Position numbers and translations under genes: made by a program. Below the pieces are notes generated by a model, which worked only from the letters and a program-made list of their open reading frames with translations, was not told where the DNA came from and ran no database searches. This document shows positions 1 to 64,000 of a stretch of 64,000 bases of DNA, in pieces. Each line of letters opens with the position of its first letter. The first letter of the stretch is position 1. Source of the stretch: Thermocrinis sp. (lineage in GTDB: Bacteria > Aquificota > Aquificia > Aquificales > Aquificaceae); assembly GCA_020833645.1 (NCBI GenBank), contig JAJHRQ010000001.1:1-64000 (forward strand). The letters run 5' to 3'.

Positions 1-633
1 GGCTAAAAAGTGTCCGGGCTTTAGTTTACGGACATTTTCAAAGATAGAATAGGGGGCTGGTATGTAGCCGTATTTTAGGTATAGAGAAAGCCCAGTGATG
101 TTTAGCTTTTTTTCAAACTTTGGGTGTCTGTGAAAAGCTTTTAGCTCTGACGCAAACATAAAAAGTCCATCTTTATAGTAATAATACAGTGGCTTTACTC
201 CTATCCTATCCCTGCAAAGGATAAGTTTTTTATCTTTTTTGTCCCACATGGCAAGGGCAAACATGCCACGGAACTTATGGACTGCAGAAAGGCCCCATCG
301 GTGGAAAGCCTTAAGGATGACCTCCGTGTCTGAGTTTGAGATAAATTTATAGCCTTCTTTTTCAAGCTCTCTTTTTATTTCTTTGAAGTTATACACTTCT
401 CCGTTGTAGGTTATCACTAAATTTTCAAACTCCATGGGTTGATGCCCAAGCGGAGAAAGGTCAAGGATGGAAAGCCTCCTGTGTCCCAAAGCTACGGGAA
501 AGTCTTTATCTATAAAAATTCCCGCATCATCTGGTCCGCCATGAACAAGAGTATCACGCATAAGTGTAATTGTTTCTTCAAGGGAGTAAGAGTTTTTGAA
601 ATTAAAGTCAATGAAGCCTACTATTCGGCACAT
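1..633 (-). CDS. asnB: Asparagine synthase (glutamine-hydrolysing), N-terminal part, cut by window edge
   Basis: Reading leftwards from an ATG at 633, the frame stays open for 211 codons to the window edge. The protein begins MCRIVGF, so Cys2 becomes the N-terminal nucleophile of a class II glutamine amidotransferase after Met removal. HRRLSILDL, the YNGEVYNF segment and SDTEVIL are the usual glutaminase signatures. The missing C-terminal half should carry the ATP-dependent synthetase domain that turns aspartate (or a sugar acid) into its amide. It is the last visible gene of a minus-strand envelope cluster, 2 bp from the methyltransferase, so it may amidate a surface glycan rather than make free asparagine (inference). 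It is absent from the ORF track because it has no stop inside the window. Confidence 0.9.
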   Translation of the reverse strand, partial: MCRIVGFIDFNFKNSYSLEETITLMRDTLVHGGPDDAGIFIDKDFPVALGHRRLSILDLSPLGHQPMEFENLVITYNGEVYNFKEIKRELEKEGYKFISNSDTEVILKAFHRWGLSAVHKFRGMFALAMWDKKDKKLILCRDRIGVKPLYYYYKDGLFMFASELKAFHRHPKFEKKLNITGLSLYLKYGYIPAPYSIFENVRKLKPGHFLA

Positions 634-635
634 GG

Positions 636-1649
636 TTAATTGTATGGCTTCCTTGCTTGAAAATAAAGATTGGGTCCTTGGTGTTGGGCTTTTTTCATGT
701 ACCAAAAAGCAAAAGGAAAAAGTAAAACATTTCTCATTAGTCTAATACCTTTTAGAGTATATGCTCTGATTTTTTCAGAATACGAGGTAGAACTTGCCAC
801 TATGTCATCCACATAAGCGGTTGCTTTTCTTTTATCACCAAGCACAAGACCTTTAACTAAGTTCCTCAACTCATACAATTTTCCAAAGATTTTCATTTCA
901 ACATAAGGATAAAGTTCATCGTATGTTAATTCTACTACAAAAACATTAGTATCTTCAAAATTAGATAGTTTTAAAGTATTTTCAAGAGATTTCTGAGAAA
1001 ATCTCAAAAAATGATGAGGTGGCTTATCAGCGTCTGAAATTTTCCAATCTACTTCTCTCAAAAATCTTTCCCTATTCGGCACGCTTCCCGCTATGTATCC
1101 TCCTTCCTTCAAAAGTCCTTTTACCATTTCCAGAAATTCCCTTGGTTTGTCCTGATGTTCCAAAACCTCAAAAAAGGTGATTACATCAAACTTTAAATTT
1201 TTCTCCTTAGCATATTCATAGAACTCTTCCAAGCTCTTGGCAAAAACGGTGTCAATACCAAGGCTTCTTTTTACATTCTCTACAGATTTTTTGTCAAAAT
1301 CTATTCCCCATATTTCAAAGCCTTGTTCTTTAGCATGTCTTAAAAACCTTCCGTCTCCACAACCCACATCCAAAAGCTTACCTCTTACATTGGAAGGAAA
1401 GTGTTTAAAAAATGCTTTATGATATTCACGAAGCTTTGTTCCTATAACCTCGTGGAATGCAATGTAGTATTCAAAAACTTCACTTTCATAAAATTCCGGG
1501 ATTATCTTTAGTGGCTCCCACCAATGAACATCGCAGTTTGGACACTCATAGCGTTTATACTCTTGATTGTTATAAGGAGAAACATAAGTTTCTTTGAAAT
1601 TCCGTTCTTCAACCTCTGTGTAGCATATGGGACATTTGACCTTATCCAT
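636..1649 (-). CDS. Class I SAM-dependent methyltransferase with N-terminal zinc ribbon
   Basis: 337 aa. Residues 6-9 and 37-40 hold two CxxC-type pairs (CPIC and CPNC), a probable zinc ribbon. The Rossmann SAM-binding motif LLDVGCGDGRFL follows near residue 92, and the post-motif segment VITFFEVLEHQDKP is typical of UbiG/Methyltransf_23 enzymes. The C-terminus (about 250-337) is longer than the catalytic core and of unknown role. It lies between a flippase and asparagine synthase in a polysaccharide cluster, so methylation of a sugar or lipid-linked glycan is the likely job. The substrate cannot be read from sequence. Confidence 0.8.
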   Translation of the reverse strand: MDKVKCPICYTEVEERNFKETYVSPYNNQEYKRYECPNCDVHWWEPLKIIPEFYESEVFEYYIAFHEVIGTKLREYHKAFFKHFPSNVRGKLLDVGCGDGRFLRHAKEQGFEIWGIDFDKKSVENVKRSLGIDTVFAKSLEEFYEYAKEKNLKFDVITFFEVLEHQDKPREFLEMVKGLLKEGGYIAGSVPNRERFLREVDWKISDADKPPHHFLRFSQKSLENTLKLSNFEDTNVFVVELTYDELYPYVEMKIFGKLYELRNLVKGLVLGDKRKATAYVDDIVASSTSYSEKIRAYTLKGIRLMRNVLLFPFAFWYMKKAQHQGPNLYFQARKPYN

Positions 1650-1660
1650 TGCTTTTTATT

Positions 1661-2938
1661 TTAACCTACTTTTAGCTTCCGTGTTAAGATAACATAGGAT
1701 ACTCCGCAAAGAAAAGCATAAGCAAAAAAAGTCCCCAAGCATATCCCAGCTATTCCAAGCTTATAAACCACTACGAACATGTAGTTAAAAAAGCCGTTAA
1801 TTAATATACCAATCAAAGCAATAAAGAAAACAGGCAAAAGCCAGTTTATGATTTGAAAGGCTCTATATAAAATTGTCCAAGCAAGTACTAAAAACAAAGA
1901 AATTACATAATATTTGGTGGCTGTTGCAGTTAGTTCTACATCGGTTAGTGTAAATTTTCCATGTCCAAAGAGGAGTTTTACGGGAATCTCTGGGAAGAAG
2001 AACAGAAAAAGCATGACGGGTAGGGAAACAACTAAGGAAAACTTTAAAAACTTGTTCAAAGTTTGAATGCTTGCCTTTGTTTCAGAAAGGGATGTAATAG
2101 CCATATGTTCAAGTCTTAGAACACTTCGTAAGGCAAAGGCGACCATTGAACCATAAGTTAATGCAGACACGCCCTTTTCTCCAAGCAAAGAGGCAAAAGC
2201 CCTATCTACCAAGATAAAAAGGTGGAAAACTCCATACAGGGCAGAGAGAAAAACAAAGTGCTTTAGTATTTCCTTTGCCCTTTTGTCTATAAAAAAGCTA
2301 AAGTGTAAGAACTCCTTGCCAACGAAGATCATGTAAAGGGTTGCCACAAACTGTGAAAGGCTAAAGCTTATCGGGAGAACAAAGGGACTGTGGAAAAGGT
2401 AAAGCCCTAATGCTATAAAAAGAAAAGAGAAGAAAGAAAATATAAACTCTCCGATAAAGTATGGAGTAAAATACCTTAAGCTTCTTAAGACCGCACCAAA
2501 GTGATGGAAGAAGAAGTTTAAAAAAAGATAGGGAAGGAGTAATAAAAGGTGAAATTCTGTTGCTTCTTTTGCCTTCTGATCAAAGCCAACCGCTATTTTG
2601 GAAAGTAGAGGAATGCCCACTAAGGCTATAAAGGTTAAAGAAAAGGCTAATATGGTGGTAAATGTGAGGAGAAGTCCTGCAAGTTTTTTGAACTCCTCTT
2701 CGCTTTTCATTCTTGCAAAAACAAGCTGAGGAACTCCGATGGAGTCAAAGACATCTACAAAGATAAGGAAAATGCCAAGAAGGGACAAAGCCATAAAGAA
2801 GGCGTCCGTTTGATAGCTAAACCCAAGGAGTATTGCTATAGCTAACTGCCTTAGGTATCCAAAGCCTCTTGCAAGTAGGTTTATGGTGGAGGTTTTGATT
2901 ATGGCGTGCCTTATTGATTCGGGTTTTAGTTTAAGCAT
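1661..2938 (-). CDS. MurJ/MviN-like or polysaccharide flippase
   Basis: 425 aa and almost entirely hydrophobic, with about 12 predicted membrane helices. The N-terminus contains YLRQLAIAILLGFSYQTDAFF, similar to the start of MurJ (MviN) lipid II flippases and related MOP-superfamily exporters. In a cluster with an O-antigen ligase and a heptosyltransferase-like enzyme it most likely flips an undecaprenyl-linked glycan across the inner membrane. MurJ proper is usually about 500 aa, so a dedicated O-unit flippase is as likely. A TAAAAT box lies 6 bp before the ATG and overlaps the stop codon of the preceding gene, which suggests an internal promoter. Confidence 0.75.
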   Translation of the reverse strand: MLKLKPESIRHAIIKTSTINLLARGFGYLRQLAIAILLGFSYQTDAFFMALSLLGIFLIFVDVFDSIGVPQLVFARMKSEEEFKKLAGLLLTFTTILAFSLTFIALVGIPLLSKIAVGFDQKAKEATEFHLLLLLPYLFLNFFFHHFGAVLRSLRYFTPYFIGEFIFSFFSFLFIALGLYLFHSPFVLPISFSLSQFVATLYMIFVGKEFLHFSFFIDKRAKEILKHFVFLSALYGVFHLFILVDRAFASLLGEKGVSALTYGSMVAFALRSVLRLEHMAITSLSETKASIQTLNKFLKFSLVVSLPVMLFLFFFPEIPVKLLFGHGKFTLTDVELTATATKYYVISLFLVLAWTILYRAFQIINWLLPVFFIALIGILINGFFNYMFVVVYKLGIAGICLGTFFAYAFLCGVSYVILTRKLKVG

Positions 2939-2947
2939 GCATGTATT

Positions 2948-3982
2948 TTATTCTGAAGGGTATTTCCACAGCTCAAGGGCAGAGGAGATAAATTTCTCTA
3001 TATCTTGGTGGCTTTGTAGAACAACATTCCTCACCCAAGGGTGGTTGTGATAGGAGTAGGGAAAGTCTTTGACGAAGACGCCCAATGTAGGAACTTTGAG
3101 GGCTACGCTCATATGATAGGGTCCGCTGTCGGAGGATATAAAAAGCTTGCATGCCTTTATAAGACCCACAAGCTCTAGTATGTTGGTTTTTCCTGCCAAG
3201 TTTAGGGCGGGTAAGTGGTAGCCTTCCAAAAATCTTTCGTTTACATCCGCTTCAAAGTCCGCTCCGCTTAGGACTAAGAAGGAAGAGGTAGCTTGTTGGA
3301 CTTTGTGCACCGCTTCTCTGAGCAGTTCTAAATTGGGTCTTTTCCAGAGGGCGTCGGGGGTTCCACAGCCTATGTTCAAGCCCAAAAGGGGGACATCCTC
3401 CGGTATGGAAAATCTGCTTCTCATGGCTTCCCTAAATTGCCTACCCTCCTCGGTTTCCTCCAGCTCTATTGGTAGTCCTTCCCTTTCAATACCAAAAGCC
3501 TTTAGAACCACAAAATACCTGTCTGTATAGTCTTTACTCTTTAACACAACCCTACTGGAGGGAGCCTTGTGGGTGTAAAAGAGACCTCTGCCCGGGAATT
3601 CTGCAATGCCTACGGATGGAATTTTGTATTTTAGCCTTGCATACAGGCATAGCATGGAACTTTTTAAGCCGTGTGGCTCCATATCTACGATCAGGTCGGG
3701 ATTTAGCCCTTTGACTAGCTTATCAAAGCCTTTGAAAAACTCTATCCAATCCTTCAGACCTTTTAGCCTTTTATCTAAGGTATGAAAGGAAGCTAAAAGG
3801 TGGTGTTTTGATATTAATGTTTCGGACACATAGCCGGGGTCCTTGGTGAGGAATAGAAGATGCAAGTCTGCGGTTGGGAATTTGTTCTTTAGAGCCCTCC
3901 AGCTTGCGGAAGCCCTTAGCATGTCTCCTACGCCCGCAGAATGTCCCATAATGAGAAGTATTTTTTTAATGTCCTTCTCCAT
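2948..3982 (-). CDS. Glycosyltransferase family 9 (ADP-heptose:LPS heptosyltransferase-like)
   Basis: 344 aa. The N-terminal Rossmann half starts KKILLIMGHSAGVGDMLRASA, the GT9 pattern. The C-terminal half carries LGLNIGCGTPDALWKRP and, near residue 290, FISSDSGPYHMSVALKVPTLGVF, the conserved D-S/T-G-x-x-H-x-A nucleotide-sugar motif of the family. It is expected to add heptose or a related sugar to lipid A-core at the cytoplasmic face. Its start overlaps the O-antigen ligase gene by 17 bp, so the two are translationally coupled. Confidence 0.85.
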   Translation of the reverse strand: MEKDIKKILLIMGHSAGVGDMLRASASWRALKNKFPTADLHLLFLTKDPGYVSETLISKHHLLASFHTLDKRLKGLKDWIEFFKGFDKLVKGLNPDLIVDMEPHGLKSSMLCLYARLKYKIPSVGIAEFPGRGLFYTHKAPSSRVVLKSKDYTDRYFVVLKAFGIEREGLPIELEETEEGRQFREAMRSRFSIPEDVPLLGLNIGCGTPDALWKRPNLELLREAVHKVQQATSSFLVLSGADFEADVNERFLEGYHLPALNLAGKTNILELVGLIKACKLFISSDSGPYHMSVALKVPTLGVFVKDFPYSYHNHPWVRNVVLQSHQDIEKFISSALELWKYPSE

Positions 3983-5114
3983 GCCTTTCCACTACCCTAA
4001 ACATTATAAGGATCCAAGGAAGCATGGCATCCCAAAAGCCGGTGAATATGCTACCAATTAGCAAAACGGACAGGAAAGATAAGGAAGGTAAGAGTAAAAG
4101 GTCCTCCCTTTGCCTTATTTTGAAGCGGAAGAAGAAGGAGTAGTAGGCAAACCAGAGCCACAGAATGCCCGCAAGACCAAGAACGCCCTTTTCTATGGGT
4201 TCAGAAAGTAAAAACACAGATTCGTAGGTGCCACCCACGGGAGATTTGGGCTCCAGATAGTAGCCGGAGTTTATGCCGTGCCCTATCAAAAGCTCCAAGT
4301 AGTTCTTTTCCTTTATGTCTTTTTGCAACACCTCTAAACCCCTTTTGAAGATCTCCCACCTTAAGCTTGAAATAGAGTTGAGGGCTTGGTCGTCTAAGGC
4401 TCTTTTGCCCGTTATTAGCTCCCAAGCAATAGCAAAGCGGTGGTCTTTTTCCACCAAAATGCCAAAGGTCGAAGAGCTCGCAAAGGTAAAGGAAAGCAAA
4501 ACAAAGGCTAAGACCTTTTTAGAGACAAAACCTCTGAGTAGGTAAAGAAGGAAAATCAGCGTGATGACCAAGCCAAGCATGGCAGACCTTCTCATGCTAA
4601 AAAACACAAAGCCCACAAAGAGCAAAAAGAGTAAAAGGTAGAGTAAAAAGTAATAGATTCTCTTGGTATATAAAAGCATAGCAAAAGCACTTAGAGAAAA
4701 AAAGGAATAGAGCAGACCCACTTCAAACCAGCCACCCCAAAGGGGAGCGGGCTCTCCTATTTTGAGGAACTTATAGATAACCACAGGGATCAAAAGAACG
4801 CCCGCCATTATCAAAAAGAGGTTGAACTTTTTAAAAAACTCATAGCGGAGCTTTTCTTTGCCACCCAAAGGATACACAAGCAAAAACAGAGACCTTTCTA
4901 TACCCTTTCCCAAGTGGGAGGGGGTGTATAAAATGGTTGATAACAGGGTGGGGATGGCGTAAAGAAGCAGAGGGAAGAATAGTTTTCCATAGGGCTTTAG
5001 CCCACCTCTTGCGATGGAGTAGAAGGTATATGCGGTCAGGATTATAATTAGCCCTTCAAACAGAGATATGGACAGGAGCATAAAAAGGGTGGTTAAAAGG
5101 ATGAGCCTTTGCAC
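3966..5114 (-). CDS. O-antigen ligase/polymerase (WaaL/Wzy family)
   Basis: 382 aa with a GTG start and about 10-12 hydrophobic helices. A larger soluble loop around residues 225-300 contains EKNYLELLIGHGINSGYY. This GHG-containing segment within a periplasmic loop is characteristic of Wzy_C (O-antigen ligase) proteins. The enzyme would join or polymerise lipid-linked polysaccharide in the periplasm. The following gene (GT9) begins inside its 3' end. Wzy polymerase and WaaL ligase cannot be told apart from sequence alone. Confidence 0.75.
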   Translation of the reverse strand: MQRLILLTTLFMLLSISLFEGLIIILTAYTFYSIARGGLKPYGKLFFPLLLYAIPTLLSTILYTPSHLGKGIERSLFLLVYPLGGKEKLRYEFFKKFNLFLIMAGVLLIPVVIYKFLKIGEPAPLWGGWFEVGLLYSFFSLSAFAMLLYTKRIYYFLLYLLLFLLFVGFVFFSMRRSAMLGLVITLIFLLYLLRGFVSKKVLAFVLLSFTFASSSTFGILVEKDHRFAIAWELITGKRALDDQALNSISSLRWEIFKRGLEVLQKDIKEKNYLELLIGHGINSGYYLEPKSPVGGTYESVFLLSEPIEKGVLGLAGILWLWFAYYSFFFRFKIRQREDLLLLPSLSFLSVLLIGSIFTGFWDAMLPWILIMFRVVERHGEGH

Positions 5115-5117
5115 GTT

Positions 5118-5354
5118 CTAAACCTCATAGATCATATCCAAAAGCTCCTTTGCCTTGGTTTGGTCTATCTCCTTTAGCTTTTTGTATATCTCCCTTGCTT
5201 TGTCTGTTTGCTTGACCCTCACATAGCAGACGCCCAGTTTGAACAAAAGCTCAGGATCTTCTCCTTTTTCTTGGATCTCTTTTTTTAGGTCTTCAATGTA
5301 TTTTTCCAGCAACTGCTTTCCCATTTTGCTGAAGATACCTCTATAGTTTTTCAT
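5118..5354 (-). CDS. Small TPR-like protein
   Basis: 78 aa. From residue 12 it reads MGKQLLEKYIEDLKKEI, then a TPR-like helix pair DPELLFKLGVCYVRVKQTDKAREIYKKL. There is no signal peptide or membrane segment. Its start overlaps the previous stop in an ATGA arrangement and it ends 3 bp before the O-antigen ligase, so it belongs to the envelope operon, perhaps as a scaffold. An internal ATG 11 codons downstream is an alternative start. Confidence 0.6.
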   Translation of the reverse strand: MKNYRGIFSKMGKQLLEKYIEDLKKEIQEKGEDPELLFKLGVCYVRVKQTDKAREIYKKLKEIDQTKAKELLDMIYEV

Positions 5355-5860
5355 GGCGTATCTCCGTAAAATTTGTAGCTCAAGTCATTGATCCGTTCTA
5401 AGTTGGAGAGCAAAAGGTCCTCCAAGTAGGGGCTGTAAGATATTAAAACTACACTCAAGCCAAAGCCTTCCTCTTCTAAGGTCTTCCTTGCGGAGTTGAG
5501 AAATTCCCTTAGGATTTCGTCCTGTTCCAATTCAAAGGGTGCGCCCAAAAAGTGATGGCTTATACCCAAATAGCTGCCGGGATTTACCCTAACGGTTAGA
5601 CGCAAAGGGTTTAGGGCTTCTACGAGTTTGGCTTTGGAGTTGGCGTAGTCTAGCCCAAACATGAGCATAGCATCGGTAATTAGATACTTTGAACTCAAAG
5701 ACACAAACTGTCTAAAACCGCTTTCCTTGAAGTCAAGTTTTAGGTTGTCCTTTTGGGTTTCTATCCAGTGGGGATGTGGGCTATCCACAAGCCATAGAAT
5801 TTTCTCCGGAGAAAACCCTTCCCTCTCCTGCCTGCCCCACATCATACACGCAAGGACCAT
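5351..5860 (-). CDS. Hypothetical protein, first gene of the envelope operon
   Basis: 169 aa, family not recognised. It contains LVDSPHPHWIE near residue 25, a hydrophobic FRQFVSLSSKYLITDAMLMFGLD segment and a C-terminal helix-rich part. There is no obvious signal peptide. It starts divergently from the glcD-like gene with only 20 bp between the two start codons, and overlaps the TPR-like gene by 4 bp. Position suggests it leads the polysaccharide transcript. No function is proposed. Confidence 0.6.
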   Translation of the reverse strand: MVLACMMWGRQEREGFSPEKILWLVDSPHPHWIETQKDNLKLDFKESGFRQFVSLSSKYLITDAMLMFGLDYANSKAKLVEALNPLRLTVRVNPGSYLGISHHFLGAPFELEQDEILREFLNSARKTLEEEGFGLSVVLISYSPYLEDLLLSNLERINDLSYKFYGDTP

Positions 5861-5880
5861 TAGGGAGTAAAATTTAACCC
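5861..5880. promoter_or_regulatory. Compact divergent promoter (hypothetical gene / glcD)
   Basis: Only 20 bp separate two start codons. On the plus strand TAAAAT (5868-5873) lies 7 bp before the glcD ATG; on the minus strand TAAATT (complement of 5871-5876) lies 10 bp before the other ATG. Neither gene has a Shine-Dalgarno sequence. This fits (nearly) leaderless mRNAs from overlapping promoters. Confidence 0.5.
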
Positions 5881-7275
5881 ATGTTTGGTTTGTTGAGTAA
5901 AAAACCGGTGGATAAGCTGATAGAGGTGCTTGGAAGGGAAAAGGTCTCCACTTCGTTGGTGGAGAGAAAGCTCTACTCTTACGATGCTACGCCTATACCT
6001 ATAGAAAGGGCTTTGCCCTCCGCGGTGGTCTTTCCTACCTCTCAGGAGGATGTGCAGAAGTTGGTAAAGGTGTGCTACGAGGAGGAGATCCCTATATTTC
6101 CCAGGGGTGCGGGCTCTGGTTTGACGGGTGGGGCAGTACCTACTTTGGAAAAGGGTGTGGTGGTCTCCTTTGAGAGAATGAACCGCTTTCAGATAGACGT
6201 GGATAATGCTACCGCAGTGGTGGAGCCGGGCGTTATAACCTACGAGTTTCAGCAGGAGGTGGAAAGGTTTGGTCTGTTTTATCCACCGGACCCATCTTCC
6301 TTTAAGTATTCCACCATAGGGGGCAACATTGCGGAGAACGCAGGGGGTCCAAGGTGTCTAAAGTACGGCGTTACAAGGGAGTATGTCTTGGGCTTGACCG
6401 CAGTTATAAAAGAGGGAGAGGTTATAAAAACGGGCAACCCAGTTATTAAGGATGTGGCGGGGTATGATATAACCAAGCTTTTTGTAGGGTCGGAGGGAAC
6501 CCTTGGGCTTATAACCTCCGCAGTGCTAAAGCTCATACCAAAGCCAAAGGCAAGGGGGACCGCACTGATCCTTTTTAATAACTTGGAGGATGTGGGAAGG
6601 GTGGTAACGAAGATCATGACCTCGGGTATATTCCCATCTGCCTTGGAGTTTATGGACAGGGATGCCATAAGGGCGGTGGAGGAGTTTAAACCCGTTGGTT
6701 TGCCAAAGGATGTTTCTGCGTTGCTTTTGGTGGAGGTGGATGGCTCTCCTCAGAGCGTTAAAGAGGACATAAAGGCGGTGGAAGAGCTGGCAAAGGCTAT
6801 GGGCTTGGAGGTAAAGGTGGCAGAGGACGAGGAGTCCGCGGAAAAACTCTGGACCGCCAGAAAGAGTTTGGGACCCGCCTTGGGGAACCTGAGAACTGGC
6901 AAGATCAACGAGGACGTGGTGGTGCCAAGGGTATATCTTTCGGAAGCCATAAGGGATTATCGGAAGGTGGCAGAAAAGTATGGGCTTTTGATGGTGATCT
7001 TTGGACATATTGGAGACGGTAATCTTCATGTAAATCTGCTCTACGATAAGAAAAACAAGGAAGAGGAAGAGAGGGCAGAAAGGGCGGTGGATGAGATCTT
7101 TGAGATCACCTTAAGGTACAACGGCTCTATTACGGGCGAGCATGGTGTGGGTTTAACAAAGAGGAAGTTTTTGGAGTATCAGTTCGGTCCCGTGGGCATG
7201 GAAATACTAAGGGGCATAAAAAAGGTCTTTGACCCGAAAAATCTATTCAACCCGGGCAAGGTTATAGCTCTATAG
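5881..7275 (+). CDS. glcD: FAD-linked oxidase, glycolate/lactate oxidase GlcD-like
   Basis: 464 aa. The FAD-binding PCMH domain occupies roughly 45-225, with PRGAGSGLTGGAVP binding the FAD pyrophosphate and GGNIAENAGGPRCLKYGVT typical of GlcD. The C-terminal FAD-oxidase domain ends with GSITGEHGVGLTKR and FDPKNLFNPGK, family hallmarks. It oxidises 2-hydroxy acids such as glycolate or D-lactate and passes electrons to a partner, usually GlcE/GlcF, neither of which is nearby. The 3' end overlaps nth convergently by 14 bp. The start has no SD but a TAAAAT box 7 bp upstream. Confidence 0.88.
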   Translation: MFGLLSKKPVDKLIEVLGREKVSTSLVERKLYSYDATPIPIERALPSAVVFPTSQEDVQKLVKVCYEEEIPIFPRGAGSGLTGGAVPTLEKGVVVSFERMNRFQIDVDNATAVVEPGVITYEFQQEVERFGLFYPPDPSSFKYSTIGGNIAENAGGPRCLKYGVTREYVLGLTAVIKEGEVIKTGNPVIKDVAGYDITKLFVGSEGTLGLITSAVLKLIPKPKARGTALILFNNLEDVGRVVTKIMTSGIFPSALEFMDRDAIRAVEEFKPVGLPKDVSALLLVEVDGSPQSVKEDIKAVEELAKAMGLEVKVAEDEESAEKLWTARKSLGPALGNLRTGKINEDVVVPRVYLSEAIRDYRKVAEKYGLLMVIFGHIGDGNLHVNLLYDKKNKEEEERAERAVDEIFEITLRYNGSITGEHGVGLTKRKFLEYQFGPVGMEILRGIKKVFDPKNLFNPGKVIAL

Positions 7276-7876
7276 AGGGGCAAAGGTCGTAAAGAGGGCA
7301 TTCGGAGTGCTTGGGCTTTTGGGCGGTGCATATGTATCTTCCGAGCAGAATGAGTAGGTTTGAGAACTTGCCCCACTGAGCCTTTGGTACCAGTTTCATA
7401 AGCTCCTGCTCTGCCTTTTCTGGTTTCTGCTGTTTGGTTAAACCGAGCCTTTGGCTGACCCTCAAAACATGCCTATCCACCGCTATCCCTTCGTTTATAC
7501 CAAAGGCGTTGTAAAGGATCATATTGGCGGACTTTCTGCCTATGCCAGGGAGCTTTTCTAACTCTTCTATACTCTTTGGCACTTCGCCCCCATGTTTTTC
7601 CACCAATATTTGGCTTATCTGTTTTATATACTCTGCCTTCTTTCTGTAAAAACTTATACTGCTTATTTCTTTTTCTATTTCCTCCAAGCTTGCGTTGGCA
7701 AACTGCTGGGGCGTGTTGAACTTTTTAAAAAGCTCTTTCGTGATTTCATTTACTTTGGCGTCCCTCTCTTGGGCGGAAAGAACCACCGCCACCACCAGCT
7801 CAAAGGGCGTGCTAAAGTTAAGCTCCAGCTTGTCCGGGAAGACCTTTTCAAGGCGTTTTATAATTTCCTCAACCAT
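7262..7876 (-). CDS. nth: Endonuclease III, DNA glycosylase/AP lyase
   Basis: 204 aa, normal family length. It has the helix-hairpin-helix LPGIGRKSANMIL with the catalytic Lys, then VDRHVLRVSQRLGL with the catalytic Asp. The enzyme removes oxidised pyrimidines and nicks the abasic site. The C-terminal cluster loop reads CTAQKPKHSECPLYDLC: the usual C-x6-C-x2-C-x5-C of the 4Fe-4S cluster has His in place of the second Cys. A TATAAT box ends 6 bp before the ATG with no SD. It is followed 7 bp upstream by the prmA stop. Confidence 0.92.
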   Translation of the reverse strand: MVEEIIKRLEKVFPDKLELNFSTPFELVVAVVLSAQERDAKVNEITKELFKKFNTPQQFANASLEEIEKEISSISFYRKKAEYIKQISQILVEKHGGEVPKSIEELEKLPGIGRKSANMILYNAFGINEGIAVDRHVLRVSQRLGLTKQQKPEKAEQELMKLVPKAQWGKFSNLLILLGRYICTAQKPKHSECPLYDLCPSIEL

Positions 7877-7883
7877 GCCTTTA

Positions 7884-8618
7884 TTATACCCTATCCACCA
7901 CCAGGCAAAACCAACCCTTCTTTGAGATGCGCCTTTTGACCTTTAGGGGATAGTTCCTTAAAAGCTTAAGTACTTCCCTCAGTTCGTCTTTTTTGTATAT
8001 GCCGGAAAGCACTGCCCTTTTTTCAAAGAGTTTTACCAGGTCCTCCATTACCTCAAAAAATATGTGGGTTTCCAAGTTTGCCACCATAAAGTCAAAGGTC
8101 TGGTTTATATCTTTGGGCTGTGCCCAATAAACCTCCAACTCCACGTGGTTTAGCTCTGCGTTGGCTTTGCACTCCTGAATAGCCTGCGGGTCTATGTCTA
8201 TGGCAACCACTTTGTTTGCACCCTTTAGCTTTAGGGCTATAGAAAGTATGCCCGACCCACAGCCCACGTCAATGGCAGACCAGCCCTCCAGAAAGAAATC
8301 CTCAATAGCCTTAAGACACATTTGGGTGGTGGGATGAAGTCCTGTGCCGAAGGCACTGCCGGGGTTTATAAAAATGGGCTTTAGCCAAGGGGGTAGAACC
8401 ACGAACTCGCCCAAAATTATGGGCTTAAAGCTCTCCTTTGGTGTTATGACTTTTATTTCCCTAACCTCAATTGGCTCAAACCCTTGCAAAGGCTCATAGA
8501 CCGCAAAGACCACATCCTCTTTCCTCTCCTCCAAAAGGCGCACACCCTTGCCATAGTCCAGCAGGAACTGGTAAAAGTCCTCCTTTCCCAACCTGTAAAT
8601 ATACTCTCTGTAGTCCAT
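7884..8618 (-). CDS. prmA: Ribosomal protein L11 methyltransferase
   Basis: About 244 aa from ATG 8618 (the track uses GTG 8627, adding three residues). Motifs are FGTGLHPTTQMCLKAIE, the PrmA-specific entry loop, then AIDVGCGSGILSIAL for SAM binding and FDFMVANLETHIFF (an N-like motif). It trimethylates ribosomal protein L11. The N-terminal substrate-recognition domain (1-90) is shorter than in E. coli, as is common in thermophiles. The gene starts divergently from a secreted-protein gene 22 bp away. Confidence 0.9.
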   Translation of the reverse strand: MDYREYIYRLGKEDFYQFLLDYGKGVRLLEERKEDVVFAVYEPLQGFEPIEVREIKVITPKESFKPIILGEFVVLPPWLKPIFINPGSAFGTGLHPTTQMCLKAIEDFFLEGWSAIDVGCGSGILSIALKLKGANKVVAIDIDPQAIQECKANAELNHVELEVYWAQPKDINQTFDFMVANLETHIFFEVMEDLVKLFEKRAVLSGIYKKDELREVLKLLRNYPLKVKRRISKKGWFCLVVDRV

Positions 8619-8640
8619 ACTTTGCACATAAAATTTTTAC
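8619..8640. promoter_or_regulatory. Compact divergent promoter (prmA / secreted protein)
   Basis: There are 22 bp between the prmA ATG (8618) and the ATG at 8641. TAAAAT (8629-8634) stands 6 bp before the plus-strand start; its complement TTTTAT can serve prmA at 10 bp. No SD is present on either side. Confidence 0.45.
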
Positions 8641-9090
8641 ATGCTTTTTTTGATTTTTCTGCTGTTGGTAAATCTTAGCTTTGCCCTCAACTGCCAAGAG
8701 CTTGGCATCAGGCTGGAAAAGGTAAAGACTTATAACATATACGATGAGTTAGTTCAGTATGCGGAGGGACTGTTGAAAAACTGCCAAGAAAACGAAAGCT
8801 ACCCTTTAGCCTTAGATTACCTGCTCAACGCACTGGAGACCATCTACCAAGAGAAGGCTAAGGCTAACTCCAAGCTGTTAAAAAAGGTGGCAGACCAACG
8901 CACAAAAAACTCACTGCTTATGCTACAAAAAACCGCCAAATACAAGAAAAAGTATCCCCTTTTGTATTCATACCAACAGCTTTTTCATGTGGTGGCTATG
9001 GAAAACAGAAGGGTAGGAGACTATGAATACGCCCTAAAGTATGCCTACGCATCCACGCAGATAGGCAAAGCCATCCTCCAGCTTAAATAG
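8641..9090 (+). CDS. Secreted hypothetical protein, helical
   Basis: 149 aa. The first 16 residues (MLFLIFLLLVNLSFAL) form a clear signal peptide with cleavage near SFA-L. The mature part is helical, contains two Cys (CQEL, NCQEN) and a tail YEYALKYAYASTQIGKAI that resembles a TPR-like helix pair. No family is recognised. It ends in an 8-bp convergent overlap with the DUF429 gene. A TAAAAT box 6 bp upstream suggests a leaderless transcript. Confidence 0.65.
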   Translation: MLFLIFLLLVNLSFALNCQELGIRLEKVKTYNIYDELVQYAEGLLKNCQENESYPLALDYLLNALETIYQEKAKANSKLLKKVADQRTKNSLLMLQKTAKYKKKYPLLYSYQQLFHVVAMENRRVGDYEYALKYAYASTQIGKAILQLK

Positions 9091-9649
9091 CCTTGGGGAT
9101 GATTATAGCACCATCCTCTCCCTCCAAGAGCTCAGCCCTTCCCTCCAAAAACATAATACCCGTAAGCAAACAGGCTATGGCATCTATCTCATCCTTAGTG
9201 TATTTTCTGTCCTCCAAGTTAAAGCCAAGCCTTCTGTAGAGCTCCAGTATAGCCTTCTTATCCTTCCGCCCCACCCCCATAACATCATAAAAAGCCCCCG
9301 GAAAAACCTCATAGACCACCTTTCCCCACCCTTCCATCACGGTTTTTAGCCTTATGCCCCTCTCCGTCAAAAGACGCATGGGACCCAAAGAAACCGGAAA
9401 GAACTTTATGCCCCTTTCCCTCAGCATCAGGTCGCAAGCCCTAAAGTGGGGACCCCTCTCCTGCAGGTTAACCCTCCCCTTTGGCAAAGACAAGGGAGCA
9501 TCTATGAAGATATGGGAAAAACCCTTAGAAAGTTCCAAGATCTCCTCATCCTTGTGCAACACAAAGCAGGTTAGCTTGCCATCCTCTAAGTATGCCACTC
9601 CCGAGTTTCTCCTTTCCGAACCCGCCAAGTCAATGCCAAGGGCTTTCAT
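9083..9649 (-). CDS. DUF429 family protein (RNase H-like fold predicted)
   Basis: 188 aa. The N-terminus KALGIDLAGSERRNSGVAYL, the central IDAPLSLP, the MRLLTERG segment, the YEVFPGAFYD segment and the C-terminal KDEIDAIACLLTG with a final IIIPKAI form the DUF429 pattern. Conserved acidic residues (D in GIDLAG, D in IDAP, D in DEIDA) sit where RNase H-fold nucleases bind metal, but the activity is not established. Its ATG overlaps the tadA stop by 4 bp, so both are probably on one mRNA. Confidence 0.8.
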   Translation of the reverse strand: MKALGIDLAGSERRNSGVAYLEDGKLTCFVLHKDEEILELSKGFSHIFIDAPLSLPKGRVNLQERGPHFRACDLMLRERGIKFFPVSLGPMRLLTERGIRLKTVMEGWGKVVYEVFPGAFYDVMGVGRKDKKAILELYRRLGFNLEDRKYTKDEIDAIACLLTGIMFLEGRAELLEGEDGAIIIPKAI

Positions 9650-10086
9650 CTTAATCCTTTGAAGAACTCTTTTAACATAAGCTTGGCTGGTTCCAGAGGC
9701 TTATAAACCCACTTTACCCTATGATTAAAGCTAAGATCATCCAAAAGGTTATACTGACTCATAACCGCCCCCGTCCTTTCATCCTGTGCCAAAAATACCA
9801 CCTTATCTATACGGACTAAAACCAATGCGTAAGCACACATAGCACACGGCTCCAAAGAAACGTACATGGTGCAACCATGAAGATATTTTTGGTTTAGCCT
9901 TTTTAGGGCTTTTTTTATTGCCAAAAGCTCCGCATGGGCAGTAGGGTCCCGCAAACTCTCCACCCTGTTGTGGGCTTTTGCGATAACTTTTCCGTCCTTG
10001 ACCACCACCGCACCCACCGGCACCTCTCCCGCATCAAAAGCCCTCTTTGCCTGCCTTAGGCACTCTTTTATCCACCGGTCTTCCAT
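9646..10086 (-). CDS. tadA: tRNA-specific adenosine deaminase
   Basis: 146 aa. The zinc-dependent deaminase signature is complete: HAELLAIKKA (HAE, with catalytic Glu) and, about 30 residues later, PCAMCAYAL (PCxxC). It converts adenosine 34 of tRNA-Arg(ACG) to inosine. A TAACAT box lies 9 bp before the ATG. The gene is the upstream partner of DUF429. Confidence 0.9.
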   Translation of the reverse strand: MEDRWIKECLRQAKRAFDAGEVPVGAVVVKDGKVIAKAHNRVESLRDPTAHAELLAIKKALKRLNQKYLHGCTMYVSLEPCAMCAYALVLVRIDKVVFLAQDERTGAVMSQYNLLDDLSFNHRVKWVYKPLEPAKLMLKEFFKGLR

Positions 10087-10146
10087 GCTTTCAAAATGTT
10101 AAAGCCCTTTCTTTTTGTTTTCAAAAGTTTAAGAGAGGGAAAAGGT

Positions 10147-10310
10147 ATCCCACACGGTGGGCTTGGAATTCGTAAGTGTTTGGGCTGTCAGGAAAGTGAT
10201 CAAACTTATGTCACCATCCCACACGGTGGGCTTAGAACATGAATTCATCTATCCATTTGAAGAGCGGGCTGGGGAAATGTCACCATCCCACACGGTGGGC
10301 TTAAAACATC
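10147..10310 (-). CRISPR. Three-repeat CRISPR-like relic
   Basis: ATCCCACACGGTGGGCTT occurs at 10147, 10216 and 10285, exactly 69 bp apart. The second and third copies share a longer unit of about 29-30 bp (GTCACC before, AAC after; one difference), leaving unrelated spacers of about 39-40 bp. The core is palindromic (CCCAC-acg-GTGGG), as in many CRISPR repeats. The first copy is degenerate at both ends, as expected for a trailer-end repeat if the array reads on the minus strand. No cas gene is in the window. Confidence 0.55.
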
Positions 10311-10553
10311 TCATAAAAAACCTGAAAATCAAAACTTCCTCCCTCTCAAAATTGAAACAGCCCACCGAGAGGGCACACTAACCCCTATTCAGTTGCCAAG
10401 TTGACAAGGGTCCCAATGGAACCCTCAAAACAAAACCTTCTTTTATTATAAACCAGTTTTTGACTGTTGGATACAGACCTCGTTTCTTACCCAGGGCATA
10501 GACGCTGATCAAAAGTTTATGATTAAGAACAGTCATTTTTGTTTTGTGTGGTG

Positions 10554-10559
10554 TATAAT
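10554..10559 (+). promoter_or_regulatory. -10 box of the OsmC-cfiBA operon
   Basis: TATAAT sits 37 bp before the OsmC ATG, leaving a leader of about 30 nt with an SD (CAGGAGG). No good -35 hexamer at 16-18 bp is visible. This is one of the few clearly leadered starts in the window. Confidence 0.5.
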
Positions 10560-10596
10560 ATTTAGTCTCTAAAAATTTCCCGTTCAGGAGGTTTGT

Positions 10597-11016
10597 ATGA
10601 AGGTTAAGGTGGTCCAAAAGGAAGATTTTCACTTTGTAGGCATTGGTGAGGCCGGAAGAGAAGTGCCCATAGACGCTGCGGGTTATGTGGGTGGTAAGGG
10701 TAGAGGCATAAGACCTCCTGAACTGCTTTTTCATTCTATAGCGGGTTGTGTGGGAATACATCTTTATGAAGCCCTTCACAAAGAGGGCAAACACACGGAG
10801 CACATAGAAATAGAAACGGACGCAGAGAGGATCACAGAAGGCTATCCAAAGGTATTCACTAAAATTTATCTCTTTGTAAAAGTTAAAGGGGATGTGTCCG
10901 AGGAGGATGTGAAAAAAGCCCTTGATAAGACCATCTTTGACCCGGGCACATGTTCCATTGCATACATGATCAACAAAGTTGCACCAATTGAATACAAGAT
11001 TGAGATTGTGAGGTAG
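10597..11016 (+). CDS. OsmC family protein
   Basis: 139 aa. RPPELLFHSIAGCVGIHLYEAL contains the first redox Cys and FDPGTCSIAYMI the second, the two reactive positions of the OsmC/Ohr family, which reduce organic hydroperoxides. The family also includes proteins with other roles. The SD CAGGAGG precedes the ATG and cfiB follows 9 bp downstream, so it leads the cfi operon. It may protect the oxygen-sensitive carbon-fixation enzymes (inference). Confidence 0.82.
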   Translation: MKVKVVQKEDFHFVGIGEAGREVPIDAAGYVGGKGRGIRPPELLFHSIAGCVGIHLYEALHKEGKHTEHIEIETDAERITEGYPKVFTKIYLFVKVKGDVSEEDVKKALDKTIFDPGTCSIAYMINKVAPIEYKIEIVR

Positions 11017-11025
11017 GAGGCAGGT

Positions 11026-12444
11026 ATGTTTAAGAAGGTTTTGGTTGCCAACAGAGGAGAGATAGCCTGCAGGATCATAAGGGCTTGCAAGGAGCTGGGA
11101 ATACAAACGGTAGCCATATACAACGAGATTGAACCCACCGCAAGACATGTGAAGATGGCAGACGAGGCGTACATGATAGGGGTAAATCCCTTGGATACCT
11201 ACCTGAACGCGGAGCGGATCGTGGACCTGGCTCTGGAGGTAGGGGCGGAAGCTATCCATCCGGGTTATGGCTTTTTGGCGGAGAACGAGCACTTTGCAAG
11301 GCTCTGCGAGGAAAAGGGTATTACCTTTATAGGTCCCCACTGGAAGGTTATTGAGTTAATGGGAGATAAGGCAAGGTCTAAGGAGGTTGCCAAAAAGGCT
11401 GGTCTTCCCACTGTGCCCGGTAGCGACGGTATTTTGAAGGATGAAAAGGAAGCCCTTCACATAGCAAGGGAAATAGGCTTTCCTGTTCTGCTAAAGGCTT
11501 CCGCTGGTGGCGGTGGAAGGGGTATAAGGATCTGTAGAAATGAAGAAGAACTCTTAAAGAACTACGAACTTGCTTACAACGAAGCCCAAAAGGCTTTTGG
11601 AAGGGGAGACCTCCTGCTGGAAAAGTACATACAGAACCCTAAACACATAGAATTTCAAGTTCTCGGAGACAAATACGGAAACGTCATCCACTTGGGTGAG
11701 AGGGACTGCTCCATTCAAAGGAGAAACCAAAAACTGGTGGAAATTGCCCCCTCTCTACTGCTAACTCCAGAGCAAAGGGAGTACTACGGTTCGCTGGTGG
11801 TAAAGGCGGCAAAGGAGATCGGCTATTACAACGCAGGTACTATGGAGTTTGTAGCAGACGAAAAGGGAAACCTTTACTTTATTGAGATGAATACCCGTAT
11901 TCAGGTGGAGCATCCTGTAACGGAAATGGTCACGGGCGTGGATATAGTCAAGTGGCAAATACTCATCGCAGCGGGAGAGCGTCTACCGTACAAGCAGGAG
12001 GACATAAAGTTCAATGGCTACTCTATAGAGTGTAGGATTAACGCGGAGGACCCCAAAAAAGGCTTTGCCCCAAGCATAGGTACCATAGAGCGCTACTATG
12101 TGCCCGGTGGCTTTGGCATAAGGGTGGAGCACGCTGCGTCTCGCGGTTTTGAGGTAACTCCCTACTACGACTCTATGATTGCCAAGCTGATAGTTTGGGC
12201 TCCCACGTGGGAGGATGCGGTGGATAGAATGCGCGCAGCCCTTGAAACTTACGAGATCACGGGCGTAAAAACCACCATACCGTTGCTCATAAACATAATG
12301 AAGGACCCAGACTTTAGGGCGGGCAAATTTACCACTAAGTATTTAGAGGAAAAGCCACACCTCTTTGATTACCCAGAACACAGGGACAAAGAGGACTTTG
12401 TGGCTATAATTGCTTCTGCTATAGCAAGCTATCACGGTTTATAA
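11026..12444 (+). CDS. cfiB: 2-oxoglutarate carboxylase small subunit (biotin carboxylase)
   Basis: 472 aa, the size known for Hydrogenobacter CfiB. The biotin carboxylase fold is complete: KVLVANRGEIACRIIRAC at the N-terminus, the glycine loop KASAGGGGRGIRI for ATP near 165-177, and YFIEMNTRIQVEHPVTEM with catalytic residues near 290. It uses ATP and bicarbonate to carboxylate biotin on the large subunit. In the reductive TCA cycle the product then carboxylates 2-oxoglutarate to oxalosuccinate. Pyruvate or acetyl-CoA carboxylase subunits look alike, but pairing with the next gene favours CfiB (PycA is the alternative name). Confidence 0.88.
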   Translation: MFKKVLVANRGEIACRIIRACKELGIQTVAIYNEIEPTARHVKMADEAYMIGVNPLDTYLNAERIVDLALEVGAEAIHPGYGFLAENEHFARLCEEKGITFIGPHWKVIELMGDKARSKEVAKKAGLPTVPGSDGILKDEKEALHIAREIGFPVLLKASAGGGGRGIRICRNEEELLKNYELAYNEAQKAFGRGDLLLEKYIQNPKHIEFQVLGDKYGNVIHLGERDCSIQRRNQKLVEIAPSLLLTPEQREYYGSLVVKAAKEIGYYNAGTMEFVADEKGNLYFIEMNTRIQVEHPVTEMVTGVDIVKWQILIAAGERLPYKQEDIKFNGYSIECRINAEDPKKGFAPSIGTIERYYVPGGFGIRVEHAASRGFEVTPYYDSMIAKLIVWAPTWEDAVDRMRAALETYEITGVKTTIPLLINIMKDPDFRAGKFTTKYLEEKPHLFDYPEHRDKEDFVAIIASAIASYHGL

Positions 12445-12457
12445 AAGGAGGTTTAAC

Positions 12458-14422
12458 ATGCACGTAGTTGAAATAATTGAACAGATAAGAGAGGACCTAA
12501 AAAAGCTTGAAAAGGGAGGCTTTAGGAAGAGGATACTCATAACAGACCTTACGCCCCGGGATGGACAGCAGAGCAAGCTGGCAACCAGGGTGAGGACCGA
12601 CGACCTTCTGCCACTCTGTGAGAAGATGGACAAGGTGGGCTTTTACGCGGTGGAGGTGTGGGGCGGTGCCACCTACGACGTCTGTCTCAGGTACCTAAAG
12701 GAGGACCCTTGGGAGAGGCTCAGGCGTATAAAGGAGGTAATGCCCAACACCAAACTTCAGATGCTCTTTAGAGGTCAAAACATCGTAGGCTACAGACCAA
12801 AGTCCGACAAGCTGGTTTATAAGTTCGTGGAGAGGGCTATAGCCAACGGTATAACCGTCTTCAGGGTCTTTGACGCTTTGAACGACAACAGGAACATAGC
12901 AACCGCAGTTAAGGCAATAAAGGAGCTGGGCGGTGAGGTGCACGCAGAGATCTCTTACACAAGAAGCCCCATACACACCTACCAGAAGTGGATAGAGTAT
13001 GCCCTTGAGATCGCGGAGATGGGTGCAGACTGGCTGTCCTTCAAGGACGCCACCGGTATCATCATGCCCTTTGAAGTCTATGCCATCATAAAGGGTATAA
13101 AGGAGGCAACCCAAGGAAAACTCCCCGTGCTACTTCACAACCACGACATGAGCGGAACTGCCATAGTGAACCACATGATGGCGATCCTTGCTGGCGTAGA
13201 TATGGTGGATACGGTGCTATCTCCATTAGCCTTTGGTTCCTCCCACCCTGCCACCGAGTCCGTGGTTGCCATGCTGGAGGGCACACCTTTTGACACAGGA
13301 CTTGACCTAAAGCTCATTGACGAATGTGCAGAGATTGCCAGACAGATAAAGAAAAAATACAAAAAGTATGAAACCGAGTATGCGGGCGTCAATGCAAAGG
13401 TTCTCATCCACAAGATCCCCGGTGGTATGATCTCCAACATGGTAGCCCAGCTTATAGAAGCCAACGCCCTTGACAAGATAGAGGAAGCCCTAAAGGAAGT
13501 GCCCAACGTGGAAAGGGACCTTGGCTATCCACCCTTGCTGACACCATCCTCTCAGATTGTGGGCGTGCAGGCAGTTCTGAACGTGATAAGCGGAGAGAGG
13601 TACAAGGTGATCACCAAGGAAGTGAGGGACTACGTGGAAGGCAAGTATGGAAGACCACCCGGTCCCATCTCCAAAGAGTTGGTGGAGAAGATCCTCGGTC
13701 CTGGAAAAGAGCCGGACTTTTCTATTAGGGCTGCAGACCTGGCAGACCCCAACGACTGGGACAAGGCTTACGAAGAGACAAAAGCCCTGCTTGGTAGAGA
13801 GCCCACCGACGAAGAAGTTCTGCTCTATGCCCTCTTCCCCATGCAAGCCAAGGACTTCTTCATAGCAAGGGAGAAGGGAGAGCTCCATCCAGAGCCCATA
13901 GAAGAACTGGCGGAAACCGCAGAGGTCAAGCCCGGCACAGTGCCCGGCGCAGCACCTGTAGAGTTTGAGATCATCTATCACGGCGAAAAGTTCAAGGTAA
14001 AGGTGGAAGGTGTAAGCGCCCACCAGGAGCCCGGAAAGCCAAGGAAGTACTACATCAGAGTGGATGGAAGGCTGGAAGAGGTGCAACTTACTCCCCTACT
14101 GGAAGCCATACCCGCCGGTGGAGTATCTCAGGCGGTAGCACAGCAGTTAGAAGAAAAGGGCATTCCCAAGGCTACCCAGCCCGGAGACGCAACTGCGCCA
14201 ATGCCCGGTAGGGTGGTAAGGATCCTGGTGGAAGAGGGTCAGCCTGTCCAAGAAGGGCAAACGGTGGCAATAGTGGAAGCCATGAAGATGGAAAACGAGA
14301 TCCACGCACCCATAACTGGAGTGGTAAAGAAGATCTTTGCAAAACCGGGAGACAACGTCACACCGGAGGATGCCATTTTGAGGATAGAACCGGTTAAAGG
14401 TGATTCCGATACCTACGGTTGA
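12458..14422 (+). CDS. cfiA: 2-oxoglutarate carboxylase large subunit (carboxyltransferase + biotin carrier)
   Basis: 654 aa. The carboxyltransferase TIM barrel begins with ILITDLTPRDGQQSKLATRV and has metal-site HNHDMSGTAIVN and the WLSFKDATGI segment. A PYC/OADA-type linker follows at 300-460. The C-terminus (about 575-645) is a biotinyl domain with the biotinylated Lys in VEAMKMENEIHAP. SD AAAGGAGG precedes the ATG, 13 bp after cfiB. Homology with pyruvate carboxylase subunit B and oxaloacetate decarboxylase alpha is strong, so substrate assignment relies on taxonomic context and size. Confidence 0.87.
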   Translation: MHVVEIIEQIREDLKKLEKGGFRKRILITDLTPRDGQQSKLATRVRTDDLLPLCEKMDKVGFYAVEVWGGATYDVCLRYLKEDPWERLRRIKEVMPNTKLQMLFRGQNIVGYRPKSDKLVYKFVERAIANGITVFRVFDALNDNRNIATAVKAIKELGGEVHAEISYTRSPIHTYQKWIEYALEIAEMGADWLSFKDATGIIMPFEVYAIIKGIKEATQGKLPVLLHNHDMSGTAIVNHMMAILAGVDMVDTVLSPLAFGSSHPATESVVAMLEGTPFDTGLDLKLIDECAEIARQIKKKYKKYETEYAGVNAKVLIHKIPGGMISNMVAQLIEANALDKIEEALKEVPNVERDLGYPPLLTPSSQIVGVQAVLNVISGERYKVITKEVRDYVEGKYGRPPGPISKELVEKILGPGKEPDFSIRAADLADPNDWDKAYEETKALLGREPTDEEVLLYALFPMQAKDFFIAREKGELHPEPIEELAETAEVKPGTVPGAAPVEFEIIYHGEKFKVKVEGVSAHQEPGKPRKYYIRVDGRLEEVQLTPLLEAIPAGGVSQAVAQQLEEKGIPKATQPGDATAPMPGRVVRILVEEGQPVQEGQTVAIVEAMKMENEIHAPITGVVKKIFAKPGDNVTPEDAILRIEPVKGDSDTYG

Positions 14423-14440
14423 TGGGTTATAATTATGGCT

Positions 14441-14905
14441 ATGCTGAAGGAAGGAGATAAGGCACCGGACTTTTGCCTGGAGGGTATAGACGAAGAGGGC
14501 AAAGAGGTAAAGGTATGCCTCAAGGATCTGCTTGGGCAGAACCTGATAATATACTTCTACCCAAAGGACAACACTCCCGGTTGCACCCAAGAGGCTTGCG
14601 ATTTTAGGGATAACCTGCAAACCCTTATATCAAAAGGCTACAGGGTCCTGGGTATAAGCCCGGACCCCATCTCCTCCCACAAAAAGTTCAAAGAAAAATA
14701 CCAGCTGAACTTTCCCCTTTTGAGCGACCCCGACTGCACGGTGGCAAAGCTGTACGGAGCCTACGGCACCAAAAAGATGTACGGTAAAGAAACCACAGGC
14801 ATAATAAGGAGCACCTTTGTTATAAACCCAGACGGAACCATAAAAAAGGCATACTACAACGTAAAGGCAAAGGGACATGTCCAAAAACTCCTTCAGGAGT
14901 TATGA
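14441..14905 (+). CDS. bcp: Peroxiredoxin, Bcp/PrxQ type
   Basis: 154 aa from ATG 14441 (the track starts two codons earlier). MLKEGDKAPDFCLEG is the usual N-terminus. YFYPKDNTPGCTQEACDFRD contains the peroxidatic Cys in PGCT and a possible resolving Cys five residues on, the PrxQ arrangement. It reduces peroxides at the expense of thioredoxin. The start is preferred because TATAAT (14428-14433) lies exactly 7 bp upstream. The stop overlaps the next ATG. Confidence 0.85.
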   Translation: MLKEGDKAPDFCLEGIDEEGKEVKVCLKDLLGQNLIIYFYPKDNTPGCTQEACDFRDNLQTLISKGYRVLGISPDPISSHKKFKEKYQLNFPLLSDPDCTVAKLYGAYGTKKMYGKETTGIIRSTFVINPDGTIKKAYYNVKAKGHVQKLLQEL

Positions 14906-15843
14906 ACCATCCAAAACCCAAGCTTGTTGTAAGCGCCTGTCTTAACGGTGAGTTTGTCCGTTATAACGGTGGCAGCGTTGAAGACCCCTTCGTGGAAAAG
15001 CTTTTAAACTACTGCCAACCTATCAGTGTATGCCCGGAGGTTTCCATAGGTCTGGGAGTGCCAAGGGCAAAGGTTTTGATCTACTGGAAGGATGGCTATC
15101 CAAGACTCTTTCAACCCTTCACCCAGAGGGACCTAACGGAAGAGATGGAGAAGTTTTCCGAGGAATTTCTAAGTAGCCTCCCACAGGTGGATGGCTTTTT
15201 GCTAAAGGCTAAATCCCCCTCCTGCGGAGTGTCCAACAGCACTTTATCCTACAAGGACCCCGAGGGAAAGGTCTTTTCCCACCGCACAAAAGGACTTTTT
15301 GCGAAGAAGGTTTTGGAAAGGTTTGAGGACCTGCCCGTAGAGGACGAAAAAAGGCTTAGGAATGAACATATAAGAAGACACTTTCTGATTAGACTCTTTT
15401 CCTTGGCAAGACTCAGGGAATTTATGGAAACCGCCCAGCACATAAGCCAGCTTATGGACTTTCACAAAAGAAACAAATACCTTTTGATGCTACACTCTCA
15501 GGTAAAACTAAAGGAGATGGGAAGGCTGGTGGCAACCTCCAAAAACTTCCAAGAGACCCTCAAGGAGTACGCAAAGCTTTTTAGACTTGCCCTAAAGCGC
15601 TCCCCCTCCAAAGGACAATGGGTCAACACCTTTACCCACATCTTTGGATACTTCTCAAGCAGGCTAAACCAAAAGGAAAAGGAGCACTTTTTTAGCCTTC
15701 TGGAGGACTTTAGGAAAGACCTTATTGAAGAGAATGTGATCCTTGAACTTCTCAAAAACTGGAGCTTTAGGTTTGAGGAGGAATATCTTCAGTCCCAAAC
15801 GCTGTTTGAACCGTACCCAAAGACTCTTGAAAAGGACACATAG
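14902..15843 (+). CDS. DUF523-DUF1722 (YbgA-like) two-domain protein
   Basis: 313 aa. The N-terminal DUF523 domain (1-150) has VVSACLNGEFVRYNGG, ISVCPEVSIGLGVPR and LLKAKSPSCGVSNS, with conserved Cys that look like metal or cluster ligands. The C-terminal DUF1722 domain (about 180-300) has LMLHSQVKLKEMGRLVA. YbgA-type fusions of these domains are known, often near photolyase genes; the function is unestablished. The ATG overlaps the peroxiredoxin stop by 4 bp. Confidence 0.8.
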   Translation: MNHPKPKLVVSACLNGEFVRYNGGSVEDPFVEKLLNYCQPISVCPEVSIGLGVPRAKVLIYWKDGYPRLFQPFTQRDLTEEMEKFSEEFLSSLPQVDGFLLKAKSPSCGVSNSTLSYKDPEGKVFSHRTKGLFAKKVLERFEDLPVEDEKRLRNEHIRRHFLIRLFSLARLREFMETAQHISQLMDFHKRNKYLLMLHSQVKLKEMGRLVATSKNFQETLKEYAKLFRLALKRSPSKGQWVNTFTHIFGYFSSRLNQKEKEHFFSLLEDFRKDLIEENVILELLKNWSFRFEEEYLQSQTLFEPYPKTLEKDT

Positions 15844-15864
15844 AAGGATTAAACTCATTAACTT

Positions 15865-17229
15865 ATGATAGACACCCATTGCCATTTGGACCTTCTCAAA
15901 AAGGAAGACTACGAGGAAGCTATAAAGGATAACTCCTTAGAGTATTTGATAACGGTGGGTTATGATCGGAAAACCATACAGAACGCCCTCAGAATTTCCC
16001 AAGAGGTGGAAAAGGTCTACTGTGCCATAGGCTTCCATCCCCACACCGCGGATAACGTAAAGGACGAGGACTTAGACTGGCTAAAGGAGCTGGTACAAAA
16101 GAACCCAAAGGTAAAAGCCCTTGGTGAGATGGGACTGGACTTTTACAAAGAATACTCCAACAGGAAAAAGCAAGAGGATATCTTCAGAAAGCAAATTCAG
16201 ATAGCGAGGGAGCTGGGCATTCCTATAGTTGTGCACTCAAGGAATGCGGAAGAGGAAACTTATAGGATACTTAAGGAAGAGAAAGCCTATGAGGTGGGCG
16301 GTGTGATGCATTGCTTTACCGGAAGCTACGAGTTTATGAAAAAATGCGTGGACCTTGGCTTTTACATATCTTACTCGGGCATAATTACCTACCCAAACGC
16401 AGACGCTCTCAGGGAGGTGGTAAAGAGGACCCCCACCCAACGCATACTTTTGGAAACAGACAGCCCCTTTTTGGCACCTCAGCCCGTCAGAGGCAAGCCC
16501 AACAAACCCACCAACATCTGGCATACCGCAGAAGTTATGGCTAAACTGATCCCAAACACCAACCTGGAGGATGTGGATAGGATGACCTCAGAGAACGCCA
16601 AGCTGATCTTCAACTTGAACACCAACGGTAAAAGGGAAACCATAACATACGTAATCAACAACAAGCTTTACATCAACCTAACCAACAAGTGCAACCTTCA
16701 CTGTGCCTTTTGTCAAAGGGAGAGGGAAAGGAACTTTATGGTAAAGGGCTACTGGGTGTGGGTGGAAAGGGACCCATCGGTGGAAGAGGTAATAAGAGAG
16801 ATAGGAGACCCCACCAAGTATGAGGAGATAGTTTTTTGTGGATACGGAGAGCCCACCTTGAGGTTCTCTGCCCTCAAGGAGATCGCAAGGTGGGTAAAGT
16901 CCAAAGGTGGAAAAGTGCGCGTAGATACCAACGGTCTTTTGCTTACCTTTATGCCAAAGGAGAGACTAAAGGAGCTTGTTGGTCTTGTGGATGTTTGGTC
17001 CGTTAGCCTGAATGCCCCCGATAAAGAGACATACGACAAGGTCTGCAGACCCACCCGACCGGATGCCTTTGAAAAGGTAATAGAGTTTATAAAGACCGCA
17101 AAAAGCTTGGGCTTTGAAGTGGTCGCCACTGCGGTAGATTACCCGGGTGTGGATATGAAAAAAACAGAAGAGCTGGCAAAGAGCTTGGGTGCCAAGTGGA
17201 GGGCAAGAATATACGAATCGGTCGGATAG
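15865..17229 (+). CDS. TatD metal-dependent hydrolase fused to a radical SAM domain
   Basis: 454 aa. Residues 1-252 are a full TatD domain: IDTHCHLDLL, IVVHSRNAEEETYRIL, VMHCFTGSYEFMK and LLETDSPFLAP supply the metal ligands; it ends with NAKLIFNLN. Without a break, residues 265-454 are a radical SAM domain with CNLHCAFC (CxxxCxxC for the 4Fe-4S cluster) and FCGYGEPTLR. TatD-linked radical SAM proteins are usually separate neighbours; here they are one chain. TatD enzymes act on DNA ends or D-aminoacyl-tRNA; the radical SAM substrate is unknown. Confidence 0.88.
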   Translation: MIDTHCHLDLLKKEDYEEAIKDNSLEYLITVGYDRKTIQNALRISQEVEKVYCAIGFHPHTADNVKDEDLDWLKELVQKNPKVKALGEMGLDFYKEYSNRKKQEDIFRKQIQIARELGIPIVVHSRNAEEETYRILKEEKAYEVGGVMHCFTGSYEFMKKCVDLGFYISYSGIITYPNADALREVVKRTPTQRILLETDSPFLAPQPVRGKPNKPTNIWHTAEVMAKLIPNTNLEDVDRMTSENAKLIFNLNTNGKRETITYVINNKLYINLTNKCNLHCAFCQRERERNFMVKGYWVWVERDPSVEEVIREIGDPTKYEEIVFCGYGEPTLRFSALKEIARWVKSKGGKVRVDTNGLLLTFMPKERLKELVGLVDVWSVSLNAPDKETYDKVCRPTRPDAFEKVIEFIKTAKSLGFEVVATAVDYPGVDMKKTEELAKSLGAKWRARIYESVG

Positions 17230-17236
17230 GGCATAA

Positions 17237-17242
17237 TATAAT
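17237..17242 (+). promoter_or_regulatory. -10 box of the helicase-methyltransferase operon
   Basis: TATAAT ends 9 bp before the ATG at 17252 and there is no SD, so the defence-like operon should start with an almost leaderless mRNA. Confidence 0.5.
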
Positions 17243-17251
17243 CTCCCTTTA

Positions 17252-20200
17252 ATGAGCCAGAACTTCATCACCAACACCCAAGAGAGGACTTTAGAGGGGA
17301 GGCTGAAAACTCTCACAAAACACAGCAAAGAGCTTAAGTTTTTGGTGGGCTTCTTTTACTTTTCCGGCGTGCAGGCACTGTATGAGACACTAAAGGAGTT
17401 GGAAAGGGAAGGAAGGCTAAAAGAAGAGCACATAAAGGTCCTTGTAGGCTTGAGCGTGGATAAGGGCGTCTATGGACTTTACGAGTTGGCGCATGGAAAT
17501 AAAAGCAAGGAAGAGGTGAAAAACAGCTTTTTGCAGTCCCTTGAGAAAGCCTTTACATCGGAGGAGCTTGACAAAAAGGAAATATACGAGCAGGTGGAGT
17601 TTTTCCTAAAGCTTTTGGAGGAGAAAAAGTTAGTCATAAGAAAGACCAGAGAGCCAAACCATGCAAAGCTTTATCTTTTCAAGCTTGAGGGAGACCTTCT
17701 ACAGCACACCTTTATCACGGGCAGTTCCAACCTAACCCTGGCGGGACTGAAAGGGCAAGAGGAGTTCAACGTAGAAATAAAGGATTACGGCTTTGAAAGC
17801 GCAGAAAAATACTTTGACGAAAGATGGGAAAGGGCGGTCCCTCTATCCCCGGAGGACATCATAAAAGTTTTCAAAACTCGGACCTTCTTTAAGGAGATCA
17901 CACCCTTTGTGGCATACGCTTACCTTCTGAAAAACTACTTAGAACTCCATCAGGGAAAGATCCCCATGTCTGAGCTTGAGGAGATAATGAAAAGGGCAGG
18001 ATACGAGCCCTACGACTATCAGCTTTCTGCGGTAGCCCAGGCGGTTGCCTGCTGTGAAGACCACGGAGGCGTAATACTTGCGGACGTGGTGGGACTTGGA
18101 AAAACCGTCATCGCATGCCTTACCGCCAAAGCTTTGGGAAAGAGAGGCATTGTTATATGCCCTCCGCACCTTGTGGGAGACGATTACGAAAAATCCGGGT
18201 GGAAAAAGTATATAGAGGACTTTGAACTTCATGGCTGGAAAGTCTTTTCTTTGGGAAAGCTGGAGGAGGTTAAAGAGTATGTAAAAGATAAAAACATAGA
18301 AGTGGTCATCATAGACGAAGCCCACCGCTTTAGGAACCAAAGGACAGAAAGCTATTTTTACCTTAGTGAAATATGCAGAGGAAAGACTGTTATACTTTTG
18401 ACCGCCACACCCTTTAACAACAGACCCGCAGACATCTTTGCCCTCTTAAAGCTTTTCACCATTCCCAAAAAATCCACACTGACCTTGGACGGAAACCTCG
18501 CAGACAGGTTTGACGAATACGACAACGAGTTCAAAAAACTGGCATACATCAACAACTATCACAATTCACCCGACAGTAAAAAAAGAGAGAAGGCTAAAAA
18601 GTATTACAAGGAGCTTTTTGGAGAAAGGGAAATAGATATTGAAAAGGTCTCCAAAAGGGCAAAGGAGCTTTCGCGAAAGATAAAGGCGGTCATTGAAAAG
18701 GTGGTCATCAGAAGGAACCGCCTGGACCTTAAATACTACAAAGACAAAATTGAAATGCCAAAGGTGAGGGACCCGCAGGAGTGGTTTTTTGAGTTGGACA
18801 AAAAACAGCTTGACTTTTACGACGAGGTGATAAAGGCTTTCTATGAGCCGGAGGAGGGCGGAAGATTTCACGGAGCCATATACATTCCCATAAAGTATGA
18901 AAAGGGCTATGTGCCCGAAGAGGATAACGCAGGGTCTCCCGAAGAGAGCTTTATATACCTTTATCAGAAAAACCTCTACGACTTTATGAGAAGACTTTTG
19001 GTAAAGCGTTTTGAAAGCAGTTTTAAGGCCTTTTATGAAAGCTTGAAAAACTTTAAAGACGTGCACCAGAGGGCTTTGAAATTTGCCGAGAAAACAGGAA
19101 AGTTCATCCTTGACAGAAAGCTAATGGAAAAGCTGGCAGATGCAACCGACGAGGAAATAGAAAAAGCCCTTAATGATTATAGACAGGCACTTGAAAGTGG
19201 AGAGATCAACAAGAAATACCACAAAATCTACGAAATTGACAAATTCAAAGAAAAGGAAAAGTTCTTCCGGCACATACAGGAGGACATAGAGCTTTTAGAA
19301 GAGCTAAGGCAAAAGGTGGAAGAGTTAAGGCTTTTGGAAGAGGACCCAAAGGCAAAAAGGCTTATTGAAGGTATAAAAGAGTTTTTGAAAAACAACATAA
19401 AGGTGGTGGTCTTTACCGAGTATGTGGATACCGCAAAGCACCTAAAGGAGTTGCTGGAAAGGGAGTTCAACGGCAAAGTCCTTTCCGCCATAGGACAAAT
19501 AAGCAAAAGAACACAGGAAGAAATCCTCAAAAACTTTGACGCCCAATACAAAGACCAAGAGGACAAATACCACATCCTTATAACCACCGACAAGCTTTCG
19601 GAAGGCATAAACCTAAACAGGGCTGGAGTGGTGATAAATTACGACATACCTTGGAACCCCGTGCGCGTGATCCAAAGGGTGGGAAGGATCAACCGCATAG
19701 GCAAAAAGGTTTATGATGAGATATTCATCGTTAATTTCTTCCCCACGGAGAAGGGAGCAGACATAGCCAAATCAAGGGAGATAGCCCAAACAAAGATGTT
19801 TATGATCCACCATGTTTTGGGAGAGGATGCCAAAATCTTTTCTCCCGAAGAGGAGCCCAAACCATCCGAGCTATACAAAAAGCTAAACACCTACCAAGAA
19901 GAAGAAGAAAGCTTTTTCTCAAAGGTCAAAAAGGAATACGAAGAGATCCTTGAAAAACATCCTTGGATAAAACAGGAGCTTGAAGAAATGCCACGCAGGG
20001 TAAAGGTAGCCAAAAAGGGAGAAAAGGACGAGCTTATGGTGTTCATAAGAAGAGGAAAAGACCTTTTTGTAGGATACAAGGACTACAGCCAAAACATGCC
20101 TGTAGAGGTTAGCTTTGAGGAGGTTTATGAAAAAATAAAGGCAAGCCCAGAGGAAAAGGGAAGGGAGCTTTCTCCGGAGTTTTGGGAGCATTACCAAAAG

Positions 20201-20548
20201 GTGCTTACAAGCCCTTCCTTTGTAATCAAAAGGGCAAGAAGTGAAAACAGCCTGGAAAGTAGGGCATTTAACATGGTCTCTACCCTTTTGAAGATGGATG
20301 AACTCAAAGAGGAGAGAAAATTTTTAAACGCTTTGATGGAGGACCTAACCGAATACCGAACCCTCCCCGAGTATGTGCTTTCGGAAATCACAAGTTGGGA
20401 GACGGTCTTAAACAAGCCAGAGGAGTTGAAAAAGAAAATACAAGAGCTAAAGGCAGACCTCGGAGAGGACTTCTTGGAAAAAACCAAAGCACGCTTTAAG
20501 GAAGAAAGCCAAGAGGTTATAATAGCAGTAGAAAACCAGCATGAGTGA
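17252..20548 (+). CDS. PLD nuclease-SNF2 helicase fusion (candidate defence effector)
   Basis: 1098 aa. Residues 1-200 form a phospholipase D-like domain with one HKD half: HAKLYLF at 137 and, 20 residues later, GSSNLTLAGL; two chains would complete an active site. The helicase follows with GLGKT near 281 (Walker A), IIDEAH near 350, LTATPFNN, and the second RecA lobe with VVVFTEYVDTAKHL and VINYDIPWNPVRVIQRVGRINRIG (motif VI), an SNF2/RapA-like SF2 set. The stop overlaps the methyltransferase start by 8 bp. A restriction-type role, translocating and cutting non-self DNA, is inferred from the partner. Confidence 0.85.
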   Translation: MSQNFITNTQERTLEGRLKTLTKHSKELKFLVGFFYFSGVQALYETLKELEREGRLKEEHIKVLVGLSVDKGVYGLYELAHGNKSKEEVKNSFLQSLEKAFTSEELDKKEIYEQVEFFLKLLEEKKLVIRKTREPNHAKLYLFKLEGDLLQHTFITGSSNLTLAGLKGQEEFNVEIKDYGFESAEKYFDERWERAVPLSPEDIIKVFKTRTFFKEITPFVAYAYLLKNYLELHQGKIPMSELEEIMKRAGYEPYDYQLSAVAQAVACCEDHGGVILADVVGLGKTVIACLTAKALGKRGIVICPPHLVGDDYEKSGWKKYIEDFELHGWKVFSLGKLEEVKEYVKDKNIEVVIIDEAHRFRNQRTESYFYLSEICRGKTVILLTATPFNNRPADIFALLKLFTIPKKSTLTLDGNLADRFDEYDNEFKKLAYINNYHNSPDSKKREKAKKYYKELFGEREIDIEKVSKRAKELSRKIKAVIEKVVIRRNRLDLKYYKDKIEMPKVRDPQEWFFELDKKQLDFYDEVIKAFYEPEEGGRFHGAIYIPIKYEKGYVPEEDNAGSPEESFIYLYQKNLYDFMRRLLVKRFESSFKAFYESLKNFKDVHQRALKFAEKTGKFILDRKLMEKLADATDEEIEKALNDYRQALESGEINKKYHKIYEIDKFKEKEKFFRHIQEDIELLEELRQKVEELRLLEEDPKAKRLIEGIKEFLKNNIKVVVFTEYVDTAKHLKELLEREFNGKVLSAIGQISKRTQEEILKNFDAQYKDQEDKYHILITTDKLSEGINLNRAGVVINYDIPWNPVRVIQRVGRINRIGKKVYDEIFIVNFFPTEKGADIAKSREIAQTKMFMIHHVLGEDAKIFSPEEEPKPSELYKKLNTYQEEEESFFSKVKKEYEEILEKHPWIKQELEEMPRRVKVAKKGEKDELMVFIRRGKDLFVGYKDYSQNMPVEVSFEEVYEKIKASPEEKGRELSPEFWEHYQKVLTSPSFVIKRARSENSLESRAFNMVSTLLKMDELKEERKFLNALMEDLTEYRTLPEYVLSEITSWETVLNKPEELKKKIQELKADLGEDFLEKTKARFKEESQEVIIAVENQHE

Positions 20549-23500
20549 GGGAGAAAGGTTAGCCCAAAGGCTGGCAGAGGACTTTTCCCTTGAAAGATTA
20601 AAGGACTTTCTCTTTGAGAAGGACTTTACAGTAGAGGAAAGTCAGCCTCCCATTGAGCTAAAAGAGAAATTAAAAGAACAAGTCCGTTCCATAAGGCAGG
20701 TAGCATACAAAAAGCTTGAGGACGTGGGAAACTTCAATGTCTACGCAATAGAGCTAAAAGAAAACATCACAGAAAGGAGCAGTAAAAAAAGACAGTTTGA
20801 AATCGCCAAGGAAATTCTAAAATCGTCCCCAGCAACCGCAGGGCTTTTTGTTTTTTACCCGCAGGAGGGAAAATCCTTCCGCTTTTCTTTGGTCTTTACA
20901 GAACCCTATGGCACAAGGAGAGAGTATAGCCCATACAAAAGATACACCTACTTTGTGAGCCCAGGGCTACCCAACAAGACCTTTATAAAGCAAGTGGGTG
21001 GGTGTGGATTCAAAGACCTAAAGGAAATAAAATCCGCCTTTAGCATCCAACCGCTAACAAAGGAGTTTTACAAAGAAATTCAAACTTGGTTTTATCATGC
21101 GTTGGAAAACTACGAAAAGGAAATATTCTTCCCCGGAGGACAAAAGGAAGAAAACCTTATCCGCCTTATCACAAGGCTAATGTTTGTGTGGTTCATCAAA
21201 CAGATGGGACTTGTCCCCGAAAAGCTTTTTGACCCAAAGGAGTTAAAAAACATAGTCAAGGACTTTGGAAACGGGCACAACTACTACAACGCCATCCTTC
21301 AAAACCTATTTTTTGCCACTTTGAACAGACCCATAAACGAAAGAGGATGGGCAAAGGACGAGGGATTTCTCAAAAACAGGAACACCTTTGGAATAAAGAG
21401 CCTATACAGGTATGAAGACAAATTTTTGATAACGCCGGAGGAAGTCTTAGGGCTTTTTGAAAACATTCCCTTCATAAACGGAGGACTTTTTGAGTGTTTG
21501 GACAAAGACAGCCAATACATAGACGGCTTTTCAAGAAGACCCGACAAACAAGCCAAAGTGCCCGATAAATACTTCTTCCAAGAGGAGGAGCAAGAAACAG
21601 ACCTTTCAAAACATGGACTTGGAAAGGCAAAGTTCAGAGGACTAATATCCATCTTCAAAGACTACAACTGGACTACAGATGAGTCAAGCCCCATAGACCA
21701 AGAGATAGCCCTTGACCCAGAGCTTTTGGGAAAGGTCTTTGAAAACCTGCTTGCGTCCTACAATCCAGAGACCGCCACCACCGCCCGCAAGGCAACAGGA
21801 AGCTATTACACCCCCAAAGAGATAGTAGATTACATGGTGGAAGAAAGCCTAAAGGAGTACTTCAAAACAAAAACGAGCTTAAGCGAAGAAAAGATTGAAA
21901 AACTATTTTACCGAGAGGAACCCCAGCTTTCCGATGAAGAAAGAAAGGAGCTTGTCCAAGCTATAGCGGACGTAAAAATCATAGACCCCGCCTGTGGCAG
22001 TGGTGCCTTTTGCATGGGAGCCTTGCACAAGCTTGTGGAACTTCTTAACAAAATAGACCCATACAACGAACTTTGGAAGTCAGAACAGCAAAGAAGACTG
22101 CCCAACGAACTCTCCGAGCGATGGGAAGAGATGACCCAAGAGGAAAGAAACGAAGAAAGGGCATACCTTTTGGAAGTCTTCAACGAGCAAAGGAATTACC
22201 CCGACTACGGAAGAAAGCTTTATCTCATCCAAAACTGCATATACGGAGTGGATATCCAGCCCATAGCGGTGCAACTGACAAAGCTAAGGTTTTTCCTGTC
22301 TTTGATCCTTGACCAAAAGCCCAGCAACGACAAAAACAACAACTTTGGCATACTCCCATTGCCCCACCTTGAGACAAAGTTTGTATGTGCCAACACACTA
22401 ATAGGTCTGGAAAGTTCAAAGCAAATAAGTATAAAAAGCCAAGAGGTGATGAAAATAGAACGCGAGCTAAAGAGGATAAGGGAAAAATACTTCAGAGTTA
22501 GAAACAGAAAACAAAAGCAAGAATTGGAAGAAAAAGACAGAGAGTTAAGGGAAAAGTTAGCGGAGCTTTTGAAAAAGCAGGGATGGGACAGCAAAGATAT
22601 CCAAAAAATAATAAGCTTTGACATTTTGGATCCAACCGCAAAGGCAGATTGGTTTGACCCCGAGTGGATGTTTGGAGTGGTGGATGGGTTTGATGTAGTG
22701 ATTGGAAATCCGCCGTATGTGAGGCAAGAGAAAATTAAGAAAGATAAACCATTACTCCAAAAACAAAACTACGAAGTTTTCACATCCACCGCAGACCTTT
22801 ATGTGTATTTTTACGAAAAGGGTTATCAGCTTTTGAAACAACAGGGCGTTTTGGCATACATAACAAGCAATAAATGGATGAGGGCAAAGTATGGAGAAAA
22901 TCTGAGGAAGTTTTTAAAAGAAAAAACCACCATCATAAAGCTTATAGACTTCGGCGGTTATAGAGTTTTTGAGCAAACAGTGGATACGTGCATCCTTCTA
23001 TTCAAAAAAGAAAAACCACCAAAGGGACACACCTTTGAGTTTTTAACAGTGCCAAGCGATGTGAAAGACTTAGAAAGCTATTTGAGAAAAAGAAGCAAGT
23101 ATTTAATAGAACAAGAAACTGAAACAGTGCTTAAAAGGGTGGAGTCTTGGAGTGATGTTGAAACTTGGCAAGAGCTTAGGGACTGGCAGACCGCTTATGT
23201 TGGAAACTGGCAAACTATGTTGCAAGAAAAACTCTCCAACAACGGCTGGACGCTTGGAGATGACAAAGTTTTAAGCTTAAAAGAAAAGATTGAAAAAGTA
23301 GGAAAACCCTTAAAAGAGTGGGATGTAAAGATTTACAGAGGAGTTTTAACGGGCTACAACGACGCTTTTATCATAGACACGGAAACACGGAACAGGATTT
23401 TGGCAAATTGCAAGGATGAAGAGGAGAGAAAGAGAACAGAGGAAATAATAAAGCCAGTTTTGAGAGGTAGGGATATTGAGAGGTATAGGTATAAGTGGGC

Positions 23501-24125
23501 GGGATTGTGGGTAATATGCACTTTTCCATCTAAGAAAATAGATATAGAGCAATATCCAGCCCTTAAGGAATATTTGGCAAGCTTTGGAGAAAGGCTTTTG
23601 CAAGATGGGAAACCTGGACATCGTAAAAAGACACCTCATAAATGGTATGAAACACAGGATAATATTGCTTACTACCCAGAATTTGAAAAGGAAAAGATAG
23701 TGTGGCAAAGGGTAACTAAGCAGTTCTCTTTTTGTTTAGTTCCAGCAGGTTTATATATTTTAGATTCAATGGCTTTCTTGGTAGGTGAAAATCTGAAATA
23801 TATCTTAGGAATTTTAAATTCCAAGCTTATAGACTTTTATGTTAAGACTTATGTTCATTTATATGGTGATACAGGATTTTTATTATCCAATCAATATGTT
23901 GAACGTATTCCCATCCCTCCCATCACCCCCCAAACCCAACCCCTCGCAGACCAAATAGTCCAAAAAGTCCAAGAAATCCTCACGCTTACCCAATCCCCCG
24001 ATTTTGAGACCAGCCAAGAAAAACAGAAAAAAGTCAAAGAACTTGAAAGAGAAATAGACCAGCTTGTTTATAAGCTTTATGGCTTAACGGAGGAGGAGAT
24101 AAGGACTATAGAATTGGAAAAATGA
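20541..24125 (+). CDS. Eco57I-like adenine-specific DNA methyltransferase with target-recognition domain
   Basis: 1194 aa. GSYYTPKEIVDYMVEESL precedes the SAM motif IIDPACGSGAFCMGAL (about 480), and the N6-adenine catalytic motif VIGNPPYVRQ lies near 722. The first 230 residues are a separate helical/beta domain of the kind found at the N-terminus of Eco57I-family proteins; I see no clear PD-(D/E)xK set. Residues 900-1150 should be the target-recognition domain. The C-terminus (LADQIVQKVQEIL onward) is a coiled helix as in type I/IIG specificity regions. Coupled by overlap to helicase and membrane protein. Confidence 0.87.
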   Translation: MSEGERLAQRLAEDFSLERLKDFLFEKDFTVEESQPPIELKEKLKEQVRSIRQVAYKKLEDVGNFNVYAIELKENITERSSKKRQFEIAKEILKSSPATAGLFVFYPQEGKSFRFSLVFTEPYGTRREYSPYKRYTYFVSPGLPNKTFIKQVGGCGFKDLKEIKSAFSIQPLTKEFYKEIQTWFYHALENYEKEIFFPGGQKEENLIRLITRLMFVWFIKQMGLVPEKLFDPKELKNIVKDFGNGHNYYNAILQNLFFATLNRPINERGWAKDEGFLKNRNTFGIKSLYRYEDKFLITPEEVLGLFENIPFINGGLFECLDKDSQYIDGFSRRPDKQAKVPDKYFFQEEEQETDLSKHGLGKAKFRGLISIFKDYNWTTDESSPIDQEIALDPELLGKVFENLLASYNPETATTARKATGSYYTPKEIVDYMVEESLKEYFKTKTSLSEEKIEKLFYREEPQLSDEERKELVQAIADVKIIDPACGSGAFCMGALHKLVELLNKIDPYNELWKSEQQRRLPNELSERWEEMTQEERNEERAYLLEVFNEQRNYPDYGRKLYLIQNCIYGVDIQPIAVQLTKLRFFLSLILDQKPSNDKNNNFGILPLPHLETKFVCANTLIGLESSKQISIKSQEVMKIERELKRIREKYFRVRNRKQKQELEEKDRELREKLAELLKKQGWDSKDIQKIISFDILDPTAKADWFDPEWMFGVVDGFDVVIGNPPYVRQEKIKKDKPLLQKQNYEVFTSTADLYVYFYEKGYQLLKQQGVLAYITSNKWMRAKYGENLRKFLKEKTTIIKLIDFGGYRVFEQTVDTCILLFKKEKPPKGHTFEFLTVPSDVKDLESYLRKRSKYLIEQETETVLKRVESWSDVETWQELRDWQTAYVGNWQTMLQEKLSNNGWTLGDDKVLSLKEKIEKVGKPLKEWDVKIYRGVLTGYNDAFIIDTETRNRILANCKDEEERKRTEEIIKPVLRGRDIERYRYKWAGLWVICTFPSKKIDIEQYPALKEYLASFGERLLQDGKPGHRKKTPHKWYETQDNIAYYPEFEKEKIVWQRVTKQFSFCLVPAGLYILDSMAFLVGENLKYILGILNSKLIDFYVKTYVHLYGDTGFLLSNQYVERIPIPPITPQTQPLADQIVQKVQEILTLTQSPDFETSQEKQKKVKELEREIDQLVYKLYGLTEEEIRTIELEK

Positions 24126-24979
24126 AAAGCTTAAAAACAAGGCTAAAAAATTTAGTTAATTTGGTTGACACTACCACAAATAGATTAATAGCAATAGTGA
24201 TATTTCTACTATTAACCTATTGGATTTTAAAACCTTCACTAATTGAGGGCGTTTTAACAACTTTATTTGGTGCAATTTTGAGTATGCTTGTTGGTATATA
24301 CTCGGAAGAGATCAAATCCGAGAGAAAAATTAGGGAATTGAAACCGGCTATTTTATTGGAATTGAGGTATGTTCTTATTTCATTGATTGAAAACTTTGCA
24401 CGATTTTATGTAGCTTATTTTGCAGTTATAAGACTTTTTAAATTTGATTTAAAATGGTTTTATGAACTAACCGAAAAATATAGAAAACATTTCACTGAGC
24501 ATTTAATGAAAGAGATAAAAGTATGTATGGCTATCTATGAAAACTTTGGAAAATTGGAACCAAAAGATATTGAGAGAAGTATTAGGATTATAGAAGAAAT
24601 TATAATGGAAATACAATTAGGGTCGCAATATCCTACAATGGAAGACGTGCAACGCTACTTTGAAAAGCAGAAATCTATATGTAAAGAAAACAAGCCAAGC
24701 GTTAAACCTATTCACATGACACTATTAAATTCAATACTAAATAACCTATCAGCTTTGGATAAAGATTTTGCAGAAGATATATTTTATATATGGTATGAAA
24801 TTAACGAGCTTAACAAGGAATTTGAAGTTCTTAAAGAATCGTTGCGGATGGATCCTAAACTAATATTATCCATTCTAAAAAGGACTGAAAGAATAGCTAT
24901 TAAAATTGATGAAATCCTTGAGAAAGAAAGGGCTAACCTTTACACTGAACAAAAACAAATGCAATTCGTGAAAAGATAA
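24122..24979 (+). CDS. Membrane-anchored helical protein, third gene of the defence-like operon
   Basis: 285 aa, not recognised. Two hydrophobic helices near residues 20-60 (AIVIFLLLTYWIL and LTTLFGAILSMLVGIY) are followed by about 220 residues of soluble, charged helices. The ATG overlaps the methyltransferase stop (ATGA), so it is co-translated. It is clearly more AT-rich than the two upstream genes, consistent with later acquisition. A membrane-tethered accessory or effector is possible but not shown. Confidence 0.65.
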   Translation: MKSLKTRLKNLVNLVDTTTNRLIAIVIFLLLTYWILKPSLIEGVLTTLFGAILSMLVGIYSEEIKSERKIRELKPAILLELRYVLISLIENFARFYVAYFAVIRLFKFDLKWFYELTEKYRKHFTEHLMKEIKVCMAIYENFGKLEPKDIERSIRIIEEIIMEIQLGSQYPTMEDVQRYFEKQKSICKENKPSVKPIHMTLLNSILNNLSALDKDFAEDIFYIWYEINELNKEFEVLKESLRMDPKLILSILKRTERIAIKIDEILEKERANLYTEQKQMQFVKR

Positions 24980-25003
24980 AAATAATAGAATCAAACTAAC
25001 CCC

Positions 25004-25384
25004 TTACTCCCCCTGCTTGTGAGGAACCTCTAAAACCTTGTAGAGAAGGAGCCTGATTTCTTTGATCTCTTCCTTCAGACCGCTAATCTCTCCTCTTAAC
25101 TCACCAAGCTTTCCATCCACATCACCCCTTAACTCACTAAATCTTCTATCCATATCACTCTTTAACTCACCGAGTCTTCTGTATACATCCTCAAACTTTG
25201 TATCCATATCATTCCTCAACTCACCAAGCCTTTTATCCATATTATCCCTAAAGTCATCAATTCTCTTATCCACCGTATCAATTCTCTTATTTATCTGTTG
25301 AACAAGCATTCCCATAACCCATATAAAGATAGCCAATATCCCAACAAGCCCGCTAAGTATTGCAATGTAATCCCTGAATTCCAC
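25004..25384 (-). CDS. Membrane-anchored coiled-coil protein, tandem paralogue A
   Basis: 126 aa with a GTG start. One N-terminal transmembrane helix (YIAILSGLVGILAIFIWVMG) is followed by a long charged coiled coil of heptad/hendecad repeats such as KRIDTVDKRIDDF and the ending LLLYKVLEVPHKQGE. It is one of four adjacent paralogues with the same head and tail but different middle lengths. TATAAT (complement of 25392-25397) lies exactly 7 bp before the start, with no SD. Function unknown. Confidence 0.65.
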   Translation of the reverse strand: MEFRDYIAILSGLVGILAIFIWVMGMLVQQINKRIDTVDKRIDDFRDNMDKRLGELRNDMDTKFEDVYRRLGELKSDMDRRFSELRGDVDGKLGELRGEISGLKEEIKEIRLLLYKVLEVPHKQGE

Positions 25385-25459
25385 AAGGATAATTATAGGC
25401 GAAAGTTTTAAAAACGATAGCCCTGCCCCGCCATTTTGTGAAGGGATAAAACTAACCCC

Positions 25460-25741
25460 TTACTCCCCCTGCTTGTGAGGAACTTCCAAAACCTTGTAAA
25501 GAAGAAGCCTGATTTCTTTAATCTCTTCCCTCAAATCCTTAATGTACTCTTTCAATTCATTAAACCTTCTATCCATATCTTCTCTCAGTTCACCAATTCT
25601 CTTTTCCACTGAATCAATTCTTTTTTCCACCGTATCAGTTCTTTTGTTTATCTGTTGAACAAGCATCCACATAATCCCCGTAAAGGTAGCCAATATCCCA
25701 ATAAGCCCACCAAGTATCGCAACGTAATCCCTGAACTCCAC
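25460..25741 (-). CDS. Membrane-anchored coiled-coil protein, tandem paralogue B
   Basis: 93 aa with a GTG start. The head EFRDYVAILGGLIGILATF is nearly identical to paralogues C and D, then KRTDTVEKRIDSVEKRIGEL and the shared tail. It lacks about 33 residues of coil present in A. The upstream region repeats that of A, with TATAAT (complement of 25749-25754) 7 bp from the start. Intergenic sequence between copies is also conserved, so whole gene units have been duplicated. Confidence 0.65.
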   Translation of the reverse strand: MEFRDYVAILGGLIGILATFTGIMWMLVQQINKRTDTVEKRIDSVEKRIGELREDMDRRFNELKEYIKDLREEIKEIRLLLYKVLEVPHKQGE

Positions 25742-25816
25742 AAGGATAATTATAGGTAAAAGTTTTAAAAAGAATAGTCCTATCCTGTCATTTTGTGAAG
25801 ATATGAAAACAAACCC

Positions 25817-26176
25817 TTACTCCCTTTGCTTGTGAGGAAGTTTTATAACACTTACCCTGTAAAGCTTTCGCTTGTGAGGGACTTCTAAAGCCATGTAGTC
25901 CTTGAATTCTCTGATTTCTTCTTTTAACTCACTAAACTTTTTATTCACATCTTCCTTCAAGCCATCAACTCTCCTGCTTATCTCTTTGACTTCTTCTCTC
26001 AAACCCTTAATCTCCTCTCTCTGTTCGTCAATTCTCTTTTCCACTGAATCAATTCCTTTTTCCACCGTATCAATTCTCTTATTTATCTGCTGAACAAACA
26101 TCCACATAATCCCTGTAAAGGTAGCCAATATCCCAATAAGCCCGCTAAGCATTGCAACGTAATCCCTGAACTCCAT
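25817..26176 (-). CDS. Membrane-anchored coiled-coil protein, tandem paralogue C
   Basis: 119 aa from ATG 26176; the track begins six codons upstream inside the promoter. Same membrane helix and EKRID repeats, but the middle has its own sequence (REEVKEISRRVDGLKEDV) and the tail is duplicated: VPHKRKLYRVSVI then LPHKQRE, which looks like an in-frame repeat of the end. TATAAT (complement of 26184-26189) lies 7 bp upstream. Confidence 0.62.
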   Translation of the reverse strand: MEFRDYVAMLSGLIGILATFTGIMWMFVQQINKRIDTVEKGIDSVEKRIDEQREEIKGLREEVKEISRRVDGLKEDVNKKFSELKEEIREFKDYMALEVPHKRKLYRVSVIKLPHKQRE

Positions 26177-26251
26177 AAGGATAATTATAGGCAAAAGTTT
26201 TAAAAACTATAGCCCTGTCCTGCCATTTTGTGAAGATATAAAAATAAACCC

Positions 26252-26491
26252 TTATTCCCTTTGCTTGTGAGGAACCTCTAAAACTTTGTAGAGAAGAAGC
26301 TTGATTTCTTTAATTTCCTCTCTCAATTCACCAAACCTTCTATCCATATCTTCTCTGAGTTCATCAATTCTCTTATCCACCGTATCAATTCTTTTGTTTA
26401 TCTGTTGAACAAGCATCCACATAATCCCCGTAAAGGTAGCCAATATCCCAATAAGCCCACCAAGTATCGCAACGTAATCCCTGAACTCCAC
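26252..26491 (-). CDS. Membrane-anchored coiled-coil protein, tandem paralogue D
   Basis: 79 aa from GTG 26491, the shortest copy. Head and tail match the other paralogues; only about three coil repeats remain between. The track start (26509) lies within the TATAAT box (complement of 26499-26504), so the GTG 7 bp downstream is preferred. It is the first copy in transcription order. Confidence 0.62.
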   Translation of the reverse strand: MEFRDYVAILGGLIGILATFTGIMWMLVQQINKRIDTVDKRIDELREDMDRRFGELREEIKEIKLLLYKVLEVPHKQRE

Positions 26492-26569
26492 AAGGATAAT
26501 TATAAGCAAAGGTAAGCAAAGGTTTAAAAAATAGTAGCCTTATTTGAGTGATGATATATTTTTAAAACT

Positions 26570-26965
26570 ATGCCAAAGGCAATAGACCTTGAACTTTTGC
26601 AACTCCTTGAGGACAAGCTTGGGAAAGGGGAGGCGAGAAAAGTAGCACAGGCAATAGAATTAGGACTTGAGATTATGGAAAAGAGGGCAGAAGAGCTTGC
26701 CATCCAGAAAAAGCTTGAGCTTAAAGATGAGCTTACCAAAGAGTTGGCAAGCAAGGCGGACATTCAAGTCTTAAAGGCAGAAATCCAGGCAGTTAGGGCA
26801 GAAGTACAAGCAATGGAAGCAAGGCTTGAAGCCAAAATTGAAAAAGAGATCCTGAGGCTTGACCGTAAATTTACCATACTGTTTATCATTCTCTCTTTTA
26901 CCCTGATACTCGTTAATCAAAACGCCCTTGAGTTTTTGTTGAAAGTTTTAAGAGTGATAAAGTGA
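26570..26965 (+). CDS. DUF1640-like coiled-coil protein with C-terminal membrane helix
   Basis: 131 aa. A charged N-terminus (LLQLLEDKLGKGEARKVAQAIE) leads to a coiled coil (KADIQVLKAEIQAVRAEVQAME) and a final transmembrane segment (FTILFIILSFTLILVNQ). This layout matches small DUF1640/CCDC90-like proteins of thermophilic bacteria, which often accompany mobile or defence genes. It is divergent from the coil array. No SD; TATATT stands about 9 bp upstream of the ATG. Confidence 0.6.
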   Translation: MPKAIDLELLQLLEDKLGKGEARKVAQAIELGLEIMEKRAEELAIQKKLELKDELTKELASKADIQVLKAEIQAVRAEVQAMEARLEAKIEKEILRLDRKFTILFIILSFTLILVNQNALEFLLKVLRVIK

Positions 26966-27075
26966 TATATTTTTAAAGCCATGGCAAGGGCAATAGACCT
27001 TGAACTTTTGCAACTCTTTTAGAACAGGCTTGGAAAAGAAAGGACATAAGATTATGGAAAAAAGGGCGGAAGTTC
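26962..27075 (+). pseudogene. Broken duplicate of the DUF1640-like gene start
   Basis: The sequence GTGATATATTTTTAAA, the following ATG (26981) and the first codons repeat the start of the intact gene 410 bp upstream almost exactly (MARAIDLELLQL against MPKAIDLELLQL). It then hits a TAG after 14 codons, skips an internal stretch and resumes with ATTATGGAAAA...GGGCGGAAG before homology stops. It is a truncated copy, and its downstream end lies against the remains of hepT. Confidence 0.7.
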
Positions 27076-27212
27076 CAACTTTCCCAATCCTTCGCTTTGT
27101 TATCCATCAGAAATTGCTCGTAGCTCAACCCTTCCACATAATTTTCTATCCTTTTTATGCATTCCAGCACATCTAAAATATAAAGCCTCCAATCTTTTCT
27201 CTTCTTAGACAT
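26973..27212 (-). pseudogene. HepT-like toxin fragment (N-terminal ~43 residues)
   Basis: The ORF begins MSKKRKDWRLYILDVLECIKRIENYVEGLSYEQFLMDN, a typical HepT (DUF86, HEPN) N-terminus. After about residue 43 the homology ends; the rest (SWNFRPFFHN onward) is the antisense of the DUF1640 relic. The RNase motif R-x4-H, which lies in the second half of HepT, is therefore missing. Its start overlaps the mntA stop, as in intact MntA-HepT pairs. Confidence 0.7.
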
Positions 27213-27493
27213 AGATCAAATCTTCTTCTATACTCTCCCATAACAACGGCTTTTGTTTGATTGCATTAATGGATACCAAATCCATCTTAAGTCTAAGCAA
27301 ACGTTCTAATTCAAGCTTTGCGGTGATGAACTTTAAACCCAGAGGACGCTCAACTTTTACAAGAATATCCACATCGCTTGTTTCCTTTTGTTCTCCCCTT
27401 GCGTAAGAGCCAAAAACTCCAAGGATCACTATGCCATACTTTTGCCTTTTTATGTTCTGCAATTATCCTCTTTATTTCCTCAAGCGTCCGCAT
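27205..27493 (-). pseudogene. MntA-like nucleotidyltransferase antitoxin, frameshifted
   Basis: The nucleotidyltransferase core VFGSYARGEQKETSDVDILV (GSxxxG...DxD) is intact in the ORF ending at 27205. The natural N-terminus MRTLEEIKRIIAEHKK is encoded from ATG 27493 in another frame. The two frames meet in an A-run (CATAAAAAGG), which indicates a one-base indel. Together with the truncated hepT this is a decayed MntA-HepT module, in which MntA normally AMPylates and silences the RNase toxin. Confidence 0.72.
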
Positions 27494-27584
27494 GCTTTTC
27501 TCAAACAATTTTAAATTTAACTTCTTTCCGTAGCCTGTGAAGAACTTAGTGGTAAAATTGCTTATTAATTTTGGACTTGAATAA

Positions 27585-27606
27585 AGGCAGGGCAAAAGCC
27601 CCGCCC
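27585..27606 (-). terminator. Intrinsic terminator of the rhodanese gene
   Basis: Reading the minus strand, GGCGGGGC-TTTT-GCCCTGCC forms a strong hairpin (one mismatch) followed by TTTATT, 8 bp past the rhodanese stop codon. Confidence 0.7.
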
Positions 27607-27613
27607 AAAGAAC

Positions 27614-28081
27614 TTACTTCACAATATCTATCACATTCCTTGCCACTTTGTCCGCAAGTTCTTTTATTCCACCTTTGAACTGATATGCATTGTTAAAGCC
27701 AATAGCCCTCAAACCAGTTACTACTGCTGCTGCCCTGTCTCCGGAGTGGCATACTACCACTATTTTCTTGTCTTTAGGTAGTCTGTTTAGGTTTTCTGGT
27801 TTGAAAACCTCATGCATGGGAATATTCAGTGTGTTCTTCCAAGTAATTCCCGTGATACTTTGCTCTTGCGGAGTTCTAACATCAAGGATTACAAAGTCCT
27901 CCTTTTTCTTGATCATCTCAAAGAGCTGGTTTGCGTCAATCTGACAAGGTCTTTGCTTTAATACTTCCGGCGTCATCTGGGAGAACATGGCGTCAAGCTT
28001 TTTGGCGAGTTCCGCATCGTAGGAAAAACCTACCGCTACAAAGCCAAGCAAAACACTTGCAACTAACAAACCTCTCCTCAT
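27614..28081 (-). CDS. Exported rhodanese-like sulfurtransferase
   Basis: 155 aa from ATG 28081. This start is chosen because AAAGGAGGTG lies 6 bp before it, inside the longer track ORF. MRRGLLVASVLLGFVAVGFS is a signal peptide. The rhodanese domain has FVILDVRTPQE and the active loop VVVCHSGDRAAA with the persulfide-forming Cys. It would handle sulfane sulfur in the periplasm, sensible for a sulfur- or thiosulfate-oxidising chemolithotroph (inference). Confidence 0.83.
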   Translation of the reverse strand: MRRGLLVASVLLGFVAVGFSYDAELAKKLDAMFSQMTPEVLKQRPCQIDANQLFEMIKKKEDFVILDVRTPQEQSITGITWKNTLNIPMHEVFKPENLNRLPKDKKIVVVCHSGDRAAAVVTGLRAIGFNNAYQFKGGIKELADKVARNVIDIVK

Positions 28082-28161
28082 GACAACACCTCCTTTCATG
28101 ATTTTAATCATAATATTAAAATATATTCTTGTATTCCAAAGGCGTCAAGAGTGGAAAAGGT

Positions 28162-28193
28162 TGTTCTAAAAATACAAACTCATTGGTACACAA
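28162..28193 (+). repeat. Copy 1 of a 32-bp repeat shared with the tnpB left flank
   Basis: TGTTCTAAAAATACAAACTC continues to ACACAA and matches the sequence just upstream of tnpB (42914-42945) at about 28 of 32 positions. It lies 17 bp before the prepilin peptidase start with no transposase gene. It may be a solo element end or a shared control sequence. Confidence 0.5.
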
Positions 28194-28209
28194 AGGATAA
28201 AATGATACT

Positions 28210-28959
28210 ATGATTTACATTCTCCTCTTTCTGCTTGGTGCGGTGCTTGGTTCCTTTTATAACGTGCTCATATACAGAATCCCTCGTGGTATGTCCATTG
28301 TTAATCCACCTTCCCACTGTCCAAGCTGTAAAACACCCATAAAGTGGTATAACAACATCCCAATAATTTCCTACGTCCTCTTGAGGGGAAAGTGTCCAAA
28401 CTGCTCTGCCAAAATATCCATCAGATACCCTCTTGTGGAGGCTTTTAGCGGTTTTCTGGCGGTTCTCTCCTATTACAAGTGGGGCTTTAGTATTACCGCC
28501 CTTGGGCTTTATGTATTCTTTTCCCTACTGCTGGTACTTAGCCTGATAGATTGGGATACCTTTAGCCTACCGGAGCCGTTGATGTTGGGTGGAACAGTCC
28601 TTGGTGTGATTACCTCCGTCTTTAGGGAGGACTTTAGCCTCTATGAGAGCCTTTTGGGAATATTGGCGGGTGCTTTGCCCTTTTTGCTTATATACCTTTA
28701 CTACAAAAAAGTCAGAAAGTTTGAGGGGCTTGGGTTTGGAGATGTGGAGCTTATGGCTCTCATAGGTAGTTGGACGGGCATATGGGGTGTGATTAGTGCG
28801 GTCTTTTTGGGCTCCCTCTTTGGGCTCCTTTATGTGCTTCCTATACTGATAAAACATAAAAGCGTGAACTTTGCTATTCCCTTTGGTCCCTTTCTTGCCC
28901 TTGGCTGTTTTGTTGGAGTTGTTTTTGATGGCTGGCGATTTTATCTAACAGGCTTTTGA
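28210..28959 (+). CDS. pilD: Type IV prepilin peptidase (A24), leader peptidase/methylase
   Basis: 249 aa, polytopic. The N-terminal methylase domain has two CxxC zinc pairs (CPSC, CPNC) around PIKWYNNIPIISY. The two catalytic aspartates sit in SLIDWDTFSLPEP and the GFGDVELMA (GxGD) motif. It cleaves the leader of the pilins encoded at 39.3-42.7 kb after Gly and methylates the new N-terminus. Its 3' end overlaps the convergent HepT-like gene by 86 bp. TAAAAT lies 6 bp before the ATG and there is no SD. Confidence 0.93.
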   Translation: MIYILLFLLGAVLGSFYNVLIYRIPRGMSIVNPPSHCPSCKTPIKWYNNIPIISYVLLRGKCPNCSAKISIRYPLVEAFSGFLAVLSYYKWGFSITALGLYVFFSLLLVLSLIDWDTFSLPEPLMLGGTVLGVITSVFREDFSLYESLLGILAGALPFLLIYLYYKKVRKFEGLGFGDVELMALIGSWTGIWGVISAVFLGSLFGLLYVLPILIKHKSVNFAIPFGPFLALGCFVGVVFDGWRFYLTGF

Positions 28960-29791
28960 GAGAAGAGGATATTTCCTTTAGCACTGGTTCAAAATAGTCT
29001 TTGAGTTCCATTAACTCTCTGTATAGGCTTTCCAAATCTATCTCCCAAGTGCTTATAAGCTTGTTTTTTAGGTTCATCATCTTAAGCAGAACTGGGTAAT
29101 ACTGAGGAGAGATTATACCGCCTTCCACCATCTTTAAAAGGCAATCATCACCGAATTTTTTTATGCCAAACTTTGGTGCAAGGTGTTTGCAAATGTCAAA
29201 GAGGGAATCGTAAGCCACCTGATAAAAGTATTTGACCCTGTCGTGATACATGGGCTTTTTTTTGAACTCTTCCAAGCCCACCGATAGGACGAAGTTTATT
29301 TTATTTACAGAATCCTTAACAAACTTTGCCTTTTCCTTTAGAAGTTCAAAGTCTATGAGAAGATAATTACCGGTAGTTTGTTTAACATACTCTACCACCG
29401 CCCTTGCATAATCCTTAAAAACATGTAGGTTCTTTTCCAAGAAATCGTACAGTTCCTCCGGCTGGACTGCCTCCTTTAGGTCCCTGTATTTAAAGTAAAA
29501 ATCTGTAAAGGCTTGGAGGGTTTCAAGGTCCTCGTAGCCCACCCTCTCTCCAAGTTTTACCAAACAATCCTTTGAAGAGGTCTTTAGACCAAGAACTACT
29601 GAGAGATGCCTACAGGGTCTCATACAGCTTTCAAAGGCTAAGTTGAAATCTACCCTAACCTTATCCTGGATAAGTTTGTTCTTAACAAACTCTTCCTTGC
29701 CTAAAGAGAGAAGCTTTTTTAGGTTTGCGTAAGCCTTCTCTAAATTGTGGAAGCTTTCCAAAAGGAGGCTTATGTTTATCTTTTTTTCCAT
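28874..29791 (-). CDS. Tandem HepT-like (DUF86/HEPN) protein lacking catalytic residues
   Basis: 305 aa, built of two copies of a HepT-like domain. Copy 1 (about 15-150) has DFNLAFESCMRPCRHLSVVLGL; copy 2 (about 165-300) has RVKYFYQVAYDSLFDICKHLAPKFG and IDLESLYREL, closely following the DUF86 pattern. In active HepT the segment before the last helix reads R-N-x3-H; here it is KNKLIST in copy 2 and similarly lost in copy 1. So it is probably not an RNase but a structural or regulatory derivative. No nucleotidyltransferase partner lies beside it. Confidence 0.65.
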   Translation of the reverse strand: MEKKINISLLLESFHNLEKAYANLKKLLSLGKEEFVKNKLIQDKVRVDFNLAFESCMRPCRHLSVVLGLKTSSKDCLVKLGERVGYEDLETLQAFTDFYFKYRDLKEAVQPEELYDFLEKNLHVFKDYARAVVEYVKQTTGNYLLIDFELLKEKAKFVKDSVNKINFVLSVGLEEFKKKPMYHDRVKYFYQVAYDSLFDICKHLAPKFGIKKFGDDCLLKMVEGGIISPQYYPVLLKMMNLKNKLISTWEIDLESLYRELMELKDYFEPVLKEISSSLKSLLDKIASHQKQLQQNSQGQERDQRE

Positions 29792-29812
29792 CAAGGATAT
29801 AATATTAGCATT
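29792..29812. promoter_or_regulatory. Compact divergent promoter with overlapping -10 boxes
   Basis: There are 21 bp between ATG 29791 (minus) and GTG 29813 (plus). TATAAT (29798-29803) is 9 bp before the GTG; TATTAT (complement of 29799-29804) is 7 bp before the ATG. The two boxes overlap almost completely, so only one polymerase could use the site at a time. Confidence 0.5.
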
Positions 29813-30667
29813 GTGTGGCTAAACAAGGTGTTTTTAATCACCTTTTTAAGGTTTTTGCTTTTTCTGTTTTTTATGCTCCATGCCCTCCTCTACCTTCCGG
29901 GATACGCCCAAAAGGCGGTGGTAGTGGTTATATCTTCCCTTTATCTTTCTACTGCCCTGGTGAATTATTTTTACTCTTTCAAGCTTAGAAGGCTAAACGA
30001 TTACATAGACTTTTTCTTCCTCATACCTTCGGCTTTACTTTTGGAAGAACCCTTGGCTATTTTTTCCCTTTTGGTGCCTTCCCTCTTTAGCTTTCCCAAA
30101 AATCTTGTGCCCTTTTTTATATCTGTTCTTTCTGCCACTGCCCTTAGCGTTTATAACTTTGGCTTGAAGGGACTTTTGGTTTTTCCTTTAACTTTGGCGT
30201 TGGGGATCTCTCCCTCCTCTGTGGAGTTGCTTAGGAGCCTTCAAAAGGATAGAAGGTATTTTCTGGAACTGAGGAGGGCATACAGAAGCATCCAGAAGGA
30301 ACTTTCAACCCTTGAAAGGGAAAAAAGGCAGAAGGAAACGCTACTTAAACTATTAGAGTTGCTTGACAGTAATGGACCGGAGGAATATCTTAAGGGTGTG
30401 AAGGAGATGTTCAAGCTTAAAGCTATAAAAGTTTTTTCTTTGAAGGACGGTTCTGTAAAAGAGTGCCTCATAGACGAAGGCAGTTTGACCATCTCTGTGC
30501 CAGTGGGCTTAGAAGAGGGCAGTGCCTTGGTTGTTTTCTACCTTAACCATCCTGCAGAACTTATGGATGCGGAGCTAAAGGAGAATTTAAGTAGATGTGC
30601 CAAGATGTTAAAGCTTTATATAGCAGGCTTTGAAGACAAAGAACAGGCAGTAAAGATCGCAGTGTGA
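29813..30667 (+). CDS. Membrane protein with cytoplasmic GAF-like domain
   Basis: 284 aa from GTG 29813; the track start lies inside the divergent gene. About five hydrophobic helices span residues 1-135. A coiled coil (RRYFLELRRAYRSIQKELSTLERE) links to a C-terminal alpha/beta region with alternating strands (IKVFSLKDGSVKECLIDEG, LTISVPVGLEEGSALVVFYL) that resembles a GAF sensor domain. It may sense a signal for the tusA-DUF3343-trpC genes that follow, but no output domain is visible. Confidence 0.55.
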   Translation: MWLNKVFLITFLRFLLFLFFMLHALLYLPGYAQKAVVVVISSLYLSTALVNYFYSFKLRRLNDYIDFFFLIPSALLLEEPLAIFSLLVPSLFSFPKNLVPFFISVLSATALSVYNFGLKGLLVFPLTLALGISPSSVELLRSLQKDRRYFLELRRAYRSIQKELSTLEREKRQKETLLKLLELLDSNGPEEYLKGVKEMFKLKAIKVFSLKDGSVKECLIDEGSLTISVPVGLEEGSALVVFYLNHPAELMDAELKENLSRCAKMLKLYIAGFEDKEQAVKIAV

Positions 30668-30676
30668 GGTGTTGCC

Positions 30677-31264
30677 ATGGAGGTTTTGGAAAGGGAAAAG
30701 GAAAAGGTTTTAGACCTGTCTGGTCTTATGTGCCCTTTGCCAATAGTGATCACATCCGAGAACATAAAGAGGCTAAAGGATGGCGAGGTTATAACAGTGA
30801 TATCCACTGACCCGGGCTTTGAGAGGGACATATTCAACTGGTGCAAGCAAACGGGTAATCAACTTCTTAGCTTGAAAAAGGAAGGGGACAAGGTCATAGC
30901 GCAGGTTAAAAAGGTCTCCACCGCAGTTGAGCCCTCCCTCTGGTATTGGATAAAGTTCCACTCTCTTGGAGTGAAGCTACACCTAAGGCACATTTTGATG
31001 ATGTTGAACCCATTTGCGGAAAAGCCAGATCACTTTATAACCTTTTCTACCATATCGGAGGGTACGAGGGCTGAGAAATATCTAAAGGGAAGGGCTAAGC
31101 TTATCCCAATTCCGGACGAAATAGACCCGAGATGCGGTGTAGTTCTTGCTGTAAAGGGAGAGGAAAAGGCAAGGGAAATCTACAAGGAGCTACAAGAGAA
31201 TGGCTTTTTTGTGGAAGCCATCTACAAAAAGGAAGGTAAAAACTACAGGAGGGTTTATCCCTGA
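30677..31264 (+). CDS. TusA-like sulfur carrier fused to DUF3343
   Basis: 195 aa. Residues 10-80 are a TusA/SirA domain: LDLSGLMCPLPIV contains the CPxP motif whose Cys carries sulfur as a persulfide. Residues 110-195 match DUF3343 (FSTISEGTRAEKYLKGRAKLIPIP, DPRCGVVLAV), a domain often found next to selenium/sulfur carriers. An SD (GTGAGGTG) precedes the ATG. It could move sulfur to tRNA thiolation or to sulfur oxidation; both are inference. Confidence 0.82.
   Translation: MEVLEREKEKVLDLSGLMCPLPIVITSENIKRLKDGEVITVISTDPGFERDIFNWCKQTGNQLLSLKKEGDKVIAQVKKVSTAVEPSLWYWIKFHSLGVKLHLRHILMMLNPFAEKPDHFITFSTISEGTRAEKYLKGRAKLIPIPDEIDPRCGVVLAVKGEEKAREIYKELQENGFFVEAIYKKEGKNYRRVYP
31247..31252 (+). promoter_or_regulatory. 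Shine-Dalgarno that selects a CTG start for trpC
   Basis: AGGAGG sits 8 bp before CTG 31261. No ATG, GTG or TTG occurs in the trpC frame between here and codon 96, so this site decides the start. Confidence 0.7.
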
Positions 31265-32040
31265 GCTTTCTCGAAGAAGTACTCTCCTACAAAAGGCAAA
31301 CCCTCAGAAAGGATAAAGAATACGAAGAATTTCTTTGGGAGAAGGTTAAGAAAAGGGAAAGATTTTATAGCTTTGAGGATGCACTAAGGAGCTGTAGGAC
31401 AAGGATCATAGCGGAGGTTAAAAAGGCATCTCCCTCCGCTGGGCTTATAAAGGAGGTCTCTCCAAAGGAGCAGGCAAAACTTTACTGGGAGGGTGGCGCT
31501 GTTGCCATATCGGTTCTAACTGAGGATAAGTACTTCAAGGGTTCCTTGGAGGACCTGTGGGAGGTAAGACAAAGTTGCCCACTGCCACTGCTGAGGAAGG
31601 ACTTTATCTTTGACCCATTGCAAGTGCTTGAGGCAAAAGCCTTTGGTGCGGATGCGGTTTTGCTGATCGTCAGAGCCCTTGAGCAAAAAGCTTTGGAGGA
31701 GCTTATTAACTATACAAAGGAGCTTGGTATGTCTGCCCTTGTGGAGGTCTTTGATCTGAGGGAAGCAGAGAGGGCTTTAAAGGCTGGCGCTCACATTATT
31801 GGCATAAACAACAGGGATTTGGAAACTTTGAAGATAGACCTTAACCTATCAAGGACTTTGGTGCCAAAACTTAAGGAACTCGGTGCCAAGTTTGTGGTGG
31901 TGGAGAGCGGAATAGAAACAAGGGAGCAGGTGCTTGAGTTTGAAAACCTTGGTGCGGACGCCTTTTTGATAGGCACAAGCTTAATGAAGAGCCAAGACCC
32001 CGTAAAAAAGCTAAGGGAACTTCAGGGCTTTTGGGTTTAG
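31261..32040 (+). CDS. trpC: Indole-3-glycerol phosphate synthase (CTG start)
   Basis: 259 aa from CTG, the normal TrpC length; the track gives only the last 164 residues. The N-terminal helix SFLEEVLSYKRQTLRKDKEY, then IIAEVKKASPSAGLI (catalytic Lys and phosphate pocket), LLRKDFIFDPLQV, IGINNRDLETL and VVESGIETREQV are all in place. It closes the indole ring in tryptophan synthesis. CTG overlaps the previous TGA as CTGA, equivalent to the usual ATGA coupling. No other trp gene is adjacent. Confidence 0.9.
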   Translation: MSFLEEVLSYKRQTLRKDKEYEEFLWEKVKKRERFYSFEDALRSCRTRIIAEVKKASPSAGLIKEVSPKEQAKLYWEGGAVAISVLTEDKYFKGSLEDLWEVRQSCPLPLLRKDFIFDPLQVLEAKAFGADAVLLIVRALEQKALEELINYTKELGMSALVEVFDLREAERALKAGAHIIGINNRDLETLKIDLNLSRTLVPKLKELGAKFVVVESGIETREQVLEFENLGADAFLIGTSLMKSQDPVKKLRELQGFWV

Positions 32041-32058
32041 AAGATAAGCTATACAACG

Positions 32059-32763
32059 CTAAAGTATCTTTGAACCTCTAAGGCTAACCTCTCCTGCGTT
32101 GAACTTTAAAAGCCCTTGGGCGGTTCTTAGCAGTAGGCTACCCTCTTGGTCTATGTCCTCAAAGATGCCCACTATGGGCTCCTGAGAATAGACAACCACC
32201 TCCTCCCCTAAGAACATAAGCCTTTGCCTTATGGCAGGTCTAAATTTTTCAAAGCCAAAGTTCTTGAACTCCTCCAAAACCCTGTTAAGGATTTCCAACG
32301 TCTCAAGGAGAAAGTCTCTTTTTTCAAAGACTTCATTCCTCAGCATGTATAGAGATGTTGCCATAAGGTCCGAGGGAAATTCCTTCTGATTTAGGTTTAT
32401 GCCCACGCCTACCACTATCTTTTCTTTAGACCTTTCCACGAGCACACCGCAGACCTTTTTACCCGATATATACACATCATTGACCCACTTCAGCATGGGT
32501 TTAAATCCTTTTCTTTCAATTTGCAAAAGGACACCGTAGCCCACCACCAAGGGCAGTGGCAAAAGCTCTTTAAAATCTTTCGCCCTCAAAAGAAAGCTAA
32601 AATAAAGCCCACCCTCTTGTGAGTGCCACTTTCTTCCAAACCTTCCCCTGCCCTCCCTTTGCCTGTTTGCCACCACCACAGTGCGGTAGGGAAAAGGGAA
32701 CTCTTTGAGAACGTTTTGTGTTGAACCTGTCTCCTCAAGCCAGAGCATAAAGTCTCCTATCAT
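32059..32763 (-). CDS. birA: Biotin--[carboxylase] ligase (no HTH domain)
   Basis: 234 aa. ANRQREGRGRFGRKWHS is the biotinyl-AMP loop, and MLKWVNDVYISGKKVCGVLVE contains the catalytic Lys region; a small SH3-like C-terminal domain follows. It lacks the N-terminal DNA-binding domain of E. coli BirA, so it is a ligase only, not a repressor. A natural substrate is the biotinyl domain of CfiA encoded 18 kb upstream. It overlaps pgeF by 4 bp. Confidence 0.92.
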   Translation of the reverse strand: MIGDFMLWLEETGSTQNVLKEFPFPYRTVVVANRQREGRGRFGRKWHSQEGGLYFSFLLRAKDFKELLPLPLVVGYGVLLQIERKGFKPMLKWVNDVYISGKKVCGVLVERSKEKIVVGVGINLNQKEFPSDLMATSLYMLRNEVFEKRDFLLETLEILNRVLEEFKNFGFEKFRPAIRQRLMFLGEEVVVYSQEPIVGIFEDIDQEGSLLLRTAQGLLKFNAGEVSLRGSKIL

Positions 32764-33338
32764 GTCAGCAGGGCAAAGAGGATCATTCTTTGAGAGGTTT
32801 TGTCCCTTCGGTGGGAGGGAAACTTTTCATTACATATGGTGCATTCGCGGTAAACAAAGAGCCTTTTTAGTCCGTAGTCCTTTAGCCTTTTTAGGACCTC
32901 CAGTTGGGTGTCCATGTAGAACTTTCCATTCTTGTAGTGCAGTATTCTAAAGTACTCTTTGAATTCCTTACCTACCTCATAACAGCAAGCTTTAGCGGAA
33001 GGTCCCACAAAAACAAAGGGTTCCTTCTCAATGGGCAAGAACCTTTCTAAAAATCTCTCCACAATGCCCGCCTTTATGCCCCTCCAACCCGCATGCACCA
33101 CACCCACCGCCCTCTCCCCCAAAAAGGCCAAGGGCACACAGTCTGCGGTCCTCACACCTATAGGAAAATTCTTTCTCGTGGTTATAATGGCATCTCCCTC
33201 CTCTTGTATTTCTTCATCCAAGAGGACCACCCTGTCCGAATGAATTTGCCTAAGTGTGAATATGCCATCCCTTGGGTCGTAGAGTTTTAGCCCTACCAAG
33301 GCATTCTTGAACCTAAAGCTTAGCCAAGCTGTTTGCAT
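32760..33338 (-). CDS. pgeF: Multicopper/zinc purine-nucleoside processing protein (YfiH/PgeF, laccase-domain)
   Basis: 192 aa from ATG 33338; the track ORF runs 38 codons further into proC in the wrong frame. LRQIHSDRV, VRTADCVPLAFLG, VHAGWRG and CCYEVGKEF supply the His/Cys zinc site of the DUF152/YfiH family. Members have been reported as purine nucleoside phosphorylases and as peptidoglycan-editing factors. It overlaps proC by 19 bp and birA by 4 bp. Confidence 0.85.
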   Translation of the reverse strand: MQTAWLSFRFKNALVGLKLYDPRDGIFTLRQIHSDRVVLLDEEIQEEGDAIITTRKNFPIGVRTADCVPLAFLGERAVGVVHAGWRGIKAGIVERFLERFLPIEKEPFVFVGPSAKACCYEVGKEFKEYFRILHYKNGKFYMDTQLEVLKRLKDYGLKRLFVYRECTICNEKFPSHRRDKTSQRMILFALLT

Positions 33339-34093
33339 CTGTTGGTGGTTTCCCTTATGCATTCCATTAAGATCCCTGAGAAAGCCTTTTCTTCCAAAAC
33401 CTTTATGCCCTCTATGGTGGTGCCAGAGGGAGAGGCCACCTTGCTGATCCACTCCTCCGGATGCCCTCCAAAGGTCCTAAGCATAAGGACTGTTCCCTCT
33501 ATGGTGTCCAAGACTACGTCCATTGCCTGTTGGTAGCTAAAGCCCTCTCTGACTCCCGCCAAGCAGAGGGCAGATATAAACTTCATCACAAAGGCAGGAC
33601 CAGAACCCGCCAGGGCGGTAAAGGCATCCATCAAGCCCTCTTCCACCTTGTGCAAACTTCCACACTTAGAAAAGCTCTCCTTGAAATTCTCTTCATCCCT
33701 TTCTTCCACAAGCTCGTTGCACACATAGGCGATGGCACCTTTACCCACCGCTACAGCCAAGTTGGGCATGCATCTTATGACCTTTTCCCTTCCCAAAAGC
33801 TCCTCAATCTTTTTTAGAGATAGCCCTGCCACAATGCTAACTAGGATCTTTCCCTCCATCTTCCCCCTTAGGTTTTCAAGGACCTTTCCCGCATCTTTGG
33901 GTTTAACCGCAAGCAGTAAAAGGTCCGAGTTTGCCACCAAAAATTCCAAGTCCTTTGCCCATCCTATTCCCATCTCCAAAGCCTTCTCTTTTTTGCTTGC
34001 GTCCGTGTCAAAGGCTACCACCTCTGCGGACTTTTTTAATCCCTCTCCAAAGGCACTTCCCATATTTCCAAAGCCTATTATTCCAATGCGCAT
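33320..34093 (-). CDS. proC: Pyrroline-5-carboxylate reductase
   Basis: 257 aa. The N-terminal NADPH fold GIIGFGNMGSAFGEGL, the central VSIVAGLSLKKIEELL and CMPNLAVAVGKG, and the C-terminal substrate site ALAGSGPAFVMKFI with SPSGTTIEGIKVLE are diagnostic. It makes proline from pyrroline-5-carboxylate. TATAAT (complement of 34101-34106) lies 7 bp before the ATG, no SD. It leads the proC-pgeF-birA transcript. Confidence 0.93.
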   Translation of the reverse strand: MRIGIIGFGNMGSAFGEGLKKSAEVVAFDTDASKKEKALEMGIGWAKDLEFLVANSDLLLLAVKPKDAGKVLENLRGKMEGKILVSIVAGLSLKKIEELLGREKVIRCMPNLAVAVGKGAIAYVCNELVEERDEENFKESFSKCGSLHKVEEGLMDAFTALAGSGPAFVMKFISALCLAGVREGFSYQQAMDVVLDTIEGTVLMLRTFGGHPEEWISKVASPSGTTIEGIKVLEEKAFSGILMECIRETTNRCKQLG

Positions 34094-34111
34094 AGCTAAA
34101 ATTATATGGTG
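34094..34111. promoter_or_regulatory. 18-bp divergent promoter between proC and rimI
   Basis: The 18 bp between the two starts hold TAAAAT (34097-34102) for rimI, 9 bp from ATG 34112, and ATTATA (34101-34106), read as TATAAT on the minus strand, 7 bp from the proC ATG. The boxes overlap by 2 bp. Each -35 region would fall in the other gene's coding sequence. Confidence 0.55.
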
Positions 34112-34555
34112 ATGATAAAGGTAAGGGAAATGGAAAAGGAAGACCTACCGGAGGTCTTCAGAATCAACAAAGAGAACTTTACCACCGATGCGTGGACTAT
34201 GGAGGGCTTTGAAAGGGAGTTTAAGCTTCCTTACTCGGTTAGGTTTGTGGCGGAGGTGGAGGGCAAGCTTGTAGGATACTGCATCCTTTGGCTGATAGAA
34301 GACTGCGCCCACGTTATGACCTTTGCAATAGACCGGGCTTACTGGGGAAGAGGTATAGGAAAGGAGTTTTTAAGGGAAGTTTTAAACAGGCTTAAGGGCA
34401 AGGTTAAAAAGGTGCAATTGGACGTTAGAAAGTCAAACATAAGGGCTATTAGGCTCTATCAGGCTTTAAACTTTTACATCGTAGGAGAAAGGAGGCATTA
34501 TTATTCCGATGGCGAAAATGCTATTCAGATGGAGTATAGCTTTGATGGTCTTTAG
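34112..34555 (+). CDS. rimI: GNAT acetyltransferase, RimI-like
   Basis: 147 aa. FAIDRAYWGRGIGKEFLREVL is the acetyl-CoA pyrophosphate loop (R/Q-x-x-G-x-G/A), followed by VRKSNIRAIRLYQALNFYIVGERRHYY, the RimI-type C-terminus. It is expected to acetylate the N-terminal alanine of ribosomal S18 or related proteins. The third start codon of ATG-GTG-ATG is chosen because of its distance from the -10 box. Confidence 0.85.
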   Translation: MIKVREMEKEDLPEVFRINKENFTTDAWTMEGFEREFKLPYSVRFVAEVEGKLVGYCILWLIEDCAHVMTFAIDRAYWGRGIGKEFLREVLNRLKGKVKKVQLDVRKSNIRAIRLYQALNFYIVGERRHYYSDGENAIQMEYSFDGL

Positions 34556-34646
34556 CCTTTTTGCCTCTGGTTCTCCTTCTTTGCAAGAGGCAGAGGTTAT
34601 ATACCTTCCGGAGATCCACGACAACCTCATTACAGAGAACTACTAA
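34509..34646 (+). pseudogene. Truncated secreted protein (signal peptide + 25 residues)
   Basis: Starting at ATG 34509 inside the rimI end, 45 codons read MAKMLFRWSIALMVFSLFASG, a good signal peptide, then EAEVIYLPEIHDNLI before a TAA at 34644. The stop arises just where the frame runs into the TnpB relic, so a secreted-protein gene was probably cut by insertion. The original product is unknown. Confidence 0.5.
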
Positions 34647-34933
34647 AGGACAAGGAGTTTTTGGCGTGCGCTATTGCCAAGGTAGATGAACGGATTAATA
34701 AGCTGAAGAGTGAGTTAAAGAAGGAGAAGAATGAATACAAAAAGAACGCACTCAAGGAGAGGGTTAAGCGGTTAAGGAAGTATTTAAAGTTATTGCTTTT
34801 CTATACACGGGACAGCGGGAAGAGTGAGCCAGCTACCCAACAAGCGGTCAATCGCTGGCGGAAACCGATGAGGGGTAGGGCAAAGACCCTACAAAAAAGC
34901 TGGCAAGTTCTTTCCGTATTGAGCAGGACATAA
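34631..34933 (+). pseudogene. TnpB C-terminal relic
   Basis: The frame YRELLKDKEFLACAIAK ... KKEKNEYKKNALKERVKRL ... WQVL matches the C-terminal part of the intact TnpB at 42973-44529 (YERLLKDKVYLEFAL, EKESNEYKRNALKSEL, WQVL). Everything before this, including the RuvC domain, is gone. The DNA also keeps the hairpins of the probable omega-RNA. Confidence 0.75.
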
Positions 34934-35037
34934 GGGACATAAGAACCGAACTAAAGGGAATGAGAAAGGAGATCACAGAGATCAAGGCCCTTCTTTACAG
35001 AGTTCTAGAAATTCCTCACAGAGAGGACAAAGGGTAA
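34927..35037 (+). pseudogene. C-terminal fragment of a coiled-coil paralogue
   Basis: 37 codons encode DIRDIRTELKGMRKEITEIKALLYRVLEIPH and a short end, matching the shared tail of the array at 25-26.5 kb (LREEIKEIRLLLYKVLEVPH). There is no head or membrane helix. It abuts the TnpB relic directly. Confidence 0.6.
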
Positions 35038-35047
35038 ATCTGCATAT

Positions 35048-35063
35048 TTCACAGAAACTTCAC
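35048..35063 (+). promoter_or_regulatory. TTCAC direct repeat upstream of the pilY1 operon
   Basis: TTCACAGAAACTTCAC has two TTCAC units 11 bp apart, 50 bp before the first gene. The same 16-mer with two substitutions occurs upstream of the pilin genes (42843-42858). Confidence 0.45.
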
Positions 35064-35113
35064 GCAAAGGGCAGGAGGGTGGGTTAATCTAAAAATTGAA
35101 GAAGGAGGAGAAG

Positions 35114-35374
35114 ATGAGAAGGTTGATGCTTGGGCTAATACTATTTACTTTCTCCTTAGCTGGAGAGATCCTTCAGGGTCCTTTTGCAATAAAGGGGAAT
35201 CATCTTTATGCAAGGGATAAACTGGTTGGAACCTTGGCAAAGAGTGTGGCAATTATAAAGATCGACGGGTCTGCGGTAAACCCAGAATCCCTTCAGTTCG
35301 CCAGAATTGTGGAAATAGAAAAGGACCCTGCGGGAAACATTATCAAAATTAGGATTCTCGGCTGGGAGGATTAA
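35114..35374 (+). CDS. Small exported protein leading the pilY1 operon
   Basis: 86 aa from ATG 35114, chosen for the SD GAAGGAGG just upstream. MRRLMLGLILFTFSLAG is a signal peptide. The mature part (EILQGPFAIKGNHLYARDKLVGTLAKSV) is beta-rich and not recognised. It ends 2 bp before pilY1, so a pilus-related role is likely. Confidence 0.7.
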   Translation: MRRLMLGLILFTFSLAGEILQGPFAIKGNHLYARDKLVGTLAKSVAIIKIDGSAVNPESLQFARIVEIEKDPAGNIIKIRILGWED

Positions 35375-35376
35375 AG

Positions 35377-38300
35377 ATGCGAAAACTACTATTGTTGGTG
35401 CTTGTAATTTTGATGTCCTTTGGACTGCAAAGGTCTTACAGCGCCAACATGACTGACTATTGCTACATCCCACCGATCGCAGGGCTACAGGTTAAACCCA
35501 ATGTCTTGATCGTTATGGACTTCTCAGGTTCAATGCAGTTTCCAGCTTATGTGCCATGCAATTTCTACGGATACTCAAATTATAGTACAACAAATAGAAC
35601 GCTTAATGTAGCCCTGTGTGGAGCAAACACAGCAACATCTTCTTCCTCTTGGAAGTATGACCCTTCAAAGACTTACTATGGATACTTTGACCCAAACAGA
35701 TGCTATACGTATAATGGGTCTCTCGGAGCTTTCCAAGAAAACAGTTGCAACTGCTCCAATAGAATTGGGACATCTAGTTGTATCTCTGGCAATCTGCTTA
35801 ACTGGATAACAACCACACGTATTGATATAGCAAGGTGGGTGCTAACGGGTGGGAGAACAAGTCCCTCGAATCCAAACACCTTGGAAAGTGAAGGTGCAAC
35901 ATATACCATATATGACAATAATTTAAAGTGTAGCTTTACCGTAAGTGCGTCCACCACAACCAGCAGAGTACTTACCATCTCGAACTATAATGGCGCTTGC
36001 CCTATTTCAATAACAAACGCCAACATAAGAATCCGCCCATCTGACCCAAGCTCAATAAAAGGAGTCATACACTCTTTCTGCGACACTTCCGACCTAAACG
36101 GACAGATAAGTGAAAAGTGTCAGCTCATCATGGAATTTATGGTTTTTGCGAGTGATTCAAGATATGGATTAATTAGAGTAGGGAAAAACGCTACAATCTC
36201 AGACTTAATAAACGGTATAAACAGGGAAACTCCATACTGGGGGACACCTACCGGTGAAGCCCTATGGGAAGCCTACGATTATTACAAGCAAAGCAATGAC
36301 TACCCCTATGCATCAAACAGTAACCACATAAACAGAGGAAACGCCAACGCGGACCCATACTACGACGGTAGTGGTGGAAACAGCAAACCTGTTCCCTGTA
36401 GAAAGGGTTTTGTGCTTTTGATCTCTGACGGAGCTTGGAACGGAAGAGTAGACCCGGTGGTGCCTGCCAGAATTATGGCAACCCAAGACCTAAGGGCTGA
36501 CATTCCGGGCAAGCAAGATGTATATACCTACGCAATTTATGCCTTTGGCGACACAGACCCAACTACTGCCCTGCAGGGCAAACAGGCGATGATCACCACC
36601 GCCATATTCGGAGGTTTTGACGACAAAGATGGCAACACATGGCCTTATCCCTTTATCAATATACAATATCCAAACGGCTCTGGCATTTGTAGCAGTTTAG
36701 AAGGTACTGTTAGCATCAACATCCAAACTCCCACAACAACCTATTGCAACAGCAGGGGTGTTGTTTATCCTCTTCCTGAGTGTAATCCCTCTGGCACCTG
36801 GAATAGCCAATGTGCAGAGTGGGATACTGCGTTCAATTCTCCTAAAGACGGACTTCCTTATAACTTTTACGAAGCAAGCGATGCGCCCACTTTGAAAAGC
36901 GCACTTATAAGCGCACTTACTGACATCCTCCGCCGTGCGTCCTCTGGTGCCACCGTTGCCACCCTTACCTCAAGAACTAGTGTATCCTCCCTTATAGTCC
37001 AACCTTACTACTATCCCAAATACATAATGCAGGATGGCAAAGAGGTCTCTTGGCTTGGCTTTCTCAGGTCTTTTTGGATAGATACGACGCAAAACCTGAG
37101 GGAAGACACCACAAAGGACAGAATCTTGAACATAGCTGGCGCCGTTATTGACAAAATATTCCAATTCTTCTTTGATCCAAACGCAAATGAAACAAAAGTT
37201 GCCATACTGCAAGGCTCAGACACAACCTCCTCTTGTGTGATGGAAGGAACAAAATCCATAAATCAACTTATCCCTGTCTTTGATGCGGGTTGTCAGCTTG
37301 CCAACAGAGACCCATCAGACAGGAAAATTCTCTATAACAAAGATGGAACTCTTACTTCCTTTACCACCTCAGAGTCAAGCTACCTTAGCAACATATGGAA
37401 GGTTTGTTCCAACAACCCAGCGGTGCTTTGCACCAACAATGGAGATTGTGGTGGTGGGACTTGCCAACCAGCCGACGCCAGCTACATCATAAGATATCTA
37501 AGAGGTGAAAATCTATGTCCAGACCCCAAGAATTGTTCTTACCCTGATTATGTAAAAAGGACAAGGGAGGTGGATATAGCCAACTTCTGCCCAGGTGCGA
37601 GTGGATTGAAGACTTGGAAGATTGGAGATATAATAAACTCCACCCCCTCGGTGGTTAGCTATGAGCCAGTGAATATCTACCACCTACGCTATAACGACAC
37701 TACCTACCTTCAATACATACGCACAGACGCATACAAAAACAGAACAAGCTTTTTGTTTGTGGGTGCCAACGATGGTATGCTCCACGCCTTTAGGGTGGGC
37801 AGAACAGTCCAAACGGGGGACACAAACAGACCAACAAGGGTGGTAAATGCCTACAATGATATGTCCAGTGATTTAGTGGGCAGGGAAGAGTGGGCATTTA
37901 TTCCAAGGAATGCTTTGCCCTATTTGGTATGGTATGGTAATCCAAGCTATTGCAGGGTCCCAACGGTGGATTATAGAACCGTGATATTTGATGCATCAAT
38001 AGGCGGTCCTGCTAACGCAGACAAAACGGTAAGCAGTTGGAGAACCATCCTGATCGGCACAATGGGCTTTGGTGGCAAGGCTATAACAACAAGTGCAGGG
38101 ACCTTCTCTTCCTCTGTCTTTGCCCTTGACCTGACCGATTGGCTAAACGGCACAAGCGCCCAACCTACCCTTCTGTGGGAAGTATCTCTTCCTGATGGAA
38201 CGCTAACCACCTCTTACCCCGCAGTGGTGCGTCTTGGAGACCCCAACAAAAACGGCGAGTGGTATGTAGTTATAGGTAGCGGGCCGTTAAACCCTGAAGG

Positions 38301-39360
38301 AACAAGCTTTACAAGTCAGCCCAAGCTGTACTTTATAGACTTGAGGAGCGGGAACATTGTTAATCAGATAAACATTCCAGCCACTGGTGGTGTGAGCTTT
38401 GCAGTGGGAGATATTGCGGTGGTGGATGTGGATAACGATTATCAGGACGATTTAATTTACTTTGGAGCTTATGGAAAGACCAACACGGGCAATGTCTGGG
38501 GCAATTTCTACAGACTGAGTTTGAAGTCTGGAACCGTCTACAAATCTGTGTCTGCCCTGACCTCAAGCGATATATGCACCGCAATAGACCTTAGCACCTT
38601 TGCGACCGCGGGCAACACTCCTCCTGTCTTTGGTGCCCCCAGCTTTACGAAAGATGAAAACGGCAAACTGTGGGTATTCTTTGGAACGGGTAGGTATGTA
38701 ATGGACAGTTCCGATAAGGCTATATCTTACGATAACTACCTCATAGGCTTCAAGGATGAGAACTGGAACAGTGGCACATGTCCTACTGCATACACAAGAG
38801 CCCAGCTCACAGATATAACAAACCAGCCCCTCACGATAACAATAACCGAGGTAAAACAGGTCTGTATGTGTGATGCCAGCGGTTGTGGAATGCAAAATGT
38901 AGTCTATGATGCGTATAGTAGTAGCGTGCCTCCCGAACCACCAATAGGATGGTATTACAGGCTGACGGGAGAGGCTATTTACTCACAACCGCTTGTTATA
39001 GGTGGTATAGTGGATGCCCTAACCTATGTGCCACCGCAGGACATCTGTCAGATGGAAGGCAGTTCAAACTTAATATCTGTCTATTACAAGACAGGAAGAC
39101 CTTTCCCAAGACCTTCTGTGCTCTCTCCGAACGTGGTGAGCGGAACCATTGAAGTAGGACGGTCTGCCCAATTACTACAGAAGATCTCGGTGGGTCAAGG
39201 GATTCCACCCATAGGCAATCCCTTCCAAGCCTTGCAATCTTCTCAGGCAAGCCAACAGTTGGAGAAGTTCGCCCAAATATCCACTGGAGTGGTGCTTAGG
39301 ATGACACAGCAAAAGGCTACAACTGCGGAGGAGAAGTTCCTGCTATGGATAGAAAAGTAA
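35377..39360 (+). CDS. pilY1: Type IV pilus tip adhesin/assembly protein PilY1
   Basis: 1327 aa with an N-terminal signal peptide. The N-terminal half is a von Willebrand A-like domain with MIDAS start VMDFSGSMQF (DxSxS). The C-terminal half is the PilY1 beta-propeller: FVGANDGMLHAF near 790 and the calcium loop DVDNDYQDDLIYF near 1020. Many Cys in the first third suggest disulfides. PilY1 sits at the pilus tip with minor pilins, counteracts retraction and mediates adhesion. Its 3' end overlaps the first minor pilin by 16 bp. Confidence 0.92.
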   Translation: MRKLLLLVLVILMSFGLQRSYSANMTDYCYIPPIAGLQVKPNVLIVMDFSGSMQFPAYVPCNFYGYSNYSTTNRTLNVALCGANTATSSSSWKYDPSKTYYGYFDPNRCYTYNGSLGAFQENSCNCSNRIGTSSCISGNLLNWITTTRIDIARWVLTGGRTSPSNPNTLESEGATYTIYDNNLKCSFTVSASTTTSRVLTISNYNGACPISITNANIRIRPSDPSSIKGVIHSFCDTSDLNGQISEKCQLIMEFMVFASDSRYGLIRVGKNATISDLINGINRETPYWGTPTGEALWEAYDYYKQSNDYPYASNSNHINRGNANADPYYDGSGGNSKPVPCRKGFVLLISDGAWNGRVDPVVPARIMATQDLRADIPGKQDVYTYAIYAFGDTDPTTALQGKQAMITTAIFGGFDDKDGNTWPYPFINIQYPNGSGICSSLEGTVSINIQTPTTTYCNSRGVVYPLPECNPSGTWNSQCAEWDTAFNSPKDGLPYNFYEASDAPTLKSALISALTDILRRASSGATVATLTSRTSVSSLIVQPYYYPKYIMQDGKEVSWLGFLRSFWIDTTQNLREDTTKDRILNIAGAVIDKIFQFFFDPNANETKVAILQGSDTTSSCVMEGTKSINQLIPVFDAGCQLANRDPSDRKILYNKDGTLTSFTTSESSYLSNIWKVCSNNPAVLCTNNGDCGGGTCQPADASYIIRYLRGENLCPDPKNCSYPDYVKRTREVDIANFCPGASGLKTWKIGDIINSTPSVVSYEPVNIYHLRYNDTTYLQYIRTDAYKNRTSFLFVGANDGMLHAFRVGRTVQTGDTNRPTRVVNAYNDMSSDLVGREEWAFIPRNALPYLVWYGNPSYCRVPTVDYRTVIFDASIGGPANADKTVSSWRTILIGTMGFGGKAITTSAGTFSSSVFALDLTDWLNGTSAQPTLLWEVSLPDGTLTTSYPAVVRLGDPNKNGEWYVVIGSGPLNPEGTSFTSQPKLYFIDLRSGNIVNQINIPATGGVSFAVGDIAVVDVDNDYQDDLIYFGAYGKTNTGNVWGNFYRLSLKSGTVYKSVSALTSSDICTAIDLSTFATAGNTPPVFGAPSFTKDENGKLWVFFGTGRYVMDSSDKAISYDNYLIGFKDENWNSGTCPTAYTRAQLTDITNQPLTITITEVKQVCMCDASGCGMQNVVYDAYSSSVPPEPPIGWYYRLTGEAIYSQPLVIGGIVDALTYVPPQDICQMEGSSNLISVYYKTGRPFPRPSVLSPNVVSGTIEVGRSAQLLQKISVGQGIPPIGNPFQALQSSQASQQLEKFAQISTGVVLRMTQQKATTAEEKFLLWIEK

Positions 39361-39839
39361 AAGGTATAACCATAATGGAGGTGCTGGTGGTTATGGCTAT
39401 AATTGCCATACTTGCCAGCGCCAGCATATTGGGTTTAAGAAATCTTGTGGAGAGGCAAAGGCTTTATTCTGCGATGACCCAAGTTGCCAACGACCTAAAG
39501 GAGGCTCAGTTTAGGTCTATGTCCTCCAACATGATCTGGGGTGTGAGGTTCTGTGGGGGTGTAAGCCAATACAAAATCTTTGCGGTTGATCCTGCCACCG
39601 TCGGTAGTGGATGCCCAAGGGACGCCAATCCATCTTGCACAAACGATGCAACCACGCAGAGATTGGTCTCATTTCCACCCGGTGTTTTGCCTCAGGCGGA
39701 TTTTTATGTTCTCTTTGATAGAAGGGGTTATCCTCTAAACTGGAGCTGTGGCATAGGGGCTGGCAACATTACCCTAAGGAATAGCTACGGAAGTAGAACC
39801 GTGATCGTAGATAGCGTTGGGAGGATAAGGTATGAATAA
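39345..39839 (+). CDS. Minor pseudopilin, GspH/FimT (FimU-like)
   Basis: 164 aa. The prepilin site is [23 protein letters not shown], with Gly before the cut and Glu at +5. The C-terminal part carries the GspH/FimT-type GVRFCGG and two Cys pairs. It is made with PilY1 and the next three minor pilins as the tip complex that primes pilus assembly. The site overlaps the pilY1 end. Confidence 0.85.
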   Translation: MDRKVKGITIMEVLVVMAIIAILASASILGLRNLVERQRLYSAMTQVANDLKEAQFRSMSSNMIWGVRFCGGVSQYKIFAVDPATVGSGCPRDANPSCTNDATTQRLVSFPPGVLPQADFYVLFDRRGYPLNWSCGIGAGNITLRNSYGSRTVIVDSVGRIRYE

Positions 39840-40494
39840 AAAAGGCTTTACCATAATAGAGCTTTTGGTTGCCTTTGTGATCCTTTTTATACTCATGACG
39901 GGCTTTTTGAAGGGGATACTGCTTTACATGGACTATCAAATAAACAACGGGCTAAAAAACAAGGCAAGCGAAATTGCCGTCAAGATGTCCTCCCAAATAC
40001 AAACTGCCAAGTTAGATACGAATGCCACATCTTGCTTGTCAAACAGCACAAATCCCTTTCTTTGCGATGCACGATACACCTATCCCTACAACTGGGGCTT
40101 CGCTCGGTGCGACAGTGGAAACTGCACCTTTGAGGTGCAAGACTTAGACGGTGATGGAATAGCGGACTTTTATGACCCCTACAATGGGCTGAATGGGAAT
40201 TTCAAAACAAACCCCACCGATACCGCAGGATGGTTGCGTATAAGACCATGCAATTGTGATGGGAGTAGATGTGGTTGTTGTTATGCAGATGGCACTCAAA
40301 TTAACAATGCCACCTTTACATGCGGTGAGAAGTATAGGGGAAGGTTCATATATGCTGGAACCACTTTGGCGAAGCTTATTAACCCTGCCACCAATTTAGA
40401 GGTGGGAAGGGTTGCTGGTGTGATAGTTTGGTATTTTGATACCAAGGGGAGATACAAGTATATTTCATTACCGGTTATGAGGGATACAAGATGA
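39832..40494 (+). CDS. Minor pilin, PilV-like
   Basis: 220 aa. KKG|FTIIELLVAFVILFILMTGF is the class III signal. The body is Cys-rich (CNCDGSRCGCC near 140) and has DLDGDGIADFYDP, a calcium-binding-like loop. It overlaps both neighbours by a few bases, part of the minor-pilin operon. Confidence 0.82.
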   Translation: MNKKGFTIIELLVAFVILFILMTGFLKGILLYMDYQINNGLKNKASEIAVKMSSQIQTAKLDTNATSCLSNSTNPFLCDARYTYPYNWGFARCDSGNCTFEVQDLDGDGIADFYDPYNGLNGNFKTNPTDTAGWLRIRPCNCDGSRCGCCYADGTQINNATFTCGEKYRGRFIYAGTTLAKLINPATNLEVGRVAGVIVWYFDTKGRYKYISLPVMRDTR

Positions 40495-41399
40495 GAAGAA
40501 AAGGTATAACCCTTGTGGAACTTCTGGTGGTTATAGCCATAGTTGCCCTATCTGCGGGCGGAATTTTCTTTGCCTACAGAAGCTTGGTTAGAGAAACCAT
40601 AAGACAGTCTCTTTTTGCAAAGAACGAGCAGGATGTGGAAGTGCTTTTGACGAGCCTCAGGAAAGACCTTGAGGGTATAGGCTTTGGCGTCCCTGTGGAT
40701 AGGTTAAACTTGGGCACACCCGCCTGCAATGGGCTTACCGCTTTTGCTGGTTCCAACTCTGTTGTGGGTATTGCCCTTAACTGTCTCTCTGGAAGTGATG
40801 AACTTTACTTTTTGAACCTTGCCACCAGAAGCTTTAGAAATTCTGGCTGTTGGTGGGTAAGGGATGGTTCTGGAAACGTAGCAACTCAAGGGCGTAGATG
40901 GACCTTTGAGAACTGTCCTAACAACCCACCAACAGGAGAAAATCTTCTTTGTCTTAATATGGCAAGCAAGGCTACCACCAGTTGCAACTCACCGAACGTA
41001 CTGATATTTACCATGGGAAACAGGGCTTCAGTTGGCGACTTTGCGGTTAGATACTATCTAAGCAGTGCAAACCTGCCAAAGGAATGTGCACCAAACACCT
41101 TCAATTTACTAAAGCAAGTAAACGGTGATGCGGTTGGACAACCCATTGCATCCTGCATTGCGGTCTTTAGGGTTAGATACTTTGACGGTCAAGGCTACAC
41201 AACAACCATTGGTGATATAAACAATCTGCGTGCCATAAGGCTCTGCCTTTTGATGCAGGTGGGTGGAAAGATGGACACACCCATGGACCCACCTAACCGC
41301 TTTGAGCAGTGTGGATATATAACAATAAGCCCTGAGTGGAGGTGGTATAGATGGAAGCTCGTGGAAGAGGACATACCTCTAAGAAATATAAGAAAGTAA
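40491..41399 (+). CDS. Minor pilin, PilW-like
   Basis: 302 aa. [23 protein letters not shown] is the prepilin signal. The length and the late GDINNLRAIRLCLLMQ segment fit PilW. The 4-bp start overlap with PilV and 49-bp end overlap with the next gene show tight coupling. Confidence 0.82.
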   Translation: MRRKGITLVELLVVIAIVALSAGGIFFAYRSLVRETIRQSLFAKNEQDVEVLLTSLRKDLEGIGFGVPVDRLNLGTPACNGLTAFAGSNSVVGIALNCLSGSDELYFLNLATRSFRNSGCWWVRDGSGNVATQGRRWTFENCPNNPPTGENLLCLNMASKATTSCNSPNVLIFTMGNRASVGDFAVRYYLSSANLPKECAPNTFNLLKQVNGDAVGQPIASCIAVFRVRYFDGQGYTTTIGDINNLRAIRLCLLMQVGGKMDTPMDPPNRFEQCGYITISPEWRWYRWKLVEEDIPLRNIRK

Positions 41400-41863
41400 G
41401 GGGTGTGGCACTTATATCCGTTTTGGTCACGGGCATAATGATAGCCATTGTTATCGGTGGGCTTTACTATATACTAACACGCACAATGCTAACCGGAGAA
41501 AGGGTAAGGGTCTATACATCCACAAGAGAGGCTGCAGCGGGTGGTGTTAATTATGCAGTTTTGCAGATAAAGAGCGGTCTTTTTGATACCATGGACCGGC
41601 TTGGGTGCCCTGCTGGTTGGACTTCTGATGGAAACTGCTGCACATCAAACCTAAACTACCGCCTTTCGGGAACAACGCAAACCTTTACAAACAAGATAAC
41701 AATCTGCCTGAAGGGTTATGCTCCTCCACCGGGAGAGGTTGTAGCTGGGGTTGCTTACTCCAGACCTCAAACGGGCGGAAGAGGATACATATACTTAATC
41801 ATCTCTGAGGCTGACGGTCCTCAAAGCTCAAAGTCAAGGGTTGAGGCGGTTTGGGTGAGATAG
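41351..41863 (+). CDS. Minor pilin, PilX-like
   Basis: 170 aa. After a basic start comes RGVALISVLVTGIMIAIVIGGLYY, the PilX_N pattern (G-x-A-L instead of G-F-T-L). It lacks the Glu+5 typical of other pilins, as PilX-family proteins often do. It ends 5 bp before the convergent pilin gene. Confidence 0.75.
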   Translation: MEARGRGHTSKKYKKVRGVALISVLVTGIMIAIVIGGLYYILTRTMLTGERVRVYTSTREAAAGGVNYAVLQIKSGLFDTMDRLGCPAGWTSDGNCCTSNLNYRLSGTTQTFTNKITICLKGYAPPPGEVVAGVAYSRPQTGGRGYIYLIISEADGPQSSKSRVEAVWVR

Positions 41864-41867
41864 TCTT

Positions 41868-42278
41868 TCATTCAACAAAGCACCGAAAGGGTCTAACATC
41901 CACCTGACACACCAGCCTCTGCCCAGTGGCAGAAAAGTAAGCGTGTAGCTTTCCAGCAACCAACTGTCCCGTGTTTGAGCATTGGAAAGCCTCAACTACA
42001 GTAAAATAAACAGTCCCACCCGGAGTGGTGCGGTTTGCCACACAGTTGGGAAATGCAGAATTTCCGATTATTGAGTAGGTCTCCGTTCCAGCTGAGGGAG
42101 GGTCTGTAGAACAATAGGAAGCCACATCCGCCATACAAGCCCTTGCCATCGGAAGGGCATAAGACACAAGCCTTGCCCTTTCTGTGTAGTTTAGGTATTG
42201 GGGAACTGCAATGCTAACAAGGATGGCAATAATGGCAATAACCACCAAAAGCTCTACAAGGGTAAAACCCCTCCTCAT
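41868..42278 (-). CDS. Type IV pilin, major-type (copy 1)
   Basis: 136 aa from ATG 42278, which has GGAGGT 4 bp upstream. [35 protein letters not shown] is a classic pilin N-terminus. The globular part has several Cys, probably including a C-terminal D-loop disulfide (CQVDVRPFRC). It follows copy 2 with an intrinsic terminator between them. Confidence 0.88.
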   Translation of the reverse strand: MRRGFTLVELLVVIAIIAILVSIAVPQYLNYTERARLVSYALPMARACMADVASYCSTDPPSAGTETYSIIGNSAFPNCVANRTTPGGTVYFTVVEAFQCSNTGQLVAGKLHAYFSATGQRLVCQVDVRPFRCFVE

Positions 42279-42290
42279 AATTACCTCCAT

Positions 42291-42313
42291 AAAAAAGCCC
42301 CCAGAAGGGGGCT
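42291..42313 (-). terminator. Intrinsic terminator between the two pilin genes
   Basis: On the minus strand AGCCCCC-TTCTG-GGGGCT followed by TTTTTT, about 20 bp past the stop of pilin copy 2 and just before the SD of copy 1. It should reduce transcription into copy 1, making copy 2 the more abundant pilin. Confidence 0.75.
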
Positions 42314-42332
42314 GGAGGGTTAGGTTATCTTA

Positions 42333-42749
42333 CTATGGCCTCTTCTCTACCGTGCATCTAACGGATTGGTTTTCTGGTTTGCACTTTGCCTGGTAGTCAT
42401 CTATACCTTGAATAGTTGCGATTACTTCAACGGTATCGGGAACTTGTCCATCAGGTTGGCAGTTAACGGTATCCGGTCGATTAAGATTCACCGTCTGACT
42501 TCCAGCTACCGTAATAGAAGTGTTTGCACAGTTAGCCAGCTGGTTAGTGTTTACGGTTTGACCTGCATTTTCCATACAATATGATGCTATATCCAGCATA
42601 CAACCCCTTGCTATCGGCTCCGCGTAGGAGCTTACCCTTGCCTTTCTTTGGTAGCTGAGATACTGCGGTATTGCCAAGGATGCCAAAATGGCTATGATGG
42701 CTATAACTACAAGCAACTCAATTAGGGTGAAACCCTTCCGTTGCCTCAT
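42333..42749 (-). CDS. Type IV pilin, major-type (copy 2, promoter-proximal)
   Basis: 138 aa from ATG 42749, chosen over the track start because GGGAGGTG precedes it. [38 protein letters not shown] is the prepilin signal and N-terminal helix. [10 protein letters not shown] near the C-terminus gives the D-loop disulfide. Likely the main pilus subunit. Confidence 0.9.
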
Positions 42750-42780
42750 GGCTACACCTCCCATAAAGTTTTTCCCTCCC

Positions 42781-42792
42781 GGGACCGGTCCC
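42781..42792. repeat. Perfect 12-bp palindrome in the pilin leader
   Basis: GGGACCGGTCCC lies 32 bp before the pilin copy 2 start, flanked by CCCTCCC and ATAGAGGG that extend the symmetry. It could be a protein-binding site or an mRNA-stabilising hairpin. Confidence 0.5.
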
Positions 42793-42842
42793 ATAGAGGG
42801 TTATGTTTAATTTTATTCCAGGCAAAACAAAAAAATCAAAGC

Positions 42843-42858
42843 TTCACAAATACTTCAC
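42843..42858 (+). promoter_or_regulatory. TTCAC direct repeat upstream of the pilin genes
   Basis: TTCACAAATACTTCAC, two TTCAC units 11 bp apart, about 95-110 bp upstream of pilin copy 2. It matches the element before the pilY1 operon at 14 of 16 positions but is inverted relative to the transcription it precedes. Confidence 0.45.
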
Positions 42859-42913
42859 AAAAACTCCCTATATTATATTCTCTATGGGAGACATCACCAG
42901 GGCAGGCTGAGAC

Positions 42914-42945
42914 TGTTCTAAAAATCCAAACCCATTGACACACAA
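42914..42945 (+). repeat. Copy 2 of the 32-bp repeat, at the tnpB left flank
   Basis: Starts TGTTCTAAAAATCCAAACCC and runs to ACACAA. It contains the -35 of tnpB, so it probably belongs to the left end of the element. The other copy is at 28162-28193. Confidence 0.5.
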
Positions 42946-42963
42946 GAGTTTTAAAGTTAAAAT
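42935..42963 (+). promoter_or_regulatory. tnpB promoter
   Basis: TTGACA (42935-42940), 17 bp, then TAAAAT (42958-42963), the best sigma-70 promoter in the window. The ATG is only 9 bp after the -10 box, so the mRNA is nearly leaderless. Confidence 0.65.
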
Positions 42964-42972
42964 TTAACCCTG

Positions 42973-44529
42973 ATGTTTGTTAGCCTTCAATTCAAGCTTG
43001 AACTGAAAAGGGAAGATAGAGAAAAACTCATAAAGCTGATGCGTAAGCAATCCTCTGCCATCCGAGTGGCATACAACATGCTAAAGGAGTTGGAAAAAGA
43101 GAAAACAAGAAACCCACATGCCCAAATATATCAAAGACTAAGACAACTATTCCCTGAACTACCAACCAGATATATTGACTCAGCCATATACAAAGCTAAG
43201 CAGTATCCCACAGATAAACCAGTGGTCTTTGGAGGCAAAAGACTTTTTGAAAAGCTTTGCAAAAATCATCTTTCAGGAAAGGCAAGAGAAAAACTTAAAA
43301 AGCAGTGGAGAGAACTAAGACAAGGAACTCTTGTAAGCATCGGGTCAAAGGCAGACAAAGGAAACAGACTAATGAGATTTGAAGACCTAAAAGGACAGAT
43401 TTACCTTAGAATTACCACAGGAAACAGAGAGTTTGTCTACGCAAAAGTGTTAAGAGAGCCAAGCAACAGCAAAGACAAGTGGCTCACCTTTATGGCTATG
43501 CTTTTAGAAAGTTGGCAAACTCAAAGCTACTTTCCTTACACAGTGGAGTTAAAACTAAGAGATGGAGAAGTTTATGGAAGTGTATCCTTTGAAATCCCAA
43601 CGCCTGAAGTTAGATACACCAAAGAAAACGGAGTAATAGCCATAGACACAAACGCATCACCCATACACTTAGCCATAGCGGGAGTCTCAAAAACTGGAGA
43701 ACTACTAAGCTATCAAACCATCAGCTTACACCACCTTTTAGGACTTTCCCAAAACAGCAAAGACCACCAAGAGTGGATATTAACCCATCAGTTAATAGAT
43801 TTAGCCATTCAGAAAGGTAAAGCTATAGCCATAGAGAACCTAAAGAAACTCAAAAAGGGAATGCGTGGAGATGGGAAAGCTGAGTTAAGAAAAAGGCTTC
43901 ATCACTGGAATGCCAAAAAGTTTATGCAAAAGCTAAAGAGGGTAGCAATGTTAAAGGGAGTGGAAGTGATAGAGGTAAATCCCGCCTATACATCAGTCAT
44001 AGGCATGCTAAAGTATGCACCGCAGTTAAGCGTAGATAAAGACGTAGCTGGTGCTTATGTGATAGGGAGAAGAGCACTGGGCTTTAAAGAGGACATGCCT
44101 GAGAATTACGAGAGGCTTTTGAAAGACAAAGTATATTTAGAGTTTGCTCTAAAGAGGTATGAAGAGGGGGAAAAGGACCTTGTGGAACTCATAGAGAAGG
44201 AAAGCAACGAATACAAGAGAAACGCACTAAAAAGCGAACTAAGGAGTGTAGAGAATTCAAAGAAACTTTTAGCTAATCTCATACAAAGCCTTCAGAGTGA
44301 GCCAAGCTCCTGCGAGGAAGCCAACGGAAGGAATCCCGAGCAGGGGAGGGTAGCAAAAACTACCCTTCAAGGTGTTTGGCAAGTTCTGAAGGTAGCCCTT
44401 CTCTTCCCTATCCTTGGAAAGGTCTTGCCAAGGGACCTTTCTCCTCTGAAGCCTGTGTTGGTGGAAGGGGTGTGGGATAGGGTGAGGAAAGGGTTAGTTC
44501 CCTTTGAGGCTAGGGGGACGTCCCGATGA
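42973..44529 (+). CDS. tnpB: TnpB-like RNA-guided nuclease (IS200/IS605 OrfB group, zinc-finger-less)
   Basis: 518 aa. RuvC-I is GVIAIDTNASPIHLAIAG, RuvC-II AIAIENLKKLKKG, and RuvC-III SVDKDVAGAYVIGRRALGF; D, E and D are all present. NPAYTSVIGMLKYA occurs where canonical TnpB has a four-Cys zinc finger, which is absent here; this matches the TnpB-related subgroup of thermophiles. TnpB cuts DNA under guidance of RNA from the element's right end. No TnpA is adjacent. The last 75 residues (from about SEPSSCEEAN) overlap the probable omega-RNA. Confidence 0.82.
   Translation: MFVSLQFKLELKREDREKLIKLMRKQSSAIRVAYNMLKELEKEKTRNPHAQIYQRLRQLFPELPTRYIDSAIYKAKQYPTDKPVVFGGKRLFEKLCKNHLSGKAREKLKKQWRELRQGTLVSIGSKADKGNRLMRFEDLKGQIYLRITTGNREFVYAKVLREPSNSKDKWLTFMAMLLESWQTQSYFPYTVELKLRDGEVYGSVSFEIPTPEVRYTKENGVIAIDTNASPIHLAIAGVSKTGELLSYQTISLHHLLGLSQNSKDHQEWILTHQLIDLAIQKGKAIAIENLKKLKKGMRGDGKAELRKRLHHWNAKKFMQKLKRVAMLKGVEVIEVNPAYTSVIGMLKYAPQLSVDKDVAGAYVIGRRALGFKEDMPENYERLLKDKVYLEFALKRYEEGEKDLVELIEKESNEYKRNALKSELRSVENSKKLLANLIQSLQSEPSSCEEANGRNPEQGRVAKTTLQGVWQVLKVALLFPILGKVLPRDLSPLKPVLVEGVWDRVRKGLVPFEARGTSR
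44296..44390 (+). ncRNA. Probable omega-RNA (reRNA) scaffold overlapping the tnpB 3' end
   Basis: A perfect hairpin AGGGTAG-CAAAAA-CTACCCT (44347-44366) and a longer-range pairing GCCAA/TTGGC lie within the C-terminal coding region. The TnpB relic at 34.8 kb keeps both helices with different bases (GTAGGG-CAAAGA-CCCTAC and GCCAGCT/AGCTGGC), which is covariation. The GGCAAGTTCT that follows is conserved in both. The 3' end and guide are not determined. Confidence 0.5.
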
Positions 44530-44825
44530 GGGATTTTTTAGAACAGCCTCAGGCGGGCTCAAACAGAGGAGACCTGGAAAGGGAGCTGGAAGATATTCTC
44601 CGATTTGCTAAGATAACCTATCAGAGGTATGTTTTAACCATAGAGGACTACACGCGGGAAGAGCTGGAAGGAGACCTGAAGGAATACACCCTACAGCTTG
44701 AAAACTTTGTTGCCCCTCTTCTGGAAAGGGCTGAAGAGGAGGGGTACGAGGATCTTGCCAAGGAGATAGAGGGCTACTACAAAAAGCTTATTGACGCAAT
44801 AAAGCAGAGGCTTTCGGAGATATGA
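44526..44825 (+). CDS. Small acidic helical protein
   Basis: 99 aa, not recognised. Mostly charged helices (ERELEDILRFAKITYQRY, EELEGDLKEYTLQLENF, EEEGYEDLAKEIEGYYKKLIDAIKQ). The ATG overlaps the tnpB stop and the stop overlaps rlmB. No SD is evident; the original start may have been changed by insertion of the element. Confidence 0.55.
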   Translation: MRDFLEQPQAGSNRGDLERELEDILRFAKITYQRYVLTIEDYTREELEGDLKEYTLQLENFVAPLLERAEEEGYEDLAKEIEGYYKKLIDAIKQRLSEI

Positions 44826-45547
44826 TCGTTTACGGTAAAAATCCCATTTTGGAAGCCCTCAGGGCAAACAGACCCATTGAGAAGGTTTTGGTAGCCCATG
44901 ATGGGCATCCTCCCCATCAGGTGGTAAAGCTCTGCAAAGAAAAGGGAATAAAGATCCAAAGGGTGCCAAGGCAAAAGATTGAGGAGCTGGCTGGCACAAA
45001 AAAGACACAGGGAATCGTTGCCATTATCAGCCCTGTGCCCTTGGTTCCCCCGGAGGAACTTTTTAAAAAAGCCTTTGAGAAGAACAGCTTCTTTTTGGTT
45101 TTGGACCACATAACGGACCCACAGAACGCAGGAAATCTCATAAGAACATGCGAAGTTTTTGGTGGGGTTGGCGTGCTTTTGCCCAAGGACCGGAGCGTTC
45201 CCATAAATCAAACAGTGGTAAAGGCAAGCTCTGGTGCGGTCTTTCACCTTACCTTTAGCAGGGTGCCAAGCCTAAGGAGGGCTTTGGAAGAGTTTCAAAG
45301 AATGGGTGGTTCAGTGGTGGTTGTGGAAAGAGGAGGAGAGGACATAAGGAAGGTGCAATTTCCTATGCCCTGTGCTTTGGTACTCGGTTCAGAGGGAGAA
45401 GGCGTCTCCAAAAGCGTCCTTGAAAGGGCAAACCTGGTGGTCTCCATTCCCATAGTGGGCAAGATCAACTCCTTGAACGTGTCCTCCGCTGGTGCCATTG
45501 CTATTTGGGAGGTCTTTAAGGCTTGCAAGCTGGCTCAAGGAGATTAA
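44822..45547 (+). CDS. rlmB: 23S rRNA 2'-O-ribose methyltransferase, SpoU/TrmH family
   Basis: 241 aa. The N-terminal substrate-binding domain starts VYGKNPILEALRANRPIEKV. The SPOUT knot has VLDHITDPQNAGNLIRTCE, LVLGSEGEGVSKSVLE and SIPIVGKINSLNVSSAGAIAI, motifs 1-3 of the family. It methylates G2251 of 23S rRNA, or a tRNA ribose in TrmH relatives. The ATG overlaps the preceding stop. Confidence 0.88.
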   Translation: MIVYGKNPILEALRANRPIEKVLVAHDGHPPHQVVKLCKEKGIKIQRVPRQKIEELAGTKKTQGIVAIISPVPLVPPEELFKKAFEKNSFFLVLDHITDPQNAGNLIRTCEVFGGVGVLLPKDRSVPINQTVVKASSGAVFHLTFSRVPSLRRALEEFQRMGGSVVVVERGGEDIRKVQFPMPCALVLGSEGEGVSKSVLERANLVVSIPIVGKINSLNVSSAGAIAIWEVFKACKLAQGD

Positions 45548-45557
45548 CTTAATTTCT

Positions 45558-46526
45558 ATGCTTACCTTTGAAATTGCCAAAGAGGAAACACTGAGCCCTA
45601 AGGATATAAAGGAACTTCAGGAAGAGATAAGGTCTTTAGCAAAGAAAAAGAACGCAGTGATCCTTGCCCATTACTACCAAAGACCGGAGGTGCAGGACGT
45701 TGCGGACTTCGTGGGAGATTCCTTAGAACTTTCCAGAAAGGCAAGCCAAACGGATGCGGACATCATCCTTTTCTGCGGAGTTAGGTTCATGTGCGAGACC
45801 GCAAAGATCTTGAACCCTACAAAGAAGGTGCTCCATCCAAACCCCGAATCAGGCTGTCCTATGGCGGACATGATAAGACCCGAACAGGTTTTAAAGCTGA
45901 AAGAACAGCATCCCGACGGCGAGGTGGTAGCTTACGTGAATACCTCCGCAGATGTAAAGGCGGTGTCCGACGTGTGCGTCACCTCCGCTAACGCAATAAA
46001 GGTTGTCCAAAAGTTGCAGAGCAAAAAGATCATATTCATACCAGACCAAGCCTTGGGCAATTGGGTAAAAAAACATGTGCCCGATAAGGAGTTTGTTATA
46101 TGGCAGGGTTTTTGTCCCCCACACTTTGAATTTACCGCCAAAGAGCTTGAAAGGCTAAAGCAACAGTTTCCAGATGCTAAAGTGGCGGTACATCCCGAGT
46201 GCCACCCCAAAGTCATTGAAATGGCAGATTTTGTGGGCTCCACCTCCCAGATCATAAACTACGCCACCACCTGCGATTCAGACCGGGTTATTGTCATCAC
46301 TGAGGTAGGTCTAAAGCATACCCTTATCAAGAAAAACCCTAACAAGGAGTATATATTCCCCCAATCTATGAACTATTGCGGAACTGTGTATTGTTGTACC
46401 ATGAAGGCTATAACACTGCCCTTGGTTTACAAAACCCTAAAGGAGGAGCTAAACGAAGTGGTACTGGACGAGGAAATAATAGCCAAAGCAAGAAGACCTC
46501 TAGAGAGGATGCTTGAGCTGTCTTAA
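45558..46526 (+). CDS. nadA: Quinolinate synthase A
   Basis: 322 aa from ATG 45558; the track start lies inside rlmB. AVILAHYYQRPEVQDVADFVGDSLELSR is the NadA N-terminus. Cys in FCGVRFMCETAK, in the central IWQGFCPPH and in YCGTVYCCTMK include the three 4Fe-4S ligands. It condenses iminoaspartate with dihydroxyacetone phosphate in NAD synthesis. The cluster is oxygen-sensitive, in keeping with the microaerophilic setting. Confidence 0.93.
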   Translation: MLTFEIAKEETLSPKDIKELQEEIRSLAKKKNAVILAHYYQRPEVQDVADFVGDSLELSRKASQTDADIILFCGVRFMCETAKILNPTKKVLHPNPESGCPMADMIRPEQVLKLKEQHPDGEVVAYVNTSADVKAVSDVCVTSANAIKVVQKLQSKKIIFIPDQALGNWVKKHVPDKEFVIWQGFCPPHFEFTAKELERLKQQFPDAKVAVHPECHPKVIEMADFVGSTSQIINYATTCDSDRVIVITEVGLKHTLIKKNPNKEYIFPQSMNYCGTVYCCTMKAITLPLVYKTLKEELNEVVLDEEIIAKARRPLERMLELS

Positions 46527-46541
46527 GCTTATAATTTTTAC

Positions 46542-47930
46542 ATGCGAGCTTTGATTCTTGCAGCGGGGTTGGGAAGTAGGTTCAAAAGCCAGAAGGCAAA
46601 GGTTCTGCACACCATCCTTGGCAAACCCATGCTCTGGTACGTGCTACGCACCTTGAGGGAGTTGAACTTTCGGGAAATTGGCGTGGTGGTTGGTCATCAG
46701 GCGGAGGAGGTAAAAAAGGTCTTTGAGGGAGAGGATGGCATCTCCTTCTTTCATCAGGAAAACCCAAAGGGTGGTACCGCAGATGCAGTGATCTCTGCCC
46801 TGGACTTTTGGAGGGATTACCAAGACTACCTTTTGGTGATAAACGGCGACAGCCCTTTGGTAAAAGTTCAAACCATAAAGAACATGCAAAGATACATACA
46901 GTTGGTGGAAGAATACGAGAACATAAAATTAAGTGCCCTGCTACTGTCGGGCTTTCTTCCGGATCCAACGGGCTATGGCAGGGTTATAAAGGACCAGAGG
47001 GGGAACGTGATAAAAATAGTGGAGGAAAAGGATGCTACCATTGAAGAAAAGCAGATCGGGGAGATAAACGGCGGTGTATATTTCTTTTACTGCCCTCATC
47101 TTTTGGATGTGATCTTTTCCGTCCAGCCCAGCCCAAAGAGTGGAGAGTTATACCTGACAGAGGCAATAGCCTTGATGCACAAAAAAGGTTATGTGGTTAG
47201 GAGCTTTATGGCGGAAGATCAGGCGGAGGTCATGGGTGTCAACAACCGATGGGAGCTCGCCATAGCAGAAAACGTGATAAGACTGAGAATTTTAGAAAGG
47301 CTTGCAGTGGAAGGCAACACTATCCACCAGCCAGAAACCGTATGGATAGAGCCCTCCGTGGTGCTTGAGGGGGAGGTGGAAATAGAGCCGGGCGTAGCCC
47401 TAAGAGGAAACACAAAAATAGGTAAAGGAGTGCGTATAGGTAGGGGAAGCGTTATAGAAAACTCAGTGGTGGAAGAGGGCGCGGTCATAGAACCCTACAG
47501 CATTATCAGAGACTCTCACATCAAGAGCGGGGCCATTGTGGGACCTTTTGCCCATCTCAGAAATCATTCCGTGATAGGGGAAGGCTCCCACATAGGAAAC
47601 TTCGTGGAGGTTAAAGCCTCCGAGATTGGTAGCCATGTAAACGCTAAGCATTTGGCATACATAGGTGATGCCCAAATAGGTGATCGTACCAACATAGGGG
47701 CGGGAGTGGTCTTTGCCAACTACGACGGAAAGCAAAAGCACCGGAGTAAGGTAGGTCAGAATGCCTTCATAGGTAGCAACTCCCTCATAATTGCACCAGT
47801 CACCCTTGGCGATTACTCCTACATTGCGGGAGGTTCGGTTATCAACAAGAACATAGAAGAGGGAGACTTGGCTATTGCAAGGGCAGAGCTTAGGATATTG
47901 AAGGGTAAGGGCAAAGAAAAGCTTTTGTAA
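46542..47930 (+). CDS. glmU: Bifunctional UDP-GlcNAc pyrophosphorylase / GlcN-1-P acetyltransferase
   Basis: 462 aa. The N-terminal uridylyltransferase has LILAAGLGSRFKSQKAKVLH and GGTADAVISAL; the C-terminal left-handed beta-helix has hexapeptide repeats and the acetyltransferase site FVEVKASEIGSHVNAKHLAYIGDAQIG. It supplies UDP-GlcNAc for peptidoglycan and LPS. TATAAT (46530-46535) is 6 bp before the ATG. The stop lies 2 bp from the tRNA-Lys 3' end. Confidence 0.94.
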   Translation: MRALILAAGLGSRFKSQKAKVLHTILGKPMLWYVLRTLRELNFREIGVVVGHQAEEVKKVFEGEDGISFFHQENPKGGTADAVISALDFWRDYQDYLLVINGDSPLVKVQTIKNMQRYIQLVEEYENIKLSALLLSGFLPDPTGYGRVIKDQRGNVIKIVEEKDATIEEKQIGEINGGVYFFYCPHLLDVIFSVQPSPKSGELYLTEAIALMHKKGYVVRSFMAEDQAEVMGVNNRWELAIAENVIRLRILERLAVEGNTIHQPETVWIEPSVVLEGEVEIEPGVALRGNTKIGKGVRIGRGSVIENSVVEEGAVIEPYSIIRDSHIKSGAIVGPFAHLRNHSVIGEGSHIGNFVEVKASEIGSHVNAKHLAYIGDAQIGDRTNIGAGVVFANYDGKQKHRSKVGQNAFIGSNSLIIAPVTLGDYSYIAGGSVINKNIEEGDLAIARAELRILKGKGKEKLL

Positions 47931-47932
47931 TG

Positions 47933-48006
47933 TGAGCCGGGAGGGATTTGAACCCTCGACCCACGGATTAAAAGTCCGTTGCTCTACCAGGCTGAGCTAC
48001 CGGCTC
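47933..48006 (-). tRNA. tRNA-Lys (TTT)
   Basis: On the minus strand GAGCCGG pairs with CCGGCTC (7-bp acceptor, A discriminator). The anticodon arm is ACGGA-CTTTTAA-TCCGT with anticodon TTT, and the T arm GAGGG-TTCAAAT-CCCTC. CCA is not encoded. It is convergent with glmU with no room for a terminator. Confidence 0.96.
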
Positions 48007-48032
48007 TAGTGTTATTTATTATAATACAAAAA

Positions 48033-48572
48033 ATGCTGTATTACAAGCTAAAAATTATCAAAGCAGGACAACTTTTGTACAAAGAAGGGCTTGTGGATGC
48101 AAGGGCGGGAAACATTTCCGTAAGGCTGGATGGGAGTGTGTTAATAACCAGAACGGGTAGGCATGTGGGAGAACTTTCTTTGGAGGACATAATAGAACTG
48201 CCCTTGTACGGCGAAAGCATCCTTGAGAAGAGGGCATCTTCTGAGTGGGTGGTGCACAGAGAAATATACCTGCAAACCTCCCACAGGGCGGTGGTTCATG
48301 CCCATCCACCAAGGGCGGTGATCCTTTCCATGTCTTTGGATCGGATAGAACCCATTGATTCGGAAGGAAAAGCCCTGTTAGGTAGCGTAAAAGTTCTGCC
48401 CGATTATCCTTCGGGTAGCCTTGAACTTGCCCGTGCGGTCTCAGAAGAACTAAAAAATTCAAAACTTGTGGTAGTAAGAGGACACGGCGTCTTTTCCGTA
48501 GGCAACGATCCCTTAGAGGGCTACAGTCTTATTTCTGTTCTGGAAAGGTCTTGTCATATTTTGCTAAGCTAA
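48033..48572 (+). CDS. Class II aldolase/adducin family protein
   Basis: 179 aa from ATG 48033; the track start runs into the tRNA. GNISVRLDGSVLITRTG, ASSEWVVHREIY, VVHAHPPRAVIL and VVRGHGVFSVG supply the zinc-binding His and catalytic Glu positions of fuculose-phosphate-aldolase-like enzymes. It is shorter than the usual 210 aa. It could split a sugar phosphate or act in methylthioribulose-phosphate metabolism. TATAAT (48020-48025) lies 7 bp upstream. Confidence 0.82.
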   Translation: MLYYKLKIIKAGQLLYKEGLVDARAGNISVRLDGSVLITRTGRHVGELSLEDIIELPLYGESILEKRASSEWVVHREIYLQTSHRAVVHAHPPRAVILSMSLDRIEPIDSEGKALLGSVKVLPDYPSGSLELARAVSEELKNSKLVVVRGHGVFSVGNDPLEGYSLISVLERSCHILLS

Positions 48573-48648
48573 TCCCACCCAAGGTTTATACTCCATTACC
48601 TGCTCAAAGGTGTATGGGCACTCTTGAGGACGTTGTAATATATTTTCA

Positions 48649-49254
48649 ATGCTCAAGATAGCCCTAACTGGCAACATAGGCTCTGGAAAATCCACTGTAG
48701 CGGAGTTTTTCAAAGAATGCGGTTTTTATGTTTTTGATGCAGACCGCATAATAAAGGGATTTTATGAAGAGAGGGGAAAGGTGTACGAAGAGGTTCTGAA
48801 AGCCTTCGGGAATGAAATATTAGACCAAGGGGGAAACATAAACACGAAAAAGCTTGCGGACATTGTGTTTGCAGACAGAGAAAAGCTATTGCTTTTGGAA
48901 AGGATCACCCACTCTGCCCTTTATGAGCGATTGGAGGAGGAGTTTAAAAAACTTCCCGAGCACGCCATAGCAGTGGTGGAGGCTTCCCTGGTTTTGGAGA
49001 AAAAAACACAAGGCAGGTACCACTTTGTGGTTTTGGTTTATGCACCCTATGAGCTTTGCAAACAGAGGGTCCTCGCCAAGGGTATGTACTTGGAGGACTT
49101 CGAAAGAAGGTGGCAAAAGCAACTTCCACCCGAAGAGAAGTTAAAAAGAGCCCACTATGTGATAGACAACAGCCAAAGCCTTGAAAGGACAAGGGAGAGG
49201 GTCCTTGAGCTGTGTAAAGTCTTTAGGAACCTTGTCCTTTTCCAGAGAGGGTGA
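48649..49254 (+). CDS. coaE: Dephospho-CoA kinase
   Basis: 201 aa. KIALTGNIGSGKSTVAEFF is the P-loop, FDADRIIK the substrate site, VVEASLVLEK the second strand, and the C-terminus has KRAHYVIDNSQSLERT. It performs the last step of CoA synthesis. TAATAT is 7 bp before the ATG; no SD. It overlaps ttuA convergently by 32 bp. Confidence 0.92.
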   Translation: MLKIALTGNIGSGKSTVAEFFKECGFYVFDADRIIKGFYEERGKVYEEVLKAFGNEILDQGGNINTKKLADIVFADREKLLLLERITHSALYERLEEEFKKLPEHAIAVVEASLVLEKKTQGRYHFVVLVYAPYELCKQRVLAKGMYLEDFERRWQKQLPPEEKLKRAHYVIDNSQSLERTRERVLELCKVFRNLVLFQRG

Positions 49255-50137
49255 GCCTTTGTTTTAGCCTACAAACAGTGCATACGTCTGCAGAAGTGGG
49301 CTCACCACAAATAGAACATGGCTTTAGCTCAAGTTTTTCCTCCCGCCTGAGAAGGGGCTGGATTTTTCTCAAAAACTCTAAGTAGAACCTAAGCTTGGTG
49401 CCGGGACTCTTTTCCTCTATCTGAGAGAGCAAAAGCTTATACTCAATTGAAGAGGCATCTACTGAGTAGGGACATTCTTCCTCCACAAAGTCTATGCCGG
49501 AAAGAAGGGCATACAGGGCGCTTTCCTTCTCTGTAATAAGGCACAGTGGTTTTACCTTTTTCACAAAGCCATTGCCCTCTTTTAAAACCGGATACTGCCT
49601 TTGCAGGTAGCCTAAGTTCCAAGAGAGGACGTTTCCCATGAGGGTGGCGCTTTCGTCATCTAAGTTATGCCCTGTGGCGATCACCGAAAAACCAAGCTCT
49701 TTGGCACTTTTGTTCATGTAATACCTTTTGAGATTTCCACACACAGAACAGGCAGGCCTTTTCTCTATCTCTTTTATGGTTGGTATATCCTCCACCAAAT
49801 CCTTGAGCCTTATTACATGCAGGGTCCTTCCTAAGCTCTGGGCAAACTTTTTGGCTTTTTCCTCCGATAGGTTGGAATACTCTCCTATGCCCAAGTTTAT
49901 GTAGAGCCCATCCGCTTGGTAGCCGAGTCTATGAAGGGCATGCCAGAGGGAAAGGCTGTCTTTTCCACCAGATACCGCCACTAAAACCCTATCATCTTTT
50001 GAAAACATCCTAAACTCTCTTATTGTCCTTTCCACCCTCCTTTCAAACCACTCAATGTAATGCTCTTTACACAGGGCAATCCTATGGTGGGGCAAATAAA
50101 CAACCGCCTTTTGGGAACACTTAGCACATCTTTTCAT
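49223..50137 (-). CDS. ttuA: tRNA-5-methyluridine(54) 2-sulfurtransferase, TtuA family
   Basis: 304 aa. N-terminal zinc finger (CAKCSQ, later CKEHY), the PP-loop VAVSGGKDSLSLWHAL, central CSVCG plus a later Cys in EECPYS for the 4Fe-4S cluster, and a C-terminal zinc finger (CSICG, CTVC) match TtuA in order. It thiolates T54 of tRNA, which stabilises tRNA at high temperature. A sulfur-carrier gene lies 12 bp upstream. Confidence 0.88.
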   Translation of the reverse strand: MKRCAKCSQKAVVYLPHHRIALCKEHYIEWFERRVERTIREFRMFSKDDRVLVAVSGGKDSLSLWHALHRLGYQADGLYINLGIGEYSNLSEEKAKKFAQSLGRTLHVIRLKDLVEDIPTIKEIEKRPACSVCGNLKRYYMNKSAKELGFSVIATGHNLDDESATLMGNVLSWNLGYLQRQYPVLKEGNGFVKKVKPLCLITEKESALYALLSGIDFVEEECPYSVDASSIEYKLLLSQIEEKSPGTKLRFYLEFLRKIQPLLRREEKLELKPCSICGEPTSADVCTVCRLKQRLTLSGKGQGS

Positions 50138-50149
50138 AAGTTTTTAATC

Positions 50150-50359
50150 TTAACCCCACCCTCCCGAAATGGCATTTATCACCCGCACTTGGTCTCCCTC
50201 TTTTATGTAATAGTCCTCCTCCACCACTTCTCCATTGACCACCACAAAGGCATACTCCCTTGAGAGATTCATAGCCTTTAAAAGGTCTCTTGCCTTTACC
50301 TTGTCCCCTTCAAACTCCAACTCCAACTCCTTTCCTCTGTACTGAACCCGCAGTTTCAT
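50150..50359 (-). CDS. Ubiquitin-like sulfur carrier (TtuB/MoaD/ThiS family)
   Basis: About 69-70 residues from ATG 50359, or 74 from a GTG at 50374. The beta-grasp pattern LRVQYRGKELELEF ... GDQVRVINAISGG is clear. Adjacent ttuA suggests it is the TtuB-like carrier. The C-terminal GG that must be activated as thiocarboxylate is followed by WG, so the last two residues would need removal. Confidence 0.75.
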   Translation of the reverse strand: MKLRVQYRGKELELEFEGDKVKARDLLKAMNLSREYAFVVVNGEVVEEDYYIKEGDQVRVINAISGGWG

Positions 50360-50383
50360 AATGAATATTTTCACCTAAAAGGC

Positions 50384-50412
50384 TGTTGCATCATATGTTG
50401 CAAAATGCAACA
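50384..50412. promoter_or_regulatory. Three TGTTGCA half-sites (candidate sigma-54 activator site)
   Basis: TGTTGCA at 50384 and 50396 (12 bp apart), then inverted TGCAACA at 50406; the last two make a perfect 7-3-7 palindrome. They lie 65-90 bp upstream of the sigma-54 promoter, where an enhancer-binding protein would bind. Confidence 0.5.
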
Positions 50413-50432
50413 CTATCTGAAAGGGTGCCCTC

Positions 50433-50461
50433 TTAAAAGGCTTGAAAATAAAGCCTTTTAA
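50433..50461. repeat. 11-bp perfect inverted repeat beside the sigma-54 promoter
   Basis: TTAAAAGGCTT-GAAAATA-AAGCCTTTTAA ends 13 bp before the -24 element. It could be an operator, an architectural protein site or a terminator for upstream transcripts. Confidence 0.5.
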
Positions 50462-50474
50462 AACTGTACCCTTT

Positions 50475-50490
50475 TGGCACCATTTTTGCA
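50475..50490 (+). promoter_or_regulatory. Sigma-54 (RpoN) promoter
   Basis: TGGCAC-CATTT-TTGCA fits the -24/-12 consensus TGGCAC-N5-TTGCW exactly. It lies 45 bp before the first DUF2173 gene and implies activation by an AAA+ enhancer-binding protein, one of which (now broken) closes the operon. Confidence 0.85.
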
Positions 50491-50534
50491 TGTACATGTA
50501 TATTAAGTGAAAAACCTTTAGGGAGGTGTAAGCC

Positions 50535-50876
50535 AAGGCAACACTAATCAAGCTAAAAGAGCTTATGTCCATACCCGGCGCTGTTGCAGCTGGGATATTT
50601 TCAGATGATGGTAGGCTGATTGCCTACTACGGCGACATTAACGAAAAGGCTGCGGAGATAGCAGCCATGATGTGCGCTGCCAACAAGCTCATGGCCAACA
50701 TGCAGGCAAAGGGCTGGAGTGCATACACCGGTCAAGAAGGCTTTTACCCTGTGTACGGCTTTGCGGTAGCCGGTGGAAAATACGCCGCCTGCATAATGGG
50801 CAATGTGGGTGTTTTTGTGGAGCTTGATAAGGCAGACTTTGACAAAACTTTTGAAGTATTGTCCAAATATATTTAA
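50535..50876 (+). CDS. DUF2173 family protein, copy 1 (start codon reads AAG)
   Basis: 103 aa from ATG 50565, or 113 aa if it starts at 50535. The second site fits better: GGGAGGTG then 6 bp then AAG-GCA, exactly aligned with GGAGGTG...CC-ATG-GCA of copy 2, but the expected ATG is AAG. The body ELMSIPGAVAAGIFSDDGRLIAYYG and AAMMCAANKLMANMQAKG match copy 2. The family has a small alpha/beta fold, unknown function, and is common in chemolithoautotrophs. Confidence 0.78.
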   Translation, partial: KATLIKLKELMSIPGAVAAGIFSDDGRLIAYYGDINEKAAEIAAMMCAANKLMANMQAKGWSAYTGQEGFYPVYGFAVAGGKYAACIMGNVGVFVELDKADFDKTFEVLSKYI

Positions 50877-50891
50877 AAGGAGGTGAGTGCC

Positions 50892-51227
50892 ATGGCAGAC
50901 TTGGACAGGCTTATGAGCGTAAAGGGCGTTTGGGCTGCGGGAGAGTTTTCTCCCGATGGTAAGCTAATTGCCTACAAGGGCAACATATCTGAAGAGCACG
51001 CAGCGATGGCTGCGATGATGTGTGCAGCTAACACACTGATGGCAGAGATGGAAACTCAGGGCTGGACAGCTTTCTCTGGTCAAGAATGGACACCTCTGAT
51101 AGGCTGGGCTCTGACCGGTCCCAAGTATTCGGTTTGCGTGGTGGGCAATGTGGGCGTCTTTGTTAACAACGAGGAGGTGTCCTTTAACGAAGTATTTAAG
51201 GTTTTAAGGGAAGTGGCAGGTAAATAA
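50892..51227 (+). CDS. DUF2173 family protein, copy 2
   Basis: 111 aa from ATG 50892, with SD AAAGGAGGTG; the track start three codons upstream is in the SD. DRLMSVKGVWAAGEFSPDGKLIAYKG, MAAMMCAANTLMAEMETQGW and VVGNVGVFV parallel copy 1. Two paralogues in one sigma-54 operon could form a heterodimer. Function unknown. Confidence 0.8.
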   Translation: MADLDRLMSVKGVWAAGEFSPDGKLIAYKGNISEEHAAMAAMMCAANTLMAEMETQGWTAFSGQEWTPLIGWALTGPKYSVCVVGNVGVFVNNEEVSFNEVFKVLREVAGK

Positions 51228-51236
51228 AACCATGCG

Positions 51237-51259
51237 GGGGCACGCCCGCCCCCTTTTTA
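51237..51259 (+). terminator. GC-rich hairpin with T-tract after DUF2173 copy 2
   Basis: GGGGGC-ACGCCC-GCCCCC followed by TTTTT. It would end most transcripts after the two DUF2173 genes, giving them higher expression than the SCP2 and regulator genes downstream. Confidence 0.7.
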
Positions 51260-51271
51260 AAGGAGGAGAAA

Positions 51272-51661
51272 ATGTACAAGTTCCTTTCGGAAGATTGGAT
51301 AAAGGCTTACAAAGAGGAGTGGAACAAAAACCAAAAGCTCAAAGAGGAATTGAAGGACTTTTCCGCCAGCATAAAGTATTACATAGAGGGGAAAGAAGGA
51401 GACGCAGTTCATCTTATAGTGAAAAACGGAGAGGCTGTTGAAGCAGGGAAGGCGGACTCAAAGGATTACGACTTTGAACTTTGGGCAAGCTTGGATAACT
51501 GGAAGAAGCTTGCAACAGGAGATATAGGACCAAAGGCTGCCCTGCTAACAAAAAGGCTAAAGTTCAAGGGCTCCATGATCACCGCCATGAAGTATATGTC
51601 CGCCTTTGAGGGTAGTTTAAAGATGATGGGCAACATTCCCACCGACTGGGACATAAAATAA
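51272..51661 (+). CDS. SCP2 sterol/lipid-carrier-like domain protein
   Basis: 129 aa. The C-terminal half (YDFELWASLDNWKKLATGDIG, AALLTKRLKFKGSMITAMKY) fits the SCP2 lipid-binding fold, a hydrophobic-ligand carrier. SD AAAGGAGG precedes the ATG. Lying in the DUF2173 operon, it may bind a lipid or quinone-like ligand (inference). Confidence 0.78.
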   Translation: MYKFLSEDWIKAYKEEWNKNQKLKEELKDFSASIKYYIEGKEGDAVHLIVKNGEAVEAGKADSKDYDFELWASLDNWKKLATGDIGPKAALLTKRLKFKGSMITAMKYMSAFEGSLKMMGNIPTDWDIK

Positions 51662-51667
51662 AACCTG

Positions 51668-53188
51668 ATGGACTTTGAGGTCTTTGAAAACTTTTTTGAG
51701 GGGGTCCTTGTTATAGACCAAAAGTTTAGGGTCGTTTATGCAAACCCATCTGCCAAAGAGATTTTAGGAGACAAGTTAAAAATAGGGGAAGGGTGCAGGG
51801 GGCTCTTTTCTATCTGCGAAAGCTGTCCTGCAAAGTTTGTAAAGGAGGAGGGAGAGGGTGTTCAGGTTTATGATGTGGAGACTGCCTCTGGCAGGCATGT
51901 GTGCTGGAGCATGAGCTTTGTAAAGAATGCCTACTTTGTGGAAACCTTCAGGGATGTTAGCAATGTGGTCCATTGTATAGTGGAGGCAGAAAGGCAAAGG
52001 GCGCACAAGGAAGCCATACTTAACTCCATAGTGGAAGCAATCCTTGTGGTGGATAAGGAGGGCTATGTGCTGGAGCACAACAAAACAGCCCATAGGATGC
52101 TATGCAGGCAAGAGGAAGAGAGCTTGGTAGGTAAGAACATAAAGGAGCTTATAGAACTCTCCTTGGAGGAGTTACCGCCGGAGGGTGAAAGGGCGGATGT
52201 TTATGTGGAAACACCCTGCGGAAAGCAGAAGGCTTCTGTGCTGGTGTCCCCCATGAGCTCCGGCTTTGGGTATGTAGTATCTTTGCATCCCATTCAGGAG
52301 GTACTGAGCTGTACCATCGGGGAAGAAAACGCTATTGTTTTCAAAAGCAAGGCTATGCAAAAGGTCCTTGAGCTTGCCCAAAGCGTGGCGGAGTACGATA
52401 CCAACGTGTTAATAGAGGGAGAGACGGGAACGGGTAAAAACCTTCTGGCTAAATACATACATTACCTCTCTCCCAGAAGGGACAAACCCTTTGTGAAGAT
52501 CAACTGCAGTGCAATACCGGAGGGACTCTTAGAGGCGGAGCTCTAAAGGACAAGTCCGGAAAGGTAGAATTGGCAGAGGGAGGAACGCTACTTTTGGATG
52601 AAATAGGAGACATGCCCCTGAGCCTTCAGGCAAAGATTTTGCATTTAGTTCAAGACAGGGAGTTTGAGAGGCTCGGAGACACCAAATTTCGCAAAGCCAA
52701 CGTCCGGATCATAGCCAGCACCAACAAAAACCTATGGGAGTTGGTTCGAAGGGGCAAATTTAGGGAAGACCTATACTACAGGCTGAGCGTGATAAAGATA
52801 ACCATTCCACCTCTGAGGGATAGAAGGGAGGACATTCCCATATTGGTGGAACACTTTCTTCAGAAGTTCTCCAAAAAAATACAACGGAAGGCTAAAGGGC
52901 ATCTCCCCCGAGGCAATGAAAATGCTACTTTCTTATCCCTTTTACGGAAACGTAAGGGAGCTGGAGAACATAATAGAGAGGGCGGTTATTACCGCAAAGG
53001 GTTCTATGATAAGGGTGGAGGACCTCCAGTTGGACCACCAAGGTAAGGAAGAAGAGGAAAAGGAGAGGATCAAAAGGGTTTTAGAGCAAGTGGGAGGAAA
53101 CAAGAGTTTGGCGGCGAAAATACTTGGCATACACCGAACCACTCTCTGGCGTAAGATGAGGGAGTACGGTTTGGAAAATTTGGTATAA
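51668..53188 (+). pseudogene. Sigma-54-dependent activator (PAS-PAS-AAA+-Fis HTH), disrupted
   Basis: Three track ORFs make one protein. Residues 1-110 and 115-220 are PAS-like; the AAA+ domain has GETGTGKN (Walker A) and LLLDEIGDM (Walker B); the end is a Fis-type HTH (NKSLAAKILGIHRTTLWRKM). At about 52544 some 34 bp are missing, which should encode the FGYEKGAFTGA loop that contacts sigma-54, causing an in-frame TAA. Near 52897 one extra G (AAAGGGCATC) shifts the frame back. As read it cannot make a functional activator; assembly error is the alternative. Confidence 0.85.
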
Positions 53189-53189
53189 T
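53184..53189 (+). promoter_or_regulatory. -10 box of tRNA-Asn, overlapping the regulator stop codon
   Basis: TATAAT contains the TAA stop of the upstream gene and lies 11 bp before the mature tRNA 5' end, a normal distance. Confidence 0.6.
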
Positions 53190-53200
53190 TTTATATTGCA

Positions 53201-53273
53201 TCCGGGGTAGCTCAACGGGCAGAGCGGGTGGCTGTTAACCACCAGGTTGGGGGTTCGAGTCCCTCCCCCGGAG
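53201..53273 (+). tRNA. tRNA-Asn (GTT)
   Basis: TCCGGGG pairs with CCCCGGA (7-bp acceptor, G discriminator). The anticodon arm GGTGG-CTGTTAA-CCACC gives anticodon GTT, and the T arm is GGGGG-TTCGAGT-CCCTC with one G-U pair. CCA is not encoded (CA only). minC begins 13 bp later with no SD, so it may be on the same transcript. Confidence 0.96.
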
Positions 53274-53286
53274 CATTGAAAAAAAG

Positions 53287-53850
53287 ATGATTGAGATAAA
53301 GGGTATAACTTTACCAGTGCTCTTGATCAGGATCTCTGAGGGGGCTGAGGAATCGGTAGTTTTTGAACAGTTAGAAAAATTGTTCAACTCTAAACTCTCT
53401 GAGGGTGCCTACTTCTTGGTGGAGGGGAACTCCCCCTTGGTAAAGAAAGTTGAAGAGTATTTAACGAAGAAGGATGTAAGGAACATTAAGAAGCTTGAAA
53501 AGGCTTTAGAAAAGAGGGCTCCGGAACCAAGGCTTTTGGTCATAGAAAAGCATCTCCGGTCGGGGCAAAGGATAGAGCACAATGGGGACGTGTTAGTGCT
53601 TGGGAATGTGAATAAGGACGCCCAAATTGTGGCAACGGGAAACATAATAGTCATGGGTACTCTCAGAGGCATTGCTATAGCTGGAGCCCTCGGAGATGAA
53701 AGCGCAGTGGTGGTGGCCTTAAGGATGGAACCACAACAGATAAGAATAGGTAGAAAGATAGCCATATCTAACGAGGAGGAGAGGATATCCCCCGGCTATC
53801 CTGAGATTGCAAAAGTGGAAGATGGTGCTATAATTCTTGAAAGGGTGTAG
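53287..53850 (+). CDS. minC: Septum site-determining protein MinC
   Basis: 187 aa. A short N-terminal FtsZ-inhibitory domain is followed by the C-terminal right-handed beta-helix: LRSGQRIEHNGDVLVLGNVNKDAQIVATGNIIVMG and RGIAIAGALGDESAVVVALRMEPQQIRIG. It prevents FtsZ rings near poles with MinD. minD starts 2 bp later. Confidence 0.93.
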   Translation: MIEIKGITLPVLLIRISEGAEESVVFEQLEKLFNSKLSEGAYFLVEGNSPLVKKVEEYLTKKDVRNIKKLEKALEKRAPEPRLLVIEKHLRSGQRIEHNGDVLVLGNVNKDAQIVATGNIIVMGTLRGIAIAGALGDESAVVVALRMEPQQIRIGRKIAISNEEERISPGYPEIAKVEDGAIILERV

Positions 53851-53852
53851 AG

Positions 53853-54638
53853 ATGACAAAGGTTTTTGTGGTTACATCAGGCAAAGGCGGTGTAGGAAAG
53901 ACAACCATGGTCGCAAACATCTCGGTAGCACTTGCAAAAATGGGAAAGAAGGTCTTATGCATTGATGCAGACATAGGGTTGAGAAACCTGGACATGATCC
54001 TGGGTCTGGAAAACAGGATTGTCTATGATGTGCTGGATGTCCTTGAAGGAAGGGTAGCTTTTCAAAAGGCTTTGGTCAAGGACAAAAGGGGCTTTAGCCT
54101 GTGGCTTTTGCCCGCCAATCAAACCAAAAACAAGGATGCTGTGGACCCAGAAAAGTGGCTAATGCTTGTTAAGGGTATAAAAAGTTCAGTGCAGTATGAT
54201 TACATATTCATAGACTCTCCAGCGGGAATAGAGAAGGGCTTTCAGCTCGCAGCTTCCCCAGCAGACACTGCATTAGTGGTGGTAAATCCTGACGTATCCT
54301 CTGTAAGGGATGCGGATAGGGTAATAGGACTGTTGGAAAACATGGGAAAGACCGACTACAAGCTTATAATAAACCGAATAAGATGGGATGCGGTGGAAAA
54401 GGGTGAAATGCTTTCTGTAGAGGACATAGTAGAAATTCTAAGGGTACCCCTCTTGGGTGTTGTGCCCGAAGAACCAAAGCTTGTAGATTTTACCAACAGA
54501 GGAGAACCCATTGTTTTGGAAGACTATCCCGCGTCAAGGGCACTCATGGATATAGCAAGAAGAATAGCGGGAGAAGAGGTTCCCATGGTATATTATGGGC
54601 AGAAGAAGGGAATTCTTCAAAAATTGTTTGGAGGATGA
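53853..54638 (+). CDS. minD: Septum site-determining ATPase MinD
   Basis: 261 aa. Deviant Walker A TSGKGGVGKTTMVAN, DADIGLRNLDMILGLE, and the C-terminal amphipathic membrane helix KKGILQKLFGG are all MinD features. It binds the membrane as an ATP dimer and recruits MinC and MinE. It overlaps minE by 4 bp. Confidence 0.96.
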   Translation: MTKVFVVTSGKGGVGKTTMVANISVALAKMGKKVLCIDADIGLRNLDMILGLENRIVYDVLDVLEGRVAFQKALVKDKRGFSLWLLPANQTKNKDAVDPEKWLMLVKGIKSSVQYDYIFIDSPAGIEKGFQLAASPADTALVVVNPDVSSVRDADRVIGLLENMGKTDYKLIINRIRWDAVEKGEMLSVEDIVEILRVPLLGVVPEEPKLVDFTNRGEPIVLEDYPASRALMDIARRIAGEEVPMVYYGQKKGILQKLFGG

Positions 54639-54883
54639 CAATGATCTTGGACTTTTCATTTGGAAACAGTAAAAGCAAAGACGAGGCAAAAAGGAGGCTT
54701 ACCCTTGTGCTTGCCTACGAAAGGAAAGGACTACCGCCCAATTTTATAGAAAGGCTGAAAGATGAATTGGTTTATATTTTCTCTAAATACCCCCAATTTG
54801 ATGTTAGTAGAATTGAAATAGATATAAAAGAGGGAAATGATGACTTTGAAGAGGTCTGGATCGGCATACCTTTCAAGCAATGA
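54635..54883 (+). CDS. minE: Cell division topological specificity factor MinE
   Basis: 82 aa. The N-terminal MinD-binding part includes KDEAKRRLTLVLAYERKGL, followed by the dimerisation domain DELVYIFSKYPQFDVSRIEIDI. It stimulates MinD ATPase and sets up oscillation. It overlaps the next gene by 4 bp. Confidence 0.9.
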   Translation: MTMILDFSFGNSKSKDEAKRRLTLVLAYERKGLPPNFIERLKDELVYIFSKYPQFDVSRIEIDIKEGNDDFEEVWIGIPFKQ

Positions 54884-55677
54884 AGGGGAAGATTTTTTTG
54901 ATAGACCTTGATGGCGTTCTGGTAGGAGACAAAAAGCTTAACCCTATAAAAGGGGCAAAGGAGTTCCTTGAAGTATTAAGGTCCGAAGGTATCCCTTTTA
55001 GGGTAGTATCCAACAACTCCACAAGGCCACCCTCTGAAATTATGAAGATTTTAAGGGAAAAGGGTTTAGAGTTGGAAGAGGGGCGCCTTGTGAGCCCCCT
55101 TAAAGTTCTGCCAAAGTATCTGATGTCAATGAACATCAAAAGGGTCTTACTCATAGGTATGGAACCAGTGAAGAGGTATCTTATGGAAGAGGGTATTGAG
55201 GTAGTTGAAGACCATCGGGTTCAAGGAGTCGTGGTAGCCCAGGACAGGAGCCTTGACTTTCATAAGCTAAAGCTGGCTGTCTCTGCGGTCTTTTTGGCAT
55301 CCGCCAAGATCATTCCAGTGAACCTGAGCAGGATCGTAAAGGATGACGATGGGCTTTATTTCCCCGGTGCGGGCAGTGTGGCATTAATGCTAAAGCACGC
55401 CACCAACTACCCAGATGAACTTCCAAACCTTGGAAAACCTTCAAGGGAATTTATAGACTATGCCCTAGATGGGCTTGAGGGAGAGGAAGTTTATCTCATA
55501 AGCGACGACATATACACAGACCTCTTGGGTGCCAAGGCGTTAGGTATAAAGACCATCTTTATGACCACAGGCAAATATACAAGGGATGAGTTAAAGAGGG
55601 CGAACTTTGAGCCAGACCTTACCTTTGATAGCCTTGAGGAGTTGATGGAACATTTTGGTTTAAAATCTTCCTTTTAA
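54880..55677 (+). CDS. HAD phosphatase, NagD-like (class IIA)
   Basis: 265 aa. FLIDLDGVLVGD is the HAD motif I nucleophile Asp; RVVSNNSTRPPSEI is motif II; NLGKPSREFID has the motif III Lys; LISDDIYTDLLGAKALGIKTIFMTTG is motif IV. A large cap domain (80-180) fits class IIA enzymes that dephosphorylate nucleotides or sugar phosphates. It ends on the carB start. Confidence 0.87.
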   Translation: MKGKIFLIDLDGVLVGDKKLNPIKGAKEFLEVLRSEGIPFRVVSNNSTRPPSEIMKILREKGLELEEGRLVSPLKVLPKYLMSMNIKRVLLIGMEPVKRYLMEEGIEVVEDHRVQGVVVAQDRSLDFHKLKLAVSAVFLASAKIIPVNLSRIVKDDDGLYFPGAGSVALMLKHATNYPDELPNLGKPSREFIDYALDGLEGEEVYLISDDIYTDLLGAKALGIKTIFMTTGKYTRDELKRANFEPDLTFDSLEELMEHFGLKSSF

Positions 55678-57278
55678 TGAAAGTTATCATTCTTGGCAGT
55701 GGTCCAAACCGAATAGGTCAGGGTATAGAGTTTGACTATGCCTGCGTCCAAGCCATCTTCGCCCTAAAGGAAGAGGGTGTTCAGACGGTTATGGTAAATT
55801 GCAACCCGGAGACCGTCTCCACCGACTACGATACCGCAGACAGGCTGTATTTTGAGCCCATAGTCCTGGAAAATGTCCTTGAGATAATAAGGAGGGAAAA
55901 GCCTGACGGACTTCTGATCCAGTTTGGAGGGCAAACACCCTTAAAGCTTTCCATACCTTTGAGAAACTTAAAAGTTCCCATCTTGGGTACGGACCCAGAG
56001 AGCATAGACATAGCAGAGGACAGGGAAAGGTTCAGGGACCTTATAAACCAACTTGGATTAAAGCAACCCGAGAGCCTGACTGCAAGAACTAAAGAAGAAG
56101 CCCTGACGCGTGCAAAGGAGCTGGGCTACCCACTGCTTGTGCGACCTTCCTATGTACTCGGAGGCAGGGCCATGAGGATCGTCTATGAAGAGGGGGAGCT
56201 AGTTGAGTATTTGCAAGAGGCGGTGGAGGTTAGCTACCAAAGACCCATCCTTTTGGACAGGTATCTCTCCGACAGCGTGGAAGTGGATGTGGATGCCATC
56301 GGGGATGGTGAAGACTTTTTGATAGGTGCGGTTATGGAACATATAGAAGAAGCTGGTGTCCATTCGGGAGATAGCGCCGCCTCTATTCCTCCCTACACCC
56401 TTGGAAAGGATACGGTGGAGGAGATAAAGAGGCAAACCAGACTAATAGCCAAAGCCCTAAAGGTAAAGGGGCTTATTAACCTTCAGTTCGCGGTAAAGGA
56501 TGGAGAGGTGTATGTTTTGGAGGTTAATCCGAGGGCTTCTCGGACTGTGCCCTTTGTTAGCAAAAGCATAGGGTATTCTTTGGCAAAGCTTGCTGCCAAG
56601 GTGTGCGTGGGAAGAAAACTAAGGGAACTTGTGCCAGAGGTGTTTGAAAGGCTTGAAAAAGGCAATGTCCATTACTGCAGTGATTTCCTGCCAAAGGATT
56701 GGAATTACTACACCGTTAAGGAAGTGGTTTTTCCATGGAACAGGTTTCCTGAGGTGGACCCCCTTTTGGGTCCGGAGATGAGGAGCACGGGGGAGGTGAT
56801 GGGCATAGACAGAAAGTTTGGTCTTGCATATTACAAAGCCCAGCTTGCAGCCGGTAGTAGGTTGCCCACAGAGGGCAGAGTTTTCATAAGCGTGGCAGAC
56901 AGAGACAAGCCCAAAGTGTTTGAGCTGGCAAAGGGATTTTTGGACCTTGGCTTTGAGGTACTTGCAACTGCAGGAACCTACAGATTTTTAAAGGAAAGGG
57001 GGTTGAATGTTAAGCAGGTTTTAAAGGTCTCCGAGGGAAGACCAAACATAGTGGATATGATCAAAAACGGAGAGGTACAGGCGGTTATAAACACACCCAC
57101 CGGCAGAAGGGCAAGGTCTGATGCCTACCACATCCGCAGGGCGACAGTCCAGCAGGGCATTCCCTACACTACCACCGTAAGAGGAGGCTACGCTATGTTA
57201 GAGGCGATAGGGTGCTATTTAGAACACAACAAAAGCCTTGAGGTCTATTCCCTGCAGGAGGTTTTTGGTGAGGTATAG
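55677..57278 (+). CDS. carB: Carbamoyl-phosphate synthase large subunit, C-terminal half (split CarB)
   Basis: 533 aa, half the usual 1070. It begins KVIILGSGPNRIGQGIEFDYACVQA, which corresponds to the second half of E. coli CarB: the carbamate-phosphorylating ATP-grasp (YPLLVRPSYVLGGRAM, VLEVNPRASRTVPF) and the MGS-like allosteric domain (RGLNVKQVLKVSEGRPNIVDMIKNG). The first half must be encoded elsewhere. Split carB is known in Aquifex. Confidence 0.92.
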   Translation: MKVIILGSGPNRIGQGIEFDYACVQAIFALKEEGVQTVMVNCNPETVSTDYDTADRLYFEPIVLENVLEIIRREKPDGLLIQFGGQTPLKLSIPLRNLKVPILGTDPESIDIAEDRERFRDLINQLGLKQPESLTARTKEEALTRAKELGYPLLVRPSYVLGGRAMRIVYEEGELVEYLQEAVEVSYQRPILLDRYLSDSVEVDVDAIGDGEDFLIGAVMEHIEEAGVHSGDSAASIPPYTLGKDTVEEIKRQTRLIAKALKVKGLINLQFAVKDGEVYVLEVNPRASRTVPFVSKSIGYSLAKLAAKVCVGRKLRELVPEVFERLEKGNVHYCSDFLPKDWNYYTVKEVVFPWNRFPEVDPLLGPEMRSTGEVMGIDRKFGLAYYKAQLAAGSRLPTEGRVFISVADRDKPKVFELAKGFLDLGFEVLATAGTYRFLKERGLNVKQVLKVSEGRPNIVDMIKNGEVQAVINTPTGRRARSDAYHIRRATVQQGIPYTTTVRGGYAMLEAIGCYLEHNKSLEVYSLQEVFGEV

Positions 57279-58581
57279 GTATAGACCTTACTCCTATGAG
57301 CGTCCTAAAAGACCCCTTTTCTTAAAACTCATAAGAAGGCTCGCGATCCTCTCTTTGCTACTTTTGAGCTTCTATGCCCTCTTTTTCTCCCTTGGGGGAA
57401 GACCTCAGTTGGAGGGTGTGGAGTCTTTAAAGTTCATCCCAGCGGAGGGCGAGTATAACCTAAAGGTGAAAAACGGCAAAGTAAAATCCGCCAGGCTCTA
57501 TGTAGAGCAGGAAGGAAAGAACTGCAAAGTTTTTGAGGGAAATTTCCCAGAGGGGACAGATTCTTTGAAGATAAGCATAAACGCCAAAGCCTTGGGAATA
57601 AAGGAGGGAGATGCCAAGGTCAAGCTATGGGTAAGCGCAGGCTTCCTTAGAGAAAGGGAATACACCATTGACGCAAAGGTAGACCTAACCCCGCCTTCTC
57701 TTGAAATTCTTTCCTATCCTGCAAGCTTGAAGGAAGGTTCCGTGGGCGTTTTGAGGGTAAAAAGCAATGGTGTGGAGGTATCTTTGGAATGGAATGGTAA
57801 AAAGGTTTTAATGACTCCAGTTTCTCCGGAGGGTTATGTTGCCCTTTTCCCTGCTCCTCTAGATGCGGGGGGCATAGACCTACTCATAACTGCCAAAGAC
57901 CAGGTGGGCAACTCAGCCCAAAAAACTTTAAGGATAGCCATCAAAAGGGCAAACTTTAAAAAGGAAAGGATAGAGATAACTGATGACTTTATAAACTCGG
58001 TGATCTATCCTCTCTTGGGAGAACAAGCCAAAGGGTTAGACCCCATCTCCGCCTTTAAGATGGTAAACGAAGAGTGGAGAAAGAAGGATGTAAAGAAGCT
58101 CTCTGAGATAACTCAAAAGAGCGAGCCTGTAAAACTCTGGAAGGGTGCCTTTTTACGGCTAACCAATAGTAAGGTGCTCTCAACCTATGGCGTTGAGAGA
58201 TTCTATTACTACAAAGGAGAACTGGTTAGCCAGAGCAGGCACATGGGTTACGATTTTGCCTCGGTAGAAAGGGCACCTGTTCTAGCTTCCAACGATGGCG
58301 TTGTGGTCTTTGTAGGCACATTGGGTATATACGGCAACGTGGTTTTGATAGACCACGGGCTTGGGCTCTTTAGCCTTTACGGACACCTTTCGGAGAGTTC
58401 CGTCAAGGAAGGACAGTATGTAAAGAAGGGGGACGTCATAGGAAGGACGGGCAGAACGGGGCTTGCGTTGGGGGACCATCTTCACTTTGGGATCTTGGTG
58501 CATGGGCAAGAGGTGGACCCTATCTACTGGTTTGATCCCAAGTGGCTCAAAAACAACATAGACATTGCCTTTGAAAAATGA
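57268..58581 (+). CDS. Membrane-anchored M23 metallopeptidase
   Basis: 437 aa from GTG 57268, which has CAGGAGG 6 bp upstream; overlaps carB by 11 bp. One N-terminal transmembrane helix (LAILSLLLLSFYALFFSL) anchors it. The middle is beta-rich. The LytM/M23 domain (310-430) has HMGYDFAS and GDHLHFGIL, the zinc ligands H-x3-D and H-x-H. It should cleave peptidoglycan cross-links in the periplasm; following min genes suggests a division-linked role. Confidence 0.87.
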   Translation: MRYRYRPYSYERPKRPLFLKLIRRLAILSLLLLSFYALFFSLGGRPQLEGVESLKFIPAEGEYNLKVKNGKVKSARLYVEQEGKNCKVFEGNFPEGTDSLKISINAKALGIKEGDAKVKLWVSAGFLREREYTIDAKVDLTPPSLEILSYPASLKEGSVGVLRVKSNGVEVSLEWNGKKVLMTPVSPEGYVALFPAPLDAGGIDLLITAKDQVGNSAQKTLRIAIKRANFKKERIEITDDFINSVIYPLLGEQAKGLDPISAFKMVNEEWRKKDVKKLSEITQKSEPVKLWKGAFLRLTNSKVLSTYGVERFYYYKGELVSQSRHMGYDFASVERAPVLASNDGVVVFVGTLGIYGNVVLIDHGLGLFSLYGHLSESSVKEGQYVKKGDVIGRTGRTGLALGDHLHFGILVHGQEVDPIYWFDPKWLKNNIDIAFEK

Positions 58582-59222
58582 TAAGAAAACTTAGAAGGGA
58601 ACTTGTTATACTTCTTTTGCCCTTCATATCCTTACTTCTCAGGTTGTGGGCAAGGACCATAAGGTGGCAAAACAGGCACGACTTTGATAAGGACAAAAGG
58701 AAAATATACGCCCTTTGGCACGGATACGCCTTAGCCTTGGCTTTTTTTGGCATAGACAGGGGTATAGTGGTCTTGGTTAGCCGGTTCAGGGATGGAGACA
58801 TAGCGGACGGTCTTCTAAAGAGATTTGGCTTTGAGACTGTTAGGGGTTCCACGGAGGAAGGAAGGGAGGAAAAGGGAGGAAGGTCTGCACTTTTAAAGCT
58901 AATGAAGCTATTGAAAGAGGGTAAAAACGTAGCCATAACGGTAGATGGTCCCAAGGGACCGCCCTTCAAGGCAAAGGATGGGGTCATTTTCTTAGCCCAA
59001 AAGACCGGTGCGGTGATACTCCCCGCCTGTGTAAAGTTTGAAAAGTTCTTCCGCCTCAACACCTGGGACAGACTTGTAATTCCCTATCCCTTCACAAAAG
59101 CCCAACTTTTAGTGGGCAAAGAGATAAAGGTAAATCCAGAAGACACTTTAGAAGATAAAAGAAGGGAGTTAGAGGAGGAACTATTGAGGTTAGAAAGAAT
59201 AGCTTCTGGCAATCCTGGATAA
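58578..59222 (+). CDS. DUF374 lysophospholipid acyltransferase-like protein
   Basis: 214 aa. YALWHGYALALAFF contains the H in the W-H-G form typical of DUF374, and ITVDGPKGPPFKAKDGVIFLAQKTGA is the family signature. One N-terminal membrane helix is present. The family is related to LpxL-type acyltransferases and is thought to act on lipid A or its precursor. It overlaps the M23 gene by 4 bp. Confidence 0.85.
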   Translation: MIRKLRRELVILLLPFISLLLRLWARTIRWQNRHDFDKDKRKIYALWHGYALALAFFGIDRGIVVLVSRFRDGDIADGLLKRFGFETVRGSTEEGREEKGGRSALLKLMKLLKEGKNVAITVDGPKGPPFKAKDGVIFLAQKTGAVILPACVKFEKFFRLNTWDRLVIPYPFTKAQLLVGKEIKVNPEDTLEDKRRELEEELLRLERIASGNPG

Positions 59223-59623
59223 GCCTTTATGAACCTACCCTTTTCGTCAAAAAGATAGGTGGAGGGAAGAAAAACGATCCGGTAGTAATCGTTGAACTTC
59301 ACCTCCGGGTCAAGAACGGTAATAAATTTAGGGCTTATGCCTATATCTCTGTAAGACTTGACCACATCCTCCCGCACCATGGCTACCGCATAAGATATGA
59401 TGTAAAGGTCCTTTCTCTTCTCTGTGAGCTCGTTGAGAAGTTTTAACTGCTCCGAGTGTCCCGCACAGGTCCTACTCCACACGTAGAGAACTACCTTCTT
59501 TCCCTTAAACTTATTTAGAGATAACTCACTCCCGTCTAAGGTCTCAAGGGAGAGGGGAGGAATAACCTCCCTTTGGGCACAAGAAACAAAAAGCAAGGTC
59601 AAAAAAAGCCCAAGTAGTCTCAA
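59084..59623 (-). CDS. TlpA-like thioredoxin-fold lipoprotein, C-terminus read through
   Basis: 179 aa. LLGLFLTLLFVSC is a lipoprotein signal with Cys15 as lipid site. VVLYVWSRTCAGHSEQLKLL is a thioredoxin-like active region but with a single Cys (CAGH in place of CxxC). The fold ends near residue 145 (YPGLPEAI); the last 35 residues (SNLNSSSSNSLLLSS onward) are the antisense of the DUF374 gene, a 139-bp convergent overlap. A lost stop or a base error is likely. Confidence 0.72.
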   Translation of the reverse strand: MRLLGLFLTLLFVSCAQREVIPPLSLETLDGSELSLNKFKGKKVVLYVWSRTCAGHSEQLKLLNELTEKRKDLYIISYAVAMVREDVVKSYRDIGISPKFITVLDPEVKFNDYYRIVFLPSTYLFDEKGRFIKAYPGLPEAILSNLNSSSSNSLLLSSKVSSGFTFISLPTKSWAFVKG

Positions 59624-60849
59624 GCCCTAACCAAAATCTTCTCTTTGAAGTCCGAAAGGGTCGGCTTGATCCTTATTGTTTCCTTTACATGTCCTTCCAA
59701 GACCTCCAAGGTTTTGTAGCCGTTGCCCGTGATGTATGCTACTACTACCTCATCCTCTTTGAAGGCACCCCTTTCTGCCAACTTCTTGAGGACCGCAATG
59801 GTAGTTCCTCCTGCGGTTTCGGTGAAGATACCCTCCGTTTCCGCCAGCAATTTAATGCCTTCTATGATCTCTTCGTCTGTGGCAGTTTCCCAATCTCCCC
59901 TGCTTTCTTTGGTAACTTGAAGGGCATAGATGCCGTCCGCCGGGTTGCCTATAGCTATGGACTTAGCTATGGTGTTGGGTTTTACGGGCTTTATGTAATC
60001 TCTGCCTTCCTTCCAAGCTTGGGCAATGGGACTACAACCTTCCGCCTGGGCACCATACACTCTGGTGTTCATTTCATCTATTAGACCCACGAGCTTTAAC
60101 TCCTTCAGCCCTTTCCATATTTTTGTTACTAAAGAGCCAGATGCAGCAGGAGCAACTACCGCATCCGGTGCCCTCCAACCCAGCTGTTCTACCACCTCAA
60201 AGGCAAGGGTCTTGGAACCCTCCGCATAGTATGGTCTTATGTTTATGTTGACAAAAGCCCAGTATAGCTCGTTGGCGATCTCAGAACACAGCCTATTCAC
60301 ATCGTCGTAGTTGCCCTCCACCGCCACCACCGTGGGGGAGAAAACCAAGCTACCATAGATCTTTTGAGATTCAAGGTTTGCAGGTATGAACACAAAACAG
60401 TTCAGTCCAGCTTGGGCACAGTGCGCTGCAACTGAGTTGGCAAGGTTGCCCGTAGAGGCACACGCTGCGGTGTCAAAGCCGAACTCCACCGCCTTTGAAA
60501 GGGCAACGGAGACCACCCTGTCTTTGAAGGAAAGGGTAGGATGGTTCACAGAGTCATCCTTTATGTAGAGGTTCTTAAGACCGAGGACTTTACCTAAATT
60601 TTCAGCCTTCTTCAGAGGTGTGTATCCAGCGGTAAGCCCTACCTTGGGCTCCTCCACGGGCAAAAGGTCTATGTATCTCCAAAGGCTCTTTGGTCCTCTT
60701 TCTATCTTCTCTCTGGAGATGTTCTTCTTTATTTCTTCGTAATCATAAACCACCTCCAAGGGCCCAAAGCAAAACTCACAAACATGGATAGGTTCAGCAG
60801 GATACTCCTTTCCACACTCCCTGCACTTTAAACCCTTCACCTTTGCCAT
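59620..60849 (-). CDS. thrC: Threonine synthase
   Basis: 409 aa. An N-terminal zinc ribbon (CRECG, CEFC) is followed by HPTLSFKDRVVSVAL with the PLP Lys, and ACASTGNLANSVAAHCAQAG and APAASGSLVTKIWKG for phosphate binding. It converts O-phosphohomoserine to threonine. TATAAT (complement of 60858-60863) lies 8 bp before the ATG. It overlaps the TlpA-like gene by 4 bp. Confidence 0.93.
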   Translation of the reverse strand: MAKVKGLKCRECGKEYPAEPIHVCEFCFGPLEVVYDYEEIKKNISREKIERGPKSLWRYIDLLPVEEPKVGLTAGYTPLKKAENLGKVLGLKNLYIKDDSVNHPTLSFKDRVVSVALSKAVEFGFDTAACASTGNLANSVAAHCAQAGLNCFVFIPANLESQKIYGSLVFSPTVVAVEGNYDDVNRLCSEIANELYWAFVNINIRPYYAEGSKTLAFEVVEQLGWRAPDAVVAPAASGSLVTKIWKGLKELKLVGLIDEMNTRVYGAQAEGCSPIAQAWKEGRDYIKPVKPNTIAKSIAIGNPADGIYALQVTKESRGDWETATDEEIIEGIKLLAETEGIFTETAGGTTIAVLKKLAERGAFKEDEVVVAYITGNGYKTLEVLEGHVKETIRIKPTLSDFKEKILVRA

Positions 60850-60858
60850 GGGATAAAA

Positions 60859-61731
60859 TTATAACTTCTTTTCTGTTTTGTAGGGCACGGGTATATACTG
60901 CACAGAAGGCACCTGAGCACCCATAGGCTGAGGGTAAAGCTCCATCAGTTGATAAACCTCTTCTGGCACTTCGGTGGATACATTCAAGCCAAGCTCCCTC
61001 AGTTTATCAACCCCTAGGGGAAAATCGTGGGTGTACTTGCCAGTGGCGAGCTCTTGGGCTATAGCCTTAGCCCTTTCCTCCTCCATACCATTTTCCATCA
61101 AAAGCCAAACCACATAATTCACCATCTGCTCTATTGCCTTTTGGGCTACGTCTGCCATTATCAAGGTATGGTCTTCTATGTCTTTTATATCCTTCTTCTC
61201 CAAAACCTTTAGTATGGACGCAGCGGGTATGCCCTGCAGTTGTGGGTCCACGGGACCGAGCACCGCGTTGGGGTCCATTATGATTTCGTCCGCTGCGAGG
61301 GCTATTAGAGTGCCACCAGACATGGCATAGTGGGGAACTATTACCCTCACGGGACCTTTGTGCCTGACGAGGGCGTTGGCGATCTGGGTGGATGCAAGGG
61401 CTAAACCTCCAGGCGTGTGAATGATAAGGTCTATGGGCATATCTGGCGGTGTAAGCCTTATAGCCCTCAGAACCTGCTCTGAGTCCTCAATGTTTATATA
61501 CCTTATGAAAGGTATTCCAAAAAAGCCTACGCTCTCTTGTCGGTGTATGAGGGTTATCACCCTGCTGTTTCTTTTCTCCTCAAGGGTGGAGATGAGGGCT
61601 TCCCTTGCCTTGTTAAGGCTGTACCTGCGTAAAGCGGGCATCAAAAAGAGGAAAAGGAATATGAACCAAAAGATAAGGCTCAGAAGGCTGTATATAAGGC
61701 TGTATATGGGGTTAATGACACCCGGCTCCAT
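60859..61731 (-). CDS. Membrane-bound Clp-fold serine protease (SDH family)
   Basis: 290 aa. An N-terminal transmembrane helix (LLSLIFWFIFLFLFLMPAL) anchors it. DLIIHTPGGLALAST is the oxyanion segment, HYAMSGGTLIALAADEIIMDPNAVLGPVDPQ carries the catalytic Ser and Asp of the SDH (PF01972-type) proteases. The related SppA degrades signal peptides. TAAAAT (complement of 61739-61744) is 7 bp before the ATG. Confidence 0.88.
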   Translation of the reverse strand: MEPGVINPIYSLIYSLLSLIFWFIFLFLFLMPALRRYSLNKAREALISTLEEKRNSRVITLIHRQESVGFFGIPFIRYINIEDSEQVLRAIRLTPPDMPIDLIIHTPGGLALASTQIANALVRHKGPVRVIVPHYAMSGGTLIALAADEIIMDPNAVLGPVDPQLQGIPAASILKVLEKKDIKDIEDHTLIMADVAQKAIEQMVNYVVWLLMENGMEEERAKAIAQELATGKYTHDFPLGVDKLRELGLNVSTEVPEEVYQLMELYPQPMGAQVPSVQYIPVPYKTEKKL

Positions 61732-61763
61732 GACTGTAATTTTAACAAATAAAACCCCCGGGG

Positions 61764-61784
61764 TATAATACGATATGATATAAT
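61764..61784 (+). promoter_or_regulatory. Two tandem -10 boxes before the PelB-like gene
   Basis: TATAAT occurs at 61764-61769 and 61779-61784, followed by a short leader with SD GGGAGG. Alternative start sites, or one is fortuitous. Confidence 0.45.
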
Positions 61785-61807
61785 GAAAGTATAACAGGGA
61801 GGATGGG

Positions 61808-64000
61808 ATGAATACTTATAAGCTTGCAGGAAAGATAGTGCAGGGTAAGTTAATTATCGTGTTTTCCCTTTTGCCATCAGCGATCCTTTTTGCTAAAGAA
61901 AAAAGCCCAACTTACCAAAGAGGTGCTCCATACAAAACAGAGGAAAAATACTACCAGTCTTTAGTTCAGAGCCTTTTGGGTGCCAACGACCTACAAAACG
62001 CCCTAAGGGTGCTTGAGGATGCGGTTAAAAGATTTCCACAAAATCCCAAGTGGTGGGAGCTATACGGACAGGTGCTAATTTGGAACAATATGGGAGACAA
62101 AGCGGGGGAAGCTTTTTACGAAGGTTACAAAAACACAAAAAACAAAGAACTTGCCAAAAAAGCCTTTGAAATCTCCCTCGCCTTTAATAGGATAGATATT
62201 GCCAAGGAACTTATGGAAGTAGTTTCCGTTCCTCCCAATGTAAAGGTCTATATCTACGACCAATTGGGAGATGTGGAAGGGCTTTTAAAGCTTTTATACA
62301 CTCTAAAAACCAAAGACATGCTTTTAATGAGGGCACAAATACTCAATGCGTTGGGAAGAAAAAGAGAGGCAGAAGAAACTATTGATGAATATATAAAACT
62401 ATATGGAAAGGATGAAAAAAGTGTGCTACTTCTGGCAAACATCTATTATTCGGGCAGGAGGTTTGAACAAGCCTTAAAGGTTTTAAAGGACTTTTTGCCA
62501 AGTGTCAAAGAGGATAATGTGGAATTTTACAGAACCCTAAGCGACCTTGCCTGGATGCTACAAGATTACGACGCCACAGCTTTAGCTTCCGAACAGTTAA
62601 TTAGCCTTTCCAAGGGTGAGGTGGCGGATTACATCAGACTATCTGAAATATACTTTAGAAGAGGTTCAAAAAGGGCGGTTTCCCTTGCGCTGGAGGGCTA
62701 CAAAAAGTTTGAGGATCTAATACTTTTGAAAACCGCTTTTTACTATTCTTACGCTTTGGGATTATACGATCAAACCGTTGCCATCTTTAAAGACCACAGA
62801 GACAAGCTACAGGATGACGTAAACACTGTGCTTTCCTATCTGCTTGCTCTACAACAGCTTGGTAAAAAGGAAGAAGCCCTTGAAGAGTTAGAAAAAATTT
62901 TGGCAAAGGCTAAAACTCCTGAGCTTGTCTCCTTCTACATCTACTCCCTGGTGGAAGCCCAACGGGTGGAAAAGCTAAAAAGTGCCCTAAAGGAGTATGA
63001 AGCATACGCAAGGAATCCTTCAGTAGCCCAAGCTTATGCAGTAGCGTACATATTCTTACAGCAGGGTCAAACCGCCCTAAGCTATTACAAACTATCCGGT
63101 TCCAAGGATCCATTACTCTATGCAGACATTATTAACGTGATGGGTCTGGAGGAGGAAGCCAAAGCTATAAAGCTAAAAGCGTACAGAGAGCTAACGAGCA
63201 GTGAATTACCTCTGGATGACCTTGAGAAAGTGAGGTTATACCTCTCTTTGGCTATGGAGTTTGAAAATCCAGAGGTCTTTGAGAAAAAACTCCAAAGGGC
63301 GAAGAGAGTTCTCTCTGATGCAGTTTGGAAAGATATATATTTTGCCTATCTCTTTTCAAAAGAGCAAAGGGAGAAGGCAATTATACAGCAAAGGTTATAC
63401 AAATATCCACTAAAGCCTTGGATGTGGCTAAATTTAGCCCTCTGGCAGGACGATAGGTATCTGGCACTGCAACTCTTAGAAAGTAAGTTAGAAGCCCTTC
63501 CCATAAGGGATAGGGTGGAAGCCCTAAAACGAGTAGGTCAGCCAAGGAGAGCCTTAGAGCTTGCCTTCAAGGGCCTGGAGGAAAACCCATATGACTACCA
63601 GCTTTATAAACAGTTCAGAGACTTGGCGGTACAAGAATCAAACAAAGCAAGCTTGGAAGTATCCCATCAAAAGAGAGACGCTTACGGACAGTTTGTTGAA
63701 AGACTAGAGGTAGAAACTAAATTGGGAGACACCAATTACTCCGTTGGGTTTAGGTCTTCCACCTTTCAACCCACATATAAAGATGATCAAGTCATAAGAC
63801 AAAAGGTAGGGGGTTATCAAGCAGAGATCTACCTACGCAGGCGGTTTGATAGGGGATACCTTGGCTTTGGAATAGGACAGTTGGAAAGGCTCAGGTCGGT
63901 GGCGAATTTCCGTCTCTTTGGAGAGTCCTACCTATTTAGCGGATTATCGGCGGGTTTTGAGGTAGGATACAGACAGCCCAGCACAGAAAGCCTTTACCTT
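61808..64000 (+). CDS. PelB-like outer-membrane exopolysaccharide exporter, incomplete at the right edge
   Basis: 731 codons are open to the window end, so the track missed it. A signal sequence (LIIVFSLLPSAILFA) is followed by about 17 TPR-like helix pairs (for example GRKREAEETIDEYIKLYG, GRRFEQALKVLKDF). From about residue 620 the sequence becomes beta-strand rich (FVERLEVETKLGDTNYSVGFRSS), like the start of an outer-membrane barrel. TPR scaffold plus C-terminal porin is the layout of PelB; AlgK-AlgE or PgaA are similar alternatives. More export genes should follow to the right. Confidence 0.75.
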   Translation, partial: MNTYKLAGKIVQGKLIIVFSLLPSAILFAKEKSPTYQRGAPYKTEEKYYQSLVQSLLGANDLQNALRVLEDAVKRFPQNPKWWELYGQVLIWNNMGDKAGEAFYEGYKNTKNKELAKKAFEISLAFNRIDIAKELMEVVSVPPNVKVYIYDQLGDVEGLLKLLYTLKTKDMLLMRAQILNALGRKREAEETIDEYIKLYGKDEKSVLLLANIYYSGRRFEQALKVLKDFLPSVKEDNVEFYRTLSDLAWMLQDYDATALASEQLISLSKGEVADYIRLSEIYFRRGSKRAVSLALEGYKKFEDLILLKTAFYYSYALGLYDQTVAIFKDHRDKLQDDVNTVLSYLLALQQLGKKEEALEELEKILAKAKTPELVSFYIYSLVEAQRVEKLKSALKEYEAYARNPSVAQAYAVAYIFLQQGQTALSYYKLSGSKDPLLYADIINVMGLEEEAKAIKLKAYRELTSSELPLDDLEKVRLYLSLAMEFENPEVFEKKLQRAKRVLSDAVWKDIYFAYLFSKEQREKAIIQQRLYKYPLKPWMWLNLALWQDDRYLALQLLESKLEALPIRDRVEALKRVGQPRRALELAFKGLEENPYDYQLYKQFRDLAVQESNKASLEVSHQKRDAYGQFVERLEVETKLGDTNYSVGFRSSTFQPTYKDDQVIRQKVGGYQAEIYLRRRFDRGYLGFGIGQLERLRSVANFRLFGESYLFSGLSAGFEVGYRQPSTESLYL

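Follow-up and report, generated by a model that had tools for sequence, protein, structure and literature searches.

The window, i.e. the whole 64,000-nt stretch of DNA analysed here, originates from a Thermocrinis-like MAG of the Aquificaceae (1.26 Mb in 51 contigs). It holds eight divergent junctions, the four shortest of which (4/8) share one geometry, with 18-22 bp between the start codons of proC/rimI, hypothetical/glcD, HepT-like/membrane and prmA/secreted (Table 1). Among the gene names proposed in an earlier sequence-only reading, those of proC and rimI pass the equivalog cut-offs, while the glcD and prmA products are clear family members that fall below them. The gene labelled "DUF86-like" encodes a 305-aa protein, in which the label narrows to a C-terminal HepT-like domain. 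This HepT-like (HEPN) protein was matched in 25 out of 25 Aquificaceae genomes searched, its own genome included, and is possibly of the fused nucleotidyltransferase-HepT type; the domain profile search gave no match to a nucleotidyltransferase domain in it. Five genomes (G014, G015, G019, G024 and G008) carry an orthologue with one in-frame stop within the matched stretch. Additionally, a second rimI copy was detected in the MAG (G000:C26:5070-5507), 99% identical to window positions 34112-34552, which probably reflects duplication or strain variation within the bin.

Two repetitive areas were also recorded in the window. The first, at 24990-26513, is a cluster of short AT-rich ORFs on the minus strand, arranged as tandem-like copies (60-87% identical, units of 201-282 nt), whose coiled-coil-like products match DUF948 weakly. 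The second, at 26552-27038, contains a 76-nt repeat (88%) in which TATATT precedes an ATG by about 7-8 nt and the beginning of an ORF comes next; it is a duplicated leaderless-type gene start, of which copy two is apparently truncated.

Table 1. Genes, spacers and -10 hexamers at the four close divergent junctions of the window.
Feature	Position	Strand	Remarks
Hypothetical protein, divergent partner of glcD	5351..5860	-	No Pfam/NCBIfam match
Hypothetical/glcD spacer TAGGGAGTAAAATTTAACCC	5861..5880	both	20 bp; starts 5860(-)/5881(+)
glcD-like FAD-linked oxidase	5881..7275	+	TIGR00387, E 2e-147, below equivalog cut-off
prmA-like methyltransferase	7884..8618	-	PF06325, E 2e-43; start ATG 8618 or GTG 8627
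prmA/secreted spacer ACTTTGCACATAAAATTTTTAC	8619..8640	both	22 bp; starts 8618(-)/8641(+)
149-aa protein ("secreted" in the sequence-only reading)	8641..9090	+	No family match
305-aa protein, C-terminal HepT-like domain (PF01934)	28874..29791	-	Profile match
HepT-like/membrane spacer CAAGGATATAATATTAGCATT	29792..29812	both	21 bp; starts ATG 29791(-)/GTG 29813(+)
284-aa protein ("membrane" in the sequence-only reading)	29813..30667	+	No family match
proC, pyrroline-5-carboxylate reductase	33320..34093	-	TIGR00112, E 7e-74, above equivalog cut-off
proC/rimI spacer AGCTAAAATTATATGGTG	34094..34111	both	18 bp; putative shared bidirectional -10 core
rimI -10 TAAAAT	34097..34102	+	First T 34097; 9 nt before ATG 34112 / 6 nt before GTG 34109
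proC -10 TATAAT	34101..34106	-	First T 34106; 7 nt before proC ATG 34093; predicted leaderless
rimI, ribosomal protein S18-alanine N-acetyltransferase	34112..34555	+	TIGR01575, E 2e-31, above equivalog cut-off

The -10 hexamers of the close junctions

The 18-22 bp separation of the divergent starts had been noted from the letters of the window and is borne out for all four pairs. At seven of the eight starts a strong -10 hexamer (scored against TATAAT) ends 6-10 nt upstream of the start codon, with its first T 12-16 nt before the start, whereas the chance of finding a comparable hexamer at -15 to -12 of a random window position is 3.7%. The accompanying claim, that the two genes of each pair share almost the same -10 sequence, stands clearly for three junctions. 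Specifically, both -10s of proC/rimI are strong and overlap on opposite strands, and the AGCTAAAATTATATGGTG spacer is unchanged in the other Thermocrinis genomes or contigs keeping this pair (L026-L028, L003 and L004). Three in-frame start choices exist for rimI, and the spacer would measure 12 or 15 bp if ATG 34106 or GTG 34109 were used. The hypothetical/glcD spacer bears equally overlapping and strong hexamers, TAAAAT on the plus strand (7 nt before the glcD ATG) and TAAATT on the minus strand (10 nt before the ATG of the hypothetical gene). At HepT-like/membrane, a strong TATTAT lies 7 nt before ATG 29791 and overlaps the plus-side -10, which is either TAATAT or TATAAT, 7 or 9 nt before GTG 29813. 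The claim is weakest for prmA/secreted, where the plus side has a good TAAAAT 6 nt before ATG 8641 but the best hexamer of the prmA side (TTTTAT) scores only 5.8/9; an alternative prmA start at GTG 8627 would reduce this spacer to 13 bp.

A genome-wide count of such pairs, which had been proposed as a check, was made in a complete and near-identical relative (G002; 1,521,037 bp, proC 98% identical). Its genes were called with a simple home-made dicodon model that ignores upstream signals, start codons being taken from the coding signal only. Spacers of 10-30 bp separate 37 of the about 200 (209) divergent junctions, and the length distribution has its peak in the 15-24 bp bin, which contains 25 junctions, compared with about 8 in each 10-bp bin from 45 to 104 bp (Poisson P about 2e-6). 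In the raw list, 17, 19, 21 and 23 bp are the most frequent spacers below 25 bp. An 800-kb sample of an Aquifex-like genome (G009, about half of the genome) presented 33 junctions of 10-30 bp. Ordinary divergent promoters of E. coli also lie in a common intergenic region, but in 100 kb of annotated K-12 sequence none of the 14 divergent junctions was shorter than 30 bp and the smallest spacer was 38 bp; with so small a control, the difference from 37/209 reaches only a Fisher P of 0.13.

Hexamers of the -10 type were found on both strands in 31 of the 37 G002 spacers, compared with 6.4 +/- 2.3 in composition-preserving shuffles, and under a stricter threshold in 23, compared with 1.6 +/- 1.3. 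The spacers are 74% AT, which raises the number of chance -10 matches, an effect that shuffling controls and does not remove. The Aquifex sample showed the same tendency (23/33 spacers, 9.1 +/- 2.5 in shuffles). The two hexamers overlap in 28 of the 33 G002 junctions having a -10 on both sides. Short divergent spacers with overlapping -10s are thus frequent and non-random. The same counts bear on the idea that one direction only of each core is active, the partner being transcribed weakly or from elsewhere. Some junctions are indeed asymmetric, like the prmA side described above, but so general a presence of both hexamers, together with a second gene that has no other visible promoter or Shine-Dalgarno (SD) sequence, makes this explanation unlikely.

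What the sequence-only reading missed is the key point of predicted leaderlessness, as a constant 6-8 nt separates the -10 from the start codon and SDs are absent. For genes of 8-40 bp divergent junctions in G002, the first T of the -10 peaks 13-14 nt before the start, and SD-like sequences are nearly absent (at most 4/96 per position, versus 215/749 operon-internal genes). The operon-internal genes follow the opposite pattern and long divergent junctions are mixed. None of the 74 sides of the Thermocrinis close junctions has an SD-like sequence, and only 1 of 66 does in the Aquifex sample. Close-junction genes carry the leaderless-type -10 signal (TANNNT/TATAAT about 10 nt before the start). 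With its end 6-8 nt upstream of the start codon, such a -10 would place the expected transcription start site (TSS) on that codon itself, which predicts leaderless mRNAs for these genes.

Concerning the -35 element, the earlier suggestion that each one lies within the neighbouring coding region did not hold, for it is undetectable in the close class, although leaderless genes that stand alone in this genome do show it. In the latter, TTG occurs exactly 23 bp upstream of the first T of the -10 (17-bp spacer) in 23 of 196 genes, compared with about 4 for other positions, an enrichment that validates the -10 calls as real promoters. The close divergent genes of G002 have it in only 3 of 95 cases (Fisher P 0.016), and a cruder gene selection led to a similar result (1/63 close-pair versus 16/144 stand-alone genes, P 0.025). 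A search at proC/rimI found no two-hexamer promoter. The stand-alone class of the Aquifex sample gave no -35 signal either, so the absence from its close pairs is uninformative. We also considered a dual-coding -35, read antisense in the first codons of the neighbour, and rejected it because close pairs show no enrichment.

Pairing conservation and probable mutual exclusion of initiation

Two polymerases would be unable to occupy TSSs separated by about 18 bp, and the two initiation events of a junction very likely exclude each other. Mutually exclusive polymerase binding is established for bidirectional promoters of E. coli (PMC12825309). The sequence-only reading had gone further and seen in this exclusion a built-in either/or switch. 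Under such an explanation, selection would have favoured the overlap as a means for one gene, when expressed, to silence its neighbour. The overlap itself is real, polymerase occupancy must be mutually exclusive, and strong activation in one direction can repress the other in E. coli; without such activation, basal competition was negligible at all five promoters tested (PMC12825309). For a switch, promoter activity would have to be high enough to cause competition and the pairing would have to be worth keeping, and for this reason we regard the switch as unsupported. The partner genes have no obvious functional link, and pairings are swapped between genera, with each gene keeping its own -10.

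Specifically, among close pairs with both orthologues present in G002 and the Aquifex sample, 0/9 are still adjacent, compared with 101/215 tandem pairs, although divergent junctions in general are also seldom kept (1/29) and the close ones are no different from these. The proC gene illustrates the exchange of partners. In the four Thermocrinis genomes that make up the window's close group (L025-L028), its partner is rimI, 18 bp away. At a distance of 20 bp, the opposite gene encodes a GltD-like oxidoreductase in G001 (TATTATAATTTTATCACGCT) and a member of the acireductone dioxygenase (ARD) family in G033 (ACCTGTTATTATATAACATT), while in four Aquifex-group genomes the gene of an RsmE-like rRNA methyltransferase lies 15 bp away (GCTATTATCTTAACT in G009). 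A shared-core spacer of 15-20 bp therefore occurs with four different partners. Three other genomes have the gene of ribosomal protein L28 opposite proC, with 43-52 bp in between, and elsewhere proC follows immediately after a gene on its own strand and frequently has an SD. For glcD, a -10-like hexamer persists near the start across much of the Aquificaceae despite the changing upstream neighbour, which in L185 is even a tRNA-like sequence. Four Thermocrinis genomes retain the hypothetical/glcD pair, as do L177 and L178 of another genus, where the spacer is 35 bp and, as judged by eye, a separate TATATT precedes each of the two starts by about 7-8 nt. From these cases, the leaderless state appears to travel with the gene, and the overlap to follow from packing. 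Conservation of pairing was rejected as a sign of a switch, in the case of proC as well as between Thermocrinis and Aquifex, and the switch itself is quite improbable.

Finally, it is highly improbable that the pairs are served by two ordinary promoters with TSSs inside the opposite gene and long antisense leaders, the spacer -10s being a coincidence of AT-richness, for even if single -10 matches are not rare at such a composition, the hexamers keep a constant distance to the start and are far more numerous than in shuffles, and the SD expected of leadered mRNAs is missing from all 74 Thermocrinis sides, while other genes of the genome have one.

Proposed bidirectional cores for leaderless genes

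The reading that we prefer is that each close junction is a minimal bidirectional -10 promoter serving two leaderless genes, to which we assign a probability of roughly 0.8. An AT-rich, near-symmetrical core of about 10-12 bp (e.g., TATAATTTTA / TAAAATTATA) would be read as a -10 on both strands, and RNA polymerase would bind it in either orientation without a recognisable -35. Each RNA would have its 5' end on the start codon or only a few nt away from it, leaving both mRNAs without a leader and without an SD. The 18-22 bp spacing would then follow from geometry, as two start codons each stand 6-9 nt from their own -10 and the -10s overlap, and the initiation events would be sterically exclusive. 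The arrangement would represent compaction combined with leaderless translation, re-formed with changing partners, rather than a switch tying specific genes together.

Bacterial bidirectional promoters form a class with divergent TSSs 7-25 bp apart, in which flanking -35s are not strictly required. Distances of 18 bp, and also of 10 and 23 bp, have been described (PMC12825309). The close junctions resemble these promoters (Warman, Grainger and colleagues; PMC12825309, PMC10268837) in their near-symmetrical -10 on both strands, in the TSSs expected about 18 bp apart and in the expected exclusive binding of polymerase. They differ in that the expected TSS lies at or next to the start codon, the whole intergenic region being promoter core, and in that -35 hexamers flank the five studied E. 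coli promoters, whereas none is detectable in the Thermocrinis close junctions. The leaderless prediction agrees with an in silico estimate for two of five genomes of the Aquificae, a group exemplified there by A. aeolicus, in which leaderless genes account for 20.7-32.4% of genes and carry a TATAAT-type signal (PMC3160421). The genes presented here are similar to the bacterial leaderless genes of Zheng and colleagues (2011; PMC3160421) in having a Pribnow-like TATAAT about 10 nt before the start and no SD, but here two leaderless genes would share one -10; neither "divergent" nor "bidirectional" was found in the text of that report. The literature searched, which left most subscription journals outside its scope, held no direct report of shared promoters of divergent leaderless genes. 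A dRNA-seq data set has been described for A. aeolicus (PMC4227106).

Where TSSs stand 18 bp apart, as in the classic arrangement, the base paired with the initiating A is the -18T of the opposite strand (PMC10268837). If transcription begins at the A of the ATG, start-codon As 18 bp apart (17-bp spacer) would make each ATG part of its partner's promoter as well. We tentatively raise the idea, more doubtful than the shared core itself, that start codons might double as promoter parts, the A of the ATG serving as +1 of its own RNA and, on the opposite strand, as the partner's -18T, a base that stabilises polymerase there. An ORF rearranged head-to-head to a leaderless gene could in that case be expressed at once, and such a ready two-way promoter would explain the several unrelated close partners of proC across the Aquificaceae.

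Apart from this, bidirectional cores of leaderless genes would bring together leaderless genes and bidirectional -10 promoters, each known on its own, in a single architecture that is predictable and would cover roughly a fifth of Thermocrinis divergent junctions. They would set a lower limit of about 12-22 bp for an intergenic region working for two genes, provide an annotation rule for start-codon choice in Aquificaceae, and show how leaders, -35 elements and intergenic DNA can disappear jointly from compact genomes of thermophiles.
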